A stretch of 64,000 bases of DNA from Persicimonas caeni (lineage in GTDB: Bacteria > Myxococcota_A > Bradymonadia > Bradymonadales > Bradymonadaceae): assembly GCF_006517175.1 (NCBI RefSeq), contig NZ_CP041186.1, positions 5,917,074-5,981,073 on the forward strand, read 5' to 3'. Both the position numbers and the translations under genes were made by a program. Under the pieces are notes generated by a model. It made no database searches, was not told the origin of the DNA, and saw only the letters and a program-made list of their open reading frames with translations. Positions 1 through 64,000 of the stretch are shown one piece after another (positions within the stretch are counted from its first letter, which is position 1; every line of letters begins with the position of its first letter).

Positions 1-140
1 CGATAGATTCGACGCCGGAAGCGCGGCCCCCCGGAGACGGGACGGCACGGAGACGCACAATGTCGAAGGCGCCGTCGCGTTTAGTGTGTCCGAACTTCAG
101 CGCCTCACATTCTCAGAGTTCAGCGAGCCGCAGTAGCACG

Positions 141-1139
141 ATGACCATCCGACCCAATATTATCCGCGTCGACGCCGACCAACCGGACAAGGCTAAGCTC
201 GAACCGGCCGCCGAAGCGCTGCGCGCCGGCGAGCTCGTAGCCATGCCCACCGAGACGGTCTACGGCCTGGGCGCCAACGCCCTCGACGAGGACGCCGTGG
301 CCAAGATCTTTGCGGCCAAAGAGCGCCCGCCGACCAACCCGCTTATCGTGCACGTGGCCGCCATCGACGACGTCCACGCCATCGTGGCCGAGTGGCCGAA
401 CGAAGCTCAGTTGCTCGCCAAGACCTTCTGGCCCGGTCCGCTGACGCTGGTGCTCCCCAAGAAAAACACGGTCCCTGACACCGTGACCGCCGGCCTCGAC
501 ACGGTCGGGGTGCGTATGCCGGCGCATCCGGTCGCCCGCGAGCTCATTCGACTCGCCGGCGTGCCCGTGGCCGCGCCCAGCGCCAATCGCTACACGGAAG
601 TGTCGCCGACGCGTGCCGAGCATGTCGTCCAGAGTTTGGGCGAGGCGGTCGACGTGGTCGTCGACGGAGGGCCGACGCAGGTGGGCGTGGAGTCGACGGT
701 CTTGTCGCTGGTAGGAGGGCGCGCCGAGATTTTGCGCCCGGGCATGGTCACCGGCGAGCAGATCGCGGTGGTTGTGCCTGACGTGGTCTATGCGAGCGAC
801 GCGCCGGTCGACGAACAGCTCAGCCGCCCGTCACCCGGCCTGGCGCGCAAGCACTATTCGCCGAATGCTCAGCTTCGCGTCGTCGACGACGTCGACACGC
901 TGCTCGCGCTCTCCGGCGCCGATGAGGGCGCAGCCTGGCTGGTGCTCGAGGCCCCCGCCGCCCAGCCGCGCGGTCCGGTGGTCATCATGGGCCGCGAGCC
1001 GAGCGCCTACGCCGAAAAGCTCTACGCCGTGCTGCGCGATCTCGACCGACAGGGCGTCGACACGATTGTCGTCGAGCGTCCGCCCGAAGGCGACGCCTGG
1101 CGCGCCATCCACGACCGTCTCACACGAGCTGCTCAGTAA
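141..1139 (+). CDS. sua5: L-threonylcarbamoyladenylate synthase, Sua5 long form
   Basis: Makes threonylcarbamoyl-AMP from threonine, bicarbonate and ATP, the first step of t6A modification of ANN-decoding tRNAs in the cytoplasm. The YrdC/Sua5 fold fills about the first 200 residues, with the motifs MPTETVYGLGANA, ERPPTNPLIVH, TLVLPKK and APSANRY; a C-terminal Sua5 domain follows the linker RPSPGLARKHYSP. The product is 332 aa, usual for the two-domain form. An in-frame ATG at 60 would add 27 Ser/Arg-rich residues unrelated to the family, so the ATG at 141 is preferred, although no strong ribosome-binding site precedes it. The gene ends 20 bp inside the convergent diiron gene. The family is clear; the start is less certain. 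Confidence 0.93.
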   Translation: MTIRPNIIRVDADQPDKAKLEPAAEALRAGELVAMPTETVYGLGANALDEDAVAKIFAAKERPPTNPLIVHVAAIDDVHAIVAEWPNEAQLLAKTFWPGPLTLVLPKKNTVPDTVTAGLDTVGVRMPAHPVARELIRLAGVPVAAPSANRYTEVSPTRAEHVVQSLGEAVDVVVDGGPTQVGVESTVLSLVGGRAEILRPGMVTGEQIAVVVPDVVYASDAPVDEQLSRPSPGLARKHYSPNAQLRVVDDVDTLLALSGADEGAAWLVLEAPAAQPRGPVVIMGREPSAYAEKLYAVLRDLDRQGVDTIVVERPPEGDAWRAIHDRLTRAAQ

Positions 1140-2340
1140 GCTCGTCGGCGTGGTCGTCGTCGAGCGCGTCCAAAAACTCTTGCTCGGTCATCTCGAGCGC
1201 GCTGGCGCCGCTGGCATATTTGAGCAAGCCGGCCTCGTCGTAGTGCTCGAGCATCCGCTCGCTCAGCAAGCCGATCTGGCGCAGGTTCGGGATCAGCCTC
1301 GAGAACATCACCTGGCGAAACTCGCGCATGCCCGGCATCTCGTTGACGCACTCTCGCCATTGTTTGCGCGTGAGTTTGTGGGCGAACCACTCCTCGTAGA
1401 CCTCCCAAAACATGAAGCGCTCGCGCATCAGCAGGGCGATCTCGAAGACCCAGTCCTCCCGCTCTCGTCGCTCTTTTTCAGACAGTCGTTGGGTGATGTG
1501 GTCGCCCAGGGCGAGCACGCCGTAGTGGACGTGGCGCGCCTCGTCGAGGATGACGTAGCGCAGCATCTCCTTGAGCAGCGGCTCTTCGGTGAACCGGTAG
1601 ATGACCCCGAAGGCACCGAGGGCGAGCCCCTCGACCATGATCTGCATGCCCAGAAATTTCATGTCCCAACGCGAGTCGGTCATCAGGGCGTCGATGATGG
1701 TGAACAGGTTGTCGTTGATGACGTAGAGCTTCTCGAGCTTCTGGTCGATGTAGCGGTGGAAGCTCTCGACGTGGCGGCCCTCGTCCATGACCTGGGTGGC
1801 ACCGTACAGCTTGCCGTCGACCCACTCGACCGACTCGGTGACCTGAGCGGCGGCGTATAGTGCTCCCTGTTCGCCGTGCAGGAATTGCGACAAGATCCAG
1901 GAGGCGACGTCTTTTTTGAACCGGCGCGATTCGGTGGCCGACAATTTGACGCCGTAGTTTTCAGCGACCGACAGGTCGAGAAACTCGTCGGGCAGAAGCG
2001 GCACCTCCGGGTTGAGCGGGTCGACGTCGACGCTCCAGTCGACGTCGACCTCGGAGTCCCACTGGTTTTGTTTGGCGCGACGGTACAGCTCGCGCATCTC
2101 GGGAAAATCCGACGAGTAGTCCCAGTCGAAGCGCGCCGAGTGGCTCGCCGGCATATGGGTCGCCTCGTCCCTTCGTCCCAACTGCAGGACAAACCCTCGG
2201 CCGAACGACGGCAGCAGGTTCCCCAACACGCTCGGGTTTTTGACCTCCTGCAGGATACTCAGGGCTTCCAAGAGCGGTTCGACCTTCTGGCGAATTTTGA
2301 CCGGCATCAAGCCTGTCATTCGCTCGACATGATCCAGCAT
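1120..2340 (-). CDS. Ferritin-like diiron protein (putative oxygenase/desaturase)
   Basis: A 406-aa protein with the carboxylate-bridged diiron signature of the ferritin/ribonucleotide reductase R2 superfamily. Candidate ligands are Glu157, the DEGRH motif (Glu187, His190), Glu238 and the DEARH motif (Glu267, His270), i.e. four Glu and two His. This arrangement suggests O2-dependent oxidation, such as hydroxylation, N-oxygenation or desaturation; the substrate cannot be read from the sequence. The start is the ATG at 2340, preceded by GGAGG six bases upstream; the TTG at 2352 lies upstream of that site. It follows the [2Fe-2S] ferredoxin gene by 18 bp on the same strand, so ferredoxin is the likely electron donor. 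A TetR gene and a desaturase are nearby, pointing to lipid metabolism (inference). Confidence 0.8.
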   Translation of the reverse strand: MLDHVERMTGLMPVKIRQKVEPLLEALSILQEVKNPSVLGNLLPSFGRGFVLQLGRRDEATHMPASHSARFDWDYSSDFPEMRELYRRAKQNQWDSEVDVDWSVDVDPLNPEVPLLPDEFLDLSVAENYGVKLSATESRRFKKDVASWILSQFLHGEQGALYAAAQVTESVEWVDGKLYGATQVMDEGRHVESFHRYIDQKLEKLYVINDNLFTIIDALMTDSRWDMKFLGMQIMVEGLALGAFGVIYRFTEEPLLKEMLRYVILDEARHVHYGVLALGDHITQRLSEKERREREDWVFEIALLMRERFMFWEVYEEWFAHKLTRKQWRECVNEMPGMREFRQVMFSRLIPNLRQIGLLSERMLEHYDEAGLLKYASGASALEMTEQEFLDALDDDHADELTEQLV

Positions 2341-2358
2341 GATTGCCTCCAATCAGAG

Positions 2359-2847
2359 TTAGAGCGACGCGACGATGATTTTGCCGTTGGGCCTGCCCAC
2401 GCATGCTAGGCACATGCCGCTTTGGCGCTCGGCGTCGCTCAGGCAGTTGGGCCCGTCGTAGAGCACCTCGCCTTCGACGAGTTGCAGAGCGCAGGCGGCG
2501 CAACCACCCAAGGTGCAGCTAAAGTCGAGATCGAGACCGGCCTCCAGCCCGGCGTCCAAAATGGTCTGGCCGGGCTCGACGGCGATCTCGGCGCCGTGAT
2601 CGGCAAAGATCACCACCCCCTCGGTGGTCGTCGTGGGCGGGGTGAGTTCGCCAGGCTCGGCCGGGCAGGGCGCTTCGAAAGGAGTTGGCCCGCCTACTTT
2701 GGCGTAGACGTTCGGATCCGTCAGTGCGCCTTCCCGAGCGACCGGTCGCCGACGGGTCGTCAGCGCTGTGGTCACGTCGGCGGCGTCTTGGCGCAATCGC
2801 CGCAGTCGACGCTGTACCCCTCGTGGAAGAAGTTGCGTCAGGCCCAT
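2359..2847 (-). CDS. [2Fe-2S] ferredoxin with N-terminal extension
   Basis: Plant-type [2Fe-2S] ferredoxin domain at about residues 75-160. The cluster cysteines are Cys111, Cys116 and Cys119 in CTLGGCAAC, with Cys149 in CLACVGRP. The first 70 residues are an arginine-rich extension not usual for this family. The start at 2847 has AAGGAGG just upstream. It is the first gene of a two-gene unit with the diiron protein (18-bp gap) and is divergent from the TetR gene. The likely role is single-electron transfer to the diiron protein and perhaps to the acyl desaturase at 3851 (inference from context). The 201-bp divergent intergenic region carries a clear inverted repeat at 2909-2929. Confidence 0.85.
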   Translation of the reverse strand: MGLTQLLPRGVQRRLRRLRQDAADVTTALTTRRRPVAREGALTDPNVYAKVGGPTPFEAPCPAEPGELTPPTTTTEGVVIFADHGAEIAVEPGQTILDAGLEAGLDLDFSCTLGGCAACALQLVEGEVLYDGPNCLSDAERQSGMCLACVGRPNGKIIVASL

Positions 2848-2908
2848 GGGGCCTCCTTACCGGTGTCAGCCGGCCTTCGAGTGGAACCGTTTGACTTATT
2901 TCAACACA

Positions 2909-2929
2909 TGTTGGAACAATAATCCAACA
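2909..2929. promoter_or_regulatory. Inverted repeat, candidate TetR operator
   Basis: Perfect 7-bp arms TGTTGGA and TCCAACA are separated by 7 bp (acaataa). The site sits between the divergent ferredoxin and TetR genes. It is AT-rich against a GC-rich background, and a TTGACT hexamer at 2891-2896 lies just beside it. Position, symmetry and length fit a TetR-family dimer site that controls both directions. The assignment to this particular TetR is an inference. Confidence 0.6.
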
Positions 2930-3048
2930 GCTGTGGGAATCAAGTGCTCGAGGTTCGTCGCTGCGCGACCGGAGGGGCGGGCTGTTTACATCTGACCGAA
3001 CGGTCCGTACATCTTAAAGAGACGTCGAATCTCGAAGCATAGGAAGTG

Positions 3049-3714
3049 ATGGCCAAGTCGAAACGAAAGAGAGCAACCCGCGCCAACGGGCGTGCCACGC
3101 GTGAGCGCATCATCGAGGAGGCCACCCGCCTCTTCGCCGACACGGGCTACGAAGCGACCTCGCTTCGCCAAATCGCCCAGGCCGCCGATATTGACTCGGC
3201 GACGCTCAAGTATCATTTTGGAGATAAGCCCAATTTGTTCGCCGAGGTGTACCGGCTGGGTCACCAGGAGTTTTTGGACGCGCTCGACCCGCTGCTCACC
3301 AGATTGCACAGCGTCGAGCGCCGCCAGGAGCTTCGCGACGTCCTCGATGATTTTGTCGTCGATATGCACGACTTCATCGAGGAGAACCTGCCGTTCGTCC
3401 GGTTGACGTTGTATCGGATGCTCGAGGACTCCGAGGACGTCATTGCGCTCGAAGAGGAGCTGCAGACGGTCGCCATTGCCACCCTCGAGCAGACCTTCAA
3501 CGGGCTGATCGACCGAGGCATCATCCGCAGCGACGTCGATGCGCGCGCGTTCGTGGTCTTTATCGTCTCGTCGTTCAGCACCTGGCACGTCACCGGTCGA
3601 GTCAAGTCGCGCTGGCTGGGAGATCCGCCCCTCGACAGCCTCGACGGCCGCGCGCGCTCGGAGGCTTTTTTCATCGACCTGGTGGAGACCTACCTGCTCG
3701 GTGACAAGAATTGA
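3049..3714 (+). CDS. TetR/AcrR family transcriptional regulator
   Basis: A 221-aa regulator. The N-terminal helix-turn-helix spans about residues 15-65 with the TetR pattern RERIIEEATRLFADTGYEAT, followed by SLRQIAQAADIDSATLKYHF. The C-terminal part is an all-helical ligand/dimer domain. AGGAAG at 3041 precedes both a GTG at 3046 and the ATG at 3049; the ATG is taken as start. A lysine/arginine-rich tail precedes the HTH. It is divergent from the ferredoxin-diiron pair and 136 bp upstream of the acyl desaturase on its own strand. The likely job is to control this lipid/redox cluster in response to an acyl-type ligand (inference). Confidence 0.9.
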   Translation: MAKSKRKRATRANGRATRERIIEEATRLFADTGYEATSLRQIAQAADIDSATLKYHFGDKPNLFAEVYRLGHQEFLDALDPLLTRLHSVERRQELRDVLDDFVVDMHDFIEENLPFVRLTLYRMLEDSEDVIALEEELQTVAIATLEQTFNGLIDRGIIRSDVDARAFVVFIVSSFSTWHVTGRVKSRWLGDPPLDSLDGRARSEAFFIDLVETYLLGDKN

Positions 3715-3850
3715 GGTCGCGATGATAAAAACCGAGGTCTCGGTGATCAGAATTGAAGTCGAGGCATAGACCGAGCGGCTCGCTCGTTCACCTAAACGTC
3801 AAGCAGTAAATCGCTCGCACCATTCATTTGGACCCAATTGCACAAGGGTA

Positions 3851-5110
3851 ATGATGTCTGCCAAATCTGCTTCCACCGATGGTGGGGAGTCGTTGTTTAA
3901 GAAGTCGATGTATATGGCGCGTTTTGCTGTGATTCACCTGGTCTGTCTAGCGGCGATCTGGACCGGGGTGAGCTGGGAGGCCCTGGCTATCTGTGGCGCG
4001 CTCTACGCGCTGCGTATGTTCGCCGTCACCGGTGGCTACCACCGCTATTTTGCCCATCGCACCTACAAAATGGGCCGGGTCATGCAGTTTATCATGGCCT
4101 TCTTGGCTGAAACTTCCGGCCAGAAGGGCGTGCTTTGGTGGGCTGCGCACCACCGCCATCACCACAAGTATTCGGACCAGCCCGAGGATGTGCACTCGGC
4201 CAAGCAGGAAGGCTTTTGGTATGCCCACGTCGGCTGGATCTTCTCGGAGCGCTGGGAGGGCACCGACGAAAGTCGCGTCAAAGACCTGATGCGCTATCCG
4301 GAGATCGTCTGGATCGACAAGTACCACTGGGTTCCGCCGACGCTGCTGGGCGTGGCCACCTATTACTTCGGCGAATGGATCGGCATCGGCGGCTGGCAGG
4401 CGGTGGTGGTCGGATTCTTCTGGAGCACCGTGCTCAGCCTGCACGCCACGTTCACCATCAACTCCTTGGCGCACCTGATCGGCAACCGGCGCTACGACAC
4501 GACCGACGACAGCCGAAACCACTGGTTCCTGGCCCTGATCACCTTCGGCGAGGGCTGGCACAACAACCACCACCACTATCAAGCCTCGGTTAACCAGGGC
4601 TGGAAGTGGTGGGAGTACGACATCACCTACTACATTCTCAAGGTGATGAGCTGGGTCGGGTTGGTCCACGACCTGCGCACCCCGCCGGAGCACGTCGTCG
4701 AGGATCGGCCCCACCCGAAAGCGTTGGCGCGTCAGAAGGCTCGCCGGGAGCGGGAGCAGGCAAAGGCGACCGCGTCGAGCGCGATCGAAAAAGCCAAAGA
4801 AGACGCCTCGCGCTGGCTCGACGAGATCAGTGAGTATGCTCACTGCCGCGCGGTGGAAATGAGCGAGGTCGCCTCGCAGAAGGCCGAGGCCATCCGCACG
4901 AGCGCGCGTCAGGCCAAAGAGGATGCCTCGCGCCGGTTCGACGAGCTGAGCGAAGCGGCGCACTGCCGTGTGGTCGAGATGAGCGACAGCGCCACGACCA
5001 AAGTCGAAGAGATCAAGTTGAGCGCCGAGAACGCCCAGAAGGTCGCCGCTCAAAAGGTCGACGAGTTCGCCCGGTCGTTCCAGACCGAGCCGAAGCCCGA
5101 GTTGGGCTGA
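3851..5110 (+). CDS. Acyl-CoA/fatty acid desaturase with duplicated C-terminal tail
   Basis: Membrane-bound delta-9-type desaturase that would introduce a cis double bond into an acyl chain using O2 and reduced ferredoxin or cytochrome b5. The three histidine boxes are HRYFAH (64-69), HHRHHH (100-105) and WHNNHHHYQ (from 236). Hydrophobic segments lie near residues 22-60, 78-98 and 162-210. After about residue 290 the protein carries an unusual charged, helical extension of about 130 residues with two 40-residue repeats: AKEDASR at 315 and 355, and AHCR at 330 and 370. AAGGGT precedes tandem ATG codons at 3851 and 3854. The neighbouring ferredoxin, diiron protein and TetR suggest a small lipid-remodelling regulon (inference). 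Confidence 0.9.
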   Translation: MMSAKSASTDGGESLFKKSMYMARFAVIHLVCLAAIWTGVSWEALAICGALYALRMFAVTGGYHRYFAHRTYKMGRVMQFIMAFLAETSGQKGVLWWAAHHRHHHKYSDQPEDVHSAKQEGFWYAHVGWIFSERWEGTDESRVKDLMRYPEIVWIDKYHWVPPTLLGVATYYFGEWIGIGGWQAVVVGFFWSTVLSLHATFTINSLAHLIGNRRYDTTDDSRNHWFLALITFGEGWHNNHHHYQASVNQGWKWWEYDITYYILKVMSWVGLVHDLRTPPEHVVEDRPHPKALARQKARREREQAKATASSAIEKAKEDASRWLDEISEYAHCRAVEMSEVASQKAEAIRTSARQAKEDASRRFDELSEAAHCRVVEMSDSATTKVEEIKLSAENAQKVAAQKVDEFARSFQTEPKPELG

Positions 5111-5116
5111 GAAGAA

Positions 5117-6040
5117 CTACGACAACTCGTGACGAAGCGCGGCTTCGAGTTCCGGATAGGCGAACTCGAAGCCGCTTTCGTTTAGGCGGGTGGGCACGGC
5201 GCGCTGGCCGTTCAGAAGCATCTCTTGGCCCATCTCGCCCCCGCCGAGTTTCACGATCGCCTTGGGCAACGGAAAGATCGTGGGCCGGTGGAGCACGTCA
5301 CCCAACGTGTCGGTAAACTCTTTGTTCGTGACGGGGTGGGGCGCGGTGACGTTGACCGGCCCGGTGAGTTCATCGTTGTCGACCAGAAAGGCGATGGCGC
5401 GCACCACGTCGTCGAGGGCGATCCAACTCATGTACTGGTCGCCGCTGCCGATGCGACCGCCCAAACCGAGCTTGAACGGCGTGAGCATTTTTTGCAGTGC
5501 ACCGTCCTCGGTCGACAGGACGACGCCCAGGCGCGGGTTGACCGTGCGGATGCCGGCGTCGACCGCCGGCCGGCTCGCCGCCTCCCACTCCTCGCACACT
5601 TCCGCCAAGAACGTGTGGCCCGGCGCAGACGACTCGTCGACCACTTCAGGGCCGGTGTCGCCGTAATAGCCCACCGCCGAGGCCGACACGAATACATCAG
5701 GTGGGTTGTCGAGCCCGGCGAGGGTCTCTGCGACCAACCGCGTGCCCTGCCGCCGGCTCTCCATGATCGATTCTTTCTTTGCGTCGGTCCATCGCCCGAA
5801 CAGGTTCTCGCCGGCCAAGTGGACGACCACGTCGACGCCTTCGAGCTTGTCGGCCTCGATTTCGCCCCCGCGCGGCTGCCAGTAGATATTCTGCGGGTTA
5901 TCGGGCTGGCTGCGCCTCACCCGATGGATCGTGTAGCCGGCGTCGCCGAAGTAACTTCGTAGCGCCTGGCCGATCAGCCCGGACGAGCCGGTGATGGCGA
6001 TTCGCTTGGCGGCAGGTTCATTCGGTGCGTCGTTGGCCAT
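5117..6040 (-). CDS. TIGR01777-type epimerase-like SDR protein
   Basis: A 307-aa extended short-chain dehydrogenase/reductase. The N-terminal NAD(P)-binding motif is ITGSSGLIGQAL, followed by the landmarks VVHLAGENL, SASAVGYYGDTG and TVNPRLGVVLS typical of the TIGR01777 (YfcH-like) group. The C-terminal domain near residues 245-305 (NGQRAVPTRLNESGFEF) fits the DUF1731 region. The substrate is unknown. The start is the ATG at 6040, with AGGAG eight bases upstream; a GTG sits one codon before. It is the last gene of the minus-strand series beginning at the sigma factor, 12 bp after the secreted-protein gene. From memory, TIGR01777 genes often accompany LitR/CarH photoreceptors in other bacteria, which fits this context. 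Confidence 0.88.
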   Translation of the reverse strand: MANDAPNEPAAKRIAITGSSGLIGQALRSYFGDAGYTIHRVRRSQPDNPQNIYWQPRGGEIEADKLEGVDVVVHLAGENLFGRWTDAKKESIMESRRQGTRLVAETLAGLDNPPDVFVSASAVGYYGDTGPEVVDESSAPGHTFLAEVCEEWEAASRPAVDAGIRTVNPRLGVVLSTEDGALQKMLTPFKLGLGGRIGSGDQYMSWIALDDVVRAIAFLVDNDELTGPVNVTAPHPVTNKEFTDTLGDVLHRPTIFPLPKAIVKLGGGEMGQEMLLNGQRAVPTRLNESGFEFAYPELEAALRHELS

Positions 6041-6052
6041 CACTCATTCTCC

Positions 6053-6862
6053 TCAAAAGAGTCGTGCTCGACGTTTGACGATTGTCTGGCAGTCGGTGCC
6101 GTTTGTGACGCGGCGCATCTCGAAGTGGTTCTTCTTGCTGTCGGGGTGGGCGCGGCTCTCGGGGGGATCGCCCAAAAAGATGCTCGTCGAGTCGACGACC
6201 ACCTGTTCGAGGTTCCATTGTACGGCGCCCTCGATGTGATCCAGCCCCGAAAGTTTGCCTCGCAGCCGATCCCAGCCGCGGTGAATGATGTAGAGACTGC
6301 CATCGATGAGCCCGCTGACTCGTACCGTCATGCCCGGATGGCCGTCTCCATCTTGATCGAACACGCGCGGGTCATCGGCTTCGGTGGGCAGGTTCTCGCT
6401 GTTGGGCGCACGCAGCCGGACGCCCAAGACCTCGAACTTCCGAGGCACGTGCAGGTGGTATGCCCCATCTTTTTCGACGAGCCTTGCCGGGCGCTTGACC
6501 ACGCCCATCGCAGCGACAAAGCGTTTGGGGATATGCGTCTCGACCACGTCGACCGAGCTGTGCACCTTGATGGCGCAGACCTCGGTTTGCATCTCGAGCT
6601 TCTCGCCTGTCTGAGAGATGTCGACTTTTTGAAGGGAGATGGTGCGGGTGACCACTTCGCCGACGATAGGCACCTCCGAGACGGCCGTGGTGACCACCTG
6701 CTGAGCCCAAGTGCCGCCCAAGTTGGGGGGCTGGTTGGCGGTGTCATCGGCAGACGCCTCCGCCTCGGTCTTGGCGGCTGCCACCGACGTACTCTCCTGA
6801 GCGGCGGCGGTGACCGGCACCATCAACAGACACAACACCATCGAGCTCAAAATCCGACGCAT
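6053..6862 (-). CDS. Secreted protein of unknown function
   Basis: I do not recognise the family. The ATG at 6862 is preceded by GGGAGG and begins a clear signal peptide (MRRILSSMVLCLLMVPVTA), with likely cleavage at AAA-QE. The mature protein is about 245 aa. It has a low-complexity Ala/Glu/Asp stretch at its N-terminus, then a mostly beta-like region containing the acidic DQDGDGHPG segment, which could bind calcium. An upstream start at 6886 would put eight residues before the signal peptide and is not favoured. It lies 24 bp after the CarH-like regulator and 12 bp before the SDR gene, so it is probably co-transcribed with both and may share their light control (inference). Confidence 0.75.
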   Translation of the reverse strand: MRRILSSMVLCLLMVPVTAAAQESTSVAAAKTEAEASADDTANQPPNLGGTWAQQVVTTAVSEVPIVGEVVTRTISLQKVDISQTGEKLEMQTEVCAIKVHSSVDVVETHIPKRFVAAMGVVKRPARLVEKDGAYHLHVPRKFEVLGVRLRAPNSENLPTEADDPRVFDQDGDGHPGMTVRVSGLIDGSLYIIHRGWDRLRGKLSGLDHIEGAVQWNLEQVVVDSTSIFLGDPPESRAHPDSKKNHFEMRRVTNGTDCQTIVKRRARLF

Positions 6863-6886
6863 GCAACCTCCCTCGTGTATCACCAA

Positions 6887-7843
6887 TCAATCTTTAGCGC
6901 GGCGAGCCAATTGCCGAGCCCATTCATACAATTCGTCCCAGCTGTTCAAGTGAATCTCTTGGCCTTCGGCGTGGGGACGTCCGGCGCCACCGACCACGAG
7001 TAAGACGTCGCGCGTCATTGCTGCGCTCAAAGCGGTGAGCATTCCACGCGCCTTTTGTTGATCATAGGCACGCGACACACTGATGATTACCGCTGCACTG
7101 CTCTGATGGTTGGCTGCGTCCGATATATCCTGCAGCGGTGTATCGGCTCCCAAGAAGACAACCTGGCAGCCAGCCAGAGCTACGACCACGGCGGCCATGT
7201 GCAGACCGAGGCAATGGAACTCGCCCGGTAGCGTCGTCATCACGATCTTGGGGCCGTCGGTGCGGTCGCTGAGCGGGCGCCATTGCCGGGTCAAAAAGTC
7301 TCGCAATCGCTCGCTCACAAAGTGCTCGTGAGACACGTGCAGCCGACCGTTGGCCCACTCTTCGCCGACGGCGTGCAGAAAAGGGCCGATGCGCTGGTCG
7401 AGGAAGCGAATGCCACCAAACTTGTTCCAGGAGCGGTAAAAGTGGTCCTCGACGGCGCTGCCATCCAACTCGCAGGTAGCTTCGAGCCACGGCTCGAGCC
7501 ACTCTTCACGCATCAGCTCTTCAGAACTCTCGATCTCCGGCGGCGGTGCCGGCGGCTCCACATCGACCCGCGCGCCGCGACTGGTCAGCAGCAACTCACG
7601 CAGCGTCTCGATATCCTCGTCGACCACTTGACTGGGGCGGTGCCCGGCGTCGAGCGCTTCGGAGACGAGTCTCAGCCGAGCGACCGTGTCGACGTCGTAG
7701 ACGCGGTGGCCTGCCTCGTTGCGATCCGGATTCGGAAAGCCGTAGCGGCGCTCCCAGGTGCGTATCGTCTCTTTTGGGATTCCCGTCGCTTGAGATAGCG
7801 CACCAATGCTCAAGGTCGGTTTGTCGGCGGAATTGCCGTTCAT
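6887..7843 (-). CDS. litR: CarH/LitR-type MerR regulator with cobalamin-binding domain
   Basis: A 318-aa protein with a MerR winged helix (about 11-75; TGIPKETIRTWERRYGFPNP), a four-helix B12-cap domain (about 110-190) and a Rossmann B12-binding domain (about 195-300). The AdoCbl-photoreceptor motif W-X9-E-H is present (Trp163, Glu173, His174), and EFHCLG (208-213) fits the E/D-X-H-X2-G lower-ligand motif with His210. Members of this family repress promoters in the dark with adenosylcobalamin and release DNA on illumination. The residue after Trp163 is Ala; in Thermus CarH I recall a His there that ligates cobalt after photolysis. The start at 7843 has TGGAG six bases upstream. It follows the ECF sigma gene, as litS-litR do in Streptomyces (recalled). 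Confidence 0.9.
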   Translation of the reverse strand: MNGNSADKPTLSIGALSQATGIPKETIRTWERRYGFPNPDRNEAGHRVYDVDTVARLRLVSEALDAGHRPSQVVDEDIETLRELLLTSRGARVDVEPPAPPPEIESSEELMREEWLEPWLEATCELDGSAVEDHFYRSWNKFGGIRFLDQRIGPFLHAVGEEWANGRLHVSHEHFVSERLRDFLTRQWRPLSDRTDGPKIVMTTLPGEFHCLGLHMAAVVVALAGCQVVFLGADTPLQDISDAANHQSSAAVIISVSRAYDQQKARGMLTALSAAMTRDVLLVVGGAGRPHAEGQEIHLNSWDELYEWARQLARRAKD

Positions 7844-7985
7844 TCGTTCTCCAGGACAATGTCATGATCGACGACGCCGGCCGACAAACAGCCGACGCCC
7901 GCACCCACTCGGGTGTCCCCGGTTAGATGCAGGGCGCTCGATAAATGGTACATCGCGGTTGGCGTCGGTGTCGATGAGTACCTTT

Positions 7986-8013
7986 TGAACAGGGGTTGTT
8001 CAAGCGCTGTTCA
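7986..8013 (-). promoter_or_regulatory. Candidate CarH/LitR operator upstream of litR
   Basis: Read on the minus strand, TGAACA occurs at 8013-8008 and again at 8002-7997, exactly 11 bp apart. A degenerate TGTTCA follows at 7991-7986, another 11 bp on. The site lies just past the sigma-factor stop codon and about 150 bp upstream of litR. The hexamer fits TnnACA, the core I recall for CarH half-sites. This suggests autoregulation of litR separate from sigma-factor read-through (inference). Confidence 0.55.
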
Positions 8014-8019
8014 GCAACT

Positions 8020-8592
8020 TCAAGCGCTCGCCAGCAAATAGCCGCTCTCGAGCTTCTCGCGCAGACCCACGCGCAGCCGGTGCAGACGGGTTTTGACCGC
8101 CGCCTCGGTGAGATCGAGTTTCTCGGCGACCTCCTCCTTGTCGACCCCGTTCCATTCCATGTCGACGTAGACCACGGTGTTCTTCTCGTTGCACTCCTCG
8201 AGGTACTCCATGATCTCGGCCAAGATCTGCTTGCCGGCCAAGTGCTCATCGGGGCGCTCGTCGAAGTCGCCTTCGTCCTCGCGGTGGCGCAGCGCGTGGA
8301 GGGTGTCGTCCTCCAGGGGCACCGGGTGGCGCTTGTACTTGCGCGTCTTCATGCGCGCTTCGTTGACCGCGATGCGGTACATCCAACTCCACAGCGCGCT
8401 GTTTTGTCGGAAAGTGTCGATCTTCTCGCACACCTTGAACAGCACGTCTTGAGTGACCTCTTCTGCGTCCCACTCGTCTTTGACCAAGGGAAGGACCACC
8501 GCGAAGATGCGACCGCGGTACGTCTCGCACAGGTGTTGAATGGCGTCGGTCTCGCCGGCGATGAGTCGGTTGATGAGCTGTTGTTCGTTCAT
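8020..8592 (-). CDS. ECF-type RNA polymerase sigma factor
   Basis: A 190-aa group IV sigma factor. Region 2 (about 15-85) contains DEWDAEEVTQDVLFKV and the WSWMYRIAVNEARM helix; region 4 (about 130-185) contains LDLTEAAVKTRLHRLR. The linker is rich in acidic residues. GGGAG lies eight bases before the ATG. A sigma-70-like promoter (TTGACC, 16 bp, CATAAT on the minus strand, 8663 to 8636) with three 11-bp repeats over it precedes the gene. No anti-sigma factor is encoded next to it. The neighbouring litR-type repressor and the operator together suggest that light or B12 status controls the sigma factor, as in the LitR-LitS and CarH systems (inference). Confidence 0.92.
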   Translation of the reverse strand: MNEQQLINRLIAGETDAIQHLCETYRGRIFAVVLPLVKDEWDAEEVTQDVLFKVCEKIDTFRQNSALWSWMYRIAVNEARMKTRKYKRHPVPLEDDTLHALRHREDEGDFDERPDEHLAGKQILAEIMEYLEECNEKNTVVYVDMEWNGVDKEEVAEKLDLTEAAVKTRLHRLRVGLREKLESGYLLASA

Positions 8593-8628
8593 TGTTCATT
8601 CTCCCTGGGGTTCTACCTTGCCAAGGTC

Positions 8629-8663
8629 TGAACTGATTATGAACAATGGTTGAACAGGGTCAA
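8629..8663 (-). promoter_or_regulatory. Promoter of ECF sigma gene overlapped by 11-bp direct repeats (CarH-like operator)
   Basis: On the plus strand three tandem 11-mers start at 8629 (TGAACTGATTA), 8640 (TGAACAATGGT) and 8651 (TGAACAGGGTC). Further TGAACA/TGTTCA copies lie at 8671 and 8688. On the minus strand a -35 (TTGACC, 8663-8658), a 16-bp spacer and a -10 (CATAAT, 8641-8636) coincide with the repeats. Three 11-bp repeats with the pattern TnnACA match the CarH operator architecture as I recall it for Thermus. Bound repressor would cover the whole core promoter. Confidence 0.72.
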
Positions 8664-8810
8664 GTGTGAATGAACAGGTTTTGGCCCTGTTCAGTTCTTT
8701 TTCATGTAAACGGACTGTTTCCGCAGGTGAACTTGACGGGGCGGTCGATGGGGGCCATTGCTCTAGGGAGCGTAAATTATGAACACCCCCTACATATCGA
8801 GGCACCCCCT

Positions 8811-9773
8811 ATGGGCAAGATGATCGACGGAGAGTGGACCACGGAGTGGTACGGCAGTGATGAAGAGGGGCATTTCCAGCGCGAGGACACAGTCTTCCAC
8901 GGCCGGGTCGACGCCCAGCCCGAAAGTGAACACCCCGTCGAGTCGGGGCGCTATCACCTGTACGTCTCCTGGGCGTGCCCCTGGGCGCACCGGACGCTCA
9001 TCGCGCGCACCCTCCTGGGGCTCGACGAGCATATCTCCATCACGGCGGTCCACTGGTTCATGGGCGACGAAGGCTGGGAGTTTCGCCCCGACGAAGATCC
9101 GGACGCCCACGCCGACGCGATCAATGGCAAAGAGTTCCTGCGCCAGATCTACAAGCAGGCTGACGACCACTACACCGGCCGCGTGACCGTGCCCGTGCTA
9201 TGGGACAAGGAGAAGGGCACGATCGTGAACAACGAGTCGCGCGAGATCTTGCGCATGTTCTCCACCCAGTTTGGCGAGTTGGCCAACGGTGAGATCGATC
9301 TTTGCCCCGACGAACTGCGCGAGGAGGTCGATCGCGTCATCGACGAGATCTACGAGCCGGTCAACAACGGCGTCTACAGCGCCGGGTTCGCCGACTCCCA
9401 AAAGGCCTACGACGAGGCGGTCGACACGCTGTTCGACGCGCTCGCCCACTGGAACGAGGTGCTCGGCGAGCAGCGCTACCTGTGCGGGGACCAGTTCACC
9501 GAGGCGGATATCTGCATGTTCACCACGCTGGTGCGCTTCGACCCCGTCTACGCCACCCACTTCAAGTGCAACCGCCACCGGCTCCTCGAGTTCGACAACC
9601 TGTGGAACTACACCAAAGAGATCTACCAGATGCCGGGCGTCGCCGAGACGTGCAATCTGCGCCACATCAAGAACCACTACTACCAGAGCCACCCCACGGT
9701 GAACCCCAAGCGTATCGTCGCTCAGGGCTTCGAGGTCGACTACGACGCTCCGCACGATCGAGATCGGTTTTGA
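8811..9773 (+). CDS. Glutathionyl-hydroquinone reductase (Xi-class glutathione transferase)
   Basis: A 320-aa protein of the YqjG/ECM4 family. These enzymes reduce glutathionyl-hydroquinones, and similar adducts, with glutathione. The thioredoxin-fold domain carries the catalytic motif YVSWACPWAHRTLIAR, with the active-site Cys in CPWA, and VPVLWDKEKGTIVNNESREI, the glutathione-contact region. The helical C-terminal domain has CGDQFTEADICMFTTLVRFD. The start is the ATG at 8811 with GAGG eight bases upstream; an in-frame ATG at 8748 would add 21 residues outside the family core. It is divergent from the sigma-factor gene, and the candidate CarH operator lies about 150 bp upstream, so it may belong to the same photooxidative response (inference). 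It converges on the SAM hydrolase gene. Confidence 0.9.
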   Translation: MGKMIDGEWTTEWYGSDEEGHFQREDTVFHGRVDAQPESEHPVESGRYHLYVSWACPWAHRTLIARTLLGLDEHISITAVHWFMGDEGWEFRPDEDPDAHADAINGKEFLRQIYKQADDHYTGRVTVPVLWDKEKGTIVNNESREILRMFSTQFGELANGEIDLCPDELREEVDRVIDEIYEPVNNGVYSAGFADSQKAYDEAVDTLFDALAHWNEVLGEQRYLCGDQFTEADICMFTTLVRFDPVYATHFKCNRHRLLEFDNLWNYTKEIYQMPGVAETCNLRHIKNHYYQSHPTVNPKRIVAQGFEVDYDAPHDRDRF

Positions 9774-9780
9774 TTTCTAT

Positions 9781-10575
9781 CTACTCCTTCTCCACCCCCA
9801 CTGTCTGTCCCTGCGCCGCCCCGAAATGACGGGCGGCGCTGCCGTCGCGCACCGCGATCTCGAGCTGGCCCGAGCTGCCGAAATAGGCCAGGGGCCTGCG
9901 CTTGGGCACGCTCGCGAAGGTCTTCATCAACGGGACCCGCTCGCCGTCGAGGTCGATGCGCGGGCGGGCGCCGTCGAGCCAGTCGGTCAACTCCCTGTCG
10001 GACAAGTTGGTGATGAGGTTGCCGAAGCGGTCGACGTGGATGACGTGACACTCGATGCGCTCGTTGTGCAGAAACGGCGCGCTCGGGGGAAGACGCACGA
10101 GGTCGGCCGGGTCGAGGTGCGTGCCCAGCGTTTCGAGGTTGGCTCCTGCTGCCAGGTGCCCGCTGACCGGCGCGAAGATGTCGCGGCCGTGAAAGGTCGC
10201 GCTGACTTTGGGTAGGTGGAACTCCGGGTTATCCAGCACCACGACCCGATTGGGCGAGTACTTCTTGAGGACCATGTCGAAGAGCCCGTTGTCGGGCCCT
10301 ACGCATACAAACGACCCGGTGTCGATCGCCACGCTTCGGCGAGTGCTGCCCACCCCCGGGTCGACCACACCCATCAGGATGGTCCCCTCCTTCAGATACG
10401 GGGCCGCGCTCGACAGCAAGTAAGCTCCCGAGAGCAAATTCTGTGGGGGCACCTCGTGACACAGATCGACGAGCTGCACGCCGGGGCAGATGCCGTCGAT
10501 GACGGCCTTCATGATGCCGACGTAGTTGTCTTTGAGGCCGAAGTCGGTCAGCAGGGCGACGGTCGGAGTGTTCAT
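9781..10575 (-). CDS. S-adenosyl-L-methionine hydrolase (adenosine-forming), DUF62 family
   Basis: A 264-aa member of the SAM hydroxide adenosyltransferase family, which cleaves SAM to adenosine and methionine. It is related to the fluorinase/chlorinase fold but uses water. Visible landmarks are LLTDFGLKDNYVGIMKAVI at the N-terminus, VVDPGVGSTRRSVAI, VGPDNGLF, TFHGRDIFAPVSGHLA, and DRFGNLITNLS, the start of the C-terminal beta-barrel domain. Length is usual for the family. The ATG at 10575 lacks a strong ribosome-binding site. It ends 7 bp from the convergent reductase gene. The upstream neighbour is divergent, so the gene is probably monocistronic. Confidence 0.9.
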   Translation of the reverse strand: MNTPTVALLTDFGLKDNYVGIMKAVIDGICPGVQLVDLCHEVPPQNLLSGAYLLSSAAPYLKEGTILMGVVDPGVGSTRRSVAIDTGSFVCVGPDNGLFDMVLKKYSPNRVVVLDNPEFHLPKVSATFHGRDIFAPVSGHLAAGANLETLGTHLDPADLVRLPPSAPFLHNERIECHVIHVDRFGNLITNLSDRELTDWLDGARPRIDLDGERVPLMKTFASVPKRRPLAYFGSSGQLEIAVRDGSAARHFGAAQGQTVGVEKE

Positions 10576-10757
10576 GGAGCTGAGGGGTTGAGGGTCGAGA
10601 GGTTTCGGGGCTCGGAACCGTAAAGGTAGGTACAGGGAGCCGCCTCGCCACTGTCAGTCACGGGGTCTGCTGACCGATCGTTTAACTTCGCTGCGTTTTC
10701 TGGCATGCTCGGCGCGTTGTCATACAGCTGTCACGTACTCTTTGTTGAGGTAATGTC

Positions 10758-12845
10758 ATGGATTGCAGTGCATGTGTGCGCTCGCCGCGTAGACGTTGGC
10801 TCCTCGCGCTCGGTTTCGCCACGATGGTGGCTGCCGCGGGGTGTTCGGATGATGGAGATAATAACCAGACGGGCGGCAATAACCTGTCCGATGCGGGCAC
10901 CGACGTACTCGCCGATGTGGACGCCAGCACCGACGTGGCCCCCGACGGGTCGACCGTCGACGAGCAGCCCAGCTGCGACCCCCTGCAGCCGGAGTACTGC
11001 GCGCTGCCGTGGCCTTCGAGCCTCTTTTTGAAGGCCGACGACACCCGCGCGACCGGCTACACGCTCAACTTCGGTGAGGAGACGCTTCCGATCGCCGAGG
11101 CCGGCCCCAACGAGGGCACGAAGACCAACCCCGAGCCGTACCGCCGCCTCGACGGCTACACGCCCGGCCAGCCGCTGATCACGCTGTTCCCCAACGTGGA
11201 CACCTCCGCGATGGCCGGCGAGGAGAGCATCGAGAAGTCGGTGGAGACCGACTCGCCCATCGTGTGGCTCGAGGTCGACAACAGCGGCAACGTCGTGCGG
11301 CGCATCCCTCACTTCGCCGAGCTCGACAAGCGCGCCGACGACCCCAGCGAGCAAGTCTTGTTCGTGCGCCCGGCGGTCATCCTCGACGAGGCGATGCGCT
11401 ACGTCGTCGCCTTCCGCAACCTGCAGGACACCTCCGGCACCGCCATCGAGCCGAGCGAGGCGTTCCAGAAGCTTCGCGACGGCGACACCGACGGCGACGC
11501 GCTTTTGGCCGCCCGTCAGGCGCGCTTCGACGAGATCTTCAGCATCTTGGAAGGGGAGGGCATCCAGAAGAGCGAGCTGACCCTGGCGTGGGACTTCGTG
11601 ACCGCCAGCAGCGACTCGCTGCACGGCCCGATGCTCCACATGCGTGACAAAGGCTTCGAGATCTCAGGCGAGCAGGGTCCCGAGATCGAGTTCACCAAGG
11701 TCGAAGAGCACACCGAGGCGGAGCATGACTGGTGGTGGCTCGAGATCGAGGGCACCTTCGAGTCGCCCAGCTTCATGACCGAGAAAGAGATCGAAGGCCA
11801 ACCCGGCCCGGTGATCAACTGGGGCGACGACGGCAAGCCTGCCCAGGACGGCACCCACGTGCAGAAATTCTGGCTGTACGTGCCCCACAGCGCCCGCGAC
11901 GGCAGCGACCACGGCCTCATCCAGTACGGCCACGGCCTGCTCGGCGCCGGCTCGCAGACCGGCGGAAGCTTCAACGGCAAGATCGCCAACGACCACAAGT
12001 TCATCTTCTTCGGCACCAGCCTCGCCGGCATGAGCGACGAGGACGTGCCCAACGCGGTGTTCGCGCTGGGTAACCTGAGCGGCTTCCCGTTTATGGCCGA
12101 CCGCCTGCACCAGGGCATGCTCGAGTACCTGCTGCTGGCTCGCTCGATGCGCGAGCGCCTGCCGACCCACGCCGAGATCACCGACCGCAGCATCAGCGTC
12201 AACAGCGACGAGCTCTTCTACTCGGGCATCTCGCAGGGCGGCATCTTCGGCGGCACTTACATGGCCCTGTCCACCGACGTGATCTATGGCCACCTGGGCG
12301 TGCCGGGCAACAACTACTCGACGCTACTGCACCGCTCGGTCGACTTCGACCCGTACTTCACGATCATGAACCGCTCGTACACCAGCCCGATTACCCAGGC
12401 GCTGGCCCTGTCGACCATCCAGCTTCTGTGGGCCCAGACCGAGCCGGTCAGCTACCTTCGCCACATCACCGCCGAGCCCTTCCCGGGCAACGACCCGCAC
12501 TATGCGATCTTCGCGCCCGCCAAGGGCGACTACCAGGTCTCGGTGATGACCAACGAGATCGCCGCGCGCAGCGACATCGACATCAAGCTGATGGCCAACT
12601 ACGGCAAGGACGTCGCCCTGGTCGACGAAGAGCCGTACCCGTACACCGGCTCGGGCGTCGTGCTCTACGACTTCGGCAACCCCTGGCCCGAAGCCGGCAA
12701 CAGGCCGCCGGCCGAAGACGACCTCGGCGACCCGCACGGCAAGCCGCGCCGCCAAGACCACCACAACGAGCAGATGATCCACTTCTTCCGCAACGGCGGT
12801 GAGATCATCGACGTGTGCGGCGGCGATCCGTGTACGCCTGAATAA
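10758..12845 (+). CDS. Lipoprotein with serine-hydrolase-like domain
   Basis: A 695-aa surface lipoprotein. The N-terminus has a basic region, a hydrophobic core (WLLALGFATMVAAAGC) and a lipobox ending at Cys29. Next comes an Asp/Ala/Thr-rich tether (about 30-60) typical of lipoproteins in this window. The body has one conspicuous motif, SGISQGGIFGGTY near residue 495, with the GxSxG nucleophile-elbow pattern of alpha/beta hydrolases; QYGHGLLG near 394 could be the oxyanion-hole region. This suggests an extracellular esterase, lipase or peptidase, but I cannot name a family or substrate. The gene stands alone behind an AT-richer upstream region and is followed by the 10-bp repeat array at 12846. 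Confidence 0.72.
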   Translation: MDCSACVRSPRRRWLLALGFATMVAAAGCSDDGDNNQTGGNNLSDAGTDVLADVDASTDVAPDGSTVDEQPSCDPLQPEYCALPWPSSLFLKADDTRATGYTLNFGEETLPIAEAGPNEGTKTNPEPYRRLDGYTPGQPLITLFPNVDTSAMAGEESIEKSVETDSPIVWLEVDNSGNVVRRIPHFAELDKRADDPSEQVLFVRPAVILDEAMRYVVAFRNLQDTSGTAIEPSEAFQKLRDGDTDGDALLAARQARFDEIFSILEGEGIQKSELTLAWDFVTASSDSLHGPMLHMRDKGFEISGEQGPEIEFTKVEEHTEAEHDWWWLEIEGTFESPSFMTEKEIEGQPGPVINWGDDGKPAQDGTHVQKFWLYVPHSARDGSDHGLIQYGHGLLGAGSQTGGSFNGKIANDHKFIFFGTSLAGMSDEDVPNAVFALGNLSGFPFMADRLHQGMLEYLLLARSMRERLPTHAEITDRSISVNSDELFYSGISQGGIFGGTYMALSTDVIYGHLGVPGNNYSTLLHRSVDFDPYFTIMNRSYTSPITQALALSTIQLLWAQTEPVSYLRHITAEPFPGNDPHYAIFAPAKGDYQVSVMTNEIAARSDIDIKLMANYGKDVALVDEEPYPYTGSGVVLYDFGNPWPEAGNRPPAEDDLGDPHGKPRRQDHHNEQMIHFFRNGGEIIDVCGGDPCTPE

Positions 12846-12954
12846 GGTTACTAAAGGGAACTTAGGGTAACTAAGGGAAACTTAGGGTAACTAAAGGGAA
12901 CTCAGTAACCCTTAGTAACCCTTAGTAACCCTTAGTAACCCTTAGTAACCCTTA
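12846..12954. repeat. Foldback array of 10-bp units
   Basis: The right half, 12905-12954, is five perfect tandem copies of GTAACCCTTA. The left half, 12846-12903, holds degenerate copies of the same unit in the opposite orientation (TTAGGGTAAC, TAAGGGAAAC and variants), so the array can fold back on itself. It fills the gap between two convergent genes. It runs into the photolyase reading frame: the last codons and stop of that gene (Lys-Gly-Tyr-stop) lie in the repeat. It may act as a bidirectional transcription end; no long T tract is present. Confidence 0.85.
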
Positions 12955-14417
12955 CCAACCCACTTCTCGATGTAGCGCCCGACGCTGTACTTGCGTCGGG
13001 TGCTCTTCGAGGTCATGTACCGCACCTTCCCGAAGATCTCCCGCTCCGGCCCCCACGGCCGGTCGTAGCGCCCCAGCGTCCAAAAAATCCCGCTATATGA
13101 GTTCGGGTCGCGCCCATCGAGGGCGTACTTGTTGTTGAGCTCGATCATGATCGCGAGCGCCTCCTGGGGTGACGCGCTCCAGTGCAGGATCTTCTTTCCC
13201 CACAACATCCGCAGGTAGTTGTGGATGCGCCCGTCTTTGACGAGTTGCATCTGCGAGGCGTTCCACAGTTCGTCGTGGGTCTGCGCCTTCTCGAACTCAT
13301 CGAGGGTGTAGACGTGCTCACGCGGGTCGTCGGCGTGCTCCTCGAGGGTCGCGATGGCCCAGTCGGGCAGCGACTCCCATGCGTCGTAATTCTCGACGTA
13401 ATGGCAGGTGTTGTAGCTGACTTCACGCCAGGTGATGAGCTCTTCGAGGAACGACTCGGCGTCCTCGCTCAAACCCCACCACCCCTCGCGCTTGCCCTTG
13501 GCGTTGTCGGCGAGGTCGTCGAACCCCCAGCGCTCCTGCTCGAGCACCGCGCCCACGATCTCGTGGGTCGAAATGTGGCCGAAGTGAAGGTACGGCGACA
13601 GCCGACTGGTGTGGTCGTCCTCTGGATAGTTGCGTCGGTTGCCGTAGCCCTCGAGGCGCTCGGTCAAAAACGTCTGGAAGCGCTCGCGCGCCGCCTCCTC
13701 GCCGCCGGGATGGGCGGCGACGGGTTGAACGTCGTGGTCGATGGGCAGCGTGGTCACAAACGCGGGGTCGGCGAGCTCGTCGAGCGTCGCCGCCGGCCAC
13801 CGGTCGGTGATCTCGGCCGGCAGCCGGTCGAGCTGCGGCAACTGCTTGCCTACGAGCGGATGGCGGCGCGGAAACGTGTCGAGATGCTCGCGCCCGTGCT
13901 TCTGGAACCAACGCCGAAAGTCGTACGCCCGCTTGTAGGCCTTGCCCGGCGCACGAAGCGGCACGATCCCGTTCGAGTCGACCTTCTCCAGGCGCACGTC
14001 GAGCTGTGCGGCCGCCGCCGCGGTCATCCGGGGCAAGAAGAACGCCGGAAACTCGTCGGTCACCACCGCCACCGCCCGCTCGCCGAGCGCCGCGAGCAAG
14101 CCCTTGCCCGCGTCGTGCTCGCGCTCCAGGTACGGAAAATACGTCACGTTTGCATCGGCGAGCCGGCGCGCCTTGTCGGCCATCCCGTCGATCACGAACT
14201 GGTGCAGCCGCTCACTCGCCCACGGATACTCGCTTCGCAGCGGCTCGAAGATCACCAGCGGCACCTGGTGAGTTTGGGCGAGCTCGACGGCATGCTCGAG
14301 CGCATAGTTGTAGCTCAGCCGCCGCTGGGCGGTCATCCAATAGACGACGAAGTCGCGCTCGGGGCGGATGGGGGCGTCGTTGCAGGCGTTGATGCGGAGT
14401 TTGGGGATGGTCGACAT
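12942..14417 (-). CDS. phr: Class II deoxyribodipyrimidine photolyase
   Basis: A 491-aa flavoprotein that uses blue/near-UV light to split cyclobutane pyrimidine dimers in DNA. The N-terminal Rossmann antenna domain starts with DFVVYWMTAQRRLSYNYAL. The C-terminal FAD domain has the class II landmarks WNASQMQLVKDGRIHNYLRM, LWGKKILHW, NNKYALDGRDPNSYSGIFW and EREIFGKVRYM. AAGGAA precedes the ATG at 14417. The longer open frame to 14552 adds 45 Pro/Asn-rich residues without similarity and is rejected. The stop codon lies inside the 10-bp repeat array. It stands alone and is not close to the litR cluster, but it belongs to the same general light response. Confidence 0.9.
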   Translation of the reverse strand: MSTIPKLRINACNDAPIRPERDFVVYWMTAQRRLSYNYALEHAVELAQTHQVPLVIFEPLRSEYPWASERLHQFVIDGMADKARRLADANVTYFPYLEREHDAGKGLLAALGERAVAVVTDEFPAFFLPRMTAAAAAQLDVRLEKVDSNGIVPLRAPGKAYKRAYDFRRWFQKHGREHLDTFPRRHPLVGKQLPQLDRLPAEITDRWPAATLDELADPAFVTTLPIDHDVQPVAAHPGGEEAARERFQTFLTERLEGYGNRRNYPEDDHTSRLSPYLHFGHISTHEIVGAVLEQERWGFDDLADNAKGKREGWWGLSEDAESFLEELITWREVSYNTCHYVENYDAWESLPDWAIATLEEHADDPREHVYTLDEFEKAQTHDELWNASQMQLVKDGRIHNYLRMLWGKKILHWSASPQEALAIMIELNNKYALDGRDPNSYSGIFWTLGRYDRPWGPEREIFGKVRYMTSKSTRRKYSVGRYIEKWVGKGY

Positions 14418-14526
14418 AGGGTTCCTTGGGGAAACTTCGTTTGGAGGTGGGATGCAAGTGGGCCGGGGGGCGTTGCATGGGATGGTGATTATGAAGGTCT
14501 GGCAGGTGTTGGGGCTTCGAGGATTG

Positions 14527-14734
14527 GAGGCCTTGCCGGTTCGCAACCTCAACCCCCCGGCGCTTTGCGCCTGCCCCCCTTCGGCCGGCGACTGCGGCCG
14601 TAGGGGGCGAATGGTCGGCTTGTTGGGGCGTTCGAGGTTATTGGAGCAACCATTTCCTCCCCAACGGCGCAGTCAGCCGTTAGGGGAGGTGCCCGAAGGG
14701 CGGAGGGGTTGAGGTTCCGAGATCTGCAAGACCC
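14527..14734. repeat. Palindromic repeat element, copy 1 (left of the DUF559 gene)
   Basis: The ends are inverted repeats: GGCCTTGCCGGTTCGC on the left and a GGGGTTGAGG...GCAAGACC end on the right. Inside are hairpin sequences such as CCTCCCCAACGGC pairing with GCCGTTAGGGGAGG, and GCCCGAAGGGC. The block 14636-14714 is identical over 79 bp to 15455-15533 in copy 2. It occupies most of the 345-bp gap 14418-14762. Confidence 0.85.
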
Positions 14735-14762
14735 TCAAAGGACGACCCCAACCCCGCAACGC

Positions 14763-15143
14763 TTACTCTTCCCCATCCCTCTCCGCACAAGCACATTCGA
14801 TCTCCTCAAGCACCTCCTCGATGCGCTGGTAGATATCTTGGACTGAGAAGCGAAGCATCTTCACGCCGTATTGCTCTTCTAGCGTCTCGGTGCGGGCTTC
14901 GTCCTTTTCTGCGAGATCCTCTCGACTATGGACTGGCCCGTCGACCTCGACTGCGACCTTCCGCTTGAGGCAGTAGAAGTCGATGATGAACGGCTCCAGA
15001 ACGTACTGACGTCGAAACTTGTATCCGCCGACTTGGCGGCGGCGTAGGCGTGCCCAGAGTCGCTTTTCAGGCCACGTCTGGTTCTTACGCAGCCAACGTG
15101 CGCGTTCGAGAAGTTGTGCTCGGTCGTTGTATTGGTGTTTCAC
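14763..15143 (-). CDS. DUF559 (Vsr-like) endonuclease-fold protein
   Basis: A 126-aa protein of the DUF559 family, a PD-(D/E)XK-type fold related to very-short-patch-repair endonucleases. Landmarks are ARWLRKNQTWPEKRLWARLR, FRRQYVLEPFIIDFYC with its catalytic-type Asp, and VAVEVDGPVH with the ExD acidic pair. The start is the GTG at 15143, with AGGAG six bases upstream; the longer open frame to 15296 reads through intergenic repeat DNA. Its biological role is unproven in general. Here it is bracketed by two copies of a palindromic repeat (14527-14734 and 15322-15551), suggesting that the nuclease and the repeat travel or are maintained together (inference). Confidence 0.85.
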   Translation of the reverse strand: MKHQYNDRAQLLERARWLRKNQTWPEKRLWARLRRRQVGGYKFRRQYVLEPFIIDFYCLKRKVAVEVDGPVHSREDLAEKDEARTETLEEQYGVKMLRFSVQDIYQRIEEVLEEIECACAERDGEE

Positions 15144-15321
15144 TGTACTCTCCTGCGTAGAAGGTCGAATGAAGTACTCATTACGGTTTTCGGCGCAGGT
15201 GGGTGTTTTGTTGCGTGAGTGGGGGCGATTTCGGGAAGGGAAGGGGTTGGGAGAGGGATTTTCTCTGTTGGTGGCCTTGCCGACTTGCAGCGTCAATTCC
15301 CCGGCGTTGAGGTTGTTCTTT

Positions 15322-15551
15322 GGAGGCCTTGCTGGTTCGCAACCTCAACCCCCCGGCGCTTTGCGCCTGCCCCCCACGCTTCGCTTTGGGGGGCGAATGG
15401 TCGGCTTGTTGAGGCGTTTGAGGTTGTTGGGACGATCCCCCGAGAACCTAAAACGGTTATTGGAGCAACCATTTCCTCCCCAACGGCGCAGTCAGCCGTT
15501 AGGGGAGGTGCCCGAAGGGCGGAGGGGTTGAGGCCGCGAACCAGCAAGGCC
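15322..15551. repeat. Palindromic repeat element, copy 2 (right of the DUF559 gene)
   Basis: Terminal inverted repeats are visible: GGCCTTGCTGGTTCGC at the left and GCGAACCAGCAAGGCC at the right, a perfect 16-bp match in inverted orientation. It shares a 79-bp identical block with copy 1 (15455-15533) but has a different hairpin (CCCCCCACGC...GGGGGG) and an extra stretch of about 40 bp near 15415-15455. A decayed third end, GGCCTTGCCGACTTGC, starts at 15272. It fills much of the 573-bp gap 15144-15716; the rest shows no gene. Confidence 0.85.
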
Positions 15552-15716
15552 ACCGTCCCGAAAGCCCCCAGAAAAGTGGTCGCTCGAGCAACCATTGTCT
15601 CCCCCTATTGCACTCCGACCCAGCCTTTCCTACAGTCGGGCGAAATCGTCCGCACCGCCGCGCCTCAGGGGCGCAGCTTTCCCAAAGATATATCCCAACG
15701 AACGGCAGTAAGCATC

Positions 15717-16811
15717 ATGGCACGACCCAACCTGAAGAAGCTCCGCGAAGAGGCCCAGTCCATCTACAGCGAGTACGGCGCGCGTTTCGCCGGCAAACCG
15801 CGGGCGACCCGCGACGTCCAGGCGCTCGACTCGATCATCGAGCGGCTCGAGAAGGTCATCAAGCGCGCGCGTACTTTGCGCAACGGCAAGACCAACCCGG
15901 CGTTGTCGTCGTTCTTGGAGCAGGCGCTCGAGAACCTCGAGACCTACGAGAACGAGCGCGAGAATATCCAGAAAGTCCAGTCGCAGGGGCCGGTCGTCGT
16001 CGAGGGCAGCCGGCTGGCGACCTGGGCGAATTTGCATTTCGGTCAGTATTTCAGGCATTTTGCAGGTAAGCCTCGCGCCACCCGTGACCTGGGTCTCTTG
16101 AACGAGATCATCTCCGAGCTCGAGCTCGTCGAGTCGAAGATGAAGGGACTCCTGGCCCAGAAGGACGTCGCCTCGGTCGAGGCGGACCTGGAGACGGTCC
16201 AAAAGAACCTCGAGGTCTATGAGGGCGAGCGCGAGAATATCATGAATGCACGCCAAAGCGGCGGGCTCGACGAGCAGGCAAGCTACCTGGCGATGGTCGC
16301 CAACGAGCAGTTCGCCGTCTACAACTTCCACTTTGGCGGCCGCCCGCGCGTGTCGCGCCGCTCGGGGCTTTTGCACCGAGTCATCGCCACCTTGCAGTCG
16401 GTGCGCGACCAGATGAGCGAGCTCGAGGACCAGGGGCTCGACTCGGAGCAGAACCGCAACAATATCGCGCTCATCGACGGGCAGCTCAAGACGTACCGCA
16501 ACGAGCTCGACAAGATCGACGAGGCGCGTCGCCAGACCGCCCCCAAGGATCTGGTTGGTCAACTGGGCAGCGCGGCCAACTGGGCGATGGCGCAGTACAA
16601 CGAGAACTTCGCCGGTCAGGACCGCGCCAGCCGCGATCTCGAGCTCCTGTCGCGCGTCTGTGACGAGATGCTCGACGTCGGCCGCCAGATGCGCGAGCTG
16701 AGCAATCAGCTCGACAATCGGGCCAACGAGGAGAATCTCGTCATTGTGTTGGACAACTTGATGCTATATCAAAACGAATACGAAGAAATTCAACAGGTTC
16801 AGGCCAGCTGA
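15717..16811 (+). CDS. Four-repeat coiled-coil protein of unknown function
   Basis: A 364-aa soluble protein without signal peptide, built from four tandem units of about 91 residues. Each unit starts with a conserved core: FAGKPRATRD at 24, FAGKPRATRD at 115, FGGRPRVSRR at 206 and FAGQDRASRD at 298. Each then has a long amphipathic helix and ends near a NLExYExERENI-like segment. I do not recognise the family. The regular helical repeats suggest a structural or scaffolding protein. The ATG at 15717 is preferred because upstream codons read into repeat element DNA, although no strong ribosome-binding site is visible. The next gene starts 41 bp downstream on the same strand. Confidence 0.75.
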   Translation: MARPNLKKLREEAQSIYSEYGARFAGKPRATRDVQALDSIIERLEKVIKRARTLRNGKTNPALSSFLEQALENLETYENERENIQKVQSQGPVVVEGSRLATWANLHFGQYFRHFAGKPRATRDLGLLNEIISELELVESKMKGLLAQKDVASVEADLETVQKNLEVYEGERENIMNARQSGGLDEQASYLAMVANEQFAVYNFHFGGRPRVSRRSGLLHRVIATLQSVRDQMSELEDQGLDSEQNRNNIALIDGQLKTYRNELDKIDEARRQTAPKDLVGQLGSAANWAMAQYNENFAGQDRASRDLELLSRVCDEMLDVGRQMRELSNQLDNRANEENLVIVLDNLMLYQNEYEEIQQVQAS

Positions 16812-16852
16812 GGCAAACTCGGCAGCCGTAGAGTGCAGATGGAGTGCTGGAG

Positions 16853-19783
16853 ATGGATAAGTCGAGCATCTACTGGAGCGCCAGTCGTCGGGCCGTATGC
16901 CTGATCGGCGCCGTGTTGTTGGCCGCAGGCGCCATGGCTTGTGGCGACGACAACGGGTCGAAGAAGGATACCAACAGCGAGCCTGACGCGGCCGACGTGA
17001 GCACCGACGTCGACGCGGGGTCCGGCGACGATGCCGGCGCTGACGTCGGCGGCGACGGCGGCGACAGCGATGCCGACGCCCAGGTCGACACCGGCCCGCC
17101 CGACGACGACGCCGACGGCGTGGCCAACGCCGACGACAACTGTCCCGACGCGGCCAACGCCGACCAGGCCGACCTCGACCGCGATGGCGTCGGCGACGTC
17201 TGCGACCACTTCGCCTCCATCCACGACCCGTCCAACCCCGACTCCTTCGAGACGACGGCCGAAGATGAGGCCAACATCTCGAACGACGCCCCGCGTGAGG
17301 GCGAGGCCTACGAGCTGTCGCTTCCGTTCCTGGTCGAGGGCAACGTCGGCGCGGTCGACAACGGCAACTCGGACCTCGACTACTACTCGTTCTCGGTCAG
17401 CGAGCCGACGCTGCTCCTGGTCCAGATCGAGTCGCGCGGCGACACTTACTGGCCCGGCGGCGTTCTCTTTGGCTACGAAGCCCGCAACGGCAACGTCAAC
17501 CGTTTTGCCCTGGGCGAAGACACCGGCGGCACCCATTACCGCGAGATGTTCCTTCCGGTGCCGGGTCGCTACTCGCTGGTCGTGACCGACGCGCGCAACA
17601 TGCTCAACTCGCCGGACGTCGGCGGCGACGGCTACGACTACACCGTCACCGCCAGCGCCGTGCCGATGCCCGAGCCCGAGACCCTCGACCTGCCCGCGGC
17701 GCCCGTCGAAAAGGACGTCGACCGCAAGATCCACATCTACGAGGTCGACGCGCAGGGCCTCGACGCGCTCACCGTCGCCTCGACGGGCGTGCCGCGCGGC
17801 GACAACTCCATCACCTTGCCGATGCTGGCGGTGTACGACCCCGACGAAAATCGGACCCTGTCGCTCACCTCGCCGTATCAGACGAACCAGAACAACGCCA
17901 AAATCGAGTACACCACCAACCTCGGTGACCGCGACCGCGTCTGGGTCATCGAAGATTACTGGCAGCGCTTCGGGCTCAACGACACCATCTTGGAGGTCAA
18001 CGAGGCCACGGTCGACGCGGAGTTCGAGACCTTCAGCGAGCCGCAAGACGAGCGTAGCAGCGAGCTTGTGTGGATGCAGCCCGGCGTGAGCGTCGAGGGG
18101 ACCATCGGTCCGCCGCGCACCGTCAGCAGCACCTCGCTCGCCCCCGACGTCGACTACTTCTTGGCTACCGTCCAGCCCGGCAGCCTGGTGACCTTCACGG
18201 TCGAGCCGACCGACGGCGGCGCGCTGCAGCCCGACGTCGACCTGGGCTTTTTGTACGAGCAGCAGGGCTCGAGCACCTTCTACTGGATGGAAGGCGGTCC
18301 GAACCTCGACAACCCCGGCGAGACGGCGACCGTCACGGCGTTCTACGACGGCTTTCAGGCCGGCGAAGCTGCTATTCGCATTCGCCACGAGCCCAACAAC
18401 AACGCCGAATCGCCCGAGGGCGGCCCCGGCTTCGAGTACACCGTCTCGATGGACGTCACCCAGCCGACGGCCGACGACCTGGGCCCGCTGCCAGCCGTCG
18501 TCACCGGCACCTTCGACACCCCGGGCGAGACCGATTTCTACACGTTCTCCGCCAGCGCCGGTGACCGCATCAACTTCCGGCTCGAGGAGAACAACTACTT
18601 TGGCCAGTTGACCGTCTACGACGCCGACACCTTCCAGCCGCTCATCCAGACCTACTCGTCGCGCGACACGATGATCGTCGAGGAAGACGGCGACTACATC
18701 GTCCACGTCGCCCCGTACAACGAGGAGCGTGACCCGACGTACACCTACGAGCTGGGCGTCGAGAAGATCTCGGCGACCGACCTGGGCACCACCCCCGCCT
18801 CGCAGAGCGGCGTGGTCGACAACGCGCCGTTCCCGGCGTGGTTCAAGATGACGGTGACCCCCGGCACGGCTTACGAAGCGACGCTCGCCGACGTGGCCGA
18901 CGGCACCCTCGAAGGGCGCATTCGCGTCTACGCCGGCGAGACGATGGACCAGCTTCGCGGCGGCGCCGGTCCGGTGCGCTGGATGGCGCCCGACGGCGTG
19001 AGCGAGGTGTATATCGAAGTGGCCGACGCGCAGAATCGCGGCGACGCTGGCTACACCTTCACGCTCGCGGTCGACGAGCTCGACTCGGCCGACTTGACCC
19101 TCGACACGCTCACCACCGGCCAGCTCGCCGACGGCGCGAGCCAGATGATCTACACGTTCAGCGCGCCTGAAGGCGCCGTGGGCGCTTCGGTCACCACCGA
19201 TGGCTCCTGGGAGCCGACCGTGGCGCTGGCCGACGCGGCCGATCTGCGCACCATCGGCGGCGTCGACGCACACGCCGGCCAGTTGTTCTACGCCGAGAGC
19301 AAGGCGCGCGATTACGCGCTCTTCGTCGGCGCGAGTGACGACACGCTCACCGGTCCGCTCGACTTCGAGGTCGAGGTGACCGTGCACGAGCCGAGCGCGG
19401 CCACCGCCGAGACCGAGCCCAACGACACTCTGGCCGACGTGCAGACCCCGCTGACCACCCCGGCGATCATCTCCGGGGCGTTCGACGACGCCAGTGGAGA
19501 TACCACGGACGTGTTTACACTCGACCTGGTCACCGGACAGCGCGTCTGGGTGATGAGCATCAACCGAAACAGCACCGACCTCTATAACCTCGACCCCGAA
19601 CTCGAGATCTACGACCCGTCGGGCACGCTCGCCGAAACCGACCGCGACGCCGGAGAGGCATTCTTCCCGGCGATTTACGCCTTCGAGGCGACCGCCGACG
19701 GCATCTGGGAGATTCGCCACCAACTCGAGTACGGCGGTGATACCGGCGACTACACGCTGTATGTCTTCACCTCTACACCGTAG
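16853..19783 (+). CDS. Large lipoprotein with type-3-repeat tether and PPC-like beta domains
   Basis: A 976-aa secreted protein. The N-terminal hydrophobic segment ends GAMAC, a weak lipobox; next is an Asp/Gly/Ala tether (about 30-85), then DDDADGVANADDNCPD and DLDRDGVGDVCD, thrombospondin type-3-like calcium loops. The rest is a series of beta-sandwich units carrying the signature of bacterial pre-peptidase C-terminal (PPC) domains, for example LDYYSFSVSEPTLLLVQIES, ETDFYTFSASAGDRINFRLE and TEPNDTLADVQTP. No catalytic domain is seen, so a binding or structural surface role is likely. The ATG at 16853 has GGAG eight bases upstream; a GTG at 16844 is the alternative. Its stop codon directly touches the glnE start. 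Confidence 0.78.
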   Translation: MDKSSIYWSASRRAVCLIGAVLLAAGAMACGDDNGSKKDTNSEPDAADVSTDVDAGSGDDAGADVGGDGGDSDADAQVDTGPPDDDADGVANADDNCPDAANADQADLDRDGVGDVCDHFASIHDPSNPDSFETTAEDEANISNDAPREGEAYELSLPFLVEGNVGAVDNGNSDLDYYSFSVSEPTLLLVQIESRGDTYWPGGVLFGYEARNGNVNRFALGEDTGGTHYREMFLPVPGRYSLVVTDARNMLNSPDVGGDGYDYTVTASAVPMPEPETLDLPAAPVEKDVDRKIHIYEVDAQGLDALTVASTGVPRGDNSITLPMLAVYDPDENRTLSLTSPYQTNQNNAKIEYTTNLGDRDRVWVIEDYWQRFGLNDTILEVNEATVDAEFETFSEPQDERSSELVWMQPGVSVEGTIGPPRTVSSTSLAPDVDYFLATVQPGSLVTFTVEPTDGGALQPDVDLGFLYEQQGSSTFYWMEGGPNLDNPGETATVTAFYDGFQAGEAAIRIRHEPNNNAESPEGGPGFEYTVSMDVTQPTADDLGPLPAVVTGTFDTPGETDFYTFSASAGDRINFRLEENNYFGQLTVYDADTFQPLIQTYSSRDTMIVEEDGDYIVHVAPYNEERDPTYTYELGVEKISATDLGTTPASQSGVVDNAPFPAWFKMTVTPGTAYEATLADVADGTLEGRIRVYAGETMDQLRGGAGPVRWMAPDGVSEVYIEVADAQNRGDAGYTFTLAVDELDSADLTLDTLTTGQLADGASQMIYTFSAPEGAVGASVTTDGSWEPTVALADAADLRTIGGVDAHAGQLFYAESKARDYALFVGASDDTLTGPLDFEVEVTVHEPSAATAETEPNDTLADVQTPLTTPAIISGAFDDASGDTTDVFTLDLVTGQRVWVMSINRNSTDLYNLDPELEIYDPSGTLAETDRDAGEAFFPAIYAFEATADGIWEIRHQLEYGGDTGDYTLYVFTSTP

Positions 19784-22700
19784 ATGACCACCCAACACTT
19801 CGAGAAAGCCCGCCTTCTCGCGCTGCGCGAGCGCTCCGGCGACCCCGATCGACTCGACGGGCTCGTCGAGCGACTCGCTGCCTGCGTCGAGAACGGCGGG
19901 CTTTCTTCGTCCAACGCCAAACTCGCCCTCGAAGAGCTAGCACATGCGCCCGAGCCGGCCGACACGCTGTTCCACCTGGTGCAGCTATGTGAGTCGGGCA
20001 AGGGCAAGCTCGTGCTCGCCGAGCCCGAGACAGTGGAGACGTTTCTCAAGCTCGCCGCCCAGGGCGAGCATCCGGCGCGCACTCTGCAACATCGGCCGGA
20101 GGAGCTGTCGTATTTGGCCGGCGCCCGCTCGACGAACCTGGTGCGCGGGCTCGACTCGCTCAAAGGCGAGCTGCACGGCCACATCGAGGCCGCGGTGGCC
20201 GAAGGCGCCGACCGCGAAGAGGCGGTCTTCAACGAGCTTCGCCGCCTCAAGCGCCGCGAGTCGCTGCGCATCTTTTTGCGCGAGGTCGAGAACCTGAGCT
20301 CGGTGCGCCAGACGACCGCCGAGATCGCCGAGCTCGCCGAGGCCTGCCTCGACGTGGCGGTGGTCCAGGGCGCCGAGGTGCTCGGGCGCCCCGAGCTCGC
20401 CGAGCATTTCTGCGTGCTCGGTATGGGCAAGCTGGGCGGCCGCGAGCTCAACTTCAGCTCCGACGTCGACCTCATCTACGTCTCGTCGAACGAGGCGGCC
20501 GTCGACGCCGACGTCAAGACCGGCGTCGACGCGCTCGCGCGCTGGGTCACCAAGGCCATGGAGTCGGTCACCGAGGAGGGCTACGTCTTTCGCGTCGACC
20601 TTCGCCTGCGGCCCGAGGGGAGCAAAGGGCCGCTGGTGCACTCACTCGGCGCCATGGTCGACTACTACCTGAACTGGGGGCGCACCTGGGAGCGCAGCGC
20701 CATGGTCAAAGCGCGCCCGGTCGCCGGCAACCGGCAGATGGGCGAGGAGCTGTTGGTCGACCTCGAGCCATTCATGTACCGGCGCTACCTCGACTTCAAC
20801 GTCCTCGACGAGTTGCGGGCGATGAAGGAGCAGATCAACCGCAACGCGCACGTCTCGGCGGTCGTGGGCATCGAAGAGGACAAGGTCGACAAGCCCGAGC
20901 GCCGAGCCGAGAAGAAGCAGTCGAGTTCGTCGTCGCTGCAGGACCGACTCCGCCGCAAGATGCGCCGCGGCGGTGGATCCAAGAGCACACGGCTGGGGCG
21001 AGCGTCGCGCTTTTCGCTGTCGAAGAAGAACCACGACGAGGCGCCGACCGAACCCGAGTCCACTGAGGGGGCGCCTGCCAAAACGCCGGCGCCTTCGACC
21101 GGCTCGCCGTACGGCTGGGACGTCAAGATCGGCGTGGGCGGCATTCGCGAGATCGAGTTTTTCGTCCAAGCGCTCCAGCTCATCCACTGCGGCACGCGCC
21201 CCTCGCTGCGCGTGCGCCGCACCCTCGATGCGCTCGACCGATTGCTCTACGCCGGGCTGATTACCCACGACGACCACGCCGTGCTCGCCGATGCTTACGA
21301 TCTGTTTCGCCGCGTCGAGCACCGCGTGCAGATGGAGCACGACCGCCAATCGCACCGATTGCCCGCCGACGCGGCCGGCTTCGAGCGCCTGGCCCGGCGC
21401 ATGCTCACCGACGCCGACGAGCTGCGCGAGCGGCTGACATTCTTCCGAAAGAAGGTCGGGGCGATGTTCGAGCGGCTCTTCTCGGAATCGGCGCAGAGCC
21501 CTGAGGAGCCCACCGTGCGCGAGTCGCGCCCCACCGAGCTCGCCACGGTTCTGGGGGCGCCGCCAGAGCACTTATTCGACGCGGCGGTCATCGATGCGCT
21601 GACCGAGGTCGGCTTTCGGCGGCCGCGACAGGTCGCCGGCCAGCTCCAGATGCTTCGCGACAAGACCTACGGCCCGTTCGGCCGCCGCGCGGGGACCGAG
21701 CAGAGCCAGCTGAGCCGTTTCATCATGCAGGCCTGCGCCACGGCGCCGAATCCCGACCAGGCGTTCAGCTACTGGTCGCGCCTGTCGACGGTCGTCGGCG
21801 AGCGGCCCGGCTTCTACGACATGCTCTTCGAGAACCCGCACGCCACGCGCCTGCTTTTGCATGTGTTCGGGTCGAGCGATTTTCTCGCCTCCATCGTCAT
21901 GCGCGAGCCGAACGTCATCGACTACCTGCTCGGCGCAGGCACGGTGGCCATCGTGCGCGAGAAAGACGAGATGGTACGCGAGCTCGAACGGCGGCTTACG
22001 GGTATCCACGATCCGAGCCATCGGCTGGGGCGCATGCGTCGCTTCCACCAGGAAGAGGTGCTCAGGATCGCGCTGCACGAGGTCGCCGGCGCCTGCGATA
22101 TCGGCGAGACGGTGCGCCAATTGTCGATGCTCGCCGAGGTGGTCATCGATCTCATCTTGGGCGAGGTCTACGCCAACCTCGCCCAGCGCCTCGACGCCAC
22201 GCAGGGCGGGCTTCCGAGCGTCGACGAGCTGCCTTTTGTCGTGCTCGCCATGGGCAAGCTCGGCGGGCGCGAGCTCACCTTCGGCAGCGATCTCGACATC
22301 ATCTTCGTCTACGAGCCCGACGAGAAGGTCGGCCTCGACCACCAGTTCTTTGCGCGCATGGCCCAGCGCCTGGTCCGCAACCTGTCGTCGGTCAGCGAGC
22401 ACGGAAAGCTGTACGACGTCGACACCCGGCTTCGTCCCTCGGGGCGACAGGGCACGCTCGTCGTCAGCCTGGAGGCCTTTCGCGAGTACCACGAGACGCG
22501 CGCCGATCTGTGGGAGCGCCAGGCGTTGATTCGCGCTCGCGCTTTGACCGGGCGTGCCGACCTTCGAGAACGGCTCACCAGGCTTCGCGACGAACTCGCC
22601 TTCGAGAAGCCGGTGCCGGACGACGCCCGCGAACAGTTTCGCGCGATGCGCGATCGCATGGTCGAGCATCTTACGGGGGAGGGCGAAGGCTTCGACATCA

Positions 22701-23164
22701 AAGCCGACCCCGGAGGCATGATCGACGTCGAGTTCCTGACTCAGTATTTGCAACTTGTCTATGGCGGCCGGCTCGAGTCGAGCGAGATGCAGCCTTCCCA
22801 GGCGCGTGGCGAACAGGTCATCGAAGGTGTGCGCAGCCAGAATACCCTGCGCGCGCTCGTCGGACTGGCCGAGGCTCCCGAGTTGGCCGACCTCGAGCCG
22901 CAGGCCGACTACGTCGCCTTGCTCGACGACTACCGTACGCTGCGCCGCATCGAGGCGCGGCTTCGCATGAGCGACCAGCGAGGCACGAATCGCGTGCCCC
23001 ATGACGAGGACGAGCAACATATTTTGGCCCGCCGCTTGGGCTACCAGGGTAGCGGGGCGCGCCGGCAACTGCAGGCCGAACTCGACGCCCTCAGCGCGCG
23101 CGTACAGCAGGTGTTCGAGGTGTTGCTCGGCGCGAACATTGACAGCCCCCAGCCCAGCGACTAG
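19784..23164 (+). CDS. glnE: Bifunctional glutamine synthetase adenylyltransferase/deadenylase
   Basis: An 1126-aa regulator that adenylylates glutamine synthetase, and removes the AMP by phosphorolysis, in response to PII signals. The two nucleotidyltransferase domains carry GMGKLGGRELNFSSDVDLIY (from about 212) and AMGKLGGRELTFGSDLDIIF (from about 822), each with the G-[GS]-x9-D-x-D pattern. The connecting region has GVGGIREIEFFVQALQLIHC, and a matching PGGMIDVEFLTQYLQLVYGG lies in the second half. An insertion of about 80 residues (roughly 366-443), rich in Ser, Lys, Arg and Pro, interrupts the N-terminal half before GWDVKIGVGG and is not usual. The ATG immediately follows the TAG of the preceding gene, with no ribosome-binding site of its own visible, so translation may be coupled. 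Confidence 0.93.
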   Translation: MTTQHFEKARLLALRERSGDPDRLDGLVERLAACVENGGLSSSNAKLALEELAHAPEPADTLFHLVQLCESGKGKLVLAEPETVETFLKLAAQGEHPARTLQHRPEELSYLAGARSTNLVRGLDSLKGELHGHIEAAVAEGADREEAVFNELRRLKRRESLRIFLREVENLSSVRQTTAEIAELAEACLDVAVVQGAEVLGRPELAEHFCVLGMGKLGGRELNFSSDVDLIYVSSNEAAVDADVKTGVDALARWVTKAMESVTEEGYVFRVDLRLRPEGSKGPLVHSLGAMVDYYLNWGRTWERSAMVKARPVAGNRQMGEELLVDLEPFMYRRYLDFNVLDELRAMKEQINRNAHVSAVVGIEEDKVDKPERRAEKKQSSSSSLQDRLRRKMRRGGGSKSTRLGRASRFSLSKKNHDEAPTEPESTEGAPAKTPAPSTGSPYGWDVKIGVGGIREIEFFVQALQLIHCGTRPSLRVRRTLDALDRLLYAGLITHDDHAVLADAYDLFRRVEHRVQMEHDRQSHRLPADAAGFERLARRMLTDADELRERLTFFRKKVGAMFERLFSESAQSPEEPTVRESRPTELATVLGAPPEHLFDAAVIDALTEVGFRRPRQVAGQLQMLRDKTYGPFGRRAGTEQSQLSRFIMQACATAPNPDQAFSYWSRLSTVVGERPGFYDMLFENPHATRLLLHVFGSSDFLASIVMREPNVIDYLLGAGTVAIVREKDEMVRELERRLTGIHDPSHRLGRMRRFHQEEVLRIALHEVAGACDIGETVRQLSMLAEVVIDLILGEVYANLAQRLDATQGGLPSVDELPFVVLAMGKLGGRELTFGSDLDIIFVYEPDEKVGLDHQFFARMAQRLVRNLSSVSEHGKLYDVDTRLRPSGRQGTLVVSLEAFREYHETRADLWERQALIRARALTGRADLRERLTRLRDELAFEKPVPDDAREQFRAMRDRMVEHLTGEGEGFDIKADPGGMIDVEFLTQYLQLVYGGRLESSEMQPSQARGEQVIEGVRSQNTLRALVGLAEAPELADLEPQADYVALLDDYRTLRRIEARLRMSDQRGTNRVPHDEDEQHILARRLGYQGSGARRQLQAELDALSARVQQVFEVLLGANIDSPQPSD

Positions 23165-23235
23165 CGATAGAGAAAACGCATGGGCAGCGTGGGTCAAGCG
23201 CAGCTTTCACGACGTATTCGCCGCACGGAGTAAAC

Positions 23236-24159
23236 GTGGGTATCAAATCGGATAAAATTTGGCTCGATGGGGAGTTCGTCGACTTTGAAGACGCGAACGT
23301 CCACATCCTGACGCACACGTTGCACTACGGGCTCGGAGCGTTCGAGGGCATTCGCTGCTACCAGCGCGAAGACGGCAAGAGCGCCATCTTCCGCCTCTCG
23401 GAGCATATCCGCCGCCTCATCGAGTCGTGCAAGATCTGCACGATCGACGTGCCGTTCACCCAGGAGCAAATCGAGCGCGCCTGCATCGAAACCGTCAAGG
23501 TCAACGGCTTCGAAGATTGCTATCTGCGCCCGCTCGTCTTCTTGGGCCACGGCGAGATGGGCCTCTCCGCCACCAGCAACAAGGTGCGCGTGGCCGTCAT
23601 CGCCTGGAAGTGGGGCGCGTATCTGGGCGACGAGGGCCTCGAGAAGGGCATTCGGGCGAAGGTGTCGAGCTTCAACCGCCACCACGTCAACTCGAGCATG
23701 GTCAAGGGCAAGATCAACGGCCAGTACGTCAACAGCATCCTGGCCAAGCGCGAAGTCATGGCCGCCGGCTACGACGAGGCGATCATGCTCGACACCGACG
23801 GTTATATCTCGGAGGCCTCCGGCGAGAATATCTTCATCGTCTACCGCAACCGGCTGTTCACCACGCCGATCGGATCGTCGATCTTGGGCGGCATCACCCG
23901 CGACACGATCGTGACGCTGGCCAAGGAGCGCGGCATCTCCATCATCGAGCAGCGCTTCACCCGCGACATGCTCTACACCGCCGACGAAATCTTTATGGTG
24001 GGCACCGCCGCCGAGATCACGCCGGTGCGCGAGCTCGACGAGCGCACCATCGGCGACGGCACCGTCGGCCCGGTCACCAAGGCGCTGCAGGCCGCTTATT
24101 TCGACCAGGTGAAGGGATCGTCGACCGACCATCCCGAGTGGCTGGCTATTGTCGAATAA
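23236..24159 (+). CDS. ilvE: Branched-chain amino acid aminotransferase
   Basis: A 307-aa fold-type IV PLP enzyme that interconverts Val, Leu and Ile with their 2-oxo acids using 2-oxoglutarate/glutamate. Landmarks are HTLHYGLGAFEGIRCYQ near the N-terminus, the likely PLP lysine Lys159 in VKGKINGQYVNS, and DGYISEASGENIFIV with GSSILGGITRDTIV binding the cofactor phosphate. Length is usual. The GTG at 23236 has GGAG five bases upstream. It stands 71 bp after glnE and 93 bp before the aldolase gene on the same strand, so co-transcription with glnE is possible; no terminator is visible between them. Confidence 0.95.
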   Translation: MGIKSDKIWLDGEFVDFEDANVHILTHTLHYGLGAFEGIRCYQREDGKSAIFRLSEHIRRLIESCKICTIDVPFTQEQIERACIETVKVNGFEDCYLRPLVFLGHGEMGLSATSNKVRVAVIAWKWGAYLGDEGLEKGIRAKVSSFNRHHVNSSMVKGKINGQYVNSILAKREVMAAGYDEAIMLDTDGYISEASGENIFIVYRNRLFTTPIGSSILGGITRDTIVTLAKERGISIIEQRFTRDMLYTADEIFMVGTAAEITPVRELDERTIGDGTVGPVTKALQAAYFDQVKGSSTDHPEWLAIVE

Positions 24160-24252
24160 GAAAAACTTGATGTGTCGTAAATCGGGATCAAGTTCCCGCA
24201 CTGACTTCGTCCAATTCGGGTTCGCATAATCCAATCAAAGGAAGGATACGCC

Positions 24253-25332
<1,080 letters not shown>

Positions 25333-25353
25333 CGCGTAGATGCAAGAACGACG

Positions 25354-25389
25354 AAAACCCCGGAGCGGCCATCCGCTCCGGGGTTTTTT
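25354..25389. terminator. Bidirectional intrinsic terminator
   Basis: A perfect 15-bp stem (AAAACCCCGGAGCGG with CCGCTCCGGGGTTTT) closes a 4-base CCAT loop, with T tracts on both strands. It lies between the convergent aldolase and alcohol dehydrogenase genes and can stop transcription from either side. Confidence 0.95.
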
Positions 25390-25407
25390 GTTGTCCGAGG
25401 TACGCGC

Positions 25408-26580
25408 TTACGGATGCAGCACCACTTTGATGCAGTTGTTGCGCTTGTGCTTGAACATCTCGTAGGCCGCCGGCGCTTCGACCAGGGGCACACGGTGGCT
25501 GATGATGAACGACGGGTCGATGTCGCCGTCTTCGATGTGGCCCATCAGCTTGTTCATGAACCGCTGCACGTGCGTCTGACCCATCTTGAAGGTCAGGCCT
25601 TTGCCGAAGGCCGCGCCCATGGGCATCTTGTCGATGATGCCGCCGTAGACGCCCGGGATGGAGACGGTGCCGCCTTTGCCGCACGCTTGGATGGCCTGGC
25701 GCAGCGCGTTGGGCCGGTCGGTCTCCAGACGCAGGGTCTGCTTGGCCTTGTCGTAGAAGTGGTCGGCGGCGTTGAATCCATGCGCCTCCATACCCACCGC
25801 CTCGATGACTGCGTCGGGGCCTCGCCCGCCGGTCATCTCCTTGAGCTCGGAGAGCACGCTCGTCTTCTCGAAGTGAAGCGGCTCTGCGTCGGCGTCGCGG
25901 CGCGCTTTCTCGAGGCGCTCGGGCACGTGGTCGATGGCGATGACGCGCTCGGCGCCGAGCAACTTGGCGCTCTTCATGGCGAAGAGGCCCACTGGACCGC
26001 AACCCCACACGGCGACCGTGTCGCCCGACTTGATATTGCAGTTGAGCGCGGCCTGGTAGCCGGTCGGAAAGATGTCCGACAAAAAGAGCGCCTGCTCGTC
26101 GGTCACCCCGTCGGGCACCTTCATCGGGCCGACGTCGGCAAAGGGCACGCGCATGTACTCGGCCTGGCCGCCGGCGTAGCCGCCCAGCATATGCGAGTAG
26201 CCGAAGATACCCGCCGGCGAGTAGCCGTAGGCCGCTTCGGCCATGTGCGCATTGGGGTTGGAGTTGTCGCACAGGGCGTGCTGCTCGTGCTTGCAGTAGT
26301 GGCAACTGCCGCAGGCGATCGGAAACGGGATGACCACCCGGTCGCCCACCGTCAGGTTGTCGACCTCGTTGCCGATCTCGACGACCTCGCCGATCACCTC
26401 GTGGCCGATGATATCCCCCTCCTGCATGGTGGGGATATAGCCGTCATACAGGTGCAAGTCCGACCCGCAGATGGCCGACAGCTTGACCTTGATGATGCAG
26501 TCGCGTGAGTTGAGGATCTTGGGGTCCGGGACCTCGCGGACCTGAACGTCGTGTTTTCCCATCCAGCATACGGCGCGCAT
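25408..26580 (-). CDS. Zinc-dependent alcohol dehydrogenase (formaldehyde/threonine dehydrogenase-like)
   Basis: A 390-aa medium-chain dehydrogenase. The catalytic zinc ligands are probably Cys38 in AICGSDLH and His60-Glu61 in [10 protein letters not shown]. The structural zinc site is Cys90, Cys93, Cys96 and Cys104. The NAD-binding motif is [20 protein letters not shown]. The subgroup resembles glutathione-independent formaldehyde dehydrogenase-like proteins common in Proteobacteria; the true substrate is uncertain. CGAGG precedes the ATG at 26580. It follows the SRPBCC gene by 43 bp on the same strand, a pairing I recall from other genomes, so the two are likely co-transcribed. Confidence 0.9.
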
Positions 26581-26623
26581 AAGTGCCTCGTTGAGCTAGG
26601 AGTCTCGATTGGTGGCGGTCGGT

Positions 26624-27490
26624 TTACAGCGACGGACGCGGGCGCTCCGAAGACTGCCGGGGCGGAAGCGCCGGGCGCGACGACTCGCGTCGACCGGAGG
26701 TTTGCCCCTCGATCGTGGGCACCTCGCCGGTTTCCAGCAGGCGCTTGAAGCGTCGCAGGTCCTCTTTGACGATCTGGTCGCTGATGCCATGCAGGAAGTT
26801 GGCGATCGTCTTGCCGACTTTGCCCGCCGGCGGGTAGTACACGATGTGGGCGTGGATCTCGGTGCCCTCGGCGTTGGGGCGCGACTTGAACTCGATCATC
26901 CCCTCGTTGTGGATCTCCGAGCCCTTGACCGAGCGCCACACGATCATCTCGTTCTCTTGTTCCTCGATGATCTCGGAGTCCCACTCGACGGTGATGTTGG
27001 TCTTGGGTGCTCGCGCCTTCCAATGCCAGTGCTTGTCGTCGATACGCCGCACCGACTCGACATGGCGCATGCAGCGCGACAGGTTGCTCAGATCCTTCCA
27101 CTTCGCGTAGACCTCCTCGACGGGCTTGTCGATGGTGATCGTCGCGCGCACCTGAGTAGACTGAGAGGCGCCGGTGTTGAGCAGCTTCTGCTTGAGGTTA
27201 TGACCATCGAGCAGCTGGTTTTGTTTGAGCCCCTGGTAGACGAGCCCGCTTCCGACGCCTGCGGCGAGCAGGCCGAACATCGAGCGCCAGTGCTTGATCC
27301 CCCACAACGCCAGGACGCCGCCGCCGACGAGCATCGCCGGGTTGTCGATCTGGTCGATGCCCTCGCGCTCGGGGCGCTGCGAGTAGCTCGATAGGTTGTC
27401 GCGTTGGACCTCGAGTTCGCGCCGATGCGCCCGCGATCGAGGGCGCAAGTTGCTCGCGGGGGTCTCACGTCCGTGTGTTCGCTCAGACAT
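26624..27490 (-). CDS. SRPBCC (cyclase/dehydrase-like) protein with membrane segment
   Basis: A 288-aa protein. Residues 1-45 are hydrophilic and Arg-rich; about 50-90 contain a hydrophobic stretch (NPAMLVGGGVLALWGIKHWR, then FGLLAAGVGSGLVYQG) likely to form one or two membrane segments. From about 110 to 255 is an SRPBCC/START-like domain typical of polyketide cyclase/dehydrase relatives (VRATITIDKPVEEVYAKWKD; ITVEWDSEIIEEQENEMIVW). The tail is Pro/Arg/Ser-rich. The SRPBCC fold binds hydrophobic ligands; the ligand here is unknown. AGGAG precedes the ATG at 27490. It is the first gene of a pair with the zinc dehydrogenase. Confidence 0.85.
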   Translation of the reverse strand: MSERTHGRETPASNLRPRSRAHRRELEVQRDNLSSYSQRPEREGIDQIDNPAMLVGGGVLALWGIKHWRSMFGLLAAGVGSGLVYQGLKQNQLLDGHNLKQKLLNTGASQSTQVRATITIDKPVEEVYAKWKDLSNLSRCMRHVESVRRIDDKHWHWKARAPKTNITVEWDSEIIEEQENEMIVWRSVKGSEIHNEGMIEFKSRPNAEGTEIHAHIVYYPPAGKVGKTIANFLHGISDQIVKEDLRRFKRLLETGEVPTIEGQTSGRRESSRPALPPRQSSERPRPSL

Positions 27491-27681
27491 ATCTTCTCCT
27501 CGTTAAGCTAATTCGTGAGTGAATCTCGCAGGCGGGTAAGGTCCGCATAGAGCTGGTCATGCGAGGCAATCTAGCACGCAATGCCGTCGCCTCCTGTCCA
27601 AGCAACGGGTGCAGGCAGCAGGAGACGAGGATTGCGCCAACATGGTCAAACGACGTTACGAATCATGCGCACCTGACTGGC

Positions 27682-27735
27682 CAAGTGAAGCTAGATAAGT
27701 GAAGCCAGACCAGTAAAGCCAGACAGGTAAAGGCG
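27682..27735. repeat. Short degenerate tandem repeat
   Basis: About four imperfect copies of a 15-16 bp unit of the type AAGTGAAGCCAGAC lie just downstream of the acidic lipoprotein gene. No hairpin or T tract is obvious. The rest of the gap 27491-27742 shows no gene. Confidence 0.6.
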
Positions 27736-27742
27736 GATAGCC

Positions 27743-28201
27743 CTAGACCGTCTTGGGCTCGGCCGTCTCGATGAAGTCGGGAGGGTTGTCACCGCCGCTT
27801 CCCCTAATGGGCATGCGCCAGTTGTCCTCGTCCTGCTCTTCATCGGTCTCCTGGGGCGCCTCGTCGCCCTCTCGCCCCTCGGTCGGCCCGTGCTGCTCGA
27901 GTTCTTCGTTGGCGTCGTCCTCGCCCAGGTCTTCCTGGGGCTCGGGCGACTGCATGTCGTCGCGCATCTGCTCGGGCTGCTCGACCGGCCCCGGAGTGGC
28001 TTCTTTGGCTTCGTCGGGCGCCGGCGCCTCGATGGGCCCGCCGCCGATTCGCTCGCGGTCCTGCTCGTCGACTGTGGTCTCCTCGACCTCTTGGCCGCCA
28101 CGCTCCTGAGCCCGCACCTTTTTGTTGCACGCCGTACCCAACGCCAATCCCAGCATGGCCACCAGGGCCAGCAGGATACGACTGCTCGTCCGTTCCACCA
28201 T
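27743..28201 (-). CDS. Acidic lipoprotein of unknown function
   Basis: A 152-aa protein. The ATG at 28201 follows GGAGGAG and starts a lipoprotein signal (MVERTSSRILLALVAMLG) with the lipobox ending LGTAC at about residue 25. The mature part is low-complexity and strongly acidic, rich in Glu, Asp, Pro and Gln, with no recognisable domain. It is probably a natively disordered periplasmic or surface tether. The upstream in-frame region to 28285 lacks a better start. It is divergent from the peptide-binding lipoprotein gene across a 273-bp region with no other gene. Confidence 0.62.
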   Translation of the reverse strand: MVERTSSRILLALVAMLGLALGTACNKKVRAQERGGQEVEETTVDEQDRERIGGGPIEAPAPDEAKEATPGPVEQPEQMRDDMQSPEPQEDLGEDDANEELEQHGPTEGREGDEAPQETDEEQDEDNWRMPIRGSGGDNPPDFIETAEPKTV

Positions 28202-28474
28202 GTGTTGCTCCTCCCGGGCCCGCCTCGCGCCGGACGGCGCGTCTGTGTGGGTCTCCCTTTGGGCCCCGCATAAGTCCCCGATCACTCCCCATTAAACCTT
28301 GTCACGACGGCGAGGACGCCAATCGGGGGCGGGCAGGACCGCGGGAACAGATCCGTGGCTCCTCCTGTTTTGTTCGACGAACTTGCGTGTCCGTGGTACC
28401 TCCCAAGTAGGGAAACAAGTACCGGGAAGTCCGTGCCGGGAAACTGGTGCACTCACCTCGAAGTTGTGCTGCAC

Positions 28475-30061
28475 ATGGCTGCATTGAGACGTCACACATC
28501 TGCCGCTCGGGTCACCCTCGCGGCCACCTTATTGGCCGCAGTTGCGTTGACCGGCGCGACCGGCTGCGACGACGAGCGCGCCCCCGACGACGCCTTCGTG
28601 GTGCTCCTCGATTCCTCCCCCAAAGGGCTCGACCCGCGTTTTGCCACCAGCGACGCCAGCGCCAAGCTCGTGGGCCTTCTGCACGGCGGTCTCGTCTCGG
28701 TCGACACCCAATCGGGCGAGCCGCAACTCGAGCTCGCCGAGTCTATCGAGCAGACCTCGCCGACGCGCTACGAAGTGACCCTTCGCGACGACATCTATTT
28801 TCACGACGGCGAGCCGGTCACCACCGCCGACGTCGAGTACACGCTCATGGAGTTGGGAAGCGAGCTGGTCAACAGCCCGTATGCGGGCACCTCACGGCGC
28901 ATCAAAGAGCTCGAGGTGCTCGACGAGCGCCGGTTGGTCATCACGCTCGAAGAGCCTTACGCGCCGTTCATGAACGATCTGGCCATGGGGGTCGTCCCCG
29001 AGCATATCTGCGCGGGCCACGAGGAGTGTCCCGGCAAGCCCATCGGGGCTGGGCCGTTCGAGTTCGTCAAGCAGGAGGCCGACGAGCTGTTCGTCTTCAA
29101 GGGCTTCGACAAGTACTTCGACGGCAAACCGCCCATCGACAAGCTCGTCTTCAAGGTCGTCGAGGACGACAACACCCGCATGCTCGGCCTGATGGGCAAA
29201 TCCGCCGACCTGGTGCAGAACGCCGTCGCCCCGCTGATGCTGCCGGTCGTGCGCGAGTCCGACCGCCTCGTCGTCGAGTCGGCCCCCTCGTTCAAGTACA
29301 CCTACATCGGCTTCAACCTCGAGCACCCCATCCTGCAGAACAACAAGGTGCGCCAGGCCATCGCCCACGGCATCGACCGCAAGGCGATCATCAAATACAA
29401 GTTCAAGGGCCACGCCCGCCTGTCGACCGGCATGCTCGCCCCCAATCACTGGGCGTACGAGCCCGACGTGGCCACCTACGACTACGACGTCGAGAAGGCT
29501 AAGCAACTCCTGGACGAGGCGGGCTATCCCGACCCGGACGGCGACGGCCCCAAGGCGCGCTTCGAGCTCGAGTTCAAGGTCTCGGCCAACAAGTTTCGCC
29601 AGTCGCTCGCCCAGCTCGTCGCCCACCAACTCGAGCGCGTCGGCATCGACGTGACCGTGCGCTCCTACGAGTGGGGCACGTTCTTCCACGACGTCAAGAG
29701 CCGCAACTTCGCCATGACCACGCTGCAGTGGCCGTCCGTGCTCGACCCGAGCCTGTATACCTGGATCTTCCACTCCAAGAATATCCCGTCGGCCGAGAAC
29801 CGCTCGGCAGGCGCCAACCGCGGCGCCTACCGCAACGAGCGGATCGACGAGCTACTCGAGAAGGGCCAGCGCGAGACCGACGTCGACAAGCGAAAGCAGA
29901 TCTACAGCGAGGTCCAACAGATCCTCGCCCGCGAGTTGCCCTACATTTCCTTGTGGCACGAGGATAACATCGCGATCATGGCCAACGACGTCGAAGACTA
30001 CTACATGACACCCAACGCCCGCTTCGAAGGCCTGAAACAAACCCGCACCAAAGAAGAGTAG
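28475..30061 (+). CDS. ABC transporter substrate-binding lipoprotein, oligopeptide family 5
   Basis: A 528-aa solute-binding protein of the DppA/OppA (SBP_bac_5) family, which captures peptides or similar ligands outside the inner membrane for an ABC importer. The signal and lipobox are TLLAAVALTGATGC. Family landmarks are SSPKGLDPRFATSDAS, DDIYFHDGEPVTTADVEYTL, GAGPFEFV, NNKVRQAIAHGIDRKAIIKY and DPSLYTWIFHSKN. The ATG at 28475 is preferred because it begins the signal peptide; the ribosome-binding site is weak. No permease or ATPase genes are adjacent. The next gene, a TlpA-like thioredoxin, is 115 bp downstream beyond a palindromic repeat. Confidence 0.9.
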   Translation: MAALRRHTSAARVTLAATLLAAVALTGATGCDDERAPDDAFVVLLDSSPKGLDPRFATSDASAKLVGLLHGGLVSVDTQSGEPQLELAESIEQTSPTRYEVTLRDDIYFHDGEPVTTADVEYTLMELGSELVNSPYAGTSRRIKELEVLDERRLVITLEEPYAPFMNDLAMGVVPEHICAGHEECPGKPIGAGPFEFVKQEADELFVFKGFDKYFDGKPPIDKLVFKVVEDDNTRMLGLMGKSADLVQNAVAPLMLPVVRESDRLVVESAPSFKYTYIGFNLEHPILQNNKVRQAIAHGIDRKAIIKYKFKGHARLSTGMLAPNHWAYEPDVATYDYDVEKAKQLLDEAGYPDPDGDGPKARFELEFKVSANKFRQSLAQLVAHQLERVGIDVTVRSYEWGTFFHDVKSRNFAMTTLQWPSVLDPSLYTWIFHSKNIPSAENRSAGANRGAYRNERIDELLEKGQRETDVDKRKQIYSEVQQILARELPYISLWHEDNIAIMANDVEDYYMTPNARFEGLKQTRTKEE

Positions 30062-30087
30062 CGAAGGCGACACAACTCGCAGTGACT

Positions 30088-30151
30088 GCGGAGCGGGGGG
30101 CTTGCCCCCAGCGGAGCCAGCGCCCGTGCAACCCCAAGGCTCGCCTTGGGG
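30088..30151 (+). repeat. Dispersed palindromic element, copy A
   Basis: Begins GCGGAGCGG, contains the hairpin GGGGGCTTGCCCCC, then GCGCCCGTGCA and the hairpin CCCCAAGGC-TC-GCCTTGGGG. The same order of blocks is found on the opposite strand at 59517-59594. It lies between two co-directional genes and may attenuate or terminate transcription between them. Confidence 0.8.
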
Positions 30152-30176
30152 CCTGGCGTCCGAAGGACCCAGAGAT

Positions 30177-30728
30177 ATGAACGATAAAACCAAAAACCTG
30201 ATCATTGGCTTCGTCCTGCTCAACCTCGTCATCTTCGGCGTCGTGCTCTACTTCCAGCGCGCCGAGCGCTCGAAGGCGGTAGGCGGCGAGGCGCCGGGCT
30301 TCACGCTGCCGGTGGTGAGCTCCAACGAGATGGTCTCCCTCGAGCAATATCGCGGCAAGGTCGTGTTGCTCGACTTCTGGGCGACCTGGTGCCCGCCGTG
30401 TCGCGAGCAGATGCCGGCGGTGCAGAGCCTGGCCGAAGACGAGTCGCTCTCCCAAGACGTCCAGATCTTGTCGGTCAACACCGACGAGCGCGGCGCCGGG
30501 CGGGTTCCCAAGGTCAAAGCCTACCTCGACGACAATGGCTACACCTTCACCACCGTGCTCGACGACGGACGCGCCTCGAGCGCCTACCGGGTGTCGAGCA
30601 TCCCCACCCTCGTCGTCATCCAACCCGACGGCGAGCTGCTCCACCAGCAAACGGGCGTGCACAGCGAGAAGGAGTTGCGCGAGCTGATCGCCGAGGCGAA
30701 AGAGGCGGGCCGGACGCCCGCCCAGTAG
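30177..30728 (+). CDS. TlpA/ResA-like membrane-anchored thioredoxin
   Basis: A 183-aa protein with an N-terminal membrane anchor (LIIGFVLLNLVIFGVVLYF, residues 8-26) and a periplasmic thioredoxin-like domain. The redox motif WCPPC has Cys72 and Cys75, preceded by VVLLDFWAT, and the cis-Pro loop is SSIPTLVVI. Such proteins reduce specific periplasmic disulfides or keep haem-binding cysteines reduced. The partner here is unknown; a di-haem protein gene lies about 3 kb away. The ATG at 30177 has only a weak GGA-type site. The gene ends 4 bp before the stop of the convergent membrane-protein gene. Confidence 0.88.
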   Translation: MNDKTKNLIIGFVLLNLVIFGVVLYFQRAERSKAVGGEAPGFTLPVVSSNEMVSLEQYRGKVVLLDFWATWCPPCREQMPAVQSLAEDESLSQDVQILSVNTDERGAGRVPKVKAYLDDNGYTFTTVLDDGRASSAYRVSSIPTLVVIQPDGELLHQQTGVHSEKELRELIAEAKEAGRTPAQ

Positions 30729-30732
30729 TTGT

Positions 30733-31161
30733 TTACGACTTCGAGTCGCTCTGCAATTGGCGGCTCTTCGAGCCCAGCACCAACATGGTCAAGACGCCGG
30801 TGACGAGCAGTCCTGCGGCCACCACCGGGTGGTGCATGACCAGGTACGGCATCAGCATGGCGCTCAACAGCAGGCCGCCGAAGACGACCTGCAGGTTGCG
30901 GGTCAGGCGGCTGTGGCCGTGGTGGTTGACCCAGCGCATCTTGAGCGACAGCGCGGACAGCCCCATCGCGGCGATCCACATAGCGATGACCGCGGCGACC
31001 GAGGTGATCGTCGCGTTGACCCAGGCGGCGCTACTCAGCGTCAGAGGGGCCTGGGCATAGGCGGGCACGGCCACAAAGCTGACGAGGGCGGTGACGACGA
31101 GCGAGATTGTCCACTTCGGGTGTGAATTAGATTGCTGAGACCTTCCAGCTTGCAGACGCAT
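30733..31161 (-). CDS. Small integral membrane protein of unknown function
   Basis: A 142-aa protein. GAGG precedes the ATG at 31161. The N-terminus has a probable signal (ISLVVTALVSFVAVPAYAQA), then three hydrophobic segments near residues 46-70, 86-108 and 110-130. A positively charged loop (RWVNHHGHSRLTRN) lies between the first and second. The signal-plus-helices layout recalls small pilin-like or TrbC-like membrane proteins, but I see no specific similarity. It is convergent with the TlpA-like gene. Confidence 0.65.
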   Translation of the reverse strand: MRLQAGRSQQSNSHPKWTISLVVTALVSFVAVPAYAQAPLTLSSAAWVNATITSVAAVIAMWIAAMGLSALSLKMRWVNHHGHSRLTRNLQVVFGGLLLSAMLMPYLVMHHPVVAAGLLVTGVLTMLVLGSKSRQLQSDSKS

Positions 31162-31360
31162 CGTGTTCCTCGCATCGTTCCGCACCGAACCTCGACCGGT
31201 CGAGCGACCGCTCGATTTCAAATGTCGTCGCCGAGTTGGGCGGTTCAACGGCGACGGCGTTCGATGCAGTAGGTTTGCAAGGGGTGTGCCAGGCGGGTGG
31301 ATGGCGACCGTGATCGGCGCTGGCGTGTCCTGAGCCGGGTGGGCGACTCCAACGTGCCAA

Positions 31361-31398
31361 AAGAAAACGCGCGCCATGACAAGAAGATCATAGCGCGC
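31361..31398 (-). terminator. Intrinsic terminator of the RCC1/di-haem operon
   Basis: Arms GCGCGCCATGA (31369-31379) and TCATAGCGCGC (31388-31398) pair with one G-T mismatch around an 8-base loop. On the minus strand the stem is followed by GTTTTCTTTT. It lies 35 bp past the stop codon of the di-haem gene. Confidence 0.75.
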
Positions 31399-31433
31399 GG
31401 CGTTCGGTGGAGTAATCGTTTACCGACCGCGAC

Positions 31434-32921
31434 TCAAAGTGACCTCAAAAACGCGAGTAGATCTTGGAGGTCATCGCTTTCGAGAGTTTCGACGTAGCGC
31501 CGTGAGGCCTCAGCCTCGCCGCCGTGCCACAAAATGGCCTCGTGGAGCGTGGCGGCACGTCCGTCGTGCAGGTACCGTGCAGTCGGGTCGAGTTCTTCGA
31601 CCAGTCCCAGCCCCCACAGCGGCGGCGTACGCCATTCGCTTCCGGAGGCATCGCCCTCACCGACCGGATCGGCCAGGGCCGGGCCCATATCGTGCAGAAG
31701 CAAATCGGTGAACGCGTAAAATGTCTGCTGCGACAACAGCGGCATCTCGGGGAGCTCGGGGGTGGTGAGCTTAGGTCGATGACATGTCGCGCAGCCCGCC
31801 TGCTCGAAATGCCGGGCACCGTTTTCGAGCCGCTCGCGGGCGACCTCGCGCCGTGCTGCCGGCACTCCGAGGTAGCGCTGGTACTCGACCAATGCCGCCA
31901 TACCTTCCTCGTCGACCTCGGGGGCGCCGCCGCTTTCCGCGGCAAGGCACGCCTGCTGGGCACCGGTGCAACTCTCCTCGGGAAAGTCCGGGGTGGTGAT
32001 GCCGATATCCTGCGAGAATGCCATGGCGCTCTGGGCTCGCAGCGACGGTTGCAGGGCCTTCCAGCCAAATCGGCCGATTTGGCCATCTTCGAGCCGATGA
32101 ACCCGACCCGAAATGCCGTCTCCGTCGCTATCGTCGGGGTCGGCGGCCTCCAAGATCACCTCGTCGGCGACCAGATCGAGCAGGCCGAGGCCGACCAGGT
32201 GAGGCGAGGCTCGGCCTACCGCGTGCGTGTCGGGGTGCAACGCCCCGTACGCCTCGTCGACCTCGACGTCGAAGCGCGGCGAGACGCGGTCGCCGTCAGC
32301 AACGTCGCTCCAACGCGCCACGCCCTCGGCGGGCACGCCCGCCACGGCGCGTGGCTGGAACTGCGCGCCCAGCACCGGGTCCGCCAACGCCGGAGCAGCC
32401 AGTGCTCCCGCGTCTCCCGTTCCAGCCGCGGCGGGACGCACCAGGCGAAGCAGCAGGCCGGGATGGACCGCGCCATCGGCGCCGAGCGTCGGCGGTCGCC
32501 CGGTCGACGGATGACACCCCACGCAGGAGACCTCGTTGAACAGCGGTCCAAGCCCGTCGATGACCGGACGCCCGCTCGGGGCGACCTCCCAGTCGGCGGT
32601 GAACAGCTCGCGTCCCTGCGAGAAGCGCTGGATCCGCTCGAGCGGCACGGCCTCGGCCAACTCGAGGAACCGCCAATTCGACGCGTCGGTGGTCAACGCA
32701 CCGCCGGTTTCCTCCGGCGGGGGAAGCAAGTGGTCGACCGGGGGGAGTGCCTCGCTCGTATCCTCCCGGAAGCCGACGTCTGGGGACGACCCGTCAGCGA
32801 CAGACGTGTCCTCCCAGACGTCGGCGCTCGCAGCCGGGGAGGGCGGGCCTTCCGTACACCCCGCCCCCGACGCCGCCAAGCACGCTAACAGAACAACATG
32901 AATGGGGCGGTGCTGCTTCAT
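31434..32921 (-). CDS. Di-haem oxidoreductase-like lipoprotein (DHOR, DUF1111)
   Basis: A 495-aa lipoprotein: signal and lipobox ACLAASGAGC (Cys22), an acidic linker, then a di-haem cytochrome domain. Two CXXCH haem-binding motifs are seen: Cys133-Cys136-His137 (CVGCH) and Cys377-Cys380-His381 (CATCH). The arrangement and the C-terminal landmark RTPPLWGLGLVEELDPTARY with YLHDGRAATLHEAILWH match the DHOR/DUF1111 family, distant relatives of MauG and cytochrome c peroxidase. Its ATG overlaps the stop of the RCC1 gene (ATGA), so translation is coupled. The operon promoter has Fur-like palindromes; DUF1111 proteins are often found in iron-regulated loci (recalled). The redox substrate is unknown. 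Confidence 0.87.
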   Translation of the reverse strand: MKQHRPIHVVLLACLAASGAGCTEGPPSPAASADVWEDTSVADGSSPDVGFREDTSEALPPVDHLLPPPEETGGALTTDASNWRFLELAEAVPLERIQRFSQGRELFTADWEVAPSGRPVIDGLGPLFNEVSCVGCHPSTGRPPTLGADGAVHPGLLLRLVRPAAAGTGDAGALAAPALADPVLGAQFQPRAVAGVPAEGVARWSDVADGDRVSPRFDVEVDEAYGALHPDTHAVGRASPHLVGLGLLDLVADEVILEAADPDDSDGDGISGRVHRLEDGQIGRFGWKALQPSLRAQSAMAFSQDIGITTPDFPEESCTGAQQACLAAESGGAPEVDEEGMAALVEYQRYLGVPAARREVARERLENGARHFEQAGCATCHRPKLTTPELPEMPLLSQQTFYAFTDLLLHDMGPALADPVGEGDASGSEWRTPPLWGLGLVEELDPTARYLHDGRAATLHEAILWHGGEAEASRRYVETLESDDLQDLLAFLRSL

Positions 32922-34987
32922 TCGGCGAACTCCACGAGCACGGGGATCCGGTAACTCCACGCGTTGATTGCACTCTCGCCGGCACCCAGTGAGCCCTCGA
33001 AGCTCCAGCCCCAGGCGAAGATGCGTCCGTCGCCACGCAGGCCGACGGCGTGCAACGCCCCCACGCTCACGTCGACCAAACCCTCCAAGCCGAAGACCGG
33101 CTGATCCGGGGCGGCGAGGTCCTCTTCCTCGGGCACGCCGAGGTTGCCGAACCCGTTCTGGCCCCAGCCGTAAGCGCGCGCATCGTCACCATAGACGAAG
33201 CTCTGGTTGGCGCCGGCGAGTAAGCCGGTCACAGGCATCCCCGGAGTGAGCTCGACCGGCTCGAGAACGTCGCTTTCGAATCCGCCGATGCCCTCGGGGC
33301 CGACCTGCAGCGAGCGGTTCAGGCCCCAGCCCCACAACTCGCCGGTCTGGGTGAGCGCGAGCGCGTGGTCTTTGCCCGCAGCGATCTCGATGACATTCGT
33401 CAACCCGGTGATCTGCGCCGGCTGCGGGTGCGGATCGCGGTCGGAGGTACCCATTCCTAGGTTGCCGTCACCGTTGTCGCCCCAAGCGTACACGTCTCCT
33501 GTTGCTGTCAGCGCATACGACGCCGATGAACCAGCGGCCAAGCCAATCACGTCGGACAGCGAGGTGATCTCGATCGGCCCGTCGGCGCTATCGGTATTGC
33601 CGTTGCCCAATTGGCCGTCATCGTTCTCGCCACACGCGAACACCGTTCCCTGCGCGGTCAAGAAGAGCGTGTGGTCGTAGCCGCGGGCGATGGCGACCAC
33701 CGGCTCCGTCAAGGTGACCTTCTCGGGGGCGTGCCGATGGGTCTCGTCGAGCACTTCGTCGGTGGCGTCGCCCACACATAGCTGACCTTCGGCGTTGTCA
33801 CCCCAGGCGTAGACTTCGCCGGCGGCGTTCAGCGCAAACGAGCTGTTCTGCGTGAAGGCGATCGAGACGACGTCACCCGGCACGTCGACCAGGTGAGCGA
33901 CCACGGGATGGTCCGGGTCGGTGTCGCCGAGCGAGGAGGTGAAGCCTAGGCCGACTTGACCTCGGTTGTTGCGGCCCCATGCGTACACTTCGCCGTCGAT
34001 GACCGCGCCGCTGTGGGCGCCCCCGGCAGCTACCAGGCTTCCGAAGTAGAGCGAGTGCGTGTGCTCGACTTCGTTGCCGGCCTCGTCGGACGCTTTGAGG
34101 GTCAGCGTGTTCTCGCCGGGCGCAAGCTCGACGCGCGCTGCGAAGCGGCCGTCGTCGTCCAACGTCGCCGCAACGGTGTCGTCACCCACGGTGACCTCGA
34201 CCGACGCCACACCCAGGTTATCGACGGCTACGCCGTGTACGACCACCTGGCGGTTGCGCACCGAGCGTCCATCGTGCGGCGCCAAGTCGGCGAGGGTGGG
34301 CGCCTCGGTGTCTTCGTCACGCGTCACCAACAGGCTCGCCTGGCCGAACTCGCCGTTTTCGGCGACGACCTCGACCACGATGTCATTGGTGCCGACCTCG
34401 AGGGGAACCTGCGCGCTCACTTCATAGCCGCCGTCGGTTGCCGAGAGCGTCGCGCCCTCGACCGGATTGTCGTTGACGGTCACCGCGTGCTCGGCCAGCG
34501 CTCCGTCGAAGTCGACGGCCGCCGTGATGTCAATGCTCGGTGTGAAGACCACCGTCGAAGCAGGCTCGTCGATGGCGACGACCGGCGCGCTGGGTTCGTC
34601 GACGACGAAGACGACCTTAGCGGTCGACGAGGTCCCGTCGGATGCGAAGACGGTGATCTCGAGGGTGTTGGGGCCAACCTCGGCGTCGACCGTCTCCGTG
34701 AACGTATCGCCAGGCTGCAGGTCGACGGTCTTTTCGACCGGCGCGCCGCCGTTGAGGCTCCACGCCAGGCCGCTCGCCGGCGCGTCGGTGATGCGCACTT
34801 CAAACGCGACAGGGGAGGCGTCGACAATCTGTGCATCCGACGGCGACACGAACTCGACGCCCGGCGCGACGATCTCTTGTTGGTTGTTGACGCTCTCGTC
34901 GTTGGGCTCCTCATCTCCACACCCAACCGTCGCCACCGCGAACGCTGCGACGGCGCCGAGCGTGATCACTCTGTACTTCCAATACAT
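32918..34987 (-). CDS. RCC1-repeat beta-propeller lipoprotein
   Basis: A 689-aa lipoprotein: lipobox AVATVGC, an acidic tether, then about 320 residues of Ig-like beta-sandwich units (segments ending in LEITVFASDG, NDIVVEVVAENG and NTLTLKASDEAGNEV) and a C-terminal seven-bladed propeller. The blades show the RCC1 signature, for example YAWGRNNRGQVGLG, YAWGDNAEGQLCVG, FACGENDDGQLGNG, YAWGDNGDGNLGMG, YGWGQNGFGNLG and FAWGWSFEGSLGAG. Seven repeats are enough for one closed propeller. The ATG at 34987 follows AGAGGG; an upstream TTG at 35023 lies inside a palindrome and is rejected. It is coupled by a 4-bp overlap to the di-haem gene, suggesting a surface complex (inference). Confidence 0.85.
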   Translation of the reverse strand: MYWKYRVITLGAVAAFAVATVGCGDEEPNDESVNNQQEIVAPGVEFVSPSDAQIVDASPVAFEVRITDAPASGLAWSLNGGAPVEKTVDLQPGDTFTETVDAEVGPNTLEITVFASDGTSSTAKVVFVVDEPSAPVVAIDEPASTVVFTPSIDITAAVDFDGALAEHAVTVNDNPVEGATLSATDGGYEVSAQVPLEVGTNDIVVEVVAENGEFGQASLLVTRDEDTEAPTLADLAPHDGRSVRNRQVVVHGVAVDNLGVASVEVTVGDDTVAATLDDDGRFAARVELAPGENTLTLKASDEAGNEVEHTHSLYFGSLVAAGGAHSGAVIDGEVYAWGRNNRGQVGLGFTSSLGDTDPDHPVVAHLVDVPGDVVSIAFTQNSSFALNAAGEVYAWGDNAEGQLCVGDATDEVLDETHRHAPEKVTLTEPVVAIARGYDHTLFLTAQGTVFACGENDDGQLGNGNTDSADGPIEITSLSDVIGLAAGSSASYALTATGDVYAWGDNGDGNLGMGTSDRDPHPQPAQITGLTNVIEIAAGKDHALALTQTGELWGWGLNRSLQVGPEGIGGFESDVLEPVELTPGMPVTGLLAGANQSFVYGDDARAYGWGQNGFGNLGVPEEEDLAAPDQPVFGLEGLVDVSVGALHAVGLRGDGRIFAWGWSFEGSLGAGESAINAWSYRIPVLVEFAE

Positions 34988-35006
34988 CGTTCTGACCCTC
35001 TTGATA

Positions 35007-35023
35007 TTGAAAACCGTTTTCAA
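35007..35023 (-). promoter_or_regulatory. Fur-box-like palindrome upstream of the RCC1/di-haem operon
   Basis: TTGAAAACCGTTTTCAA is an odd-centred palindrome with 8-bp arms, 20 bp before the RCC1 start codon. A weaker relative, TGAAATTCGTTTTCA, is at 35072-35086. Both resemble Fur boxes of the TGAAAA-N-TTTTCA type. Together with the di-haem gene this suggests iron control of the operon (inference). Confidence 0.5.
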
Positions 35024-35108
35024 AACCAGACTGCAGGTCGGTAGATATATCGAGTTGGGAGAAGATGCAAATGAAATTCGTTTTCAATTGGGGCGCGGCG
35101 AGTTGCAC

Positions 35109-35141
35109 CAAAAAGAAACGCCGACGTAGGACACGCCGGCG
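35109..35141 (-). terminator. Intrinsic terminator downstream of the DUF1499 gene
   Basis: On the minus strand CGCCGGCGT and ACGTCGGCG pair around GTCCT and are followed by TTTCTTTTT. It ends transcription of the GspE-DUF1499 unit before the next operon promoter. Confidence 0.8.
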
Positions 35142-35175
35142 CAAATACTGAGACAAGTTGGAAGGCAAAGAGGGG

Positions 35176-35700
35176 TCAGGAGCCGTCGTCGTCAGAATCG
35201 GCCGAGTCTTCCGAGGCCTCTTCGGCCTCGTTCTGCTTCTGGCGAAGCTTCTCGGGGTCGAATTTGACCGCGCCCAGGCGCCCGTCGAGCTCGACGAAGA
35301 ACTCCTCGATATTGCGCGCGTTCTGCCCGAAGTCGCCTTTGCCCACTCGCGAGGCGCTGCGCACGTTCACGCGGGTGACGAACTCGGTGACCGGCTCGAC
35401 GCGGATGGTCACGTCGTCGATGAACCCGAAGACGTCGGTCTCGCGCTCGGCCTCGAGGGTATAGGTCGCCGCGTCCTCGCCGACGAGCGTCCACCCGTCG
35501 AGCTCCTCGACGCCGGCTTTCGCCTCCTCGAAGACCCGCTGTGGATCGGTGGTGTAGTACTGGGGCTGGACCTCGGGGTACTCCGGGGTCTTGCCGGTCT
35601 CGACCTCGTTGATCACCGGCCAGATGCTGGCGGCCACCAAGAGGCCGGTCACGGTCACGCCGACCAGGACGGCCAGGGCTATGAGCAGTTTCTGCTTCAT
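35176..35700 (-). CDS. DUF1499 family membrane-anchored protein
   Basis: A 174-aa protein with one N-terminal membrane segment (LLIALAVLVGVTVTGLLVAA) and a DUF1499 domain, marked by VINEVETGKTPEYPEVQPQY, DVFGFIDDVTIRVEP and RVNVRSASRVGKGDFGQNAR. The tail is acidic (SEDSADSDDDGS). The biochemical role of DUF1499 is not known to me. GAGG precedes the ATG at 35700; the TTG just before is a weaker choice. It starts 8 bp after the GspE/PilB-type ATPase gene and is very likely co-transcribed with it. Confidence 0.87.
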   Translation of the reverse strand: MKQKLLIALAVLVGVTVTGLLVAASIWPVINEVETGKTPEYPEVQPQYYTTDPQRVFEEAKAGVEELDGWTLVGEDAATYTLEAERETDVFGFIDDVTIRVEPVTEFVTRVNVRSASRVGKGDFGQNARNIEEFFVELDGRLGAVKFDPEKLRQKQNEAEEASEDSADSDDDGS

Positions 35701-35708
35701 CAATCCTC

Positions 35709-37565
35709 TCAGGATTCCGCGCAGACGGTCATTACTTCTTCAAAGGTAGTCTCGCCCTTGGCGAGCTTGCGGATGGCGCCCTCTCGGAGCGACATCATCC
35801 CGTTGGCACGCGCTGCTTTACGTATCTCAGGAGCGTCGGCCTGTCGAGAGATCAGTTTGGCGATGGAGGTGTCCACCGGCAGCATCTCGAACAGCCCGGT
35901 GCGACCAAAATACCCGGTGCCCCGGCACTTTGTGCAGCCCTCGCCGTAGTATGCCGGCAGGGTTCGCTGCGAGCGCGGCGGCAGCTTGATGTCGAGCAGC
36001 TCGACTTGCTCGGCGTCGAGCGTCGTCTTGGCCTTGCACGAGGTGCAGATGCGCCGCACCAACCGCTGGGCCATCACGCCCACCAGGGTCGACGAGAGCA
36101 AAAACGGCTCGACCTCCAGGTCCAGCAGGCGCGTGACCGTCGAGGCGGTGTCGTTGGTGTGTAGCGTGCTGAAGACCAGGTGGCCGGTCAGCGCGGCTTG
36201 GGCGGCCATTTGGGCCGTCTCCGGGTCGCGAATCTCGCCGACCATGATGATGTCGGGGTCCTGGCGCAGGATCGTGCGCAGCGCCGAGGCGAACGTAATG
36301 TCGACGCGCTTCTGGACGAGCACCTGGTTGAGGTCCTCTTGGACCATCTCGATGGGGTCCTCGATCGTCGTGATATTGACGTCGGGCCCGGCGAGCTCCT
36401 TGAGCGTCGAGTAGAGCGTGGTCGTCTTACCGCTGCCGGTCGGGCCGGTGACCAGCACCATCCCGTGCGGCCGGTGGATGAACTCGCGCCACTGCGCGGT
36501 CTCCTCGTCGGTCATGCCCACCGAGCTCAAGTCCTTGATGATCGACTGCGGGTCGAAGATGCGGATGACGAGCTTCTCGCCGAACGCCACCGGCATGCTC
36601 GACACGCGCAGTTCGACCTCGCGGCCCTCGCGCTCGGTCTTGATGCGCCCGTCCTGCGGGCGGCGCCGCTCGGAGATGTCCATGCGCGCGAGCATCTTCA
36701 TGCGGCTCGTAAACGCGCGATGAATCGCCTTGGGGAACTGGTAGATATTGTGGAGCACCCCGTCGATGCGCAGGCGCACCATCGTGTGCTCGCGCTTCGG
36801 CTCGATGTGGATGTCGCTGGCGCGCTGGTCGAACGCGTAGTGCAGCAGGTACTCCACCGCGTTGATGATCGGCCGGTCGGTCGCCTCGATCTCGCCGACA
36901 TTCTTGAGCCGCACGAGCTGCTCGAGGTTGCCGATATCGACCCCGCCGGTCACCTCCTGCTCGGCGGCGGTGATCGACGAGCTGAACCCGTAGACCTCCA
37001 CGATCAGCTTGGCGATGTCTTCTTTGGGGCTGACCACGATCTCGAGCGGCTCGCTCGTGACCTCGCGAAGCTGCATGATCAGCTGCTGGTCGAACGGGTT
37101 GTCGAGCGCAAACACGATCTTGCCGTTCTCGCGGCGCAGCGGGATGCACGAGTGATGGCGCGCAAACGGCTGGCTGACCGTGTTGGCCACCAGCTTCATG
37201 TCGACCTCGAGCGGGTCGGGCTTCTCGAAGGCCACCCCGGCGTCGTTGGCGATGGCCTGGGCGATCGCGTCGTGGTCGACCGGCTTTCCGTTGGGCGCCA
37301 CGAAGTTGAAGTCGGCGACCACCTCGGCAGGGCTGACCTGCGTGCGCGAGGCTTTGCGCGTGCCCTCCCGGTTGACCCGCTCACGCATGATCCGCGTGCG
37401 CACCGTCGACTCCTGCGAGCGCACCTGACTCGCCTGCTCGTCGGTCAACAGGCCCTGGTCGGCCAAGATGCCGACGAGGTAGGGCACCGAGTAGTGGACG
37501 TTCTTTGCGCGCTGGTCGATCGACATCGGGTGGTGGCTGAATTTAAGGAGACTGAGCCGCGTCAT
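35709..37565 (-). CDS. GspE/PilB-type secretion or pilus assembly ATPase
   Basis: A 618-aa hexameric ATPase that would drive type IV pilus extension or type II secretion. It has an N-terminal GspE-N domain (about 25-200), then the NTPase core: SDIHIEPKREHTMVRLRIDG, Walker A GPTGSGKTT (374-382), the Asp box TTIEDPIEMVQ, Walker B DIIMVGEIRDPETAQ, and His box LVFSTLHTNDTAST. A zinc site CTSCK...CTKCRGTGY lies near 505-550. The start could be the ATG at 37565 or Met14 (37526); neither has a strong ribosome-binding site. It is followed by the DUF1499 gene. No other pilus genes are adjacent, though pilT lies 18 kb away. Confidence 0.92.
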   Translation of the reverse strand: MTRLSLLKFSHHPMSIDQRAKNVHYSVPYLVGILADQGLLTDEQASQVRSQESTVRTRIMRERVNREGTRKASRTQVSPAEVVADFNFVAPNGKPVDHDAIAQAIANDAGVAFEKPDPLEVDMKLVANTVSQPFARHHSCIPLRRENGKIVFALDNPFDQQLIMQLREVTSEPLEIVVSPKEDIAKLIVEVYGFSSSITAAEQEVTGGVDIGNLEQLVRLKNVGEIEATDRPIINAVEYLLHYAFDQRASDIHIEPKREHTMVRLRIDGVLHNIYQFPKAIHRAFTSRMKMLARMDISERRRPQDGRIKTEREGREVELRVSSMPVAFGEKLVIRIFDPQSIIKDLSSVGMTDEETAQWREFIHRPHGMVLVTGPTGSGKTTTLYSTLKELAGPDVNITTIEDPIEMVQEDLNQVLVQKRVDITFASALRTILRQDPDIIMVGEIRDPETAQMAAQAALTGHLVFSTLHTNDTASTVTRLLDLEVEPFLLSSTLVGVMAQRLVRRICTSCKAKTTLDAEQVELLDIKLPPRSQRTLPAYYGEGCTKCRGTGYFGRTGLFEMLPVDTSIAKLISRQADAPEIRKAARANGMMSLREGAIRKLAKGETTFEEVMTVCAES

Positions 37566-37679
37566 TGTAACCGTGAACGGCTACAGTTGTCACGAAATTC
37601 GCTAGCACCACCACCTTGAACACGACCGCTCCCAACTCTATTCTTTCACAGAGCCTCACCACCCACAGTTGATCGCACA

Positions 37680-39710
37680 ATGCGCAGCCGACTCTACATT
37701 TTGAGCGCAGCAATTTGCCTGTTCCTCACCGGCTGCGACCTCGGCACGCTCCAGGTCGAGCGACCCACACCGCGCCCCGCGCCCACCGAGCCCGAAAACC
37801 CACTCTTCGACCCCTCGGTCGACTGCTCGAGCCCGCGCGTCGACCCCGGCCCGCACTACGTGCGTCGGTTGACCAACGAGGAGTATGTCAACACGGTGGG
37901 CGACGTGCTCGGCGTCGACATCGCCGACCTGCGCGCTCGGCTGCCCGGTGACTCGTACGTCGCCGGCTTCAAGAACACGGCCATCGGCCTGTCCGTCTCC
38001 GGGCGGCGCATCGAGCAGTACGCGCATATCGCCGGCGAGGTCGCCGAGCGACTCGACCCGGACGCCCTCGGCGAGCGCGCGAGCTGCACGCTCGGCGACT
38101 CCGCCTGCGAGCGGGCGTTCCTGCGCGACCTAGGCCTCCAACTCTTTCGGCGTCCCATGACCGACGCCGAGGTCGAGCGCTTCGCGCGCCTCTTTCGCGT
38201 CGTCGAGTCGGAGGGCGACGGCTTCGAGCGCGCCGCGCGCCTCGTCGTCGAGGCGATGGTCCAGTCGCCGCAATTCCTCTACCGGCTCGAGGCTCGCCAC
38301 CCCGAGGCGCGCCTGCCCAGGCGTACCTTCGACGCGAGCCAGTTCGAGCACAGCGCCGACGGCGCACGCACCAAAAAGCTCGACCTCCAACCCGGCCGCT
38401 ACCGAATCAGCGTCGACGCCGCGCTCGCTCCGGGCGCCAAGGCGGCGAGCTTGAGCCTCGACTTCGGCTCGCGCCAGGTCGAGCGCTGGCCGGTCGAGGC
38501 GATCGTCTCGTCGCCGTATACCGCGGGCTTCGAGGTCGGCGAAGAGCAGGGCGGCCGGCAGGTCGTCGCGCTGACAGCCGACGGCGAGGTCGCGATCGAC
38601 GGCGTCGAGCTCGTCGGGCCCTTCTCGAGCTCGCTCGACCTCTCCGGCCCCGACGTCACCGACGGCGTGCGCCTCGTCACCGGCTACGTGATGGCCTCCC
38701 GGCTGTCGTATTTCATCTGGCACTCGGCGCCCGACAAAGTGCTCCTCGAAGCGGCCGCCGCGGGCGAATTGCAGACCGCCGACCAGATCGCCGCCCAGGC
38801 CGAGCGCATGCTCGAAGATCGGCGCGCCCGACGCGCGCTTCGAAGCTACCTCGACGAGTGGCTGCGCCTCGACTTCCTCGACACCATCGAGCGCGACGAG
38901 GCCGCCTTCCCCGAATTCTCCCGCGCCCTCGTCGAGGCGATGAAGGCCGAGACCTACCGGCTCTTCGAGGCGATCATCTGGGAGGAGCGCGCCGACTTGC
39001 TGAGCGTCTTCACCGCCCAGAAGACCTGGACGACGGCCGACTTGGCCAAACTCTACGGCTTCGAGCCCGTCGAGGGTGAGGCCGAGTACGACCTGAGCGA
39101 GATCGACGAGCGCCAGGGCCTGTTGACGCACGCGAGCATCCTTGCGCTCACGTCGACCAACGAGAGCACCTCGCCAGTGAAGCGCGGGCTGTACGTGCGC
39201 ACCCAATTCATGTGTCAGCCGGTCGCTCCGCCGCCGGGCGACGCCTCGAGCGACGCACCCGAGGTGGCGCCCGACGCCTCCACACGCGAGCGCCTCGCCC
39301 AGCACACCGAAGATCCTAACTGCGCCTACTGCCACAAGATGATGGACCCGGTCGGCTTCGGCTTCGAGCACTACGGCCCGATGGGCGCCTTCCGCACCCA
39401 CGAGCCCAACGGTGCCCAGGTCGACGCCTCCGGACGCCTGGAGACCGACGACGATCCGGTCGAATTTTACGGCGCCCCCGAGCTCGGCCAGATCTTGCAC
39501 GACAGCGACGCCGTCGAGACGTGCATGGTCCAAAACGTCTACCAATACGCCATCGGCCGGCCTCCCGGGCCCGCCGACGTCTGCGACCTGCGGGCCGTGC
39601 GCGAGCGATTCACCGACGAGGGACGCACGTACGGAGAGCTCGTCCTGGGCGTCGTCACAAGCGACGCCTTTCGCTACACGCGCACTCCGGCGACGAAGGA
39701 GGCCCCATGA
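37680..39710 (+). CDS. DUF1592/DUF1588 c-type-cytochrome-like lipoprotein
   Basis: A 676-aa lipoprotein (lipobox ICLFLTGC). It has the multi-domain layout known from Planctomycetes and Myxococcota: DUF1587-like PHYVRRLTNEEYVNTVGDVL at about 60, a DUF1592 core including SRLSYFIWHSAPD and TTADLAKLYGF, a DUF1588 region with LLTHASILALTSTNESTSPV and NCAYCHKMMDPVGFGFEHYG, and a DUF1585-like end. The CXXCH motif near residue 549 could bind haem. Function is unknown. It overlaps the start of the DUF1552 gene by 4 bp. The divergent upstream neighbour is the GspE-type ATPase gene. Confidence 0.88.
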   Translation: MRSRLYILSAAICLFLTGCDLGTLQVERPTPRPAPTEPENPLFDPSVDCSSPRVDPGPHYVRRLTNEEYVNTVGDVLGVDIADLRARLPGDSYVAGFKNTAIGLSVSGRRIEQYAHIAGEVAERLDPDALGERASCTLGDSACERAFLRDLGLQLFRRPMTDAEVERFARLFRVVESEGDGFERAARLVVEAMVQSPQFLYRLEARHPEARLPRRTFDASQFEHSADGARTKKLDLQPGRYRISVDAALAPGAKAASLSLDFGSRQVERWPVEAIVSSPYTAGFEVGEEQGGRQVVALTADGEVAIDGVELVGPFSSSLDLSGPDVTDGVRLVTGYVMASRLSYFIWHSAPDKVLLEAAAAGELQTADQIAAQAERMLEDRRARRALRSYLDEWLRLDFLDTIERDEAAFPEFSRALVEAMKAETYRLFEAIIWEERADLLSVFTAQKTWTTADLAKLYGFEPVEGEAEYDLSEIDERQGLLTHASILALTSTNESTSPVKRGLYVRTQFMCQPVAPPPGDASSDAPEVAPDASTRERLAQHTEDPNCAYCHKMMDPVGFGFEHYGPMGAFRTHEPNGAQVDASGRLETDDDPVEFYGAPELGQILHDSDAVETCMVQNVYQYAIGRPPGPADVCDLRAVRERFTDEGRTYGELVLGVVTSDAFRYTRTPATKEAP

Positions 39711-41125
39711 GCGATCTGAGTAACAAGCGCAAGCAAAGTGACAAGCGCAGCCGAAGTGAAAACAGCAAGACCACCCGCCGCGCCTTCCTTCGAGGCGCCG
39801 GGACGGTCGCCATTTCGCTGCCGGTGCTCGACTTCATGCTCACCGGCTCGGGAGCCCACGCCGCCGACGCGCATGCACCCAGACGCCTCGTGACCTTCTT
39901 CTTTCCCAACGGAAGCCCCAGCGACCTGTGGCTCCCCGAGCGCACCGGCCGCGACTTCGCCTTCAAGGGCGCGCTCGAGCCCCTGGCGCCGCTCAAGGAC
40001 AAGATCGCGCTCATCTCCGGGCTCCACGACCCGGCCGCCAAGGAGGGCTCGGGCGACCCGCACTCGCGCGGCGGCGGCGCTTTTGCCGTCGGCTGGCCCA
40101 ACCCGTTCTTGCAGACCGACCAGGTCGACCACACCGGCAAGCGCTACGCCCACTCCGCCGGCGGCCCGTCGCTCGACCAATTCGCGCTGCAAAAGAGCCG
40201 GCCGAACACCTCGCTCGGCTCGCTCGAGGTCGGCGTGATGCGCGAGCCGATCCACACGCGCACCTACCACGTCAAGTCGTGGCGCGGCGTCAACCAGCCC
40301 AACCCGCCCATCGTCAACCCGCTCAACACCTTCCGGCGCATCTTCGGCGAGGCCGAACCCCTCGACGGCACGCCCTCGAGCCGCGAAAAACGCTACGAGC
40401 GCAGCGTCCTCGACACCGTCGTGGGCGAGTACAATCGCGTCACGAGCGAGCGCTACGGGCTCACCAACACCAGCCGCGCGATGCTCTCCGACCACCTCGA
40501 CGCGGTGCGCGACCTCGAGCGCCGCGCCGTGCGCGTCGACGCCGAGCTGCTCGCCGCGTGCACCCGCCCCGACGCCCCGCGCTCCTACGAAGACACGCTC
40601 TTCTCGCAATACGCCGAGGTCTTCGACCTGCAGGCCGAGCTCGTCGCCATGGCGCTTCGCTGCGACGCCACCCGCTACGCCAGCGTGATGACCGGCTGCG
40701 GCGCCGAAGACCTCGAACTCCCCGGCCTCGAAGGGCCCCAGCACAAGCTCGGCCACGAGTGGGCGAGCAACCGCGACAACGACTTCCTGCGCTACAACCG
40801 CTTCCAGATGCAGCTGCTGCGCACGCTGCTCGAAAAGCTCGACGACCCCCACTACCTCGACGCCGACGGCCACACTGTCCTCGACAACACCGTCCTGCTG
40901 GCCGGCACCGAAGTCGCCAACCCCTCCTCGCACAGCCACGACGAAAAGCTCTACATGGTCTGCGGCGGCGCCGGCCAAATCCGCACCGGCTACCACCACC
41001 GCGTCGGGGACGGGACGAATCGGGCGGCCAATGACCTCTATACGGCGTGTTTGCGGGCGATTGGGCTCGATGCTCGAGCCTTCGGCGACCCACGATTCAA
41101 CACCTCCCCCCTCGACTTGGCGTGA
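39707..41125 (+). CDS. DUF1552 family protein with Tat signal
   Basis: A 472-aa exported protein. The N-terminus has a twin-arginine signal (TTRRAFLRGAG, then a hydrophobic VAISLPVLDFMLTG, ending AHA), so it is likely exported folded, perhaps with a metal. The body matches DUF1552 (RRLVTFFFPNGSPSDLWLPE; LISGLHDP; PNTSLGSLEVGV; NTVLLAGTEVANPSSHSHDE), related to DUF1501 and the alkaline phosphatase/sulfatase fold (recalled). The ATG at 39707 overlaps the previous stop (ATGA) and has AAGGAGG just upstream. DUF1592-DUF1552 pairs recur in related phyla; the joint role is undescribed as far as I know. Confidence 0.88.
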   Translation: MSDLSNKRKQSDKRSRSENSKTTRRAFLRGAGTVAISLPVLDFMLTGSGAHAADAHAPRRLVTFFFPNGSPSDLWLPERTGRDFAFKGALEPLAPLKDKIALISGLHDPAAKEGSGDPHSRGGGAFAVGWPNPFLQTDQVDHTGKRYAHSAGGPSLDQFALQKSRPNTSLGSLEVGVMREPIHTRTYHVKSWRGVNQPNPPIVNPLNTFRRIFGEAEPLDGTPSSREKRYERSVLDTVVGEYNRVTSERYGLTNTSRAMLSDHLDAVRDLERRAVRVDAELLAACTRPDAPRSYEDTLFSQYAEVFDLQAELVAMALRCDATRYASVMTGCGAEDLELPGLEGPQHKLGHEWASNRDNDFLRYNRFQMQLLRTLLEKLDDPHYLDADGHTVLDNTVLLAGTEVANPSSHSHDEKLYMVCGGAGQIRTGYHHRVGDGTNRAANDLYTACLRAIGLDARAFGDPRFNTSPLDLA

Positions 41126-41141
41126 CGCTTTTGGCAATCGC

Positions 41142-41386
41142 GCCTCCATCCCCCAGCTTCGTTCGCTACGCTCCCTACGCAGGGGGCTATCAAAACGAGT
41201 TACGCCCTGCGGGCTCCAGGTGGCGTAGGCCTCGATTGGAGCAACGCCTTCACCGCAGAAGCTCCTCGGCAATCCGCGACACAGACGACACGTAATCAAT
41301 TGTGCGCGGCTGACGAACTGTGAGCCTTTGGGCGGAATCCCCGATTTGATAGCCCCCTGCGAAGCGTAGCGGAGCTGGGGGGAGGC
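41142..41386. repeat. Element with about 50-bp inverted terminal arms
   Basis: The left arm 41142-41197 and right arm 41342-41386 are inverted, imperfect copies: both contain CCCCCAGCT, a CGCTACGC core and GGGGGCTATCAAA. The 145-bp interior holds no open frame of note. It fills most of the 346-bp gap 41126-41471 between two co-directional operons. It has the layout of a miniature inverted-repeat element, but no target-site duplication is evident. Confidence 0.75.
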
Positions 41387-41471
41387 TTGGCACCCCCGTT
41401 GCAATAACCCCCGGACAACCATGTCGCACTCGAGCGACAAACCAAGCGTTAACCAACGCCCGGAGGAAGCA

Positions 41472-42785
41472 ATGAAGTGGACGAAACGACTCTCCAAGGC
41501 CTGCGTAGTGGCCCTGAGCCTGTGGGCGACGAGCGCCCAGGCCCAGCAAGCAGAGCAGGGTGCCGAGGTGGACGAAACGTCCTCCAAGTCTGGACTAGGC
41601 GACCTCGAACAACCCCAGATCGACTGGAAGGCCGCCGACCCTGCGACGATGCCCCACCTCGACCGCGACGATCCGATTATCTGCGTCGAGGACGAGAGTG
41701 GTCAGATGTTTCGCATGCTGTGCGATGAGGCCGACAAGCGCTGCTTGGTCGCCAAGCCCCACCTCGAGATTCCCGGGGCGCGCGAGAAGGTGATCGCCCG
41801 CATGATGAAGACGTGTCAGCGGGCCGAGCCGGGCGCGCTCACCCGCCTGCAGGCCGCCGGCTATGAGATGGTCCCGGCCTTGTTGGAGACGCGCTTCGGC
41901 CACAAGCGAGACGAGCGCGGGCGCATCTACCAGACTCACTTCGACCTGCGCCGTCGCCTGTCGTTGGGCTTCTACGACGCGATCACGATCCCCTCGGACG
42001 GGTCCAACGTCGACCATCGCCTCAGCGCCGAGATTCGCGGGGTCTACGAAGCCTACGACGACAAGACGCGCCGCCGTGACCGCCACGAGTTCATGCACGG
42101 GCGCGTCACCCTCGACCCCATCGAGGCCGAGGGCCTGGTGTACGGCTACGACCGCGGCCGCACCGGCGACGAGCCGGTCATCCGCTTCGTCGAGTTTCTG
42201 ACGCCGGAGCCCGACCGCTACGATATCGCGATTCATCTGGGGCCCGGCTTTCGCCTCGGGCGCTTCCAGGTCGAGGAGATCGACGAGCGCTCCCAACTCC
42301 TGGTCGACGTCGCCCAGGGCCACATCAACTGGGAGTTTCTGCAAAACGACCGGCAGGGCCTCGAGGATTATCTGCTCATCCGCGGCGGCATCGGCGGCGG
42401 CTTGGCGGCCATCGAAGGCGAGGATGACGACCACATCTATGGCTATCCGGAGGTCGGCCTCGAAGGCGCCTGGATCATCGACGACCGCGGGCTGACCCAA
42501 CTGCGCATGGAGGCGGCCTACAGGCATATCTGGGACGACGCCGAGAACGAGCGCGACCGCGCGTTCGCCGACTTGAGCCTCGAGCGGGTGGTCTTGAGCG
42601 TCAACGACCAACCGCTGACCCTCTTCGCCCAGGGCGGCGTCGAGTACAAAAACGGCCCCTTGGCCGAAGACGGCATCACCTCGTTCGAGGCGCTGGTGGG
42701 CGGGCGCGTGAGCTTCTTCGTGCCCCCGCGCCCCGACTACGAGCGCCAGATCCGCCAACAGACCCCCAATCAGCCGTCGGAGTAA
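41472..42785 (+). CDS. Secreted protein of unknown function, paralogue of the next gene
   Basis: A 437-aa exported protein. GGAGGAAG precedes the ATG at 41472, which starts a signal peptide ending SAQAQQ. After an acidic linker and a Cys-containing segment (ICVEDESGQMF, MLCDEADKRC) comes a beta-rich region beginning DERGRIYQTHFDLRRRLSLG and ending GRVSFFVPPRP. The pattern of alternating hydrophobic residues and the glycine-rich IRGGIGGGLAAIEGE suggest an outer-membrane beta-barrel. It shares landmarks (DERGR, SVNDQPL) with the next protein. An earlier ATG at 41421 would add 17 polar residues before the signal. It is the first gene of a three-gene unit. Confidence 0.78.
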   Translation: MKWTKRLSKACVVALSLWATSAQAQQAEQGAEVDETSSKSGLGDLEQPQIDWKAADPATMPHLDRDDPIICVEDESGQMFRMLCDEADKRCLVAKPHLEIPGAREKVIARMMKTCQRAEPGALTRLQAAGYEMVPALLETRFGHKRDERGRIYQTHFDLRRRLSLGFYDAITIPSDGSNVDHRLSAEIRGVYEAYDDKTRRRDRHEFMHGRVTLDPIEAEGLVYGYDRGRTGDEPVIRFVEFLTPEPDRYDIAIHLGPGFRLGRFQVEEIDERSQLLVDVAQGHINWEFLQNDRQGLEDYLLIRGGIGGGLAAIEGEDDDHIYGYPEVGLEGAWIIDDRGLTQLRMEAAYRHIWDDAENERDRAFADLSLERVVLSVNDQPLTLFAQGGVEYKNGPLAEDGITSFEALVGGRVSFFVPPRPDYERQIRQQTPNQPSE

Positions 42786-42788
42786 ACC

Positions 42789-43760
42789 GTGCGCTACGCC
42801 AAGTACATCTTGTGCTGTGCATTGGGAGGGTGGGGGCTTCTGGCGTCCGGCGTCTGCGCCGCGCAGCAGCCGGGCGAGCGCAACGAACGTGACGAACGCC
42901 TCGCCCGGGCGCTGAACGACCCGGCGTGGCAGACCGACGAGCGCGGCCGCGTCTTTCGGGTGACCTTCCCGCCCCACGACCGCCTCGTCGTCGACTACGG
43001 TGCGGTCGCCGACGCTGCCCACGGCGTCGACAACGGTGTCGGACACCGTGTTCACGCCGCCTGGAAGACGACCATGGGCCTCGACTTCGCCGAGGAGAAT
43101 ATCTGGTGGCGCTTTCGCCACACCTTCGCCGACGTCGAGTACGCCTGGGGCGCCGGCGACGGCCGCCTCGACGCGACCGTGGTGCGCGCCGACTACCTGC
43201 GCCACGACACGAGCTCGTTTATCGTCATCCCCGCCGAGCGCGACCTCAAGGTCCCGGCGCCCTTCGACATCGCCGTCGACTGGGAGCTGGGCTCGTTCGA
43301 GCTGCGCGAGGAGGGCGGCCAGTGGACGGTCGGCCGCGTCGACGTCGCCGAGGTCGCCATCCCCCTCGACTTCATCCGCGACCCCGACTACCGCCACCGC
43401 CTGGCCATCGGCCCGGCCGCGGCGTATCGCGTCTTCCCGGGCGAGGAGCCCTGGCAGCACGACCTCGCCCCGCTGACCGGCGCCGAGGTCTTGTACGCCT
43501 GGGAGAGCGACGACGGTCTGTATCAAGTCGACCTGCGCGCCCGCTGCACCAACGCCGTGACGCTGGGCGGCGACACCGCCGGCCGCTGGAATTTCGGCTG
43601 CGACGGCCGCGCCCGCGGCGAACTCATCGCCTTTTCCATCAACGACCAACCGATCAGCATCCCGGCCGAAGTCGAGGTCGCCCACAGCCTGGGCGCCGAC
43701 GACGAACTCTCGTGGAACGCCTGGCTGGGCCTGAGGTTGAGCTTCGTCGAAACCCTGTGA
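42789..43760 (+). CDS. Secreted protein of unknown function, paralogue of the previous gene
   Basis: A 323-aa exported protein with a GTG start three bases after the preceding stop codon and GGAG just upstream. The signal peptide ends GVCAAQQ. The mature part starts with a charged stretch, then DERGRVFRVTFPPHDRLVVD, which aligns with the same region of the previous protein; near the end FSINDQPISIPAEVEV matches SVNDQPLTLFAQGGVEY there. Alternating hydrophobic strands suggest a beta-barrel or lipocalin-like sandwich. No enzyme motif is seen. A tandem duplication with divergence is the likely origin. Confidence 0.78.
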   Translation: MRYAKYILCCALGGWGLLASGVCAAQQPGERNERDERLARALNDPAWQTDERGRVFRVTFPPHDRLVVDYGAVADAAHGVDNGVGHRVHAAWKTTMGLDFAEENIWWRFRHTFADVEYAWGAGDGRLDATVVRADYLRHDTSSFIVIPAERDLKVPAPFDIAVDWELGSFELREEGGQWTVGRVDVAEVAIPLDFIRDPDYRHRLAIGPAAAYRVFPGEEPWQHDLAPLTGAEVLYAWESDDGLYQVDLRARCTNAVTLGGDTAGRWNFGCDGRARGELIAFSINDQPISIPAEVEVAHSLGADDELSWNAWLGLRLSFVETL

Positions 43761-43768
43761 GGTAGCTT

Positions 43769-44656
43769 ATGTGTGTCAGACAACAAGACAGCTCGTCGCC
43801 CACCCCTCGAATCACCCGAGCCATCCCAACGGTGCTCGCCGCACTCGCCGTCGGCTCGACGCTGGTGGCTGGGTGCGCCGGGGACATGGGGTTTCCCACC
43901 GAAATCCCCCAGGGCCCCTACGTCCCTTGGGTCGACGGCCCGCTCGCAGCCGAAATCGATGGCGAACTCGACCGCACGCGCGACGTATGGCTCGACTTCC
44001 TCGAGGGGAGCCGCACGCGCGGCTGCGAGACCGGCGCGGCCGATTCTGAGCGACGCGCCCGACACGGCGCGCGCTCGCGGGTCGACCACGCGCTCGACCG
44101 CGCCGCGTCGGAGGCCGAGCGAAGCGCGATGAGCCAGCAACAGAGCGAGCTGACCCCCATCGTGCCCTACGCCGAGGGGAGCCTCGCCCAGCGCAATCGC
44201 CAGACCACGATGCTCGGCTGGCAATGCGGCGCGTCGGTCGACGACGCCTGCATGACGACCGCCGCGCACGCCGCGGTCGCCACGATCTACGCCCGCTACT
44301 TCGCCCACTCGCGGGTCTCGCGCGCGGCCACCGCCAAGGTCCTGCCGGTGCTGCGACGCGACCTCGAGTGGGGGCTCGCCCACGTCGAGTCGGCCGAGAG
44401 CCCCAAAGAGGCCGCCGCCCTCATCGAGCGGCGCTGCGCTGCCGGCGAGAGTCCGCTGGGCAACTACCTCCAAGAGCACGCCGGCGACGACGACGAGCGC
44501 CTCGCGCGTCTGGCCCGCCGTCTGGGCGGCACACAGCCCTGCGCCAACGTCGCGGGGATGTACCGCGTCGGGCTCAGCGCGCTCGAAATCCACGTGCGCA
44601 ACTGGAGCTCCGAGCCGACATGTCCGACGCCCGCAGAGCTGGAGTGGGCTAAGTAA
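43769..44656 (+). CDS. Lipoprotein of unknown function
   Basis: A 295-aa lipoprotein: lipobox VGSTLVAGC (Cys36), then a mainly helical, Arg/Ala/Glu-rich body with five or more further cysteines (GCETGAAD, WQCGASVDDAC, ERRCAAG, QPCANV), which may form disulfides in the periplasm. No family recognised. Three overlapping frames are open near the start; this one is chosen because only it gives a lipoprotein signal and because GAGG lies six bases before the ATG, overlapping the previous stop. It is the third gene of a tight unit with the two paralogous exported proteins, so a shared envelope function is likely (inference). Confidence 0.75.
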   Translation: MCVRQQDSSSPTPRITRAIPTVLAALAVGSTLVAGCAGDMGFPTEIPQGPYVPWVDGPLAAEIDGELDRTRDVWLDFLEGSRTRGCETGAADSERRARHGARSRVDHALDRAASEAERSAMSQQQSELTPIVPYAEGSLAQRNRQTTMLGWQCGASVDDACMTTAAHAAVATIYARYFAHSRVSRAATAKVLPVLRRDLEWGLAHVESAESPKEAAALIERRCAAGESPLGNYLQEHAGDDDERLARLARRLGGTQPCANVAGMYRVGLSALEIHVRNWSSEPTCPTPAELEWAK

Positions 44657-44949
44657 CTACACGAAGATTCTGTCGGTCATCTCGGCGGTTCTGAGCGCCA
44701 ATGACTGCGTTGCTCCTTCTCGACGATGCGCTGCATCGCCTCGGCGTCGCGCCTTGTCCTTGACACTCAGCCCTCGCCGAGGCTTTCCCGCACAATCTCC
44801 GTGCAGTTACTTAAATAGCCGTTTTTTCGGGCTAACCGCCCGACTTTGCGCTCGAACTTCAACGACCGCATTGACATTCGGCGAGCCTCACCGATACTCT
44901 CGTGCCCAGCTAATCACCGATTCCAAGTCGTACAGAGAGCGGGCATTCG

Positions 44950-45384
44950 ATGGTGAAGACGAAGAAGAAGCGGCGAACCACTTCGAATAAGCGTGGAGCG
45001 CGCAAGGGGCTTCGGCGTAGCAAGACGATCTCGTCGCGAAAACTCTCGACCGAGGAGCGCGAAGAGGTCGAGCTCGTCATGGACGAGCTGGGCCACCTTC
45101 GCCCCAAGAATCGCGACGAATGCCGCGTGGCCGACCGGCCGTGCCCGTTCGTCTCCTGCAAGCACCACCTGTATCTGGACGTCAACCCGCGCACCGGCTC
45201 CATCAAGCTGAACTTCCCGGACCTCGAAGTCTGGGAGCTCACCGAGACCTGCGCGCTCGACGTCGCCGAACGCGGCGGCATGACCCTCGAGGAGGTCGGC
45301 GAGCTGATGAACCTGACCCGCGAGCGCATCCGCCAGGTCGAGGCGGTCGGCTTGGACAAGCTTCGCGACAGCTACGACGAGTAG
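44950..45384 (+). CDS. Stand-alone sigma-70 region 4-like DNA-binding protein
   Basis: A 144-aa protein. The N-terminal 35 residues are very basic ([14 protein letters not shown]), suited to DNA contact. The middle has [16 protein letters not shown] with paired Cys and His residues, a possible metal site. The C-terminus is a sigma region 4.2-type helix-turn-helix: [20 protein letters not shown] followed by [10 protein letters not shown]. There is no region 2, so it cannot be a full sigma factor; it may be a regulator or promoter-recognition accessory. Similar small proteins occur in Deltaproteobacteria (recalled). The ATG at 44950 has a weak AGAG site. The 293-bp upstream gap has no other gene; a strong terminator follows. 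Confidence 0.82.
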
Positions 45385-45408
45385 CCCCACGGCAAATCGC
45401 CTGACACG

Positions 45409-45447
45409 AAAAAGCCGCCGCCCACGATTGGGCGGCGGCTTTTTTTT
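45409..45447 (+). terminator. Intrinsic terminator
   Basis: A 16-bp stem (AAAAAGCCGCCGCCCA with TGGGCGGCGGCTTTTT) around a CGAT loop, followed by a T tract, 25 bp after the sigma-4-like gene. The 234 bp from here to the next start codon hold no visible gene. Confidence 0.95.
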
Positions 45448-45681
45448 GCTCGATGCACGCACGCCTCACAGACGCGCAACTCCCCCGACCGGCCTTCGCC
45501 TGCCGGTCCCACCGCCCCTTGACGCCGCCCGCCTCCCTCCGACATCATCGACGCTCGTCGTTCGAACATTGCGGAAGTAGCAGCATCTGGGGGGCACTGC
45601 GTCAGTACCTGTGTGGTGTCCACGTTCTAATCACTTGTTGGCCCGGCTGAGGGCCATTTACTGAGAAAGGTGAGACCAACG

Positions 45682-46452
45682 ATGGGTATTCGAAAGTACG
45701 ACCGCCGCCTCAAGGCCTTGTGCCTGGCGGTGATTCAAAACGTCAGTCAGATCGAGTTGGCCGGTGACGCGGCCGAAGTGCGCGACCGCGCGATCGCCCG
45801 CTTCCAAAAAGCCGATCAGTTATTGGAGGTGGCCATCGCCAAGGCGAACACCGAGGGCGTCGAGGTCAGCGAGGCCGAGACGGCGCTTCTGGAGGCGCTT
45901 TCGGCCGCCGAGGGCAATCACAAGACCATCTACCAGGGCCTGCAAGGAAGCTTTTACCTGCGCCAGGCTCGCGGCGAGGCCGTCGGCGGCACGCACACGC
46001 GTGACCTGAAGATCTATTTGGACGGATACAATCCGAGTGACTTCGGCAGGTTGGTGCTGTCCGATAAAGTCGATCAAATGAAGAAGGCAGCCGCGCACGC
46101 CGCGCGCTTTCTCGACGCCCAAGACTTCGCCGACCAGATCGACGCCGCCCAGCAGGCGGCCGACCGGCTCGACGCCGCCTGGAAGGCGCTGCTCGAAGAG
46201 GAAGCGGAAGCGTCCCGGGCCGACCGCGAGTTGCGCAAGGCCTCCGACGAGGCGACGCGGCACTATCGTATCGGCCGCGACTGGATCTCGGGCTGCCTGC
46301 GTGACGTCGGCCTCGAAGACGACCTCGCCGGGTTGGTCCCCGCGCCGAGCAGCGTCTACAGCACCAGCGTCGGCGACGATGCGGCGGAGGATATCGACGC
46401 GCCGCAGGCCGACGAGGACCGCGATGAGCACGAAGAGCCCACGCCCGTCTGA
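45682..46452 (+). CDS. Coiled-coil protein of unknown function
   Basis: A 256-aa protein with no signal peptide or membrane segment. Most of the chain is predicted helix with heptad-like Ala/Leu spacing: RLKALCLAVIQNVSQIELAG at the N-terminus, a long Ala-rich segment about 140-205, then an acidic, Pro-containing tail. The middle has a less helical stretch, THTRDLKIYLDGYNPSDFGR. I do not recognise the family. The ATG at 45682 is preferred over one at 45670; AAGGTGAG lies upstream. It is bounded by intrinsic terminators on both sides, so it is a single-gene transcription unit. Confidence 0.75.
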   Translation: MGIRKYDRRLKALCLAVIQNVSQIELAGDAAEVRDRAIARFQKADQLLEVAIAKANTEGVEVSEAETALLEALSAAEGNHKTIYQGLQGSFYLRQARGEAVGGTHTRDLKIYLDGYNPSDFGRLVLSDKVDQMKKAAAHAARFLDAQDFADQIDAAQQAADRLDAAWKALLEEEAEASRADRELRKASDEATRHYRIGRDWISGCLRDVGLEDDLAGLVPAPSSVYSTSVGDDAAEDIDAPQADEDRDEHEEPTPV

Positions 46453-46499
46453 GGCGTGAGCCGCAGTTCGACGACGACAGCATAAACGTGAAGCACCCG

Positions 46500-46528
46500 G
46501 GCCGTCGGCAATTGCCGGCGGCCTTTTT
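46500..46528 (+). terminator. Intrinsic terminator
   Basis: GGCCGTCGGC and GCCGGCGGCC pair with one G-T around AATT, followed by TTTTT, about 50 bp after the coiled-coil gene. Confidence 0.88.
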
Positions 46529-46790
46529 CGTCGCGCGTCGAAAACTCCACTTGGCGTCGAGTGAGCGATTCTTGGCTCGAATAGCGGCCACTCGGCGTCA
46601 AACGAGCGTGTGATTCCCTGCGGAAGGCCCGCCCGACGCCGAGCGACGCAGCGCCGAAGGTCCGGCGTCCCAGCCACGGTCGAGCAGTGCGTTGTAGGTT
46701 GCTGCAACGGCCCATTGGCTACGGAGTGAGCATCCGGCCGCCGTCGGACGCCTCACTTGGCGTCGAGCGGCCCGCTCCTCGAGCCTGGTG

Positions 46791-46903
46791 GGCTGACTCG
46801 ACGCCGTGCGGGCCGTTGCAAGGGGCTGCAACGGCTGACCCGACACTATGCGGGCCAATGTAACAGGCTGCAACGGCTCGCCCGACGCTGTGCGGGCTTT
46901 TTC
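46791..46903 (+). repeat. Tandem, hairpin-containing noncoding repeat
   Basis: GGCTGCAACGGCT plus a CCCGAC...TGCGGGC hairpin occurs at 46824-46856 and again at 46866-46897, with a partial copy at 46791-46814. The last copy runs into TTTTT and looks like a terminator. It lies in the 582-bp gap 46453-47034, which also has related sequence around 46550-46780 but no convincing gene. Confidence 0.7.
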
Positions 46904-46908
46904 GCGTT

Positions 46909-46937
46909 TCGCCCATCTCTCCCACCCTGAACCTCCC
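46909..46937 (+). repeat. 29-bp intergenic repeat, copy 1
   Basis: TCGCCCATC, then CCACCCTGAACCTCC after a 5-base interval. It differs from the segment at 48787-48815 at two positions. It lies about 100 bp upstream of the MYXO-CTERM protein gene. The role is unknown. Confidence 0.7.
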
Positions 46938-47034
46938 CACAGGCATTGCCCGAGCGTCTGTGCTACAATGCGCGCGTCCCGACCATTCGACCGACGATTG
47001 CTCGCCACTAGCCAAGACCCGACAAGGGGGCGTC

Positions 47035-48237
47035 ATGACCTTTCGTGCTATCGATCGCTTCATCACCGCGAGCCTGCTCGCCGCCATCGGCGTCGGGGGC
47101 CTGCCGGCTGACGCCGAGGCGTGCACCCCGGCGCCGTGCACACCCGCCGAGTTTCCCTACGACCAGAAGATGGTACCCCCGGGCGTGGTCGGCCTGCCGT
47201 GGTATCCGGGATCGAACCCATCGTACGACGGCGACATCGAGGCCTCCGACGTCTCCTTGTACGAGCTCGAGTCGGGCGACTCGATCCCCTTCGAGCTCCT
47301 CGAACACCCGAATGCGCAGGCCGGTTCCGGCACAAACGCCCACTCGTTCTACTTCATCCGTCCGACCGTCTCGTTGTCGCCGGGCACGGCCTACCGCGTC
47401 GAGGCCCTCGATCTGTGCACCCTCGACGAGAATGGGATGCCCGTGGCCGGGCTGTCCGAGGCCACCTTTGCGACGGCCTGCGAGTCGGCGCCGCTGCCGA
47501 CCGAGCTCGGCGCATTACGCAGCGGACCGAACTTCAAGGGGCCGCTGCCGGTCCAAGAGCAGGACGGCTGCAATTCGCTGAAAGAAACCTCGCAGGTCCG
47601 GCTGTGGCTCGAGCCGAGTGAGGAGGCGCGGCCGTGGATGGGCGTGCTCGAGTTCGAGCTCGCCTCGACCGACGACACATGGCCGACCGAGCCCGCCATC
47701 GGCGAGCGCCTGCTGCTCGGCGAGTCGCGCTTCGGGCGCGGCCGCGAGGTGCTCGTCACCTGGTGCGATCCCGACTCGGGCCAGCCGATCGACCCGGGCG
47801 TTCCGCCGGGCACCCACCAGGTCTACCTGAAGGCGTCCATCCCGGGCACCGACGTGGCGCTCGAGACCGCCCCCGTGGAGGTCACCCTGGCGTGCGACGC
47901 TCCCCTCGAAGACGAGGTCGACGCCGACTGGCCGCTCCCGGTGTACGACGGCCGGCCCGATAGCGGCTGCGACGTCTCGCTCGAAGAGCCGCCCCACGTC
48001 GACGCCGATGTGGGACCGGACGTCGGCGAGGATGTCGGATCGGACGTCGGCGAGGATGTCGGGCAGGACGTCGGCGACGATGTCGGCCAAGACGTCGCGT
48101 CCAATGCCCAACGCCCCTCCACGCCCGACGAAGGCTGCGGCTGCTCGCAGTCCTCGCCGCGGCCGACCGGGGGCTTGGCGCTGGTGGTGTTGGTGTTGGT
48201 GGGCATGTGGGGGCGGCGACGGGGTGTGGTGGAGTAA
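47035..48237 (+). CDS. Exported protein with MYXO-CTERM-type C-terminal anchor
   Basis: A 400-aa surface protein. The N-terminal signal (about 1-28) ends ADAEA and is followed by the Cys-rich CTPAPCTPAEF. Beta-sandwich regions follow, with paired cysteines; DVSLYELESGDSIPFELLEH and SLSPGTAYRVEALDL are Ig/fibronectin-like. Near 325-350 a Val-Gly-Asp repeat (DVGEDV and variants) forms a tether. The C-terminus is the tripartite sorting signal: EGCGCSQSS, hydrophobic GGLALVVLVLVGMWG, then RRR. MYXO-CTERM proteins are thought to be cleaved by a rhombosortase-like protease and tethered at the surface through the cysteine (recalled). AAGGGGG precedes the ATG at 47035. No enzyme domain is seen. Confidence 0.85.
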   Translation: MTFRAIDRFITASLLAAIGVGGLPADAEACTPAPCTPAEFPYDQKMVPPGVVGLPWYPGSNPSYDGDIEASDVSLYELESGDSIPFELLEHPNAQAGSGTNAHSFYFIRPTVSLSPGTAYRVEALDLCTLDENGMPVAGLSEATFATACESAPLPTELGALRSGPNFKGPLPVQEQDGCNSLKETSQVRLWLEPSEEARPWMGVLEFELASTDDTWPTEPAIGERLLLGESRFGRGREVLVTWCDPDSGQPIDPGVPPGTHQVYLKASIPGTDVALETAPVEVTLACDAPLEDEVDADWPLPVYDGRPDSGCDVSLEEPPHVDADVGPDVGEDVGSDVGEDVGQDVGDDVGQDVASNAQRPSTPDEGCGCSQSSPRPTGGLALVVLVLVGMWGRRRGVVE

Positions 48238-48363
48238 GTCCGGTTGAACGCTCAGCCAGGTTGAGGTGCCCCCGGGGCGGCCTGCGCCGCCCCTTCCCCA
48301 CAATTTTCTCGACCACGTTTGGCTCTTCTAGACGTACGGGATGTGGAAGGCCTCCGACTCGAT

Positions 48364-48660
48364 GTCTTTTGATGAGCGAAGCCGGAGGCGGAGCGACACC
48401 CGGCGTTGTTTGCCGGGTCTTTGTAGCCGGGTGTGACCGAAGGGAACGCCCGGAGCGCCGTGGGGCCCCTCGACACGTGGTCGCTTCTCGACGTTTTCAA
48501 CTCACGACTTCCTTGGCCATGCGTCAATTCGCGAAGCGTGGGTGTGTCGAGCATCGCCCCTCCCCCCACGTTCCCTTCGGTCACATGGGGCTACAGAGAC
48601 CCCTCTCCGCTACGCTGCGAGGGGTGGCGCTTCGGCTTGCGCCTCCGCTTATCAAAACGA
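48364..48660. repeat. Large inverted-repeat element
   Basis: The left arm (48364-48475) and right arm (48535-48660, opposite strand) share several blocks in the same order: TTTTGAT.AGCG, a GGAGGCG/AGCG block, TCTNTGTAGCC, TGTGACCGAAGGGAACG and a GGGGC..TCGACAC block. Local hairpins differ in sequence but keep pairing. It fills the middle of the 843-bp gap 48238-49080. That gap also holds a GC hairpin at 48274-48293, a palindrome GGCCGGCC-N6-GGCCGGCC at 48747-48768, and no convincing gene. Confidence 0.78.
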
Positions 48661-48786
48661 TTTCAGATTTGTGGGTAAGGAGAAGGGCTCGCCCCACCGG
48701 ACGCAGAGCCTGAGAAGCTAGCATGGCCTTTGAATCACTTCTGATTGGCCGGCCGGCGGAGGCCGGCCGGGGGGCATCGTTGCGAA

Positions 48787-48815
48787 TCGCCCATCCCTTC
48801 CACCCTGAACCTCCT
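48787..48815 (+). repeat. 29-bp intergenic repeat, copy 2
   Basis: Matches 46909-46937 at 27 of 29 positions, same orientation, about 270 bp upstream of purH. The segment after it, CAACGCCCGAACG, also loosely echoes the downstream flank of copy 1. Confidence 0.7.
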
Positions 48816-49080
48816 CTGATAGGCCCCCGCCAAATCCTCCTTGCCTCCCTCCCGACCTCTTGTTAGGCAACGCCCGAACGAGGCGGCCGTCGGCTCGACT
48901 TCCTTTCTGTCTTACAGGAATGCTCGAGCCAGAGGCTGTCATGTGCAGAAGTGCCTCGGCGTTTGTTGCCTGTGGCGTGCCCTCCTCCCCATTCGTCTTA
49001 GGTTTGGGCGAGGAGGGCAGACCACGGGCTACAAATCACGTTGCAACCCCCGTGGTCATCTAAACCAGAGGAATTCTGCC

Positions 49081-50625
49081 ATGGCTGATAGGTACGCGCT
49101 CATTAGTGTGTCGGACAAAACCGGCATCGTCCCCTTCGCCCAACGACTCGTCGAGGCGGGCTACCGGATCATCTCGACCGGCGGCACTGCCCGCAAGCTC
49201 GCCGAAGGCGGTGTGGAGGTCACCAAGGTCTCCGAGATCACCGGCTTCCCCGAGATCCTCGACGGACGCGTCAAGACTCTGCACCCCAAGATCCACGGCG
49301 CCACGCTGGGCCGGCGCGATCTCGACGAGCACGTCGCCACCCTCGAAGAACACCAGATTCCGGACATCCGCATCGTGGCGGTCAACCTGTATCCGTTCCG
49401 CGAGACCGTCGCCAAGGCGGACGCGACCTTTCAGGACGCCATCGAGAATATCGACATCGGCGGGCCGACGATGCTTCGCGCCTCGGCCAAGAACCACGAA
49501 TCGATCACCGTGGTCGTCGACAGCGCCGACTACGAGCGCGTGGCTGCTGCGGTCGCCGACGACGGCGAGCCGAGCCTCGCGCTTCGCCGCGAGCTGGCGC
49601 TCAAGGCCTTCGAGCACACCTCCTCGTACGACTCGGCGATCGTCGAGTACCTGCAGGGTGAGCTCCAGAGCGCCGACGAAGACGGTCTGCCCGGTCGCCT
49701 CGACCTGAACCTGGTCAAGCACCAGGAGCTTCGCTACGGCGAAAACCCGCACCAGAAGGGCGCCATCTACACCCGCGAGGGTGACGTCGACATGGGCGGC
49801 CTCGAGAAGCTGCACGGCAAGGCGCTCAGCTACAACAACCTGGTCGACCTGGACGCCGCGCTCGACATCGTGCGCGAGTTCGACGAGCCCGGCTGCGCGA
49901 TCATCAAGCACACCAACCCCGCCGGCTGCGCGCTGGGCGACGACCTCGAAGACGCCTACGACCGCGCCTTGGCCTGCGACCCGATGAGCGCCTTTGGCGG
50001 CATCGTCGCGCTCAACCGCACGGTGGACGCCTCGCTGGCCGAAAAGCTCGACGACCACTTCTTCGAGATCGTCGCCGCGTCGGCCTTCGACGACGACGCC
50101 CTCGAGGTGCTCACGCGCAAAAAGAACCTGCGCATTCTGCGCGTGCCCGAGTCGCTCACCAGCGCCCCGTACGTGATCCGCGCCACCGCGCTGGGCTACC
50201 TCGTCCAGGAGACCGACCCGCGCATCGAGCGCGACTTCGCCTCGCTGGAAGTGCCCACCGAGCGCAAGCCGACCGACGAGGAGGTCGCCGCGCTCGCGTT
50301 CGTGTGGAAGGCGTGCAAGCACGTCAAATCGAACGCCATCGTCATCGGCAAGGGCACGCGCACCGTGGGCGTGGGCGCCGGGCAGATGAGCCGGGTCGAC
50401 GCGGTCGAGATCGCCGTCAAAAAGGCGCGCGAAGAGCTCGACGGCGCCGTGCTGGCCAGCGACGCGTTCTTCCCGTTCCGCGACGGCGTCGACGCAGCCG
50501 CCGAAGCCGGCGTCAAGGCGATCATCCAGCCGGGCGGCTCGCGCCGAGACCAGGAGGTCATCGACGCGTGCGACGAGCACGGCATCGCGATGATCTTCAC
50601 GGGCAACCGTCATTTCCGACATTGA
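49081..50625 (+). CDS. purH: Bifunctional AICAR transformylase/IMP cyclohydrolase
   Basis: A 514-aa enzyme for the last two steps of de novo IMP synthesis. The N-terminal MGS-like cyclohydrolase domain (about 1-190) contains ALISVSDKTGIVPFAQRL, ISTGGTARKL, SEITGFPEILDGRVKTLHP and NLYPF. The C-terminal transformylase domain has LRYGENPHQKGAIY, CAIIKHTNPAGCALG, DPMSAFGGIVALNR and the terminal IQPGGSRRDQEVIDACDEHG. Length is normal. The ATG at 49081 has AGAGGAAT upstream; the open frame before it, to 48841, is not conserved-looking. It is followed by purD after an 87-bp gap containing a branched hairpin. Confidence 0.97.
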   Translation: MADRYALISVSDKTGIVPFAQRLVEAGYRIISTGGTARKLAEGGVEVTKVSEITGFPEILDGRVKTLHPKIHGATLGRRDLDEHVATLEEHQIPDIRIVAVNLYPFRETVAKADATFQDAIENIDIGGPTMLRASAKNHESITVVVDSADYERVAAAVADDGEPSLALRRELALKAFEHTSSYDSAIVEYLQGELQSADEDGLPGRLDLNLVKHQELRYGENPHQKGAIYTREGDVDMGGLEKLHGKALSYNNLVDLDAALDIVREFDEPGCAIIKHTNPAGCALGDDLEDAYDRALACDPMSAFGGIVALNRTVDASLAEKLDDHFFEIVAASAFDDDALEVLTRKKNLRILRVPESLTSAPYVIRATALGYLVQETDPRIERDFASLEVPTERKPTDEEVAALAFVWKACKHVKSNAIVIGKGTRTVGVGAGQMSRVDAVEIAVKKAREELDGAVLASDAFFPFRDGVDAAAEAGVKAIIQPGGSRRDQEVIDACDEHGIAMIFTGNRHFRH

Positions 50626-50631
50626 TCCTTT

Positions 50632-50680
50632 GGAGGCAGACCTTCTAGGTCTGGTCACCAGCGCTGGAAGCGCTGCCTCC
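50632..50680 (+). repeat. Nested branched hairpin between purH and purD
   Basis: Two 7-bp hairpins, CAGACCT-TCT-AGGTCTG and CAGCGCT-GGA-AGCGCTG, lie side by side. The flanks GGAGGCAG and CTGCCTCC can pair around both. It sits directly after purH within a probable operon and could modulate purD expression or mRNA stability. Confidence 0.75.
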
Positions 50681-50712
50681 GAATGCGAAACCTAATCCGC
50701 AAGGAGCTACAC

Positions 50713-51999
50713 ATGCCCCAACGAACGTTTTTGGTCATCGGATCCGGCGGCCGCGAGCACGCGCTCGCCTGGAAGCTCAGCCAGGGCGACGACGAGCCGG
50801 TCGTCTACGTCGCGCCGGGCAACGACGGCATCGCCGCCGACGAGACGATCCGCGGCGGGTGCGTCGACATCGGCGCAGGTGATTTCGAGGCGCTGGCCGA
50901 GTTTGTCGAGGAGAAGGGCGTCGACCTGACGGTCGTCGGCCCCGAGGCCCCGCTTTGCGACGGCGTGGCCGACTTCTTCGATGAGCGCGGCCTGGCCGTT
51001 TTCGGCCCAAAAAAGGCCGCCGCCGAGCTCGAGGGGAGCAAGTCCTTCGCCAAGGCGATCATGACCGGCGCGGGCGTGCCCACCGCCGAGTACGACACCT
51101 TCGACGACATGGAGGCGGCGATCTCGTACGTGCGCCGCGTCGACCACCCGGTGGTCATCAAGGCCGACGGGCTCGCCGGCGGCAAGGGCGTGGTCATCTC
51201 GCCCGACGTCGACACGAGCGTCGAGACGCTCGAGAGCTACATGGCCCACGAGGAGTTCGGCGAGGCGTCGCAGCGCGTGCTCATCGAGGAGTTCTTGGAG
51301 GGCACCGAGATGTCGTTCATGGTGGTGACCGACGGCGAGCACGTCGTGCCGCTGTCGACGAGCCAGGACCACAAGCGCGTAGGGGAGGGCGACACCGGCC
51401 CGAATACCGGCGGCATGGGCGCGTTCACCCCGTCGCACCTAGCCAGCCCCGAGCTGCAGGCCAAGGTCATCGAGGAGGTCATCCGGCCGACGCTCGACGA
51501 GCTTCGCGCGCAGAATATCCCGTATAGCGGGTTCCTCTACGCCGGGCTCATGCTCACCGAGGCGGGCCCGAAGGTCCTCGAGTTCAACTGCCGCATGGGC
51601 GACCCGGAGACCCAACCGTTGATGTACGCGATGGACGCCGACCTGGGCGACGTGCTGCTCGAGGCCGCCACGGGCGGGCTGACCGGCGAGGAAGCACTTG
51701 CCTCCGACGCCCACGCCTACTGCGTGGTCCTCGCCTCGAAGGGCTACCCCGGCCCGCGCGACACGGGCTACGTCATCGAAGGCTTGGACGAGGCTGCGGA
51801 GGTCGACGGCACCAAGGTCTTCCACGCCGGCACGAAGCGCGGCGACGACGGCCACTTCCGCAACACCGGCGGGCGCGTCCTGGGCGTCACCGCCCGCGGC
51901 GCCACCCGCGAAGAAGCGCGCGAGCGCGTCTACGAGGCCGTCTCGAAAATCAGCTGGGAGGGCATGCACTACCGGGGAGATATCGGCAAGCTCGACTGA
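50713..51999 (+). CDS. purD: Phosphoribosylamine-glycine ligase
   Basis: A 428-aa ATP-grasp enzyme that joins glycine to phosphoribosylamine in purine synthesis. Landmarks are LVIGSGGREHALAWKL (N-domain), VVGPEAPLCDGVADFF, the ATP-grasp HPVVIKADGLAGGKGVVIS, VLIEEFLEGTEMSFMVV, the family signature NTGGMGAFTPSHL, and LEFNCRMGDPETQ. Length is normal. AAGGAG precedes the ATG at 50713; the reading frame upstream to 50683 is not needed. It is the second gene of the purH-purD unit, followed by a long inverted repeat. Confidence 0.97.
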   Translation: MPQRTFLVIGSGGREHALAWKLSQGDDEPVVYVAPGNDGIAADETIRGGCVDIGAGDFEALAEFVEEKGVDLTVVGPEAPLCDGVADFFDERGLAVFGPKKAAAELEGSKSFAKAIMTGAGVPTAEYDTFDDMEAAISYVRRVDHPVVIKADGLAGGKGVVISPDVDTSVETLESYMAHEEFGEASQRVLIEEFLEGTEMSFMVVTDGEHVVPLSTSQDHKRVGEGDTGPNTGGMGAFTPSHLASPELQAKVIEEVIRPTLDELRAQNIPYSGFLYAGLMLTEAGPKVLEFNCRMGDPETQPLMYAMDADLGDVLLEAATGGLTGEEALASDAHAYCVVLASKGYPGPRDTGYVIEGLDEAAEVDGTKVFHAGTKRGDDGHFRNTGGRVLGVTARGATREEARERVYEAVSKISWEGMHYRGDIGKLD

Positions 52000-52007
52000 G
52001 GGTGATT

Positions 52008-52080
52008 TTCACCACAGAGCACACGGGGCCCACGGAGAAGAGAATGTCTTTCCCCGTGGGCCCCGTGTCTCTGTGGTGAA
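52008..52080. repeat. Long near-perfect inverted repeat between convergent genes
   Basis: TTCACCACAGAGCACACGGG... at 52008-52035 pairs with its inverted copy at 52054-52080 over about 27 bp with one mismatch, leaving an 18-base loop. It stands between purD and the convergent PilZ-type gene and may end transcription from both sides, though T tracts are short. Confidence 0.85.
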
Positions 52081-52088
52081 CTAGCCGT

Positions 52089-54212
52089 TCAGTCTTTGCC
52101 GAACAGCTTCGAGATGAAGCCGCCCTTTTTCTTCTTCTTGTCGGCGTTGTCGTTGATGTCGAACACCGGGTCGTTCTTCGGAGGGGGCGGCAGGTCGTCC
52201 CCGCCGAGCAGCTCGTCGAGGATGTCGCCCTGGTCGTCCTTCTTCTCGGTCTCGCGTTTGGCGTCGATGTCCTGCTGCGCCTTGGCGAGGAGCGCCTCGA
52301 GGCTCTCGTCGTCCTCGTCCTCTTCTACCTCCTCGGCAGCCGGAGGCTCGGGGGTCTTGCCGGCGGCGGAGCCGAGGGTGAGGCCGTGATCGTCTTCGGC
52401 GTTGCTGTCGAGGGAGCCCAGGGCGTTCATCAAATCGGCTGAGGGGGCCGAGCTCTCCTCGCCGAGGCTCTGGGGCGCCGTGGGCGCAGGAGCCGGTTCG
52501 GCGGCGGGCTCCTCCTCGTCGAACTCTTCTGAGTCGAGTTCTTCGTCATCGAGTTCGATAGCCTCTTCGTCGAGTTCGAGCTCCTCCTCGTCGAGTTCGA
52601 GTTCTTCGTCGTCGAGTTCGAGTTCGAGCTCTTCGTCGTCGAGTTCGAATTCTTCGTCGTCGAGCTCGATAGCCTCTTCGTCTTCCTCGACTTGCTCGTC
52701 ATCGAGTTCGATGGCTTCGTCGAGATCGAAGGTCTCCTCGACGGGCTCGTCGTCGACAGGCTCCTCGTCGGCTTCGACGGCGGGCTCCTCTTCGAGCTCG
52801 AAGAGCTCATCGCCGAACGTCTCGTCGTCGAACTCGATGGCGTCTTCGTCGACTTGTGGCTCTGCCTCTTCTTCGGCGTCGTCCTCCTCGAACTCCTCGG
52901 CCAGCTCGACGGCACTTTCGTCTTCCTCGTCTTCCTCGCTGACCTCGTCGGCCAGCTCGAACTCTTCGTCGAGGTCGAAGGTCGCCTCGACGGCCTCGTC
53001 GGCATCTTCGGCAACCTCTTCGGCCTCCGATGCCTCGTCGACCGGCATGCCGCCGTCGTTGATGCTGTCGCCGATCAGGCTGTCGTCGGCTTCACCGCCG
53101 CCAAAGAAGTCATCGTCTCCGCCGGCGTCGCCGCCGCCAAAGAAGTCATCATCTCCACCGGCGTCGCCGCCGCCGAAGAAATCACCGCCTCCATCGTCGC
53201 CGCCGCCGAAGAGTCCTCCGCCGGAGTCATCGCCGCCACCGCCGCCGAAGATGCCGTCGAACATCTGGTCGACGTCGTCTTCGTCGCCGCCAAAGTCGAA
53301 GTCGGCAAAGTCGGCCATCTCGTCGTCGGAGACGTCGTCGAAGGCCATGATCTGCAGGCCGGCCTCGGTACGTCCCAACTCTTTGGGGCCGGCAGCCGCC
53401 TCATCGGGCTGCGGCTCCGGCTCAGACTCCTCGGCCGCGGGCTCCTCCGGCTCGCTGAAGACGTCGCTGCCCGATGCGGCGAACGCGGCCTCTTCGGGCT
53501 CGGCTTCCGCGGGGGCCGACTCTTCTTCGTATGCAGGTTCTTCGTCTGCAGCTTCTTGGGGGGCGGCCTCTTGGGCAGGCGCCGGCTCGAAAGGCTCGTC
53601 TTCGGCGCCGTCATCGGCCGGGAGGAACATGCCGGCGAGGGCGTCTTCCTCCTCTTCTTCTTCCGGCTCGTGTGCGTCTGCCGGCGGCTCCAGATCTTCG
53701 TCCTCCACCTCGAATTCGGTGGTGTTCTGGCGCTCCGCATCGCGAGTCTGCGCGTCCGACGCGTTGGGCACCTCCTGCTCGACGTACTCGTCTTCGGGCG
53801 CAGGGTGGGGCCGGGTCTCGGACAACGCGGGTTCGGAAGGCTCGGCCAACTCCTCGGAGTCGGGGGCGAGCGTCTCGCCGGTGAGCTGCTGCTTGCGCGC
53901 GACGATCCGGTCGACGACCTGCTTGGTCTCGCGGTGCAGCCGGTTGAACTTGACCAGCATGCCCACCGGCGAGTTGTCGTCGCTGTCGGCGCCCTGAATC
54001 TGGCGCACGATCCCCTCGCCGAGCATGGCGGTGGTGCCGTCCTTGAGCAGAAACTGGAAACGGATGGTGGTTCCCACCGGCTTGAGCTTGGAGGGCGCCA
54101 TGGGAATGAACATGCCGCCGGTCGACACAAACCGGGAGTAACCGTCGATAAACTCGTCGAGCGTCTCGTAGCGAAGGCGCGCGCGAATCGCTGAGAAATT
54201 CGGGTCAGTCAC
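52089..54212 (-). CDS. PilZ-like protein with very long acidic repeat tail
   Basis: A 707-aa protein. The first 110 residues look like the PilZ-related TIGR02266 domain (ARLRYETLDEFIDGYSRFVS; GGMFIPMAPSKLKPVGTTIR; SPVGMLVKFNRL), a c-di-GMP receptor class common in Myxococcota. The remaining 550 residues are extremely acidic and repetitive: a Gly/Asp/Phe block with repeats such as GGGDAGGDDDFF (about 300-380) and a Glu/Leu/Asp block (about 480-590). The end is basic and amphipathic, KKKKKGGFISKLFGKD, suited to membrane or acidic-partner contact. The GTG start at 54212 has GAGGAA upstream. It follows the pilT and outer-membrane protein genes on the same strand, which suggests a role in pilus or motility control (inference). 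Confidence 0.78.
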   Translation of the reverse strand: MTDPNFSAIRARLRYETLDEFIDGYSRFVSTGGMFIPMAPSKLKPVGTTIRFQFLLKDGTTAMLGEGIVRQIQGADSDDNSPVGMLVKFNRLHRETKQVVDRIVARKQQLTGETLAPDSEELAEPSEPALSETRPHPAPEDEYVEQEVPNASDAQTRDAERQNTTEFEVEDEDLEPPADAHEPEEEEEEDALAGMFLPADDGAEDEPFEPAPAQEAAPQEAADEEPAYEEESAPAEAEPEEAAFAASGSDVFSEPEEPAAEESEPEPQPDEAAAGPKELGRTEAGLQIMAFDDVSDDEMADFADFDFGGDEDDVDQMFDGIFGGGGGDDSGGGLFGGGDDGGGDFFGGGDAGGDDDFFGGGDAGGDDDFFGGGEADDSLIGDSINDGGMPVDEASEAEEVAEDADEAVEATFDLDEEFELADEVSEEDEEDESAVELAEEFEEDDAEEEAEPQVDEDAIEFDDETFGDELFELEEEPAVEADEEPVDDEPVEETFDLDEAIELDDEQVEEDEEAIELDDEEFELDDEELELELDDEELELDEEELELDEEAIELDDEELDSEEFDEEEPAAEPAPAPTAPQSLGEESSAPSADLMNALGSLDSNAEDDHGLTLGSAAGKTPEPPAAEEVEEDEDDESLEALLAKAQQDIDAKRETEKKDDQGDILDELLGGDDLPPPPKNDPVFDINDNADKKKKKGGFISKLFGKD

Positions 54213-54304
54213 AGAAGAGTTCCTCGAATTTCGAATCTATAATTCGTGTGGAAGTACAATGCTTTAGGTGCTGAGTGCGCGCCGCCACCTCGGGGCGCGT
54301 TCTC

Positions 54305-55636
54305 TCAGTACTGGTAGAATAGGCCACCGGTGAACCCCTGTACAAGCTCGAACGCGTTGGCGTCGACAAAGTCTGCTTCGCCGGTGCCCGTAAACACCGT
54401 GCGCTGCAGGCCGAACTTGTAGCCAAACGCAAATGCGATGTCCTCGGTGGCCTGGAACAGGCCCCCGATGTCGCCGCCGAAGCCATAGGTATGAGAGGTC
54501 TCGCCAAACAGGGTGGCGCCGGTGCCGTACACGCCGAAGGGCATGATCTTGGCCCCGGCGCGGATCATGAACTTATCGGAGAATGCCGGTCGCGTCACGC
54601 GGGAGCTGAGCACCAGCGAGGTGTGGCTGACCGACGGGAGCGCGGGGTTCTCGGCGACGGCGAAGCTGTTGTAGCGCACGCCGATGCCCAGGTTGAGCTT
54701 GGCTTCGTTCGAGTCTTTGAGCGCCAGCGCGTCGCCGAGCTGGTAGAGCACGCCGCCCTCGACGTCGATGTGGGTGATGGGCGCGGCCGACTGGCCGCCC
54801 TGATCGTCGGGCACCTGGGCGGAGTCGAAGCCGTGGGTGTACTCGCCGTAAAAGCCCACCGAAGCCATGTCCGGGTTGGACTTGCCCAGCGGGAAGGCCT
54901 CGAGCTCGAGGCTGAAGCCGGGGTAGAACGCGGAGGTGTACGACAGGACCGCCTCGTTGAAGCCGGCCACGTGCAGGTCGCGTCGAAGCCCGTTGCCCTT
55001 CACACCCACGAGCAGCCAATCCTTGCTGAACTTCTCTTTGGCGGCCGCTTTGCTCTGGGCCGCCTGCTTTTTGACCGCGTTGGGGTCGTCCGACGGCTCT
55101 TCGTCGAGCTGGGCGACCTGCGCCGTCTGCTGCTGTTGCTGCTGCGCCTGCATGCTCTCCTGGGCCTTCTTGGCCAGGAAGTCCTCGAACTCACGTTGGA
55201 CCATGCGCGCCCCGGCGGCCGACAACCCGTTCGGGGTGCGGTCGATAGGGAAGGTGTGCACGTGGCTGCCGGTCTCGGGGCCGACCACGCGCCCTTCGTA
55301 GGCGGTGTCCGACTTGGCCGTCAGGTACAGGATGTAGTCGATCTCGGCGCCCTTCATCAGCCACTTGATGTCGTCGGGGCGCTTCATGATCCCTTTGGCC
55401 TGGAAGCCGCGGCCTTGGATCTGCTTGAGGAACCAGTCTTGGCGCTCGATCTTGACGTTATCGAGCGCCTTGATGCCGTTGGCCAGCATCTCCGAGCCGC
55501 CGCCGGGCACGTCGAGCACCACGACCTTGACGGTCCCCGTCTGCGCCGTTGCCGGGCGAGGGACGAGGCCGATGAGTCCCAGGCACATCACGGCCAGGGC
55601 GACAAGCAAGCTATAGCGAGAGTAGGTTTGTTTCAT
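54305..55636 (-). CDS. Outer-membrane beta-barrel-like protein
   Basis: A 443-aa exported protein: signal peptide ending RPATAQ; an N-terminal soluble domain (about 33-155) with VKVVVLDVPGGGSEMLANG and YILYLTAKSDTAYEGRVVG; a Gln/Ala-rich linker (QQQQQQ near 165); and, from about 205, alternating hydrophobic strands ending in GLFYQY, an aromatic terminus typical of outer-membrane barrels recognised by BamA. No specific family is recognised. It begins 19 bp after pilT on the same strand and ends 92 bp before the PilZ-like gene, so the three probably act together at the envelope. Confidence 0.8.
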   Translation of the reverse strand: MKQTYSRYSLLVALAVMCLGLIGLVPRPATAQTGTVKVVVLDVPGGGSEMLANGIKALDNVKIERQDWFLKQIQGRGFQAKGIMKRPDDIKWLMKGAEIDYILYLTAKSDTAYEGRVVGPETGSHVHTFPIDRTPNGLSAAGARMVQREFEDFLAKKAQESMQAQQQQQQTAQVAQLDEEPSDDPNAVKKQAAQSKAAAKEKFSKDWLLVGVKGNGLRRDLHVAGFNEAVLSYTSAFYPGFSLELEAFPLGKSNPDMASVGFYGEYTHGFDSAQVPDDQGGQSAAPITHIDVEGGVLYQLGDALALKDSNEAKLNLGIGVRYNSFAVAENPALPSVSHTSLVLSSRVTRPAFSDKFMIRAGAKIMPFGVYGTGATLFGETSHTYGFGGDIGGLFQATEDIAFAFGYKFGLQRTVFTGTGEADFVDANAFELVQGFTGGLFYQY

Positions 55637-55655
55637 CGTCAGCTACTACTGGGGG

Positions 55656-56849
55656 TTAAAAACGTTCGATGTCGAACTCATCAAGGTCGAAGTCGTCGCC
55701 GCCGCCGCCGCCCGTCGAGCCGCCCGAGGGGCCCTCGAAGTTGGCCCAACCGGCGTCGTCGCTCGTCGAGCCGACGCCGCTGACGCGCAGGGCGAAGTCG
55801 TCGGGGTTGGTCGACTGGGCCAGCGCCTCCTCGTAGGTGATGAGGCCGTTTTGCAACAGCTTCATCAGCGACTGGTCGAAGGTCTGCATGCCGTAGTTGT
55901 CGACGCCCTTGCTGATCATCTCGGTGATGGCGCGCGCGGTGGCGTGCTCGAGGATCATCTCCTGGATGCGCGCCGTGGCGATCATGATCTCGACGGCGGG
56001 CACGCGGCCCTTGCCGTCGGCGCGCGGGATGAGGCGCTGGGCGATGACGCCCTTGAAGAGGTTGGCGAACTGGTAGCGCGCCTGGTCGCGTTGGTGCGGC
56101 GGGAAGGCGGTGACCACGCGGCTGACCGCCTCGGCGGCGTCGATGGTGTGCAGGGTGCCCAACACCAGGTGGCCGGTCTCGGCGGCGGTCAGCGCGATCT
56201 CGATAGTCTCCACGTCGCGCATCTCGCCGACCATGATGACGTCGGGATCTTGGCGCAGCGCCGCGCGCACGGCGCGGTTGAAGTTACTGGTGTCGTTGCC
56301 GACCTCGCGCTGGTTGATGATGCTCTTCTTGTCGCGGATCAGATACTCGATCGGATCCTCGATGGTGATGATGTGGTCGGTGCGCGTGCGGTTGATGTAG
56401 TCGACGATACTGGCCAGCGTGGTCGACTTACCGCTGCCGGTCGCGCCGGTCACCAAGATCAGCCCGCGGCGCTCCTCAGCGATGGTCTTGACCACCTCGG
56501 GGAGCATCAGCTCGTCGGGGGTGAGCACCTTGAAAGGGATGACGCGAAAGACCAGGCCAATGGAGCCGCGCTGCTGGAAGACGTTGACACGAAAACGCCC
56601 CACGCCGGGCACGCCGTGGGACATGTCGAGGTCGAGCGTCTTTTCGAACTCCTCTTTTTGATGCTGCGTCATGATATTCGCAGCCATCTTGCCGATGTCT
56701 TCGGGGCTCAGGCGTTTGGCGTCACGTAGCGGCACCAGCGCGCCATCGACGCGAAAAATCGGGGGGAGGCCCGCCTTGATGTGGATGTCGCTGGCGTTTC
56801 CCTTCACGGCGATCTGCAGGATTTTGTTCAGATCGTATTCTTGAGGCAT
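55656..56849 (-). CDS. pilT: Type IV pilus retraction ATPase
   Basis: A 397-aa hexameric ATPase that powers pilus retraction in twitching motility. The N-terminal PAS-like domain begins YDLNKILQIAVKGNASDIHI. The core has Walker A GATGSGKST (135-143), the Asp box ITIEDPIEYLIRDKKSIINQ, Walker B DVIMVGEMRDVETIEIAL, and His-box LVLGTLHTIDAAEAV. The C-terminus has the PilT-type AITEMISKGVDNYGMQTFDQ, then a Gly/Ser/Asp-rich tail of about 45 residues beyond the usual end. The ATG at 56849 has GAGGG upstream; 15 codons of open frame before it are not conserved. It is the first gene of the pilT-barrel-PilZ unit. Confidence 0.93.
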   Translation of the reverse strand: MPQEYDLNKILQIAVKGNASDIHIKAGLPPIFRVDGALVPLRDAKRLSPEDIGKMAANIMTQHQKEEFEKTLDLDMSHGVPGVGRFRVNVFQQRGSIGLVFRVIPFKVLTPDELMLPEVVKTIAEERRGLILVTGATGSGKSTTLASIVDYINRTRTDHIITIEDPIEYLIRDKKSIINQREVGNDTSNFNRAVRAALRQDPDVIMVGEMRDVETIEIALTAAETGHLVLGTLHTIDAAEAVSRVVTAFPPHQRDQARYQFANLFKGVIAQRLIPRADGKGRVPAVEIMIATARIQEMILEHATARAITEMISKGVDNYGMQTFDQSLMKLLQNGLITYEEALAQSTNPDDFALRVSGVGSTSDDAGWANFEGPSGGSTGGGGGDDFDLDEFDIERF

Positions 56850-57169
56850 GGTCCCTCTCGAGCGTGTCGCCTGAGCCGACAGCCTTGCGGGCAAAACACG
56901 TAGGTGGCGATGACTTGCCGCTGCGTGACCCTCCGCAATGCTCCAATGCGGCGCAATTGTTGTGAGAACCGTTGTATAACACCGGCGAGATTACCACCTC
57001 GCAACCACGTTGTCACGGAATCTCATGAGGGTGTTGAGGCCTCGCGCGCGCAGCCGGACCGAGGCTGCGAAACGTCTCACAGATGTTACTTTGTGGCGCG
57101 GCGGTTGGCCTTGTAGGTTTTGGGTAACGTAGTCGTAGGATTCAGCCGTTGTTCGCTCCCGGAGTTCAT

Positions 57170-58036
57170 ATGCACAGCCGTTATCCCTCACTGCCTTCCA
57201 CCAAGCTCGTCGTCACCGCGCTGCTCGTCAGCGGCCTGTTGTTCACAGGGTGTGACAAGGGCTCCGATGCCGAGCCCGCTGAAGAGACGCCCGCAGGCGC
57301 CGAGAAAGCCGAGGCTGAAAAGCCTGAAGCTCCGAAAGTCGACCTTCCCGAAACACGTGAGCTCAACCCCTACGAGATGGACGCGTCCGAGCCTGTGACG
57401 GCCAAAAACCTCCACGACGAAGTCGCCGCGTGGAAGGAGGCGTGGAAGGGCAAAGAGGTGTCGATCATTGTGTGGACCCGCAACGGGTTATCGCCCAAGA
57501 ACCCGATGAAGTTCAGCACCAGAGAGAAGCCGGGCTTGATTCGGTTCCAGGCGACCATGCCCGACGAGGAACGACCCAAGTTGGGGAAGGCAGGGGTGAA
57601 GACGGGCTACGCCGTCCTCAAGGGAAAGGTGAAGCTGCCCAGCCTCGGTCAAAAACTGACCTTCGAGGACGCCGTCGCCGTCGGCCCCTACGAAAAGGAG
57701 GAGGTTCCGACGGGCCAGAAGCTGGACCCCAATGAACTCGACGCCAACACTCCGGTCAATCCGCTGGATGTGGAAGCGGCGATCGATGCTTGGAAAGGTG
57801 TGAAGGTCCATCTCGAGGACCAGGCGGACATCCCCGGCGCAGGCAATATCGTCTCCTTTCCGAAGCCGGGAACGGAGAAGGAGAAATTCGTGGAGGCCAG
57901 GATCGCCGGTGGCGTGCCGAAGGGCCTGCCCGACGAAGCGGTGAAGACGCTCGAGTGCGAGGTCGACGGCATGAAGCAGGGCAGCTTCGACCCGGCGCCC
58001 TACCTCAAGTTGTCGAAGTGTAGCTTCGTCGACTGA
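57170..58036 (+). CDS. Lipoprotein with a duplicated domain
   Basis: A 288-aa lipoprotein: lipobox SGLLFTGC (Cys24), an Ala/Glu/Pro linker, then two similar units of about 100-120 residues. The first begins ELNPYEMDASEPVTAKNLHD and continues AWKGKEVSIIVW; the second begins KLDPNELDANTPVNPLDVEA and continues AWKGVKVHLE. The repeated AW-KG-(K)-V pattern after a helix suggests a small beta domain of the OB or SH3 type, unproven. The ATG at 57170 has GGAG five bases upstream; the frame before it is short. It is divergent from pilT and stands alone. Confidence 0.78.
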   Translation: MHSRYPSLPSTKLVVTALLVSGLLFTGCDKGSDAEPAEETPAGAEKAEAEKPEAPKVDLPETRELNPYEMDASEPVTAKNLHDEVAAWKEAWKGKEVSIIVWTRNGLSPKNPMKFSTREKPGLIRFQATMPDEERPKLGKAGVKTGYAVLKGKVKLPSLGQKLTFEDAVAVGPYEKEEVPTGQKLDPNELDANTPVNPLDVEAAIDAWKGVKVHLEDQADIPGAGNIVSFPKPGTEKEKFVEARIAGGVPKGLPDEAVKTLECEVDGMKQGSFDPAPYLKLSKCSFVD

Positions 58037-58062
58037 ACGGCCCCACGCCCCACAAACACAAA

Positions 58063-58121
58063 AACGGCGGCTCCATCCTGTCTCGAAGACAAAGTCTCGA
58101 GGGCAAGACGGAGCCGCCGTT
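58063..58121. terminator. Long hairpin, probable bidirectional terminator
   Basis: AACGGCGGCTCC (58063-58074) pairs perfectly with GGAGCCGCCGTT (58110-58121); the loop contains a second small stem (TCTCGA). It lies between the lipoprotein gene and the convergent recA gene. T tracts are short. Confidence 0.65.
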
Positions 58122-58203
58122 CGGTTCAAGGCGCTACTTCTGGGTCGTGACTAGAACTTAGTCCGGCGAGCGCACGCCGAAGAGGTAGAGTTGGCCAGGG
58201 GCC

Positions 58204-59241
<1,038 letters not shown>

Positions 59242-59294
59242 TTGGCTCTCTCCTGTAGGAAAACTCGCGTCCTCTCGAACCGCGAGGAATTGTC

Positions 59295-59333
59295 ACTGAA
59301 CACACGTATAGTATTGCCGTTCTGGGGCGTCAA
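59295..59333 (-). promoter_or_regulatory. recA promoter with overlapping LexA-type box
   Basis: On the minus strand: -35 TTGACG (59333-59328), 17-bp spacer, -10 TATACG (59310-59305). CTATACGTGTGTTCAGT (59311-59295) overlaps the -10 and fits, at 16 of 17 positions, the Myxococcus LexA consensus I recall (CTRHAMRYBYGTTCAGS). Repression of recA by LexA is the inference. Confidence 0.68.
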
Positions 59334-59516
59334 GTAGCGAAGATGTATCGCTGCAGGATGTTGATCGTATGGCGACCGACTTCAGCTGCAGCGTGCTACG
59401 GGCCCCTCATATACGGTTATCGGCAGAACGGGTCGATTCGTTGCGTGCTTTTTGGTGAACGTTAGGAAATTCAATTGGTTGCGCTGTTGTGCATTTGTGG
59501 TTGTTGACGTCAAGAT

Positions 59517-59594
59517 CCCGAGGCAAGCCTCGGGGCTGCACGGGCGCCCCTGGACAACGGGGCGAGCTCCGCGGGCAGCAAGCAGCCGCTCCGC
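59517..59594 (-). repeat. Dispersed palindromic element, copy B
   Basis: Read on the minus strand it has GCGGAGCGG, a GCTTGC core, GCGGAGC, GCGCCCGTGCA and the hairpin CCCCGAGGC-TT-GCCTCGGGA, in the same order as copy A at 30088-30151, with about 14 extra bases in the middle. The stem pair A-T of copy A is G-C here. It lies between thpR and recA. Confidence 0.8.
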
Positions 59595-59596
59595 GA

Positions 59597-60175
59597 TCAA
59601 GCTCCGAGCGCGAAGCGGTCGATGACCGTATACGTCGGGCCTTCGGAGCTGAGCTTCGATTCGTATAGGATGACGTCCTTTATGTAGCTCTTGCCGAAAC
59701 TTCGGTCGTCGATTTGATCGGCGAACTCGGTGAAGTCGGGCTTACTGCGCGATTTGACCCGTCCGAGCGTGACGTGCGGGCGAAACTTGCGATCCTCCTT
59801 CTCGAAGCCGAGCTCTTCGAGGTCACGCTCGAGGGCTTGCTGCAGGAGCGAGAGCACCTCGGCGCTCTGTTGGTCGAAGCCCGACCAGATCACGCGCGGC
59901 TTTTTGGGGCTCGGGAAAAAGCCGATGCCCTTGGCCTCGACCTCGAACGGGAAGAGCGGCTTGACCAGCTCGGAGAGCGTCTCGCGGAGCATGGGGACCA
60001 GCGCGTCTTCGGTGTCGCCCAAGAACTTCATCGTCAGGTGGATATTCTCGGGGTTCGTCCAGCGCACCCGCACGTCGTCGTGGTCGGCGAGCAACTCTTG
60101 GAGCTCCTCTTGGAAGACGGCGAGTTGCTCGACGACGGGAATGGCCAGGTCGAGCGCGATAAATAGGCGTCTCAT
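59597..60175 (-). CDS. thpR: RNA 2',3'-cyclic phosphodiesterase (2H family)
   Basis: A 192-aa 2H phosphoesterase that opens 2',3'-cyclic phosphate ends of RNA. The two H-X-T motifs are His46-Leu-Thr48 in NIHLTMKFLGD and His134-Val-Thr136 in RPHVTLGRVKS. The N-terminus MRRLFIALDL and the C-terminal VILYESKLSSEGPTYTVIDR are typical of ThpR (formerly LigT). Length is usual. It starts 24 bp after cinA and precedes recA on the same strand, an order seen in many genomes. A palindromic element follows directly. Confidence 0.94.
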   Translation of the reverse strand: MRRLFIALDLAIPVVEQLAVFQEELQELLADHDDVRVRWTNPENIHLTMKFLGDTEDALVPMLRETLSELVKPLFPFEVEAKGIGFFPSPKKPRVIWSGFDQQSAEVLSLLQQALERDLEELGFEKEDRKFRPHVTLGRVKSRSKPDFTEFADQIDDRSFGKSYIKDVILYESKLSSEGPTYTVIDRFALGA

Positions 60176-60199
60176 AGTTGGTCTCGAGTGATCTCGATA

Positions 60200-61501
60200 T
60201 CAGTCTTCGATGCGAATGCCCATCGGCGCCCAGACCTCGTCGTCCGAAAAGGGCCCGTCGACGCGGTGTTCGTCGAGGCGTCCTTCGAGCTCCCAGAGCA
60301 GCAGGCTCAAGACGGTGTAGACCGACGCGGTCAGCACGCGGTCGCGCCCGCGATTGGAGAAGGCGACGTGTCGATGCCACACGCCGTCGGGCGTGGCCAG
60401 CGCAAAGTGCACGGTGCCCACCGGCTTGTCGGGCGTACCGCCGGTCGGCCCGGCGATGCCGCTGGTGGCGACCGCGTAGGTCGCGCCGGCCGCAGCGCGG
60501 GCGCCGGCGGCCATCTGGCAGACCGTTTGGGGGCTGACCGCGCCGAATGACTCCAGAATCTCGGGCTTCACGCCCAGCATGTCCGTCTTTGCGTCGTTAG
60601 CATAAGTGAGAAACCCGCGTTCGAACCAGCCCGATGAACCCGAAATCTCGGTCAGCTTGGCGGCGACACGCCCGGCGGTGCACGACTCGGCGGTCGTGAC
60701 CGTCGCTTCGTGGTCCAGGAGGGCCTGGCCGAGGCGCTCGGCAAACGTCTCGTCTCCCTGCGCGACGAGCCAGGGCCCGACGCGCTCGAGCACGTGGTCG
60801 CGCATTCTGTCGAGCGATGCTTCGTCTATGGCCTTCAGGTTTACCTCGATGACCGGGTACTCGGCGCGGTAACTGACGCGCGCGCCGACCTCTTTGGCCA
60901 GCTCTTCGATGCCGTCGAGCTTCGACTCGAGCTGACTCTCGCCCAACCCGTAAAACGCCAGACGCTCACGATGGCGCCGCCCCTCGTGCTGCCCAATTTT
61001 CGGAAGGATATAAGTCTCCACGAACCATCGGAATTCCGGCGGCACGCCCGGGAAGAAGAGGGCGCGACAGCCATTCTTTTCGACCGCGAATCCGGCCGCA
61101 GTGCCCACGCGGGTCTGGAGGATGTCTGCGCCCTGCGGGAACATGCATTGGCGCCGGTTATTGGGGGTGAACGGATAACCTCGCTCGGCGAAGCGACGCT
61201 CGAGCGTTTCCAGAATCTGCTCGTCGAGTTCGAGCTCTGCGCCCACCCATTTGGCCGCCGCGTCGCGGGTGATGTCGTCGGCGGTCGGGCCGAGGCCGCC
61301 GCTGACCACGATGAGATCGGAGTCACGCGAGGCTTGCTCGAGGGCGGCGACGATGAGGTCGAGGTCGTCTCCCACGATGCGCACCGACTCCAGGTCGCTG
61401 CCATGCTCGGCGGCTCGGGCGCCCAGCCAGGCGGCATTTTTGTCGGCGATACGCCCGTCGAGCAGTTCGTCGCCGATGCACAATGCGGAGAGTTTGGTCA
61501 T
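60200..61501 (-). CDS. cinA: CinA family protein (competence/damage-inducible; NMN amidohydrolase)
   Basis: A 433-aa two-domain protein. The N-terminal MoCF-like domain (about 1-170; CIGDELLDGRIADKNAAWLG, VVSGGLGPTADDITRDAAAK, FFPGVPPEFRWFVE) is linked to ADP-ribose pyrophosphatase activity in homologues. The C-terminal NMN deamidase domain (about 270-415) has AESCTAGRVAAKLTEISGSS, FERGFLTYANDAKTDMLGV and ATSGIAGPTGGTPDKPVGTV. Together they support pyridine nucleotide recycling. The ATG at 61501 is chosen because the family starts there; the frame extends to 61588 without similarity. It heads the cinA-thpR-recA series and is divergent from the Ser/Thr kinase gene. Confidence 0.93.
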   Translation of the reverse strand: MTKLSALCIGDELLDGRIADKNAAWLGARAAEHGSDLESVRIVGDDLDLIVAALEQASRDSDLIVVSGGLGPTADDITRDAAAKWVGAELELDEQILETLERRFAERGYPFTPNNRRQCMFPQGADILQTRVGTAAGFAVEKNGCRALFFPGVPPEFRWFVETYILPKIGQHEGRRHRERLAFYGLGESQLESKLDGIEELAKEVGARVSYRAEYPVIEVNLKAIDEASLDRMRDHVLERVGPWLVAQGDETFAERLGQALLDHEATVTTAESCTAGRVAAKLTEISGSSGWFERGFLTYANDAKTDMLGVKPEILESFGAVSPQTVCQMAAGARAAAGATYAVATSGIAGPTGGTPDKPVGTVHFALATPDGVWHRHVAFSNRGRDRVLTASVYTVLSLLLWELEGRLDEHRVDGPFSDDEVWAPMGIRIED

Positions 61502-61626
61502 GTCGCGCTCGTTTGGTTGCGTTGCGTTTGCTGGCCGCAACTTAAAGATTTTTCCAAAGCTGGTAAACTCCAGTACGATAGCTTGCACGAAACGACGCGT
61601 AGCGCACTGATTGCTGGGATTGCTTC

Positions 61627-63915
61627 ATGGCGAACACCTTCGGAAAGTACCAACTGATCGAGAAGATCGGTGAAGGAGGCATGGCGGAGGTCTACCTCGC
61701 CAAGCAGATGGGAGACTTGGCGGGCTTCGAAAAGCGAGTCGCCCTCAAGACGATCTACCCACACCTGACCGAACGTGAAGATCTGGTGGTGATGTTCCTC
61801 GACGAGGCGCGCATTGCCGCGCAGCTCAACCACCCGAACATCGTGCAGATCTACGACCTGGGCAAGGTCGACGACACGCTCTACATCGCCATGGAGTATA
61901 TCCACGGCCAGGACCTGCGTCGGATCTGCGAGAAGGGCATCGACGAGGACAATTTCCTGCCGCGTGAGTTCGCCGCGCGCATCATCGCCGACGCCGCCGC
62001 CGGCTTGCACTACGCGCACACGAGCACCGACGAGCAGGGCCGCCCGCGCAATATCGTCCATCGGGACGTCTCGCCGCAGAATATCTTGGTGAGCATGGAG
62101 GGGCAGGTCAAAATGGTCGACTTCGGCGTCGCCAAGGCCGAAGACCGGCTCGGCCACACCCAGGCCGGCCAGCGCAAGGGCAAGCTGTCGTACATGAGCC
62201 CCGAGCAGCTCGAGTCGAAGAACGTCGACGCGCGAAGCGACGTCTACACCCTGGGCATCGTGCTGTACGAGACGACGGTGGGAAAGCGACTGTTCCGCGG
62301 GCGCAGCGACTTCGAGACGATGAACCTGGTGGCCAACGCCAAGGTGACGCCGCCCTCGGAGGTGCGCCCCGATTTTCCGGCCGAACTCGAGGCGATCATC
62401 CTCAAGGCGCTGCAAAAGGAGCGCGAAGATCGCTACCAGTCGGCGCAAGAGCTGCAGATGGCGCTCGAGGATTGGCTGCATGCGCAGGACCGACGGGTGG
62501 GGCGCGTCGAACTCGGCGAGTATATGCGCGGGCTTTTTTCGGAGGGGGTGGGTGTCAGTGCGGTCGACGCGCCTGCAGAAGATGTAGGTGTGCCGACGAG
62601 CCCGATGAATGATGTTGGGGAGGTGGGGGCCGAGGGCGGTCACGGTCACGGAGCCGGTCACGGTAACGGAGCCGGTCACGGTCACGGTCGCGGTGTTGGT
62701 GGTCCGCCGCCTTCGCGGCGGCCTGCTCCGCAACCTCAGCCCGATCCTGCGGCGGATGCGCAGGCGGACGGCGGGTGGGAGGTCGACGAGAACGAGTTCG
62801 GCGATTACGGCGACTTTTCGAACAAGAAGACCAAGCTCTATGCCGGGTTGGGCGCGTTGGCGGCAGTCGCGACCATCGCGATTGTCGCTTGGGCAATGCT
62901 CAACACCGAGAAGGATCTGGCGACGGACGAGGAGAAGGCGTACGCGGCGGCCATGGAGAAGATGGGCGACGCCGGTGTCGAAGTGCCCGACCCGCCCGCG
63001 ATGGTCGGCGTCGACCTTGCGACCGAGCCTGCCGGGGCGGCCGTGGTCGTCAACGGCCTGCTGGCCGAGGCGAAGACCCCCGGCACCTTCGATCTCGTCG
63101 CCGATCGGCCCAACGAGGTGGTCTTCTACCATCCGCAGTATCCGCCCAAACGTATCGTGGTCGGCGGTGACGCGGACGAGGCGCCCGAGAAGGTCGTCTT
63201 CGAGCCGTACGACAAGGAGCCGAAGACCGGCACGCTCACCATTCACAGCGATCCCGGGGCGGGCATCGTCTACATCAACGGCGAGCGTCTGGGCGCCGCG
63301 CCGCAGACGGTGGAGGATCTGCCGGCCGGCATCGATCACCACGTCGAGGTGCGAAAGAGCGGCCACTGGAGCTTTGCGGGATTCTTCGGGGTGGTGCCCG
63401 GCGAGAACAACGCGTTTCAGGTGAAGCTCGCGCCCGAAGACTCGGCCGGTCGAAAGCAGTACGTCGAGGTCACCTACGACGCCATTCCCCGGGATACCGC
63501 GGTGACCATCGACGGGGAGCTGAAGGGAGGATCACGGGTGGCGGTCAACCAGATACGCAACCAACATGTGCACGTGGAGCTGGCCAAACCGAACCACCGC
63601 ACCCAGGACCGCTACTTGCTGTTGCGTGACGTAGGCACCTTTACCTACCGCACGTTTCTCGAGCCGATCAGCCGCGAGAAGGGTACGCTGACGGTGAGCG
63701 TGGAGCCCGAAGGCTCGACGATTTATATCGGCTCGAACTCCTACGATTCCAACCCCGTCAAGGGGCTCGACCTCCTCGAGGGCAAGCACACGGTGGTCTT
63801 CGAGTTGCCCGACGGCAGCCGCCGGGAGACGAAGGTCGAAGTCTACCCCAAGATGAAGAACGTCTACGAACTCACGGCCACCGATGGAGGCGTGGACGTA
63901 AAACGTGTAGACTAA
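61627..63915 (+). CDS. Membrane Ser/Thr protein kinase with His-rich linker and PEGA domains
   Basis: A 762-aa receptor-type kinase. The cytoplasmic Hanks kinase domain (about 8-290) has the Gly loop GEGGMAEVY (15-23), Lys41 in VALKTI, the catalytic loop HRDVSPQN (145-152), DFG (165-167) and YMSPEQL. A linker follows with a His/Gly repeat (about 337-358; HGHGAGHGNGAG and similar), then Pro/Gln-rich sequence, one membrane helix (about 405-425, LGALAAVATIAIVAWAML) and an external part with about four PEGA-type units (TLTIHSDPGAGIVYINGERL; TLTVSVEPEGSTIYIGSNSY). PEGA domains probably contact the cell surface. This architecture is frequent in Myxococcota. The family is clear; the signal and targets are unknown. 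Confidence 0.92.
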   Translation: MANTFGKYQLIEKIGEGGMAEVYLAKQMGDLAGFEKRVALKTIYPHLTEREDLVVMFLDEARIAAQLNHPNIVQIYDLGKVDDTLYIAMEYIHGQDLRRICEKGIDEDNFLPREFAARIIADAAAGLHYAHTSTDEQGRPRNIVHRDVSPQNILVSMEGQVKMVDFGVAKAEDRLGHTQAGQRKGKLSYMSPEQLESKNVDARSDVYTLGIVLYETTVGKRLFRGRSDFETMNLVANAKVTPPSEVRPDFPAELEAIILKALQKEREDRYQSAQELQMALEDWLHAQDRRVGRVELGEYMRGLFSEGVGVSAVDAPAEDVGVPTSPMNDVGEVGAEGGHGHGAGHGNGAGHGHGRGVGGPPPSRRPAPQPQPDPAADAQADGGWEVDENEFGDYGDFSNKKTKLYAGLGALAAVATIAIVAWAMLNTEKDLATDEEKAYAAAMEKMGDAGVEVPDPPAMVGVDLATEPAGAAVVVNGLLAEAKTPGTFDLVADRPNEVVFYHPQYPPKRIVVGGDADEAPEKVVFEPYDKEPKTGTLTIHSDPGAGIVYINGERLGAAPQTVEDLPAGIDHHVEVRKSGHWSFAGFFGVVPGENNAFQVKLAPEDSAGRKQYVEVTYDAIPRDTAVTIDGELKGGSRVAVNQIRNQHVHVELAKPNHRTQDRYLLLRDVGTFTYRTFLEPISREKGTLTVSVEPEGSTIYIGSNSYDSNPVKGLDLLEGKHTVVFELPDGSRRETKVEVYPKMKNVYELTATDGGVDVKRVD

Positions 63916-64000
63916 AGTGACTAGTCACTGCTACAGAACGCGTTTACGTTTGGAGCAAGCATAAATCTATTGCAATCGGGGGCTGTGAGAGGCGGACGCG

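Follow-up and report, generated by a model that had tools for sequence, protein, structure and literature searches.

Phased repeats over an ECF sigma promoter in Persicimonas caeni as probable operators of an adjacent CarH/LitR-type photoreceptor

In Persicimonas caeni, a predatory bacterium, tandem 11-bp repeats lie over the promoter of a gene for an ECF sigma factor, and the next gene specifies a B12-binding protein of the CarH/LitR photoreceptor family. The repeats are probably the operators of that adjacent regulator, which would repress with AdoCbl bound in the dark and be released in light, with the sigma factor serving as amplifier. Direct support comes from the repeats themselves, their phasing, their conservation and overlap with the promoter, from the protein family and its signature residues, and from an association with light genes in relatives. 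Strain YN101 of this species is a pink-colonied member of the Bradymonadales from a marine solar saltern (PMC7188933). The window, i.e. the whole stretch of DNA analyzed, is 64 kb long, and the genome that was scanned is a single contig of 8,047,206 bp.

Two arrays at the sigma-litR locus

Array 1 (8629..8661, + strand), recognized by direct reading, genome scans and shuffles, consists of TGAACTGATTA, TGAACAATGGT and TGAACAGGGTC, which start on the + strand at 8629, 8640 and 8651 and have the cores TGAACT, TGAACA and TGAACA, i.e. two perfect repeats and one matching at five of six positions. Its TnnACA is on the + strand, antisense to the sigma gene, the sense strand reading TGTTCA. The array overlaps the sigma70-type promoter of the ECF sigma gene (8636..8663, - strand), in which TTGACC at 8663-8658 and CATAAT at 8641-8636 are separated by 16 bp, and the beginning of the -10 falls within a TGTTCA half-site. 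This promoter is evident both by reading and in a promoter scan, with a score of 10/12; the scan gave 3 promoter-like sites versus 0.3 in shuffles. The three 11-mers of the preliminary description are exactly as it gave them, and the promoter with which it had them coincide is likewise present. A CarH operator comprises at least three tandem 11-bp TnnACA repeats, some of them degenerate, over promoter elements, as does array 1. The fit of the window repeats to the published 11-bp CarH repeat, 5'-nnnnTnnACAn-3' (PMC9304148), together with the conserved phasing and the overlap with the -10, supports the initial suggestion that these are CarH-type operators over a sigma promoter.

Two additional half-sites that the preliminary description did not include were found by reading upstream of the promoter (8671..8693), TGAACA at 8671-8676 and an inverted TGTTCA at 8688-8693, forming TGAACAGG-N7-CCTGTTCA. 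The first of these is 20 bp from 8651, an offset that agrees with the 20-22 bp phasing peak in relatives (see below). The same segment, with a T-rich stretch after it, had been called as a + strand terminator, but is here reinterpreted as paired half-sites because there is no + strand gene upstream. One more half-site, at 8780, is near the divergent gene.

Array 2 (7986..8013, - strand; reading, scans and shuffles) is located between the stop codon of the sigma gene and litR and, from 8013 down to 7986, reads TGAACA-N5-TGAACA-N5-TGTTCA, with two direct repeats oriented opposite to those of array 1, followed by an inverted third element. A second array before the litR-like gene, with the same 11-bp step, had been proposed and does exist; the simple opposite orientation ascribed to it does not stand, the orientation being mixed because of the inverted third element. 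The promoter scan revealed no strong promoter at array 2, only a weak internal candidate, TCGACA-18-TACCAT. The 176-bp gap between sigma and litR in which the array resides is missing in relatives that have a tight sigma-litR junction.

Three-repeat arrays with at least 17 of 18 matching positions occur in the 64-kb window only at 8629 and 7986, and none was encountered in 60 shuffles of the whole window or, for each intergenic region, in 4000 shuffles. The genome scan for the triple repeat that the preliminary description had put forward was run as the TnnACA pattern, and with up to one mismatch it yielded five matches in the whole genome, two of which are arrays 1 and 2 (reversed control, 2). 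The exact pair TGTTCA-N5-TGTTCA has four matches genome-wide, again with arrays 1 and 2 accounting for two, and none in the reversed control. That array 2 is above chance in this genome is statistically sound. When one mismatch in the pair is permitted, there are 12 sites versus 3 in the control, and five of the 12 are at the sigma-litR locus; those outside it adjoin unrelated genes and, therefore, a wider direct LitR regulon is not claimed in this genome.

Promoter layout in relatives and the direction of control

At sigma-litR promoters of the class, 10 of 13 have a TTGANN -35, a spacer of 15-17 bp and a half-site across the -10, the first two bases of the latter being the CA of TGTTCA. With inclusion of wider loci, the -10 is overlapped in 11 of 23 sigma-litR promoters, compared with a null of 0.5, about half being without the overlap. 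The similarity can be judged from the promoter of one relative (G003), TTGACAcctgttcaaacgtTGTTCATATT, set against that of the window, TTGACCctgttcaaccatTGTTCATAAT, the LitR proteins of the two being ~47-50% identical. With half-sites over the -10, a bound protein would block polymerase, and a spacer of 16-17 bp fits a repressed ordinary promoter.

These features also make it unlikely that LitR binds the repeats yet activates the sigma promoter in light. Activation is common among MerR-family proteins, but classical MerR activators work on long-spacer promoters, and here, with the 16-17 bp spacer, half-sites cover both the -10 and the spacer, with one at about the start site. The pertinent precedent for activation is in Streptomyces, where light-activated LitR is described as raising transcription at the litS promoter (PMC12705666).

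The regulator and its cobalamin domain

The product of the litR/carH-like gene (6887..7843, - strand), 318 aa, is composed of a MerR winged helix, a four-helix bundle and a B12-binding Rossmann domain, as judged by Pfam (MerR_1, B12-binding_2 and B12-binding), phmmer and Foldseek, and is the one full-length CarH/LitR homologue in its own genome. Thermus CarH/LitR (5c8d/3whp) ranks first in phmmer (1.6e-28 for 5c8d). The predicted model, with a pLDDT of 88, matches DNA-bound CarH (5c8e) in Foldseek at 1.3e-17, and its comparison by VIA with the CarH B12 domain gives a Z of 21.1 and an rmsd of 2.1 with 191 residues aligned. By sequence and by the fold of the model, with Pfam, phmmer, Foldseek and VIA in agreement on domain homology, the photoreceptor-type identity first suggested for this gene is that of the CarH/LitR family. 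The signature of light-responsive cobalamin domains is GxxW/EH/GxxH/GxxxP (PMC11796333), and all four motifs are present, as GEEW160-163, EH173-174, GEFH207 and GADTP232-236. Also present are the cobalamin residues of W-x9-EH and ExHxxG (208-213), with His as lower axial ligand, and W163, E173, E208, H210 and G213 are invariant in the alignment of LitR homologues.

The best family match is the NCBIfam CarH equivalog, NF052513, at 127.8 bits, under its 400-bit cut-off, and the LitR proteins of relatives score from 113 to 128 bits with it. That cut-off is a naming rule and not a biological definition; taken on sequence, the LitR clade is a distant CarH subfamily outside the narrow equivalog. A further distinction is that the counterpart of Thermus thermophilus CarH (TtCarH) His132, the upper ligand and the residue after the key Trp, is Ala164. 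Only one of 65 close homologues (LitR loci L078-L195) has His at this position, and in this clade the bis-His light state of Thermus would seem to be exceptional.

Such a substitution could be taken to mean that LitR binds the repeats but senses AdoCbl, or redox/oxygen, and not light, especially as the H132A variant of TtCarH largely fails to disassemble in light and stays mostly tetrameric (PMC10442372). However, the upper-ligand position does not define the family, as it varies in proved photoreceptors, being Arg in CtMerR and Gln or Tyr in others, and CtMerR with its Arg is light-responsive still (PMC11796333). With, in addition, the presence of all four signature motifs, and with carotenoid, photolyase and related genes among the targets in relatives, a signal other than light is quite unlikely. 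For the favored reading, in which light is what relieves repression, release in this clade would not use a bis-His state.

Conservation of the half-sites

LitR orthologues are present in most members of the family and extend to further families of the class, with a sigma orthologue preceding many of them. In a set of 24 promoters of orthologous litR genes or sigma-litR operons, assembled at the class level and compared with dinucleotide shuffles, there are 72 exact TGTTCA half-sites versus 5.2 +- 2.5 in the shuffles, and direct 11-bp spacing is found 30 times versus 0.4. Further peaks of spacing at 20-22, 31-33 and 41-44 bp correspond to approximately two, three and four helical turns, and on reduction to one locus per genus 18 pairs still have the 11-bp spacing. 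Another set, independent of the first, derives from named genome records, Lujinxingia vulgaris included, in which a scan with a single protein gave zero matches while an alignment scan did find loci. Its 39 loci in which LitR identity is 36% or more have 53 half-sites, where ~3 are expected, and 25 pairs at 11 bp, whereas 18 loci with LitR less than 36% identical have 7 half-sites versus 2.6. The motif, being abundant in the former and faded in the latter, therefore follows the LitR clade. Its occurrence at litR promoters both with and without an adjacent sigma gene speaks against sigma autoregulation.

Though some ECF -35 elements resemble TGAAC and some LexA boxes resemble GTTC, it is very unlikely that the repeats serve some factor other than LitR, whether as sites of the ECF sigma itself through a TGAAC-like -35, of LexA through a GTTC-type box, or of some other regulator, given the motif at litR promoters of genomes without sigma beside litR, its 11-bp-phased multiples in place of a -35/-10 pair, the few genome-wide copies outside the sigma-litR locus, which speak against a global SOS box, and its fading with LitR divergence, and on these grounds the LexA and ECF-autoregulation readings are rejected.

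The operon and its candidate targets

The gene order on the - strand is ECF sigma, litR, the gene for a 277-aa protein and that for a TIGR01777 oxidoreductase. The first gene of the operon (8020..8592, - strand) specifies a 190-aa ECF sigma factor with sigma70 regions 2 and 4, as identified by domain matches and by orthologues paired with litR; at this locus no anti-sigma gene adjoins it. The last gene of the putative operon (5117..6043, - strand) was assigned to the TIGR01777 family of oxidoreductases by family match, and in other genomes a TGTTCA pair is directly before its homologue. The 277-aa protein, encoded directly downstream of litR (6053..6886, - strand), is probably secreted. Its sequence is signal-peptide-like and has no Pfam or NCBIfam match, and its homologues are encoded after litR, or in a photolyase operon that a triple operator array precedes (relatives L078, L082, L083, L091 and L109); a new family of light-stress proteins is possible.

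Same-family genomes have ~32 exact TGTTCA pairs versus 2 for the reversed control. Those outside litR promoters include pairs before genes for lycopene cyclase (G002), a crtI-like product (G014) and TIGR01777 proteins (G009 and G017). A triple array precedes an operon that ends with photolyase (G014), and in G003 the sigma-litR operon comes right after the genes for lycopene cyclase, CrtI and phytoene synthase. As other pairs adjoin genes without an obvious link to light, the association with light genes is strong but not exclusive. In P. caeni itself, the carotenoid operon (crtB, crtI, crtW and lycopene cyclase; L198:8622-13082) is ~3 Mb from litR, with no pair of up to two mismatches within 19 kb, and no operator of its own was found for photolyase; accordingly, both would be reached through sigma. 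Upstream of the sigma, crt, photolyase and glutathione-transferase-like genes, no sigma-dependent promoter motif is convincingly shared. The candidates considered were GGAAACA, a block that precedes several of the sigma genes, and bipartite motifs before the crt, photolyase and glutathione-transferase-like genes.

A different type of occurrence is in two relatives (L108:4223 and L110:4015), where exact TGTTCA pairs are between a gene of the sigma70 region 2/3 family and a divergent small gene, a hint of LitR control of a second sigma factor there. Elsewhere in the window (2848-3045), an inverted repeat, GTTGGAACAATAATCCAAC, separates a PsrA-like TetR gene from a ferredoxin/di-iron oxidase-like pair, and is likely the operator of that TetR. 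A TetR/ferredoxin/di-iron oxidase-like gene set adjoins the sigma-litR operon in one relative (G004, L091).

Comparison with known systems

The AdoCbl-dependent photoreceptor repressor CarH, known from Thermus thermophilus, Bacillus megaterium and myxobacteria, has its domains in the order seen here, a MerR HTH, then a four-helix bundle and a B12 Rossmann domain, and also shared are W-x9-EH, the His lower ligand and 11-bp tandem TnnACA repeats over a promoter. The known CarH systems involve dark repression with release in light (PMC9304148). Their targets are crt genes, whereas here the target is the ECF sigma-litR operon, and the present case further differs in having its TGAACA consensus on the antisense strand, the -10 and not the -35 inside a repeat, and Ala for His132. 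In Myxococcus xanthus one of the repeats takes in the -35, TTGACA (PMC9304148), and the strand with TnnACA at the sigma promoter of the window, the antisense, is the reverse of that in M. xanthus. With LitR-LitS of Streptomyces coelicolor, the common feature would be control by a CarH/LitR photoreceptor of an ECF sigma gene whose product drives light-response genes; the lineage is another one and its LitR is described as promoting the litS promoter, whereas in the present case the sigma and litR genes run in one direction as a putative operon and phased operators are on the promoter. CarQ-CarR-CarS of M. xanthus is also an ECF-sigma light response, and from the same broad bacterial group. CarQ, however, is kept in check by an anti-sigma in the membrane and its signal is singlet oxygen, in parallel to CarH, while here an anti-sigma gene is not adjacent and control appears to be transcriptional, via LitR. 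CtMerR of Chloracidobacterium thermophilum (8jbs/8jbt) is a light-responsive MerR-type B12 protein that also lacks the His132 upper ligand, though with a Z of 19.5 and 21% identity it is farther from the window LitR than is TtCarH (28-29%).

Proposed mechanism

In the dark, oligomers of AdoCbl-bound LitR along the 11-bp-phased TGAACA half-sites would block RNA polymerase at TTGACC/CATAAT, keeping the ECF sigma low and, by way of read-through, also litR and the genes for the 277-aa and TIGR01777 proteins. Light would cleave the Co-C bond with consequent release of LitR and synthesis of sigma and LitR, and sigma would then direct a photoprotection regulon that includes the crt operon and photolyase. 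Array 2 would add another brake by which LitR restrains its own gene, with action at a weak internal promoter and as a roadblock to read-through both possible. In this scheme we infer LitR binding, AdoCbl dependence, light release, repression over activation, and the sigma regulon. Tetramer binding by LitR is assumed by analogy with Thermus; in Cystobacter, CarH forms a dimer (PMC9304148).

A broader proposal is considerably more tentative. It envisages a light switch widespread in Bradymonadia and relatives. There, a CarH-type photoreceptor lacking a bis-His state would directly repress a sigma-photoreceptor operon via half-sites in the -10, arrays ~630 bp apart could loop or act as a roadblock, and light would fire a sigma amplifier without an anti-sigma.

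Significance

CarH operators and a LitR-to-ECF cascade are each known already, and it is the lineage and the wiring that are new: the conserved half-site inside the -10, the repeat orientation reversed with respect to M. xanthus, the placing of sigma and litR in one co-directional operon, and the absence of the upper-ligand His from nearly the whole clade. A limited search of open papers found no described light response for Bradymonadia and related Myxococcota/Deltaproteobacteria-labelled MAGs. To judge from the sequences, the repeats are very probably the sites through which the light sensor switches on sunlight-protection genes in light. The operator rule that emerges for this clade of B12 light sensors is specific and applies class-wide: TGTTCA at 11-bp steps, with one half-site inside the -10. 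It covers Bradymonadia and other Myxococcota/Deltaproteobacteria-labelled MAGs and extends LitR-to-ECF-sigma wiring beyond Streptomyces. For optogenetics, the system would offer a sigma70 promoter that is under repression and brings its own sigma amplifier, and the close homologues, nearly all of which lack the upper-ligand His, are a natural set bearing on the need for a bis-His state in light release.
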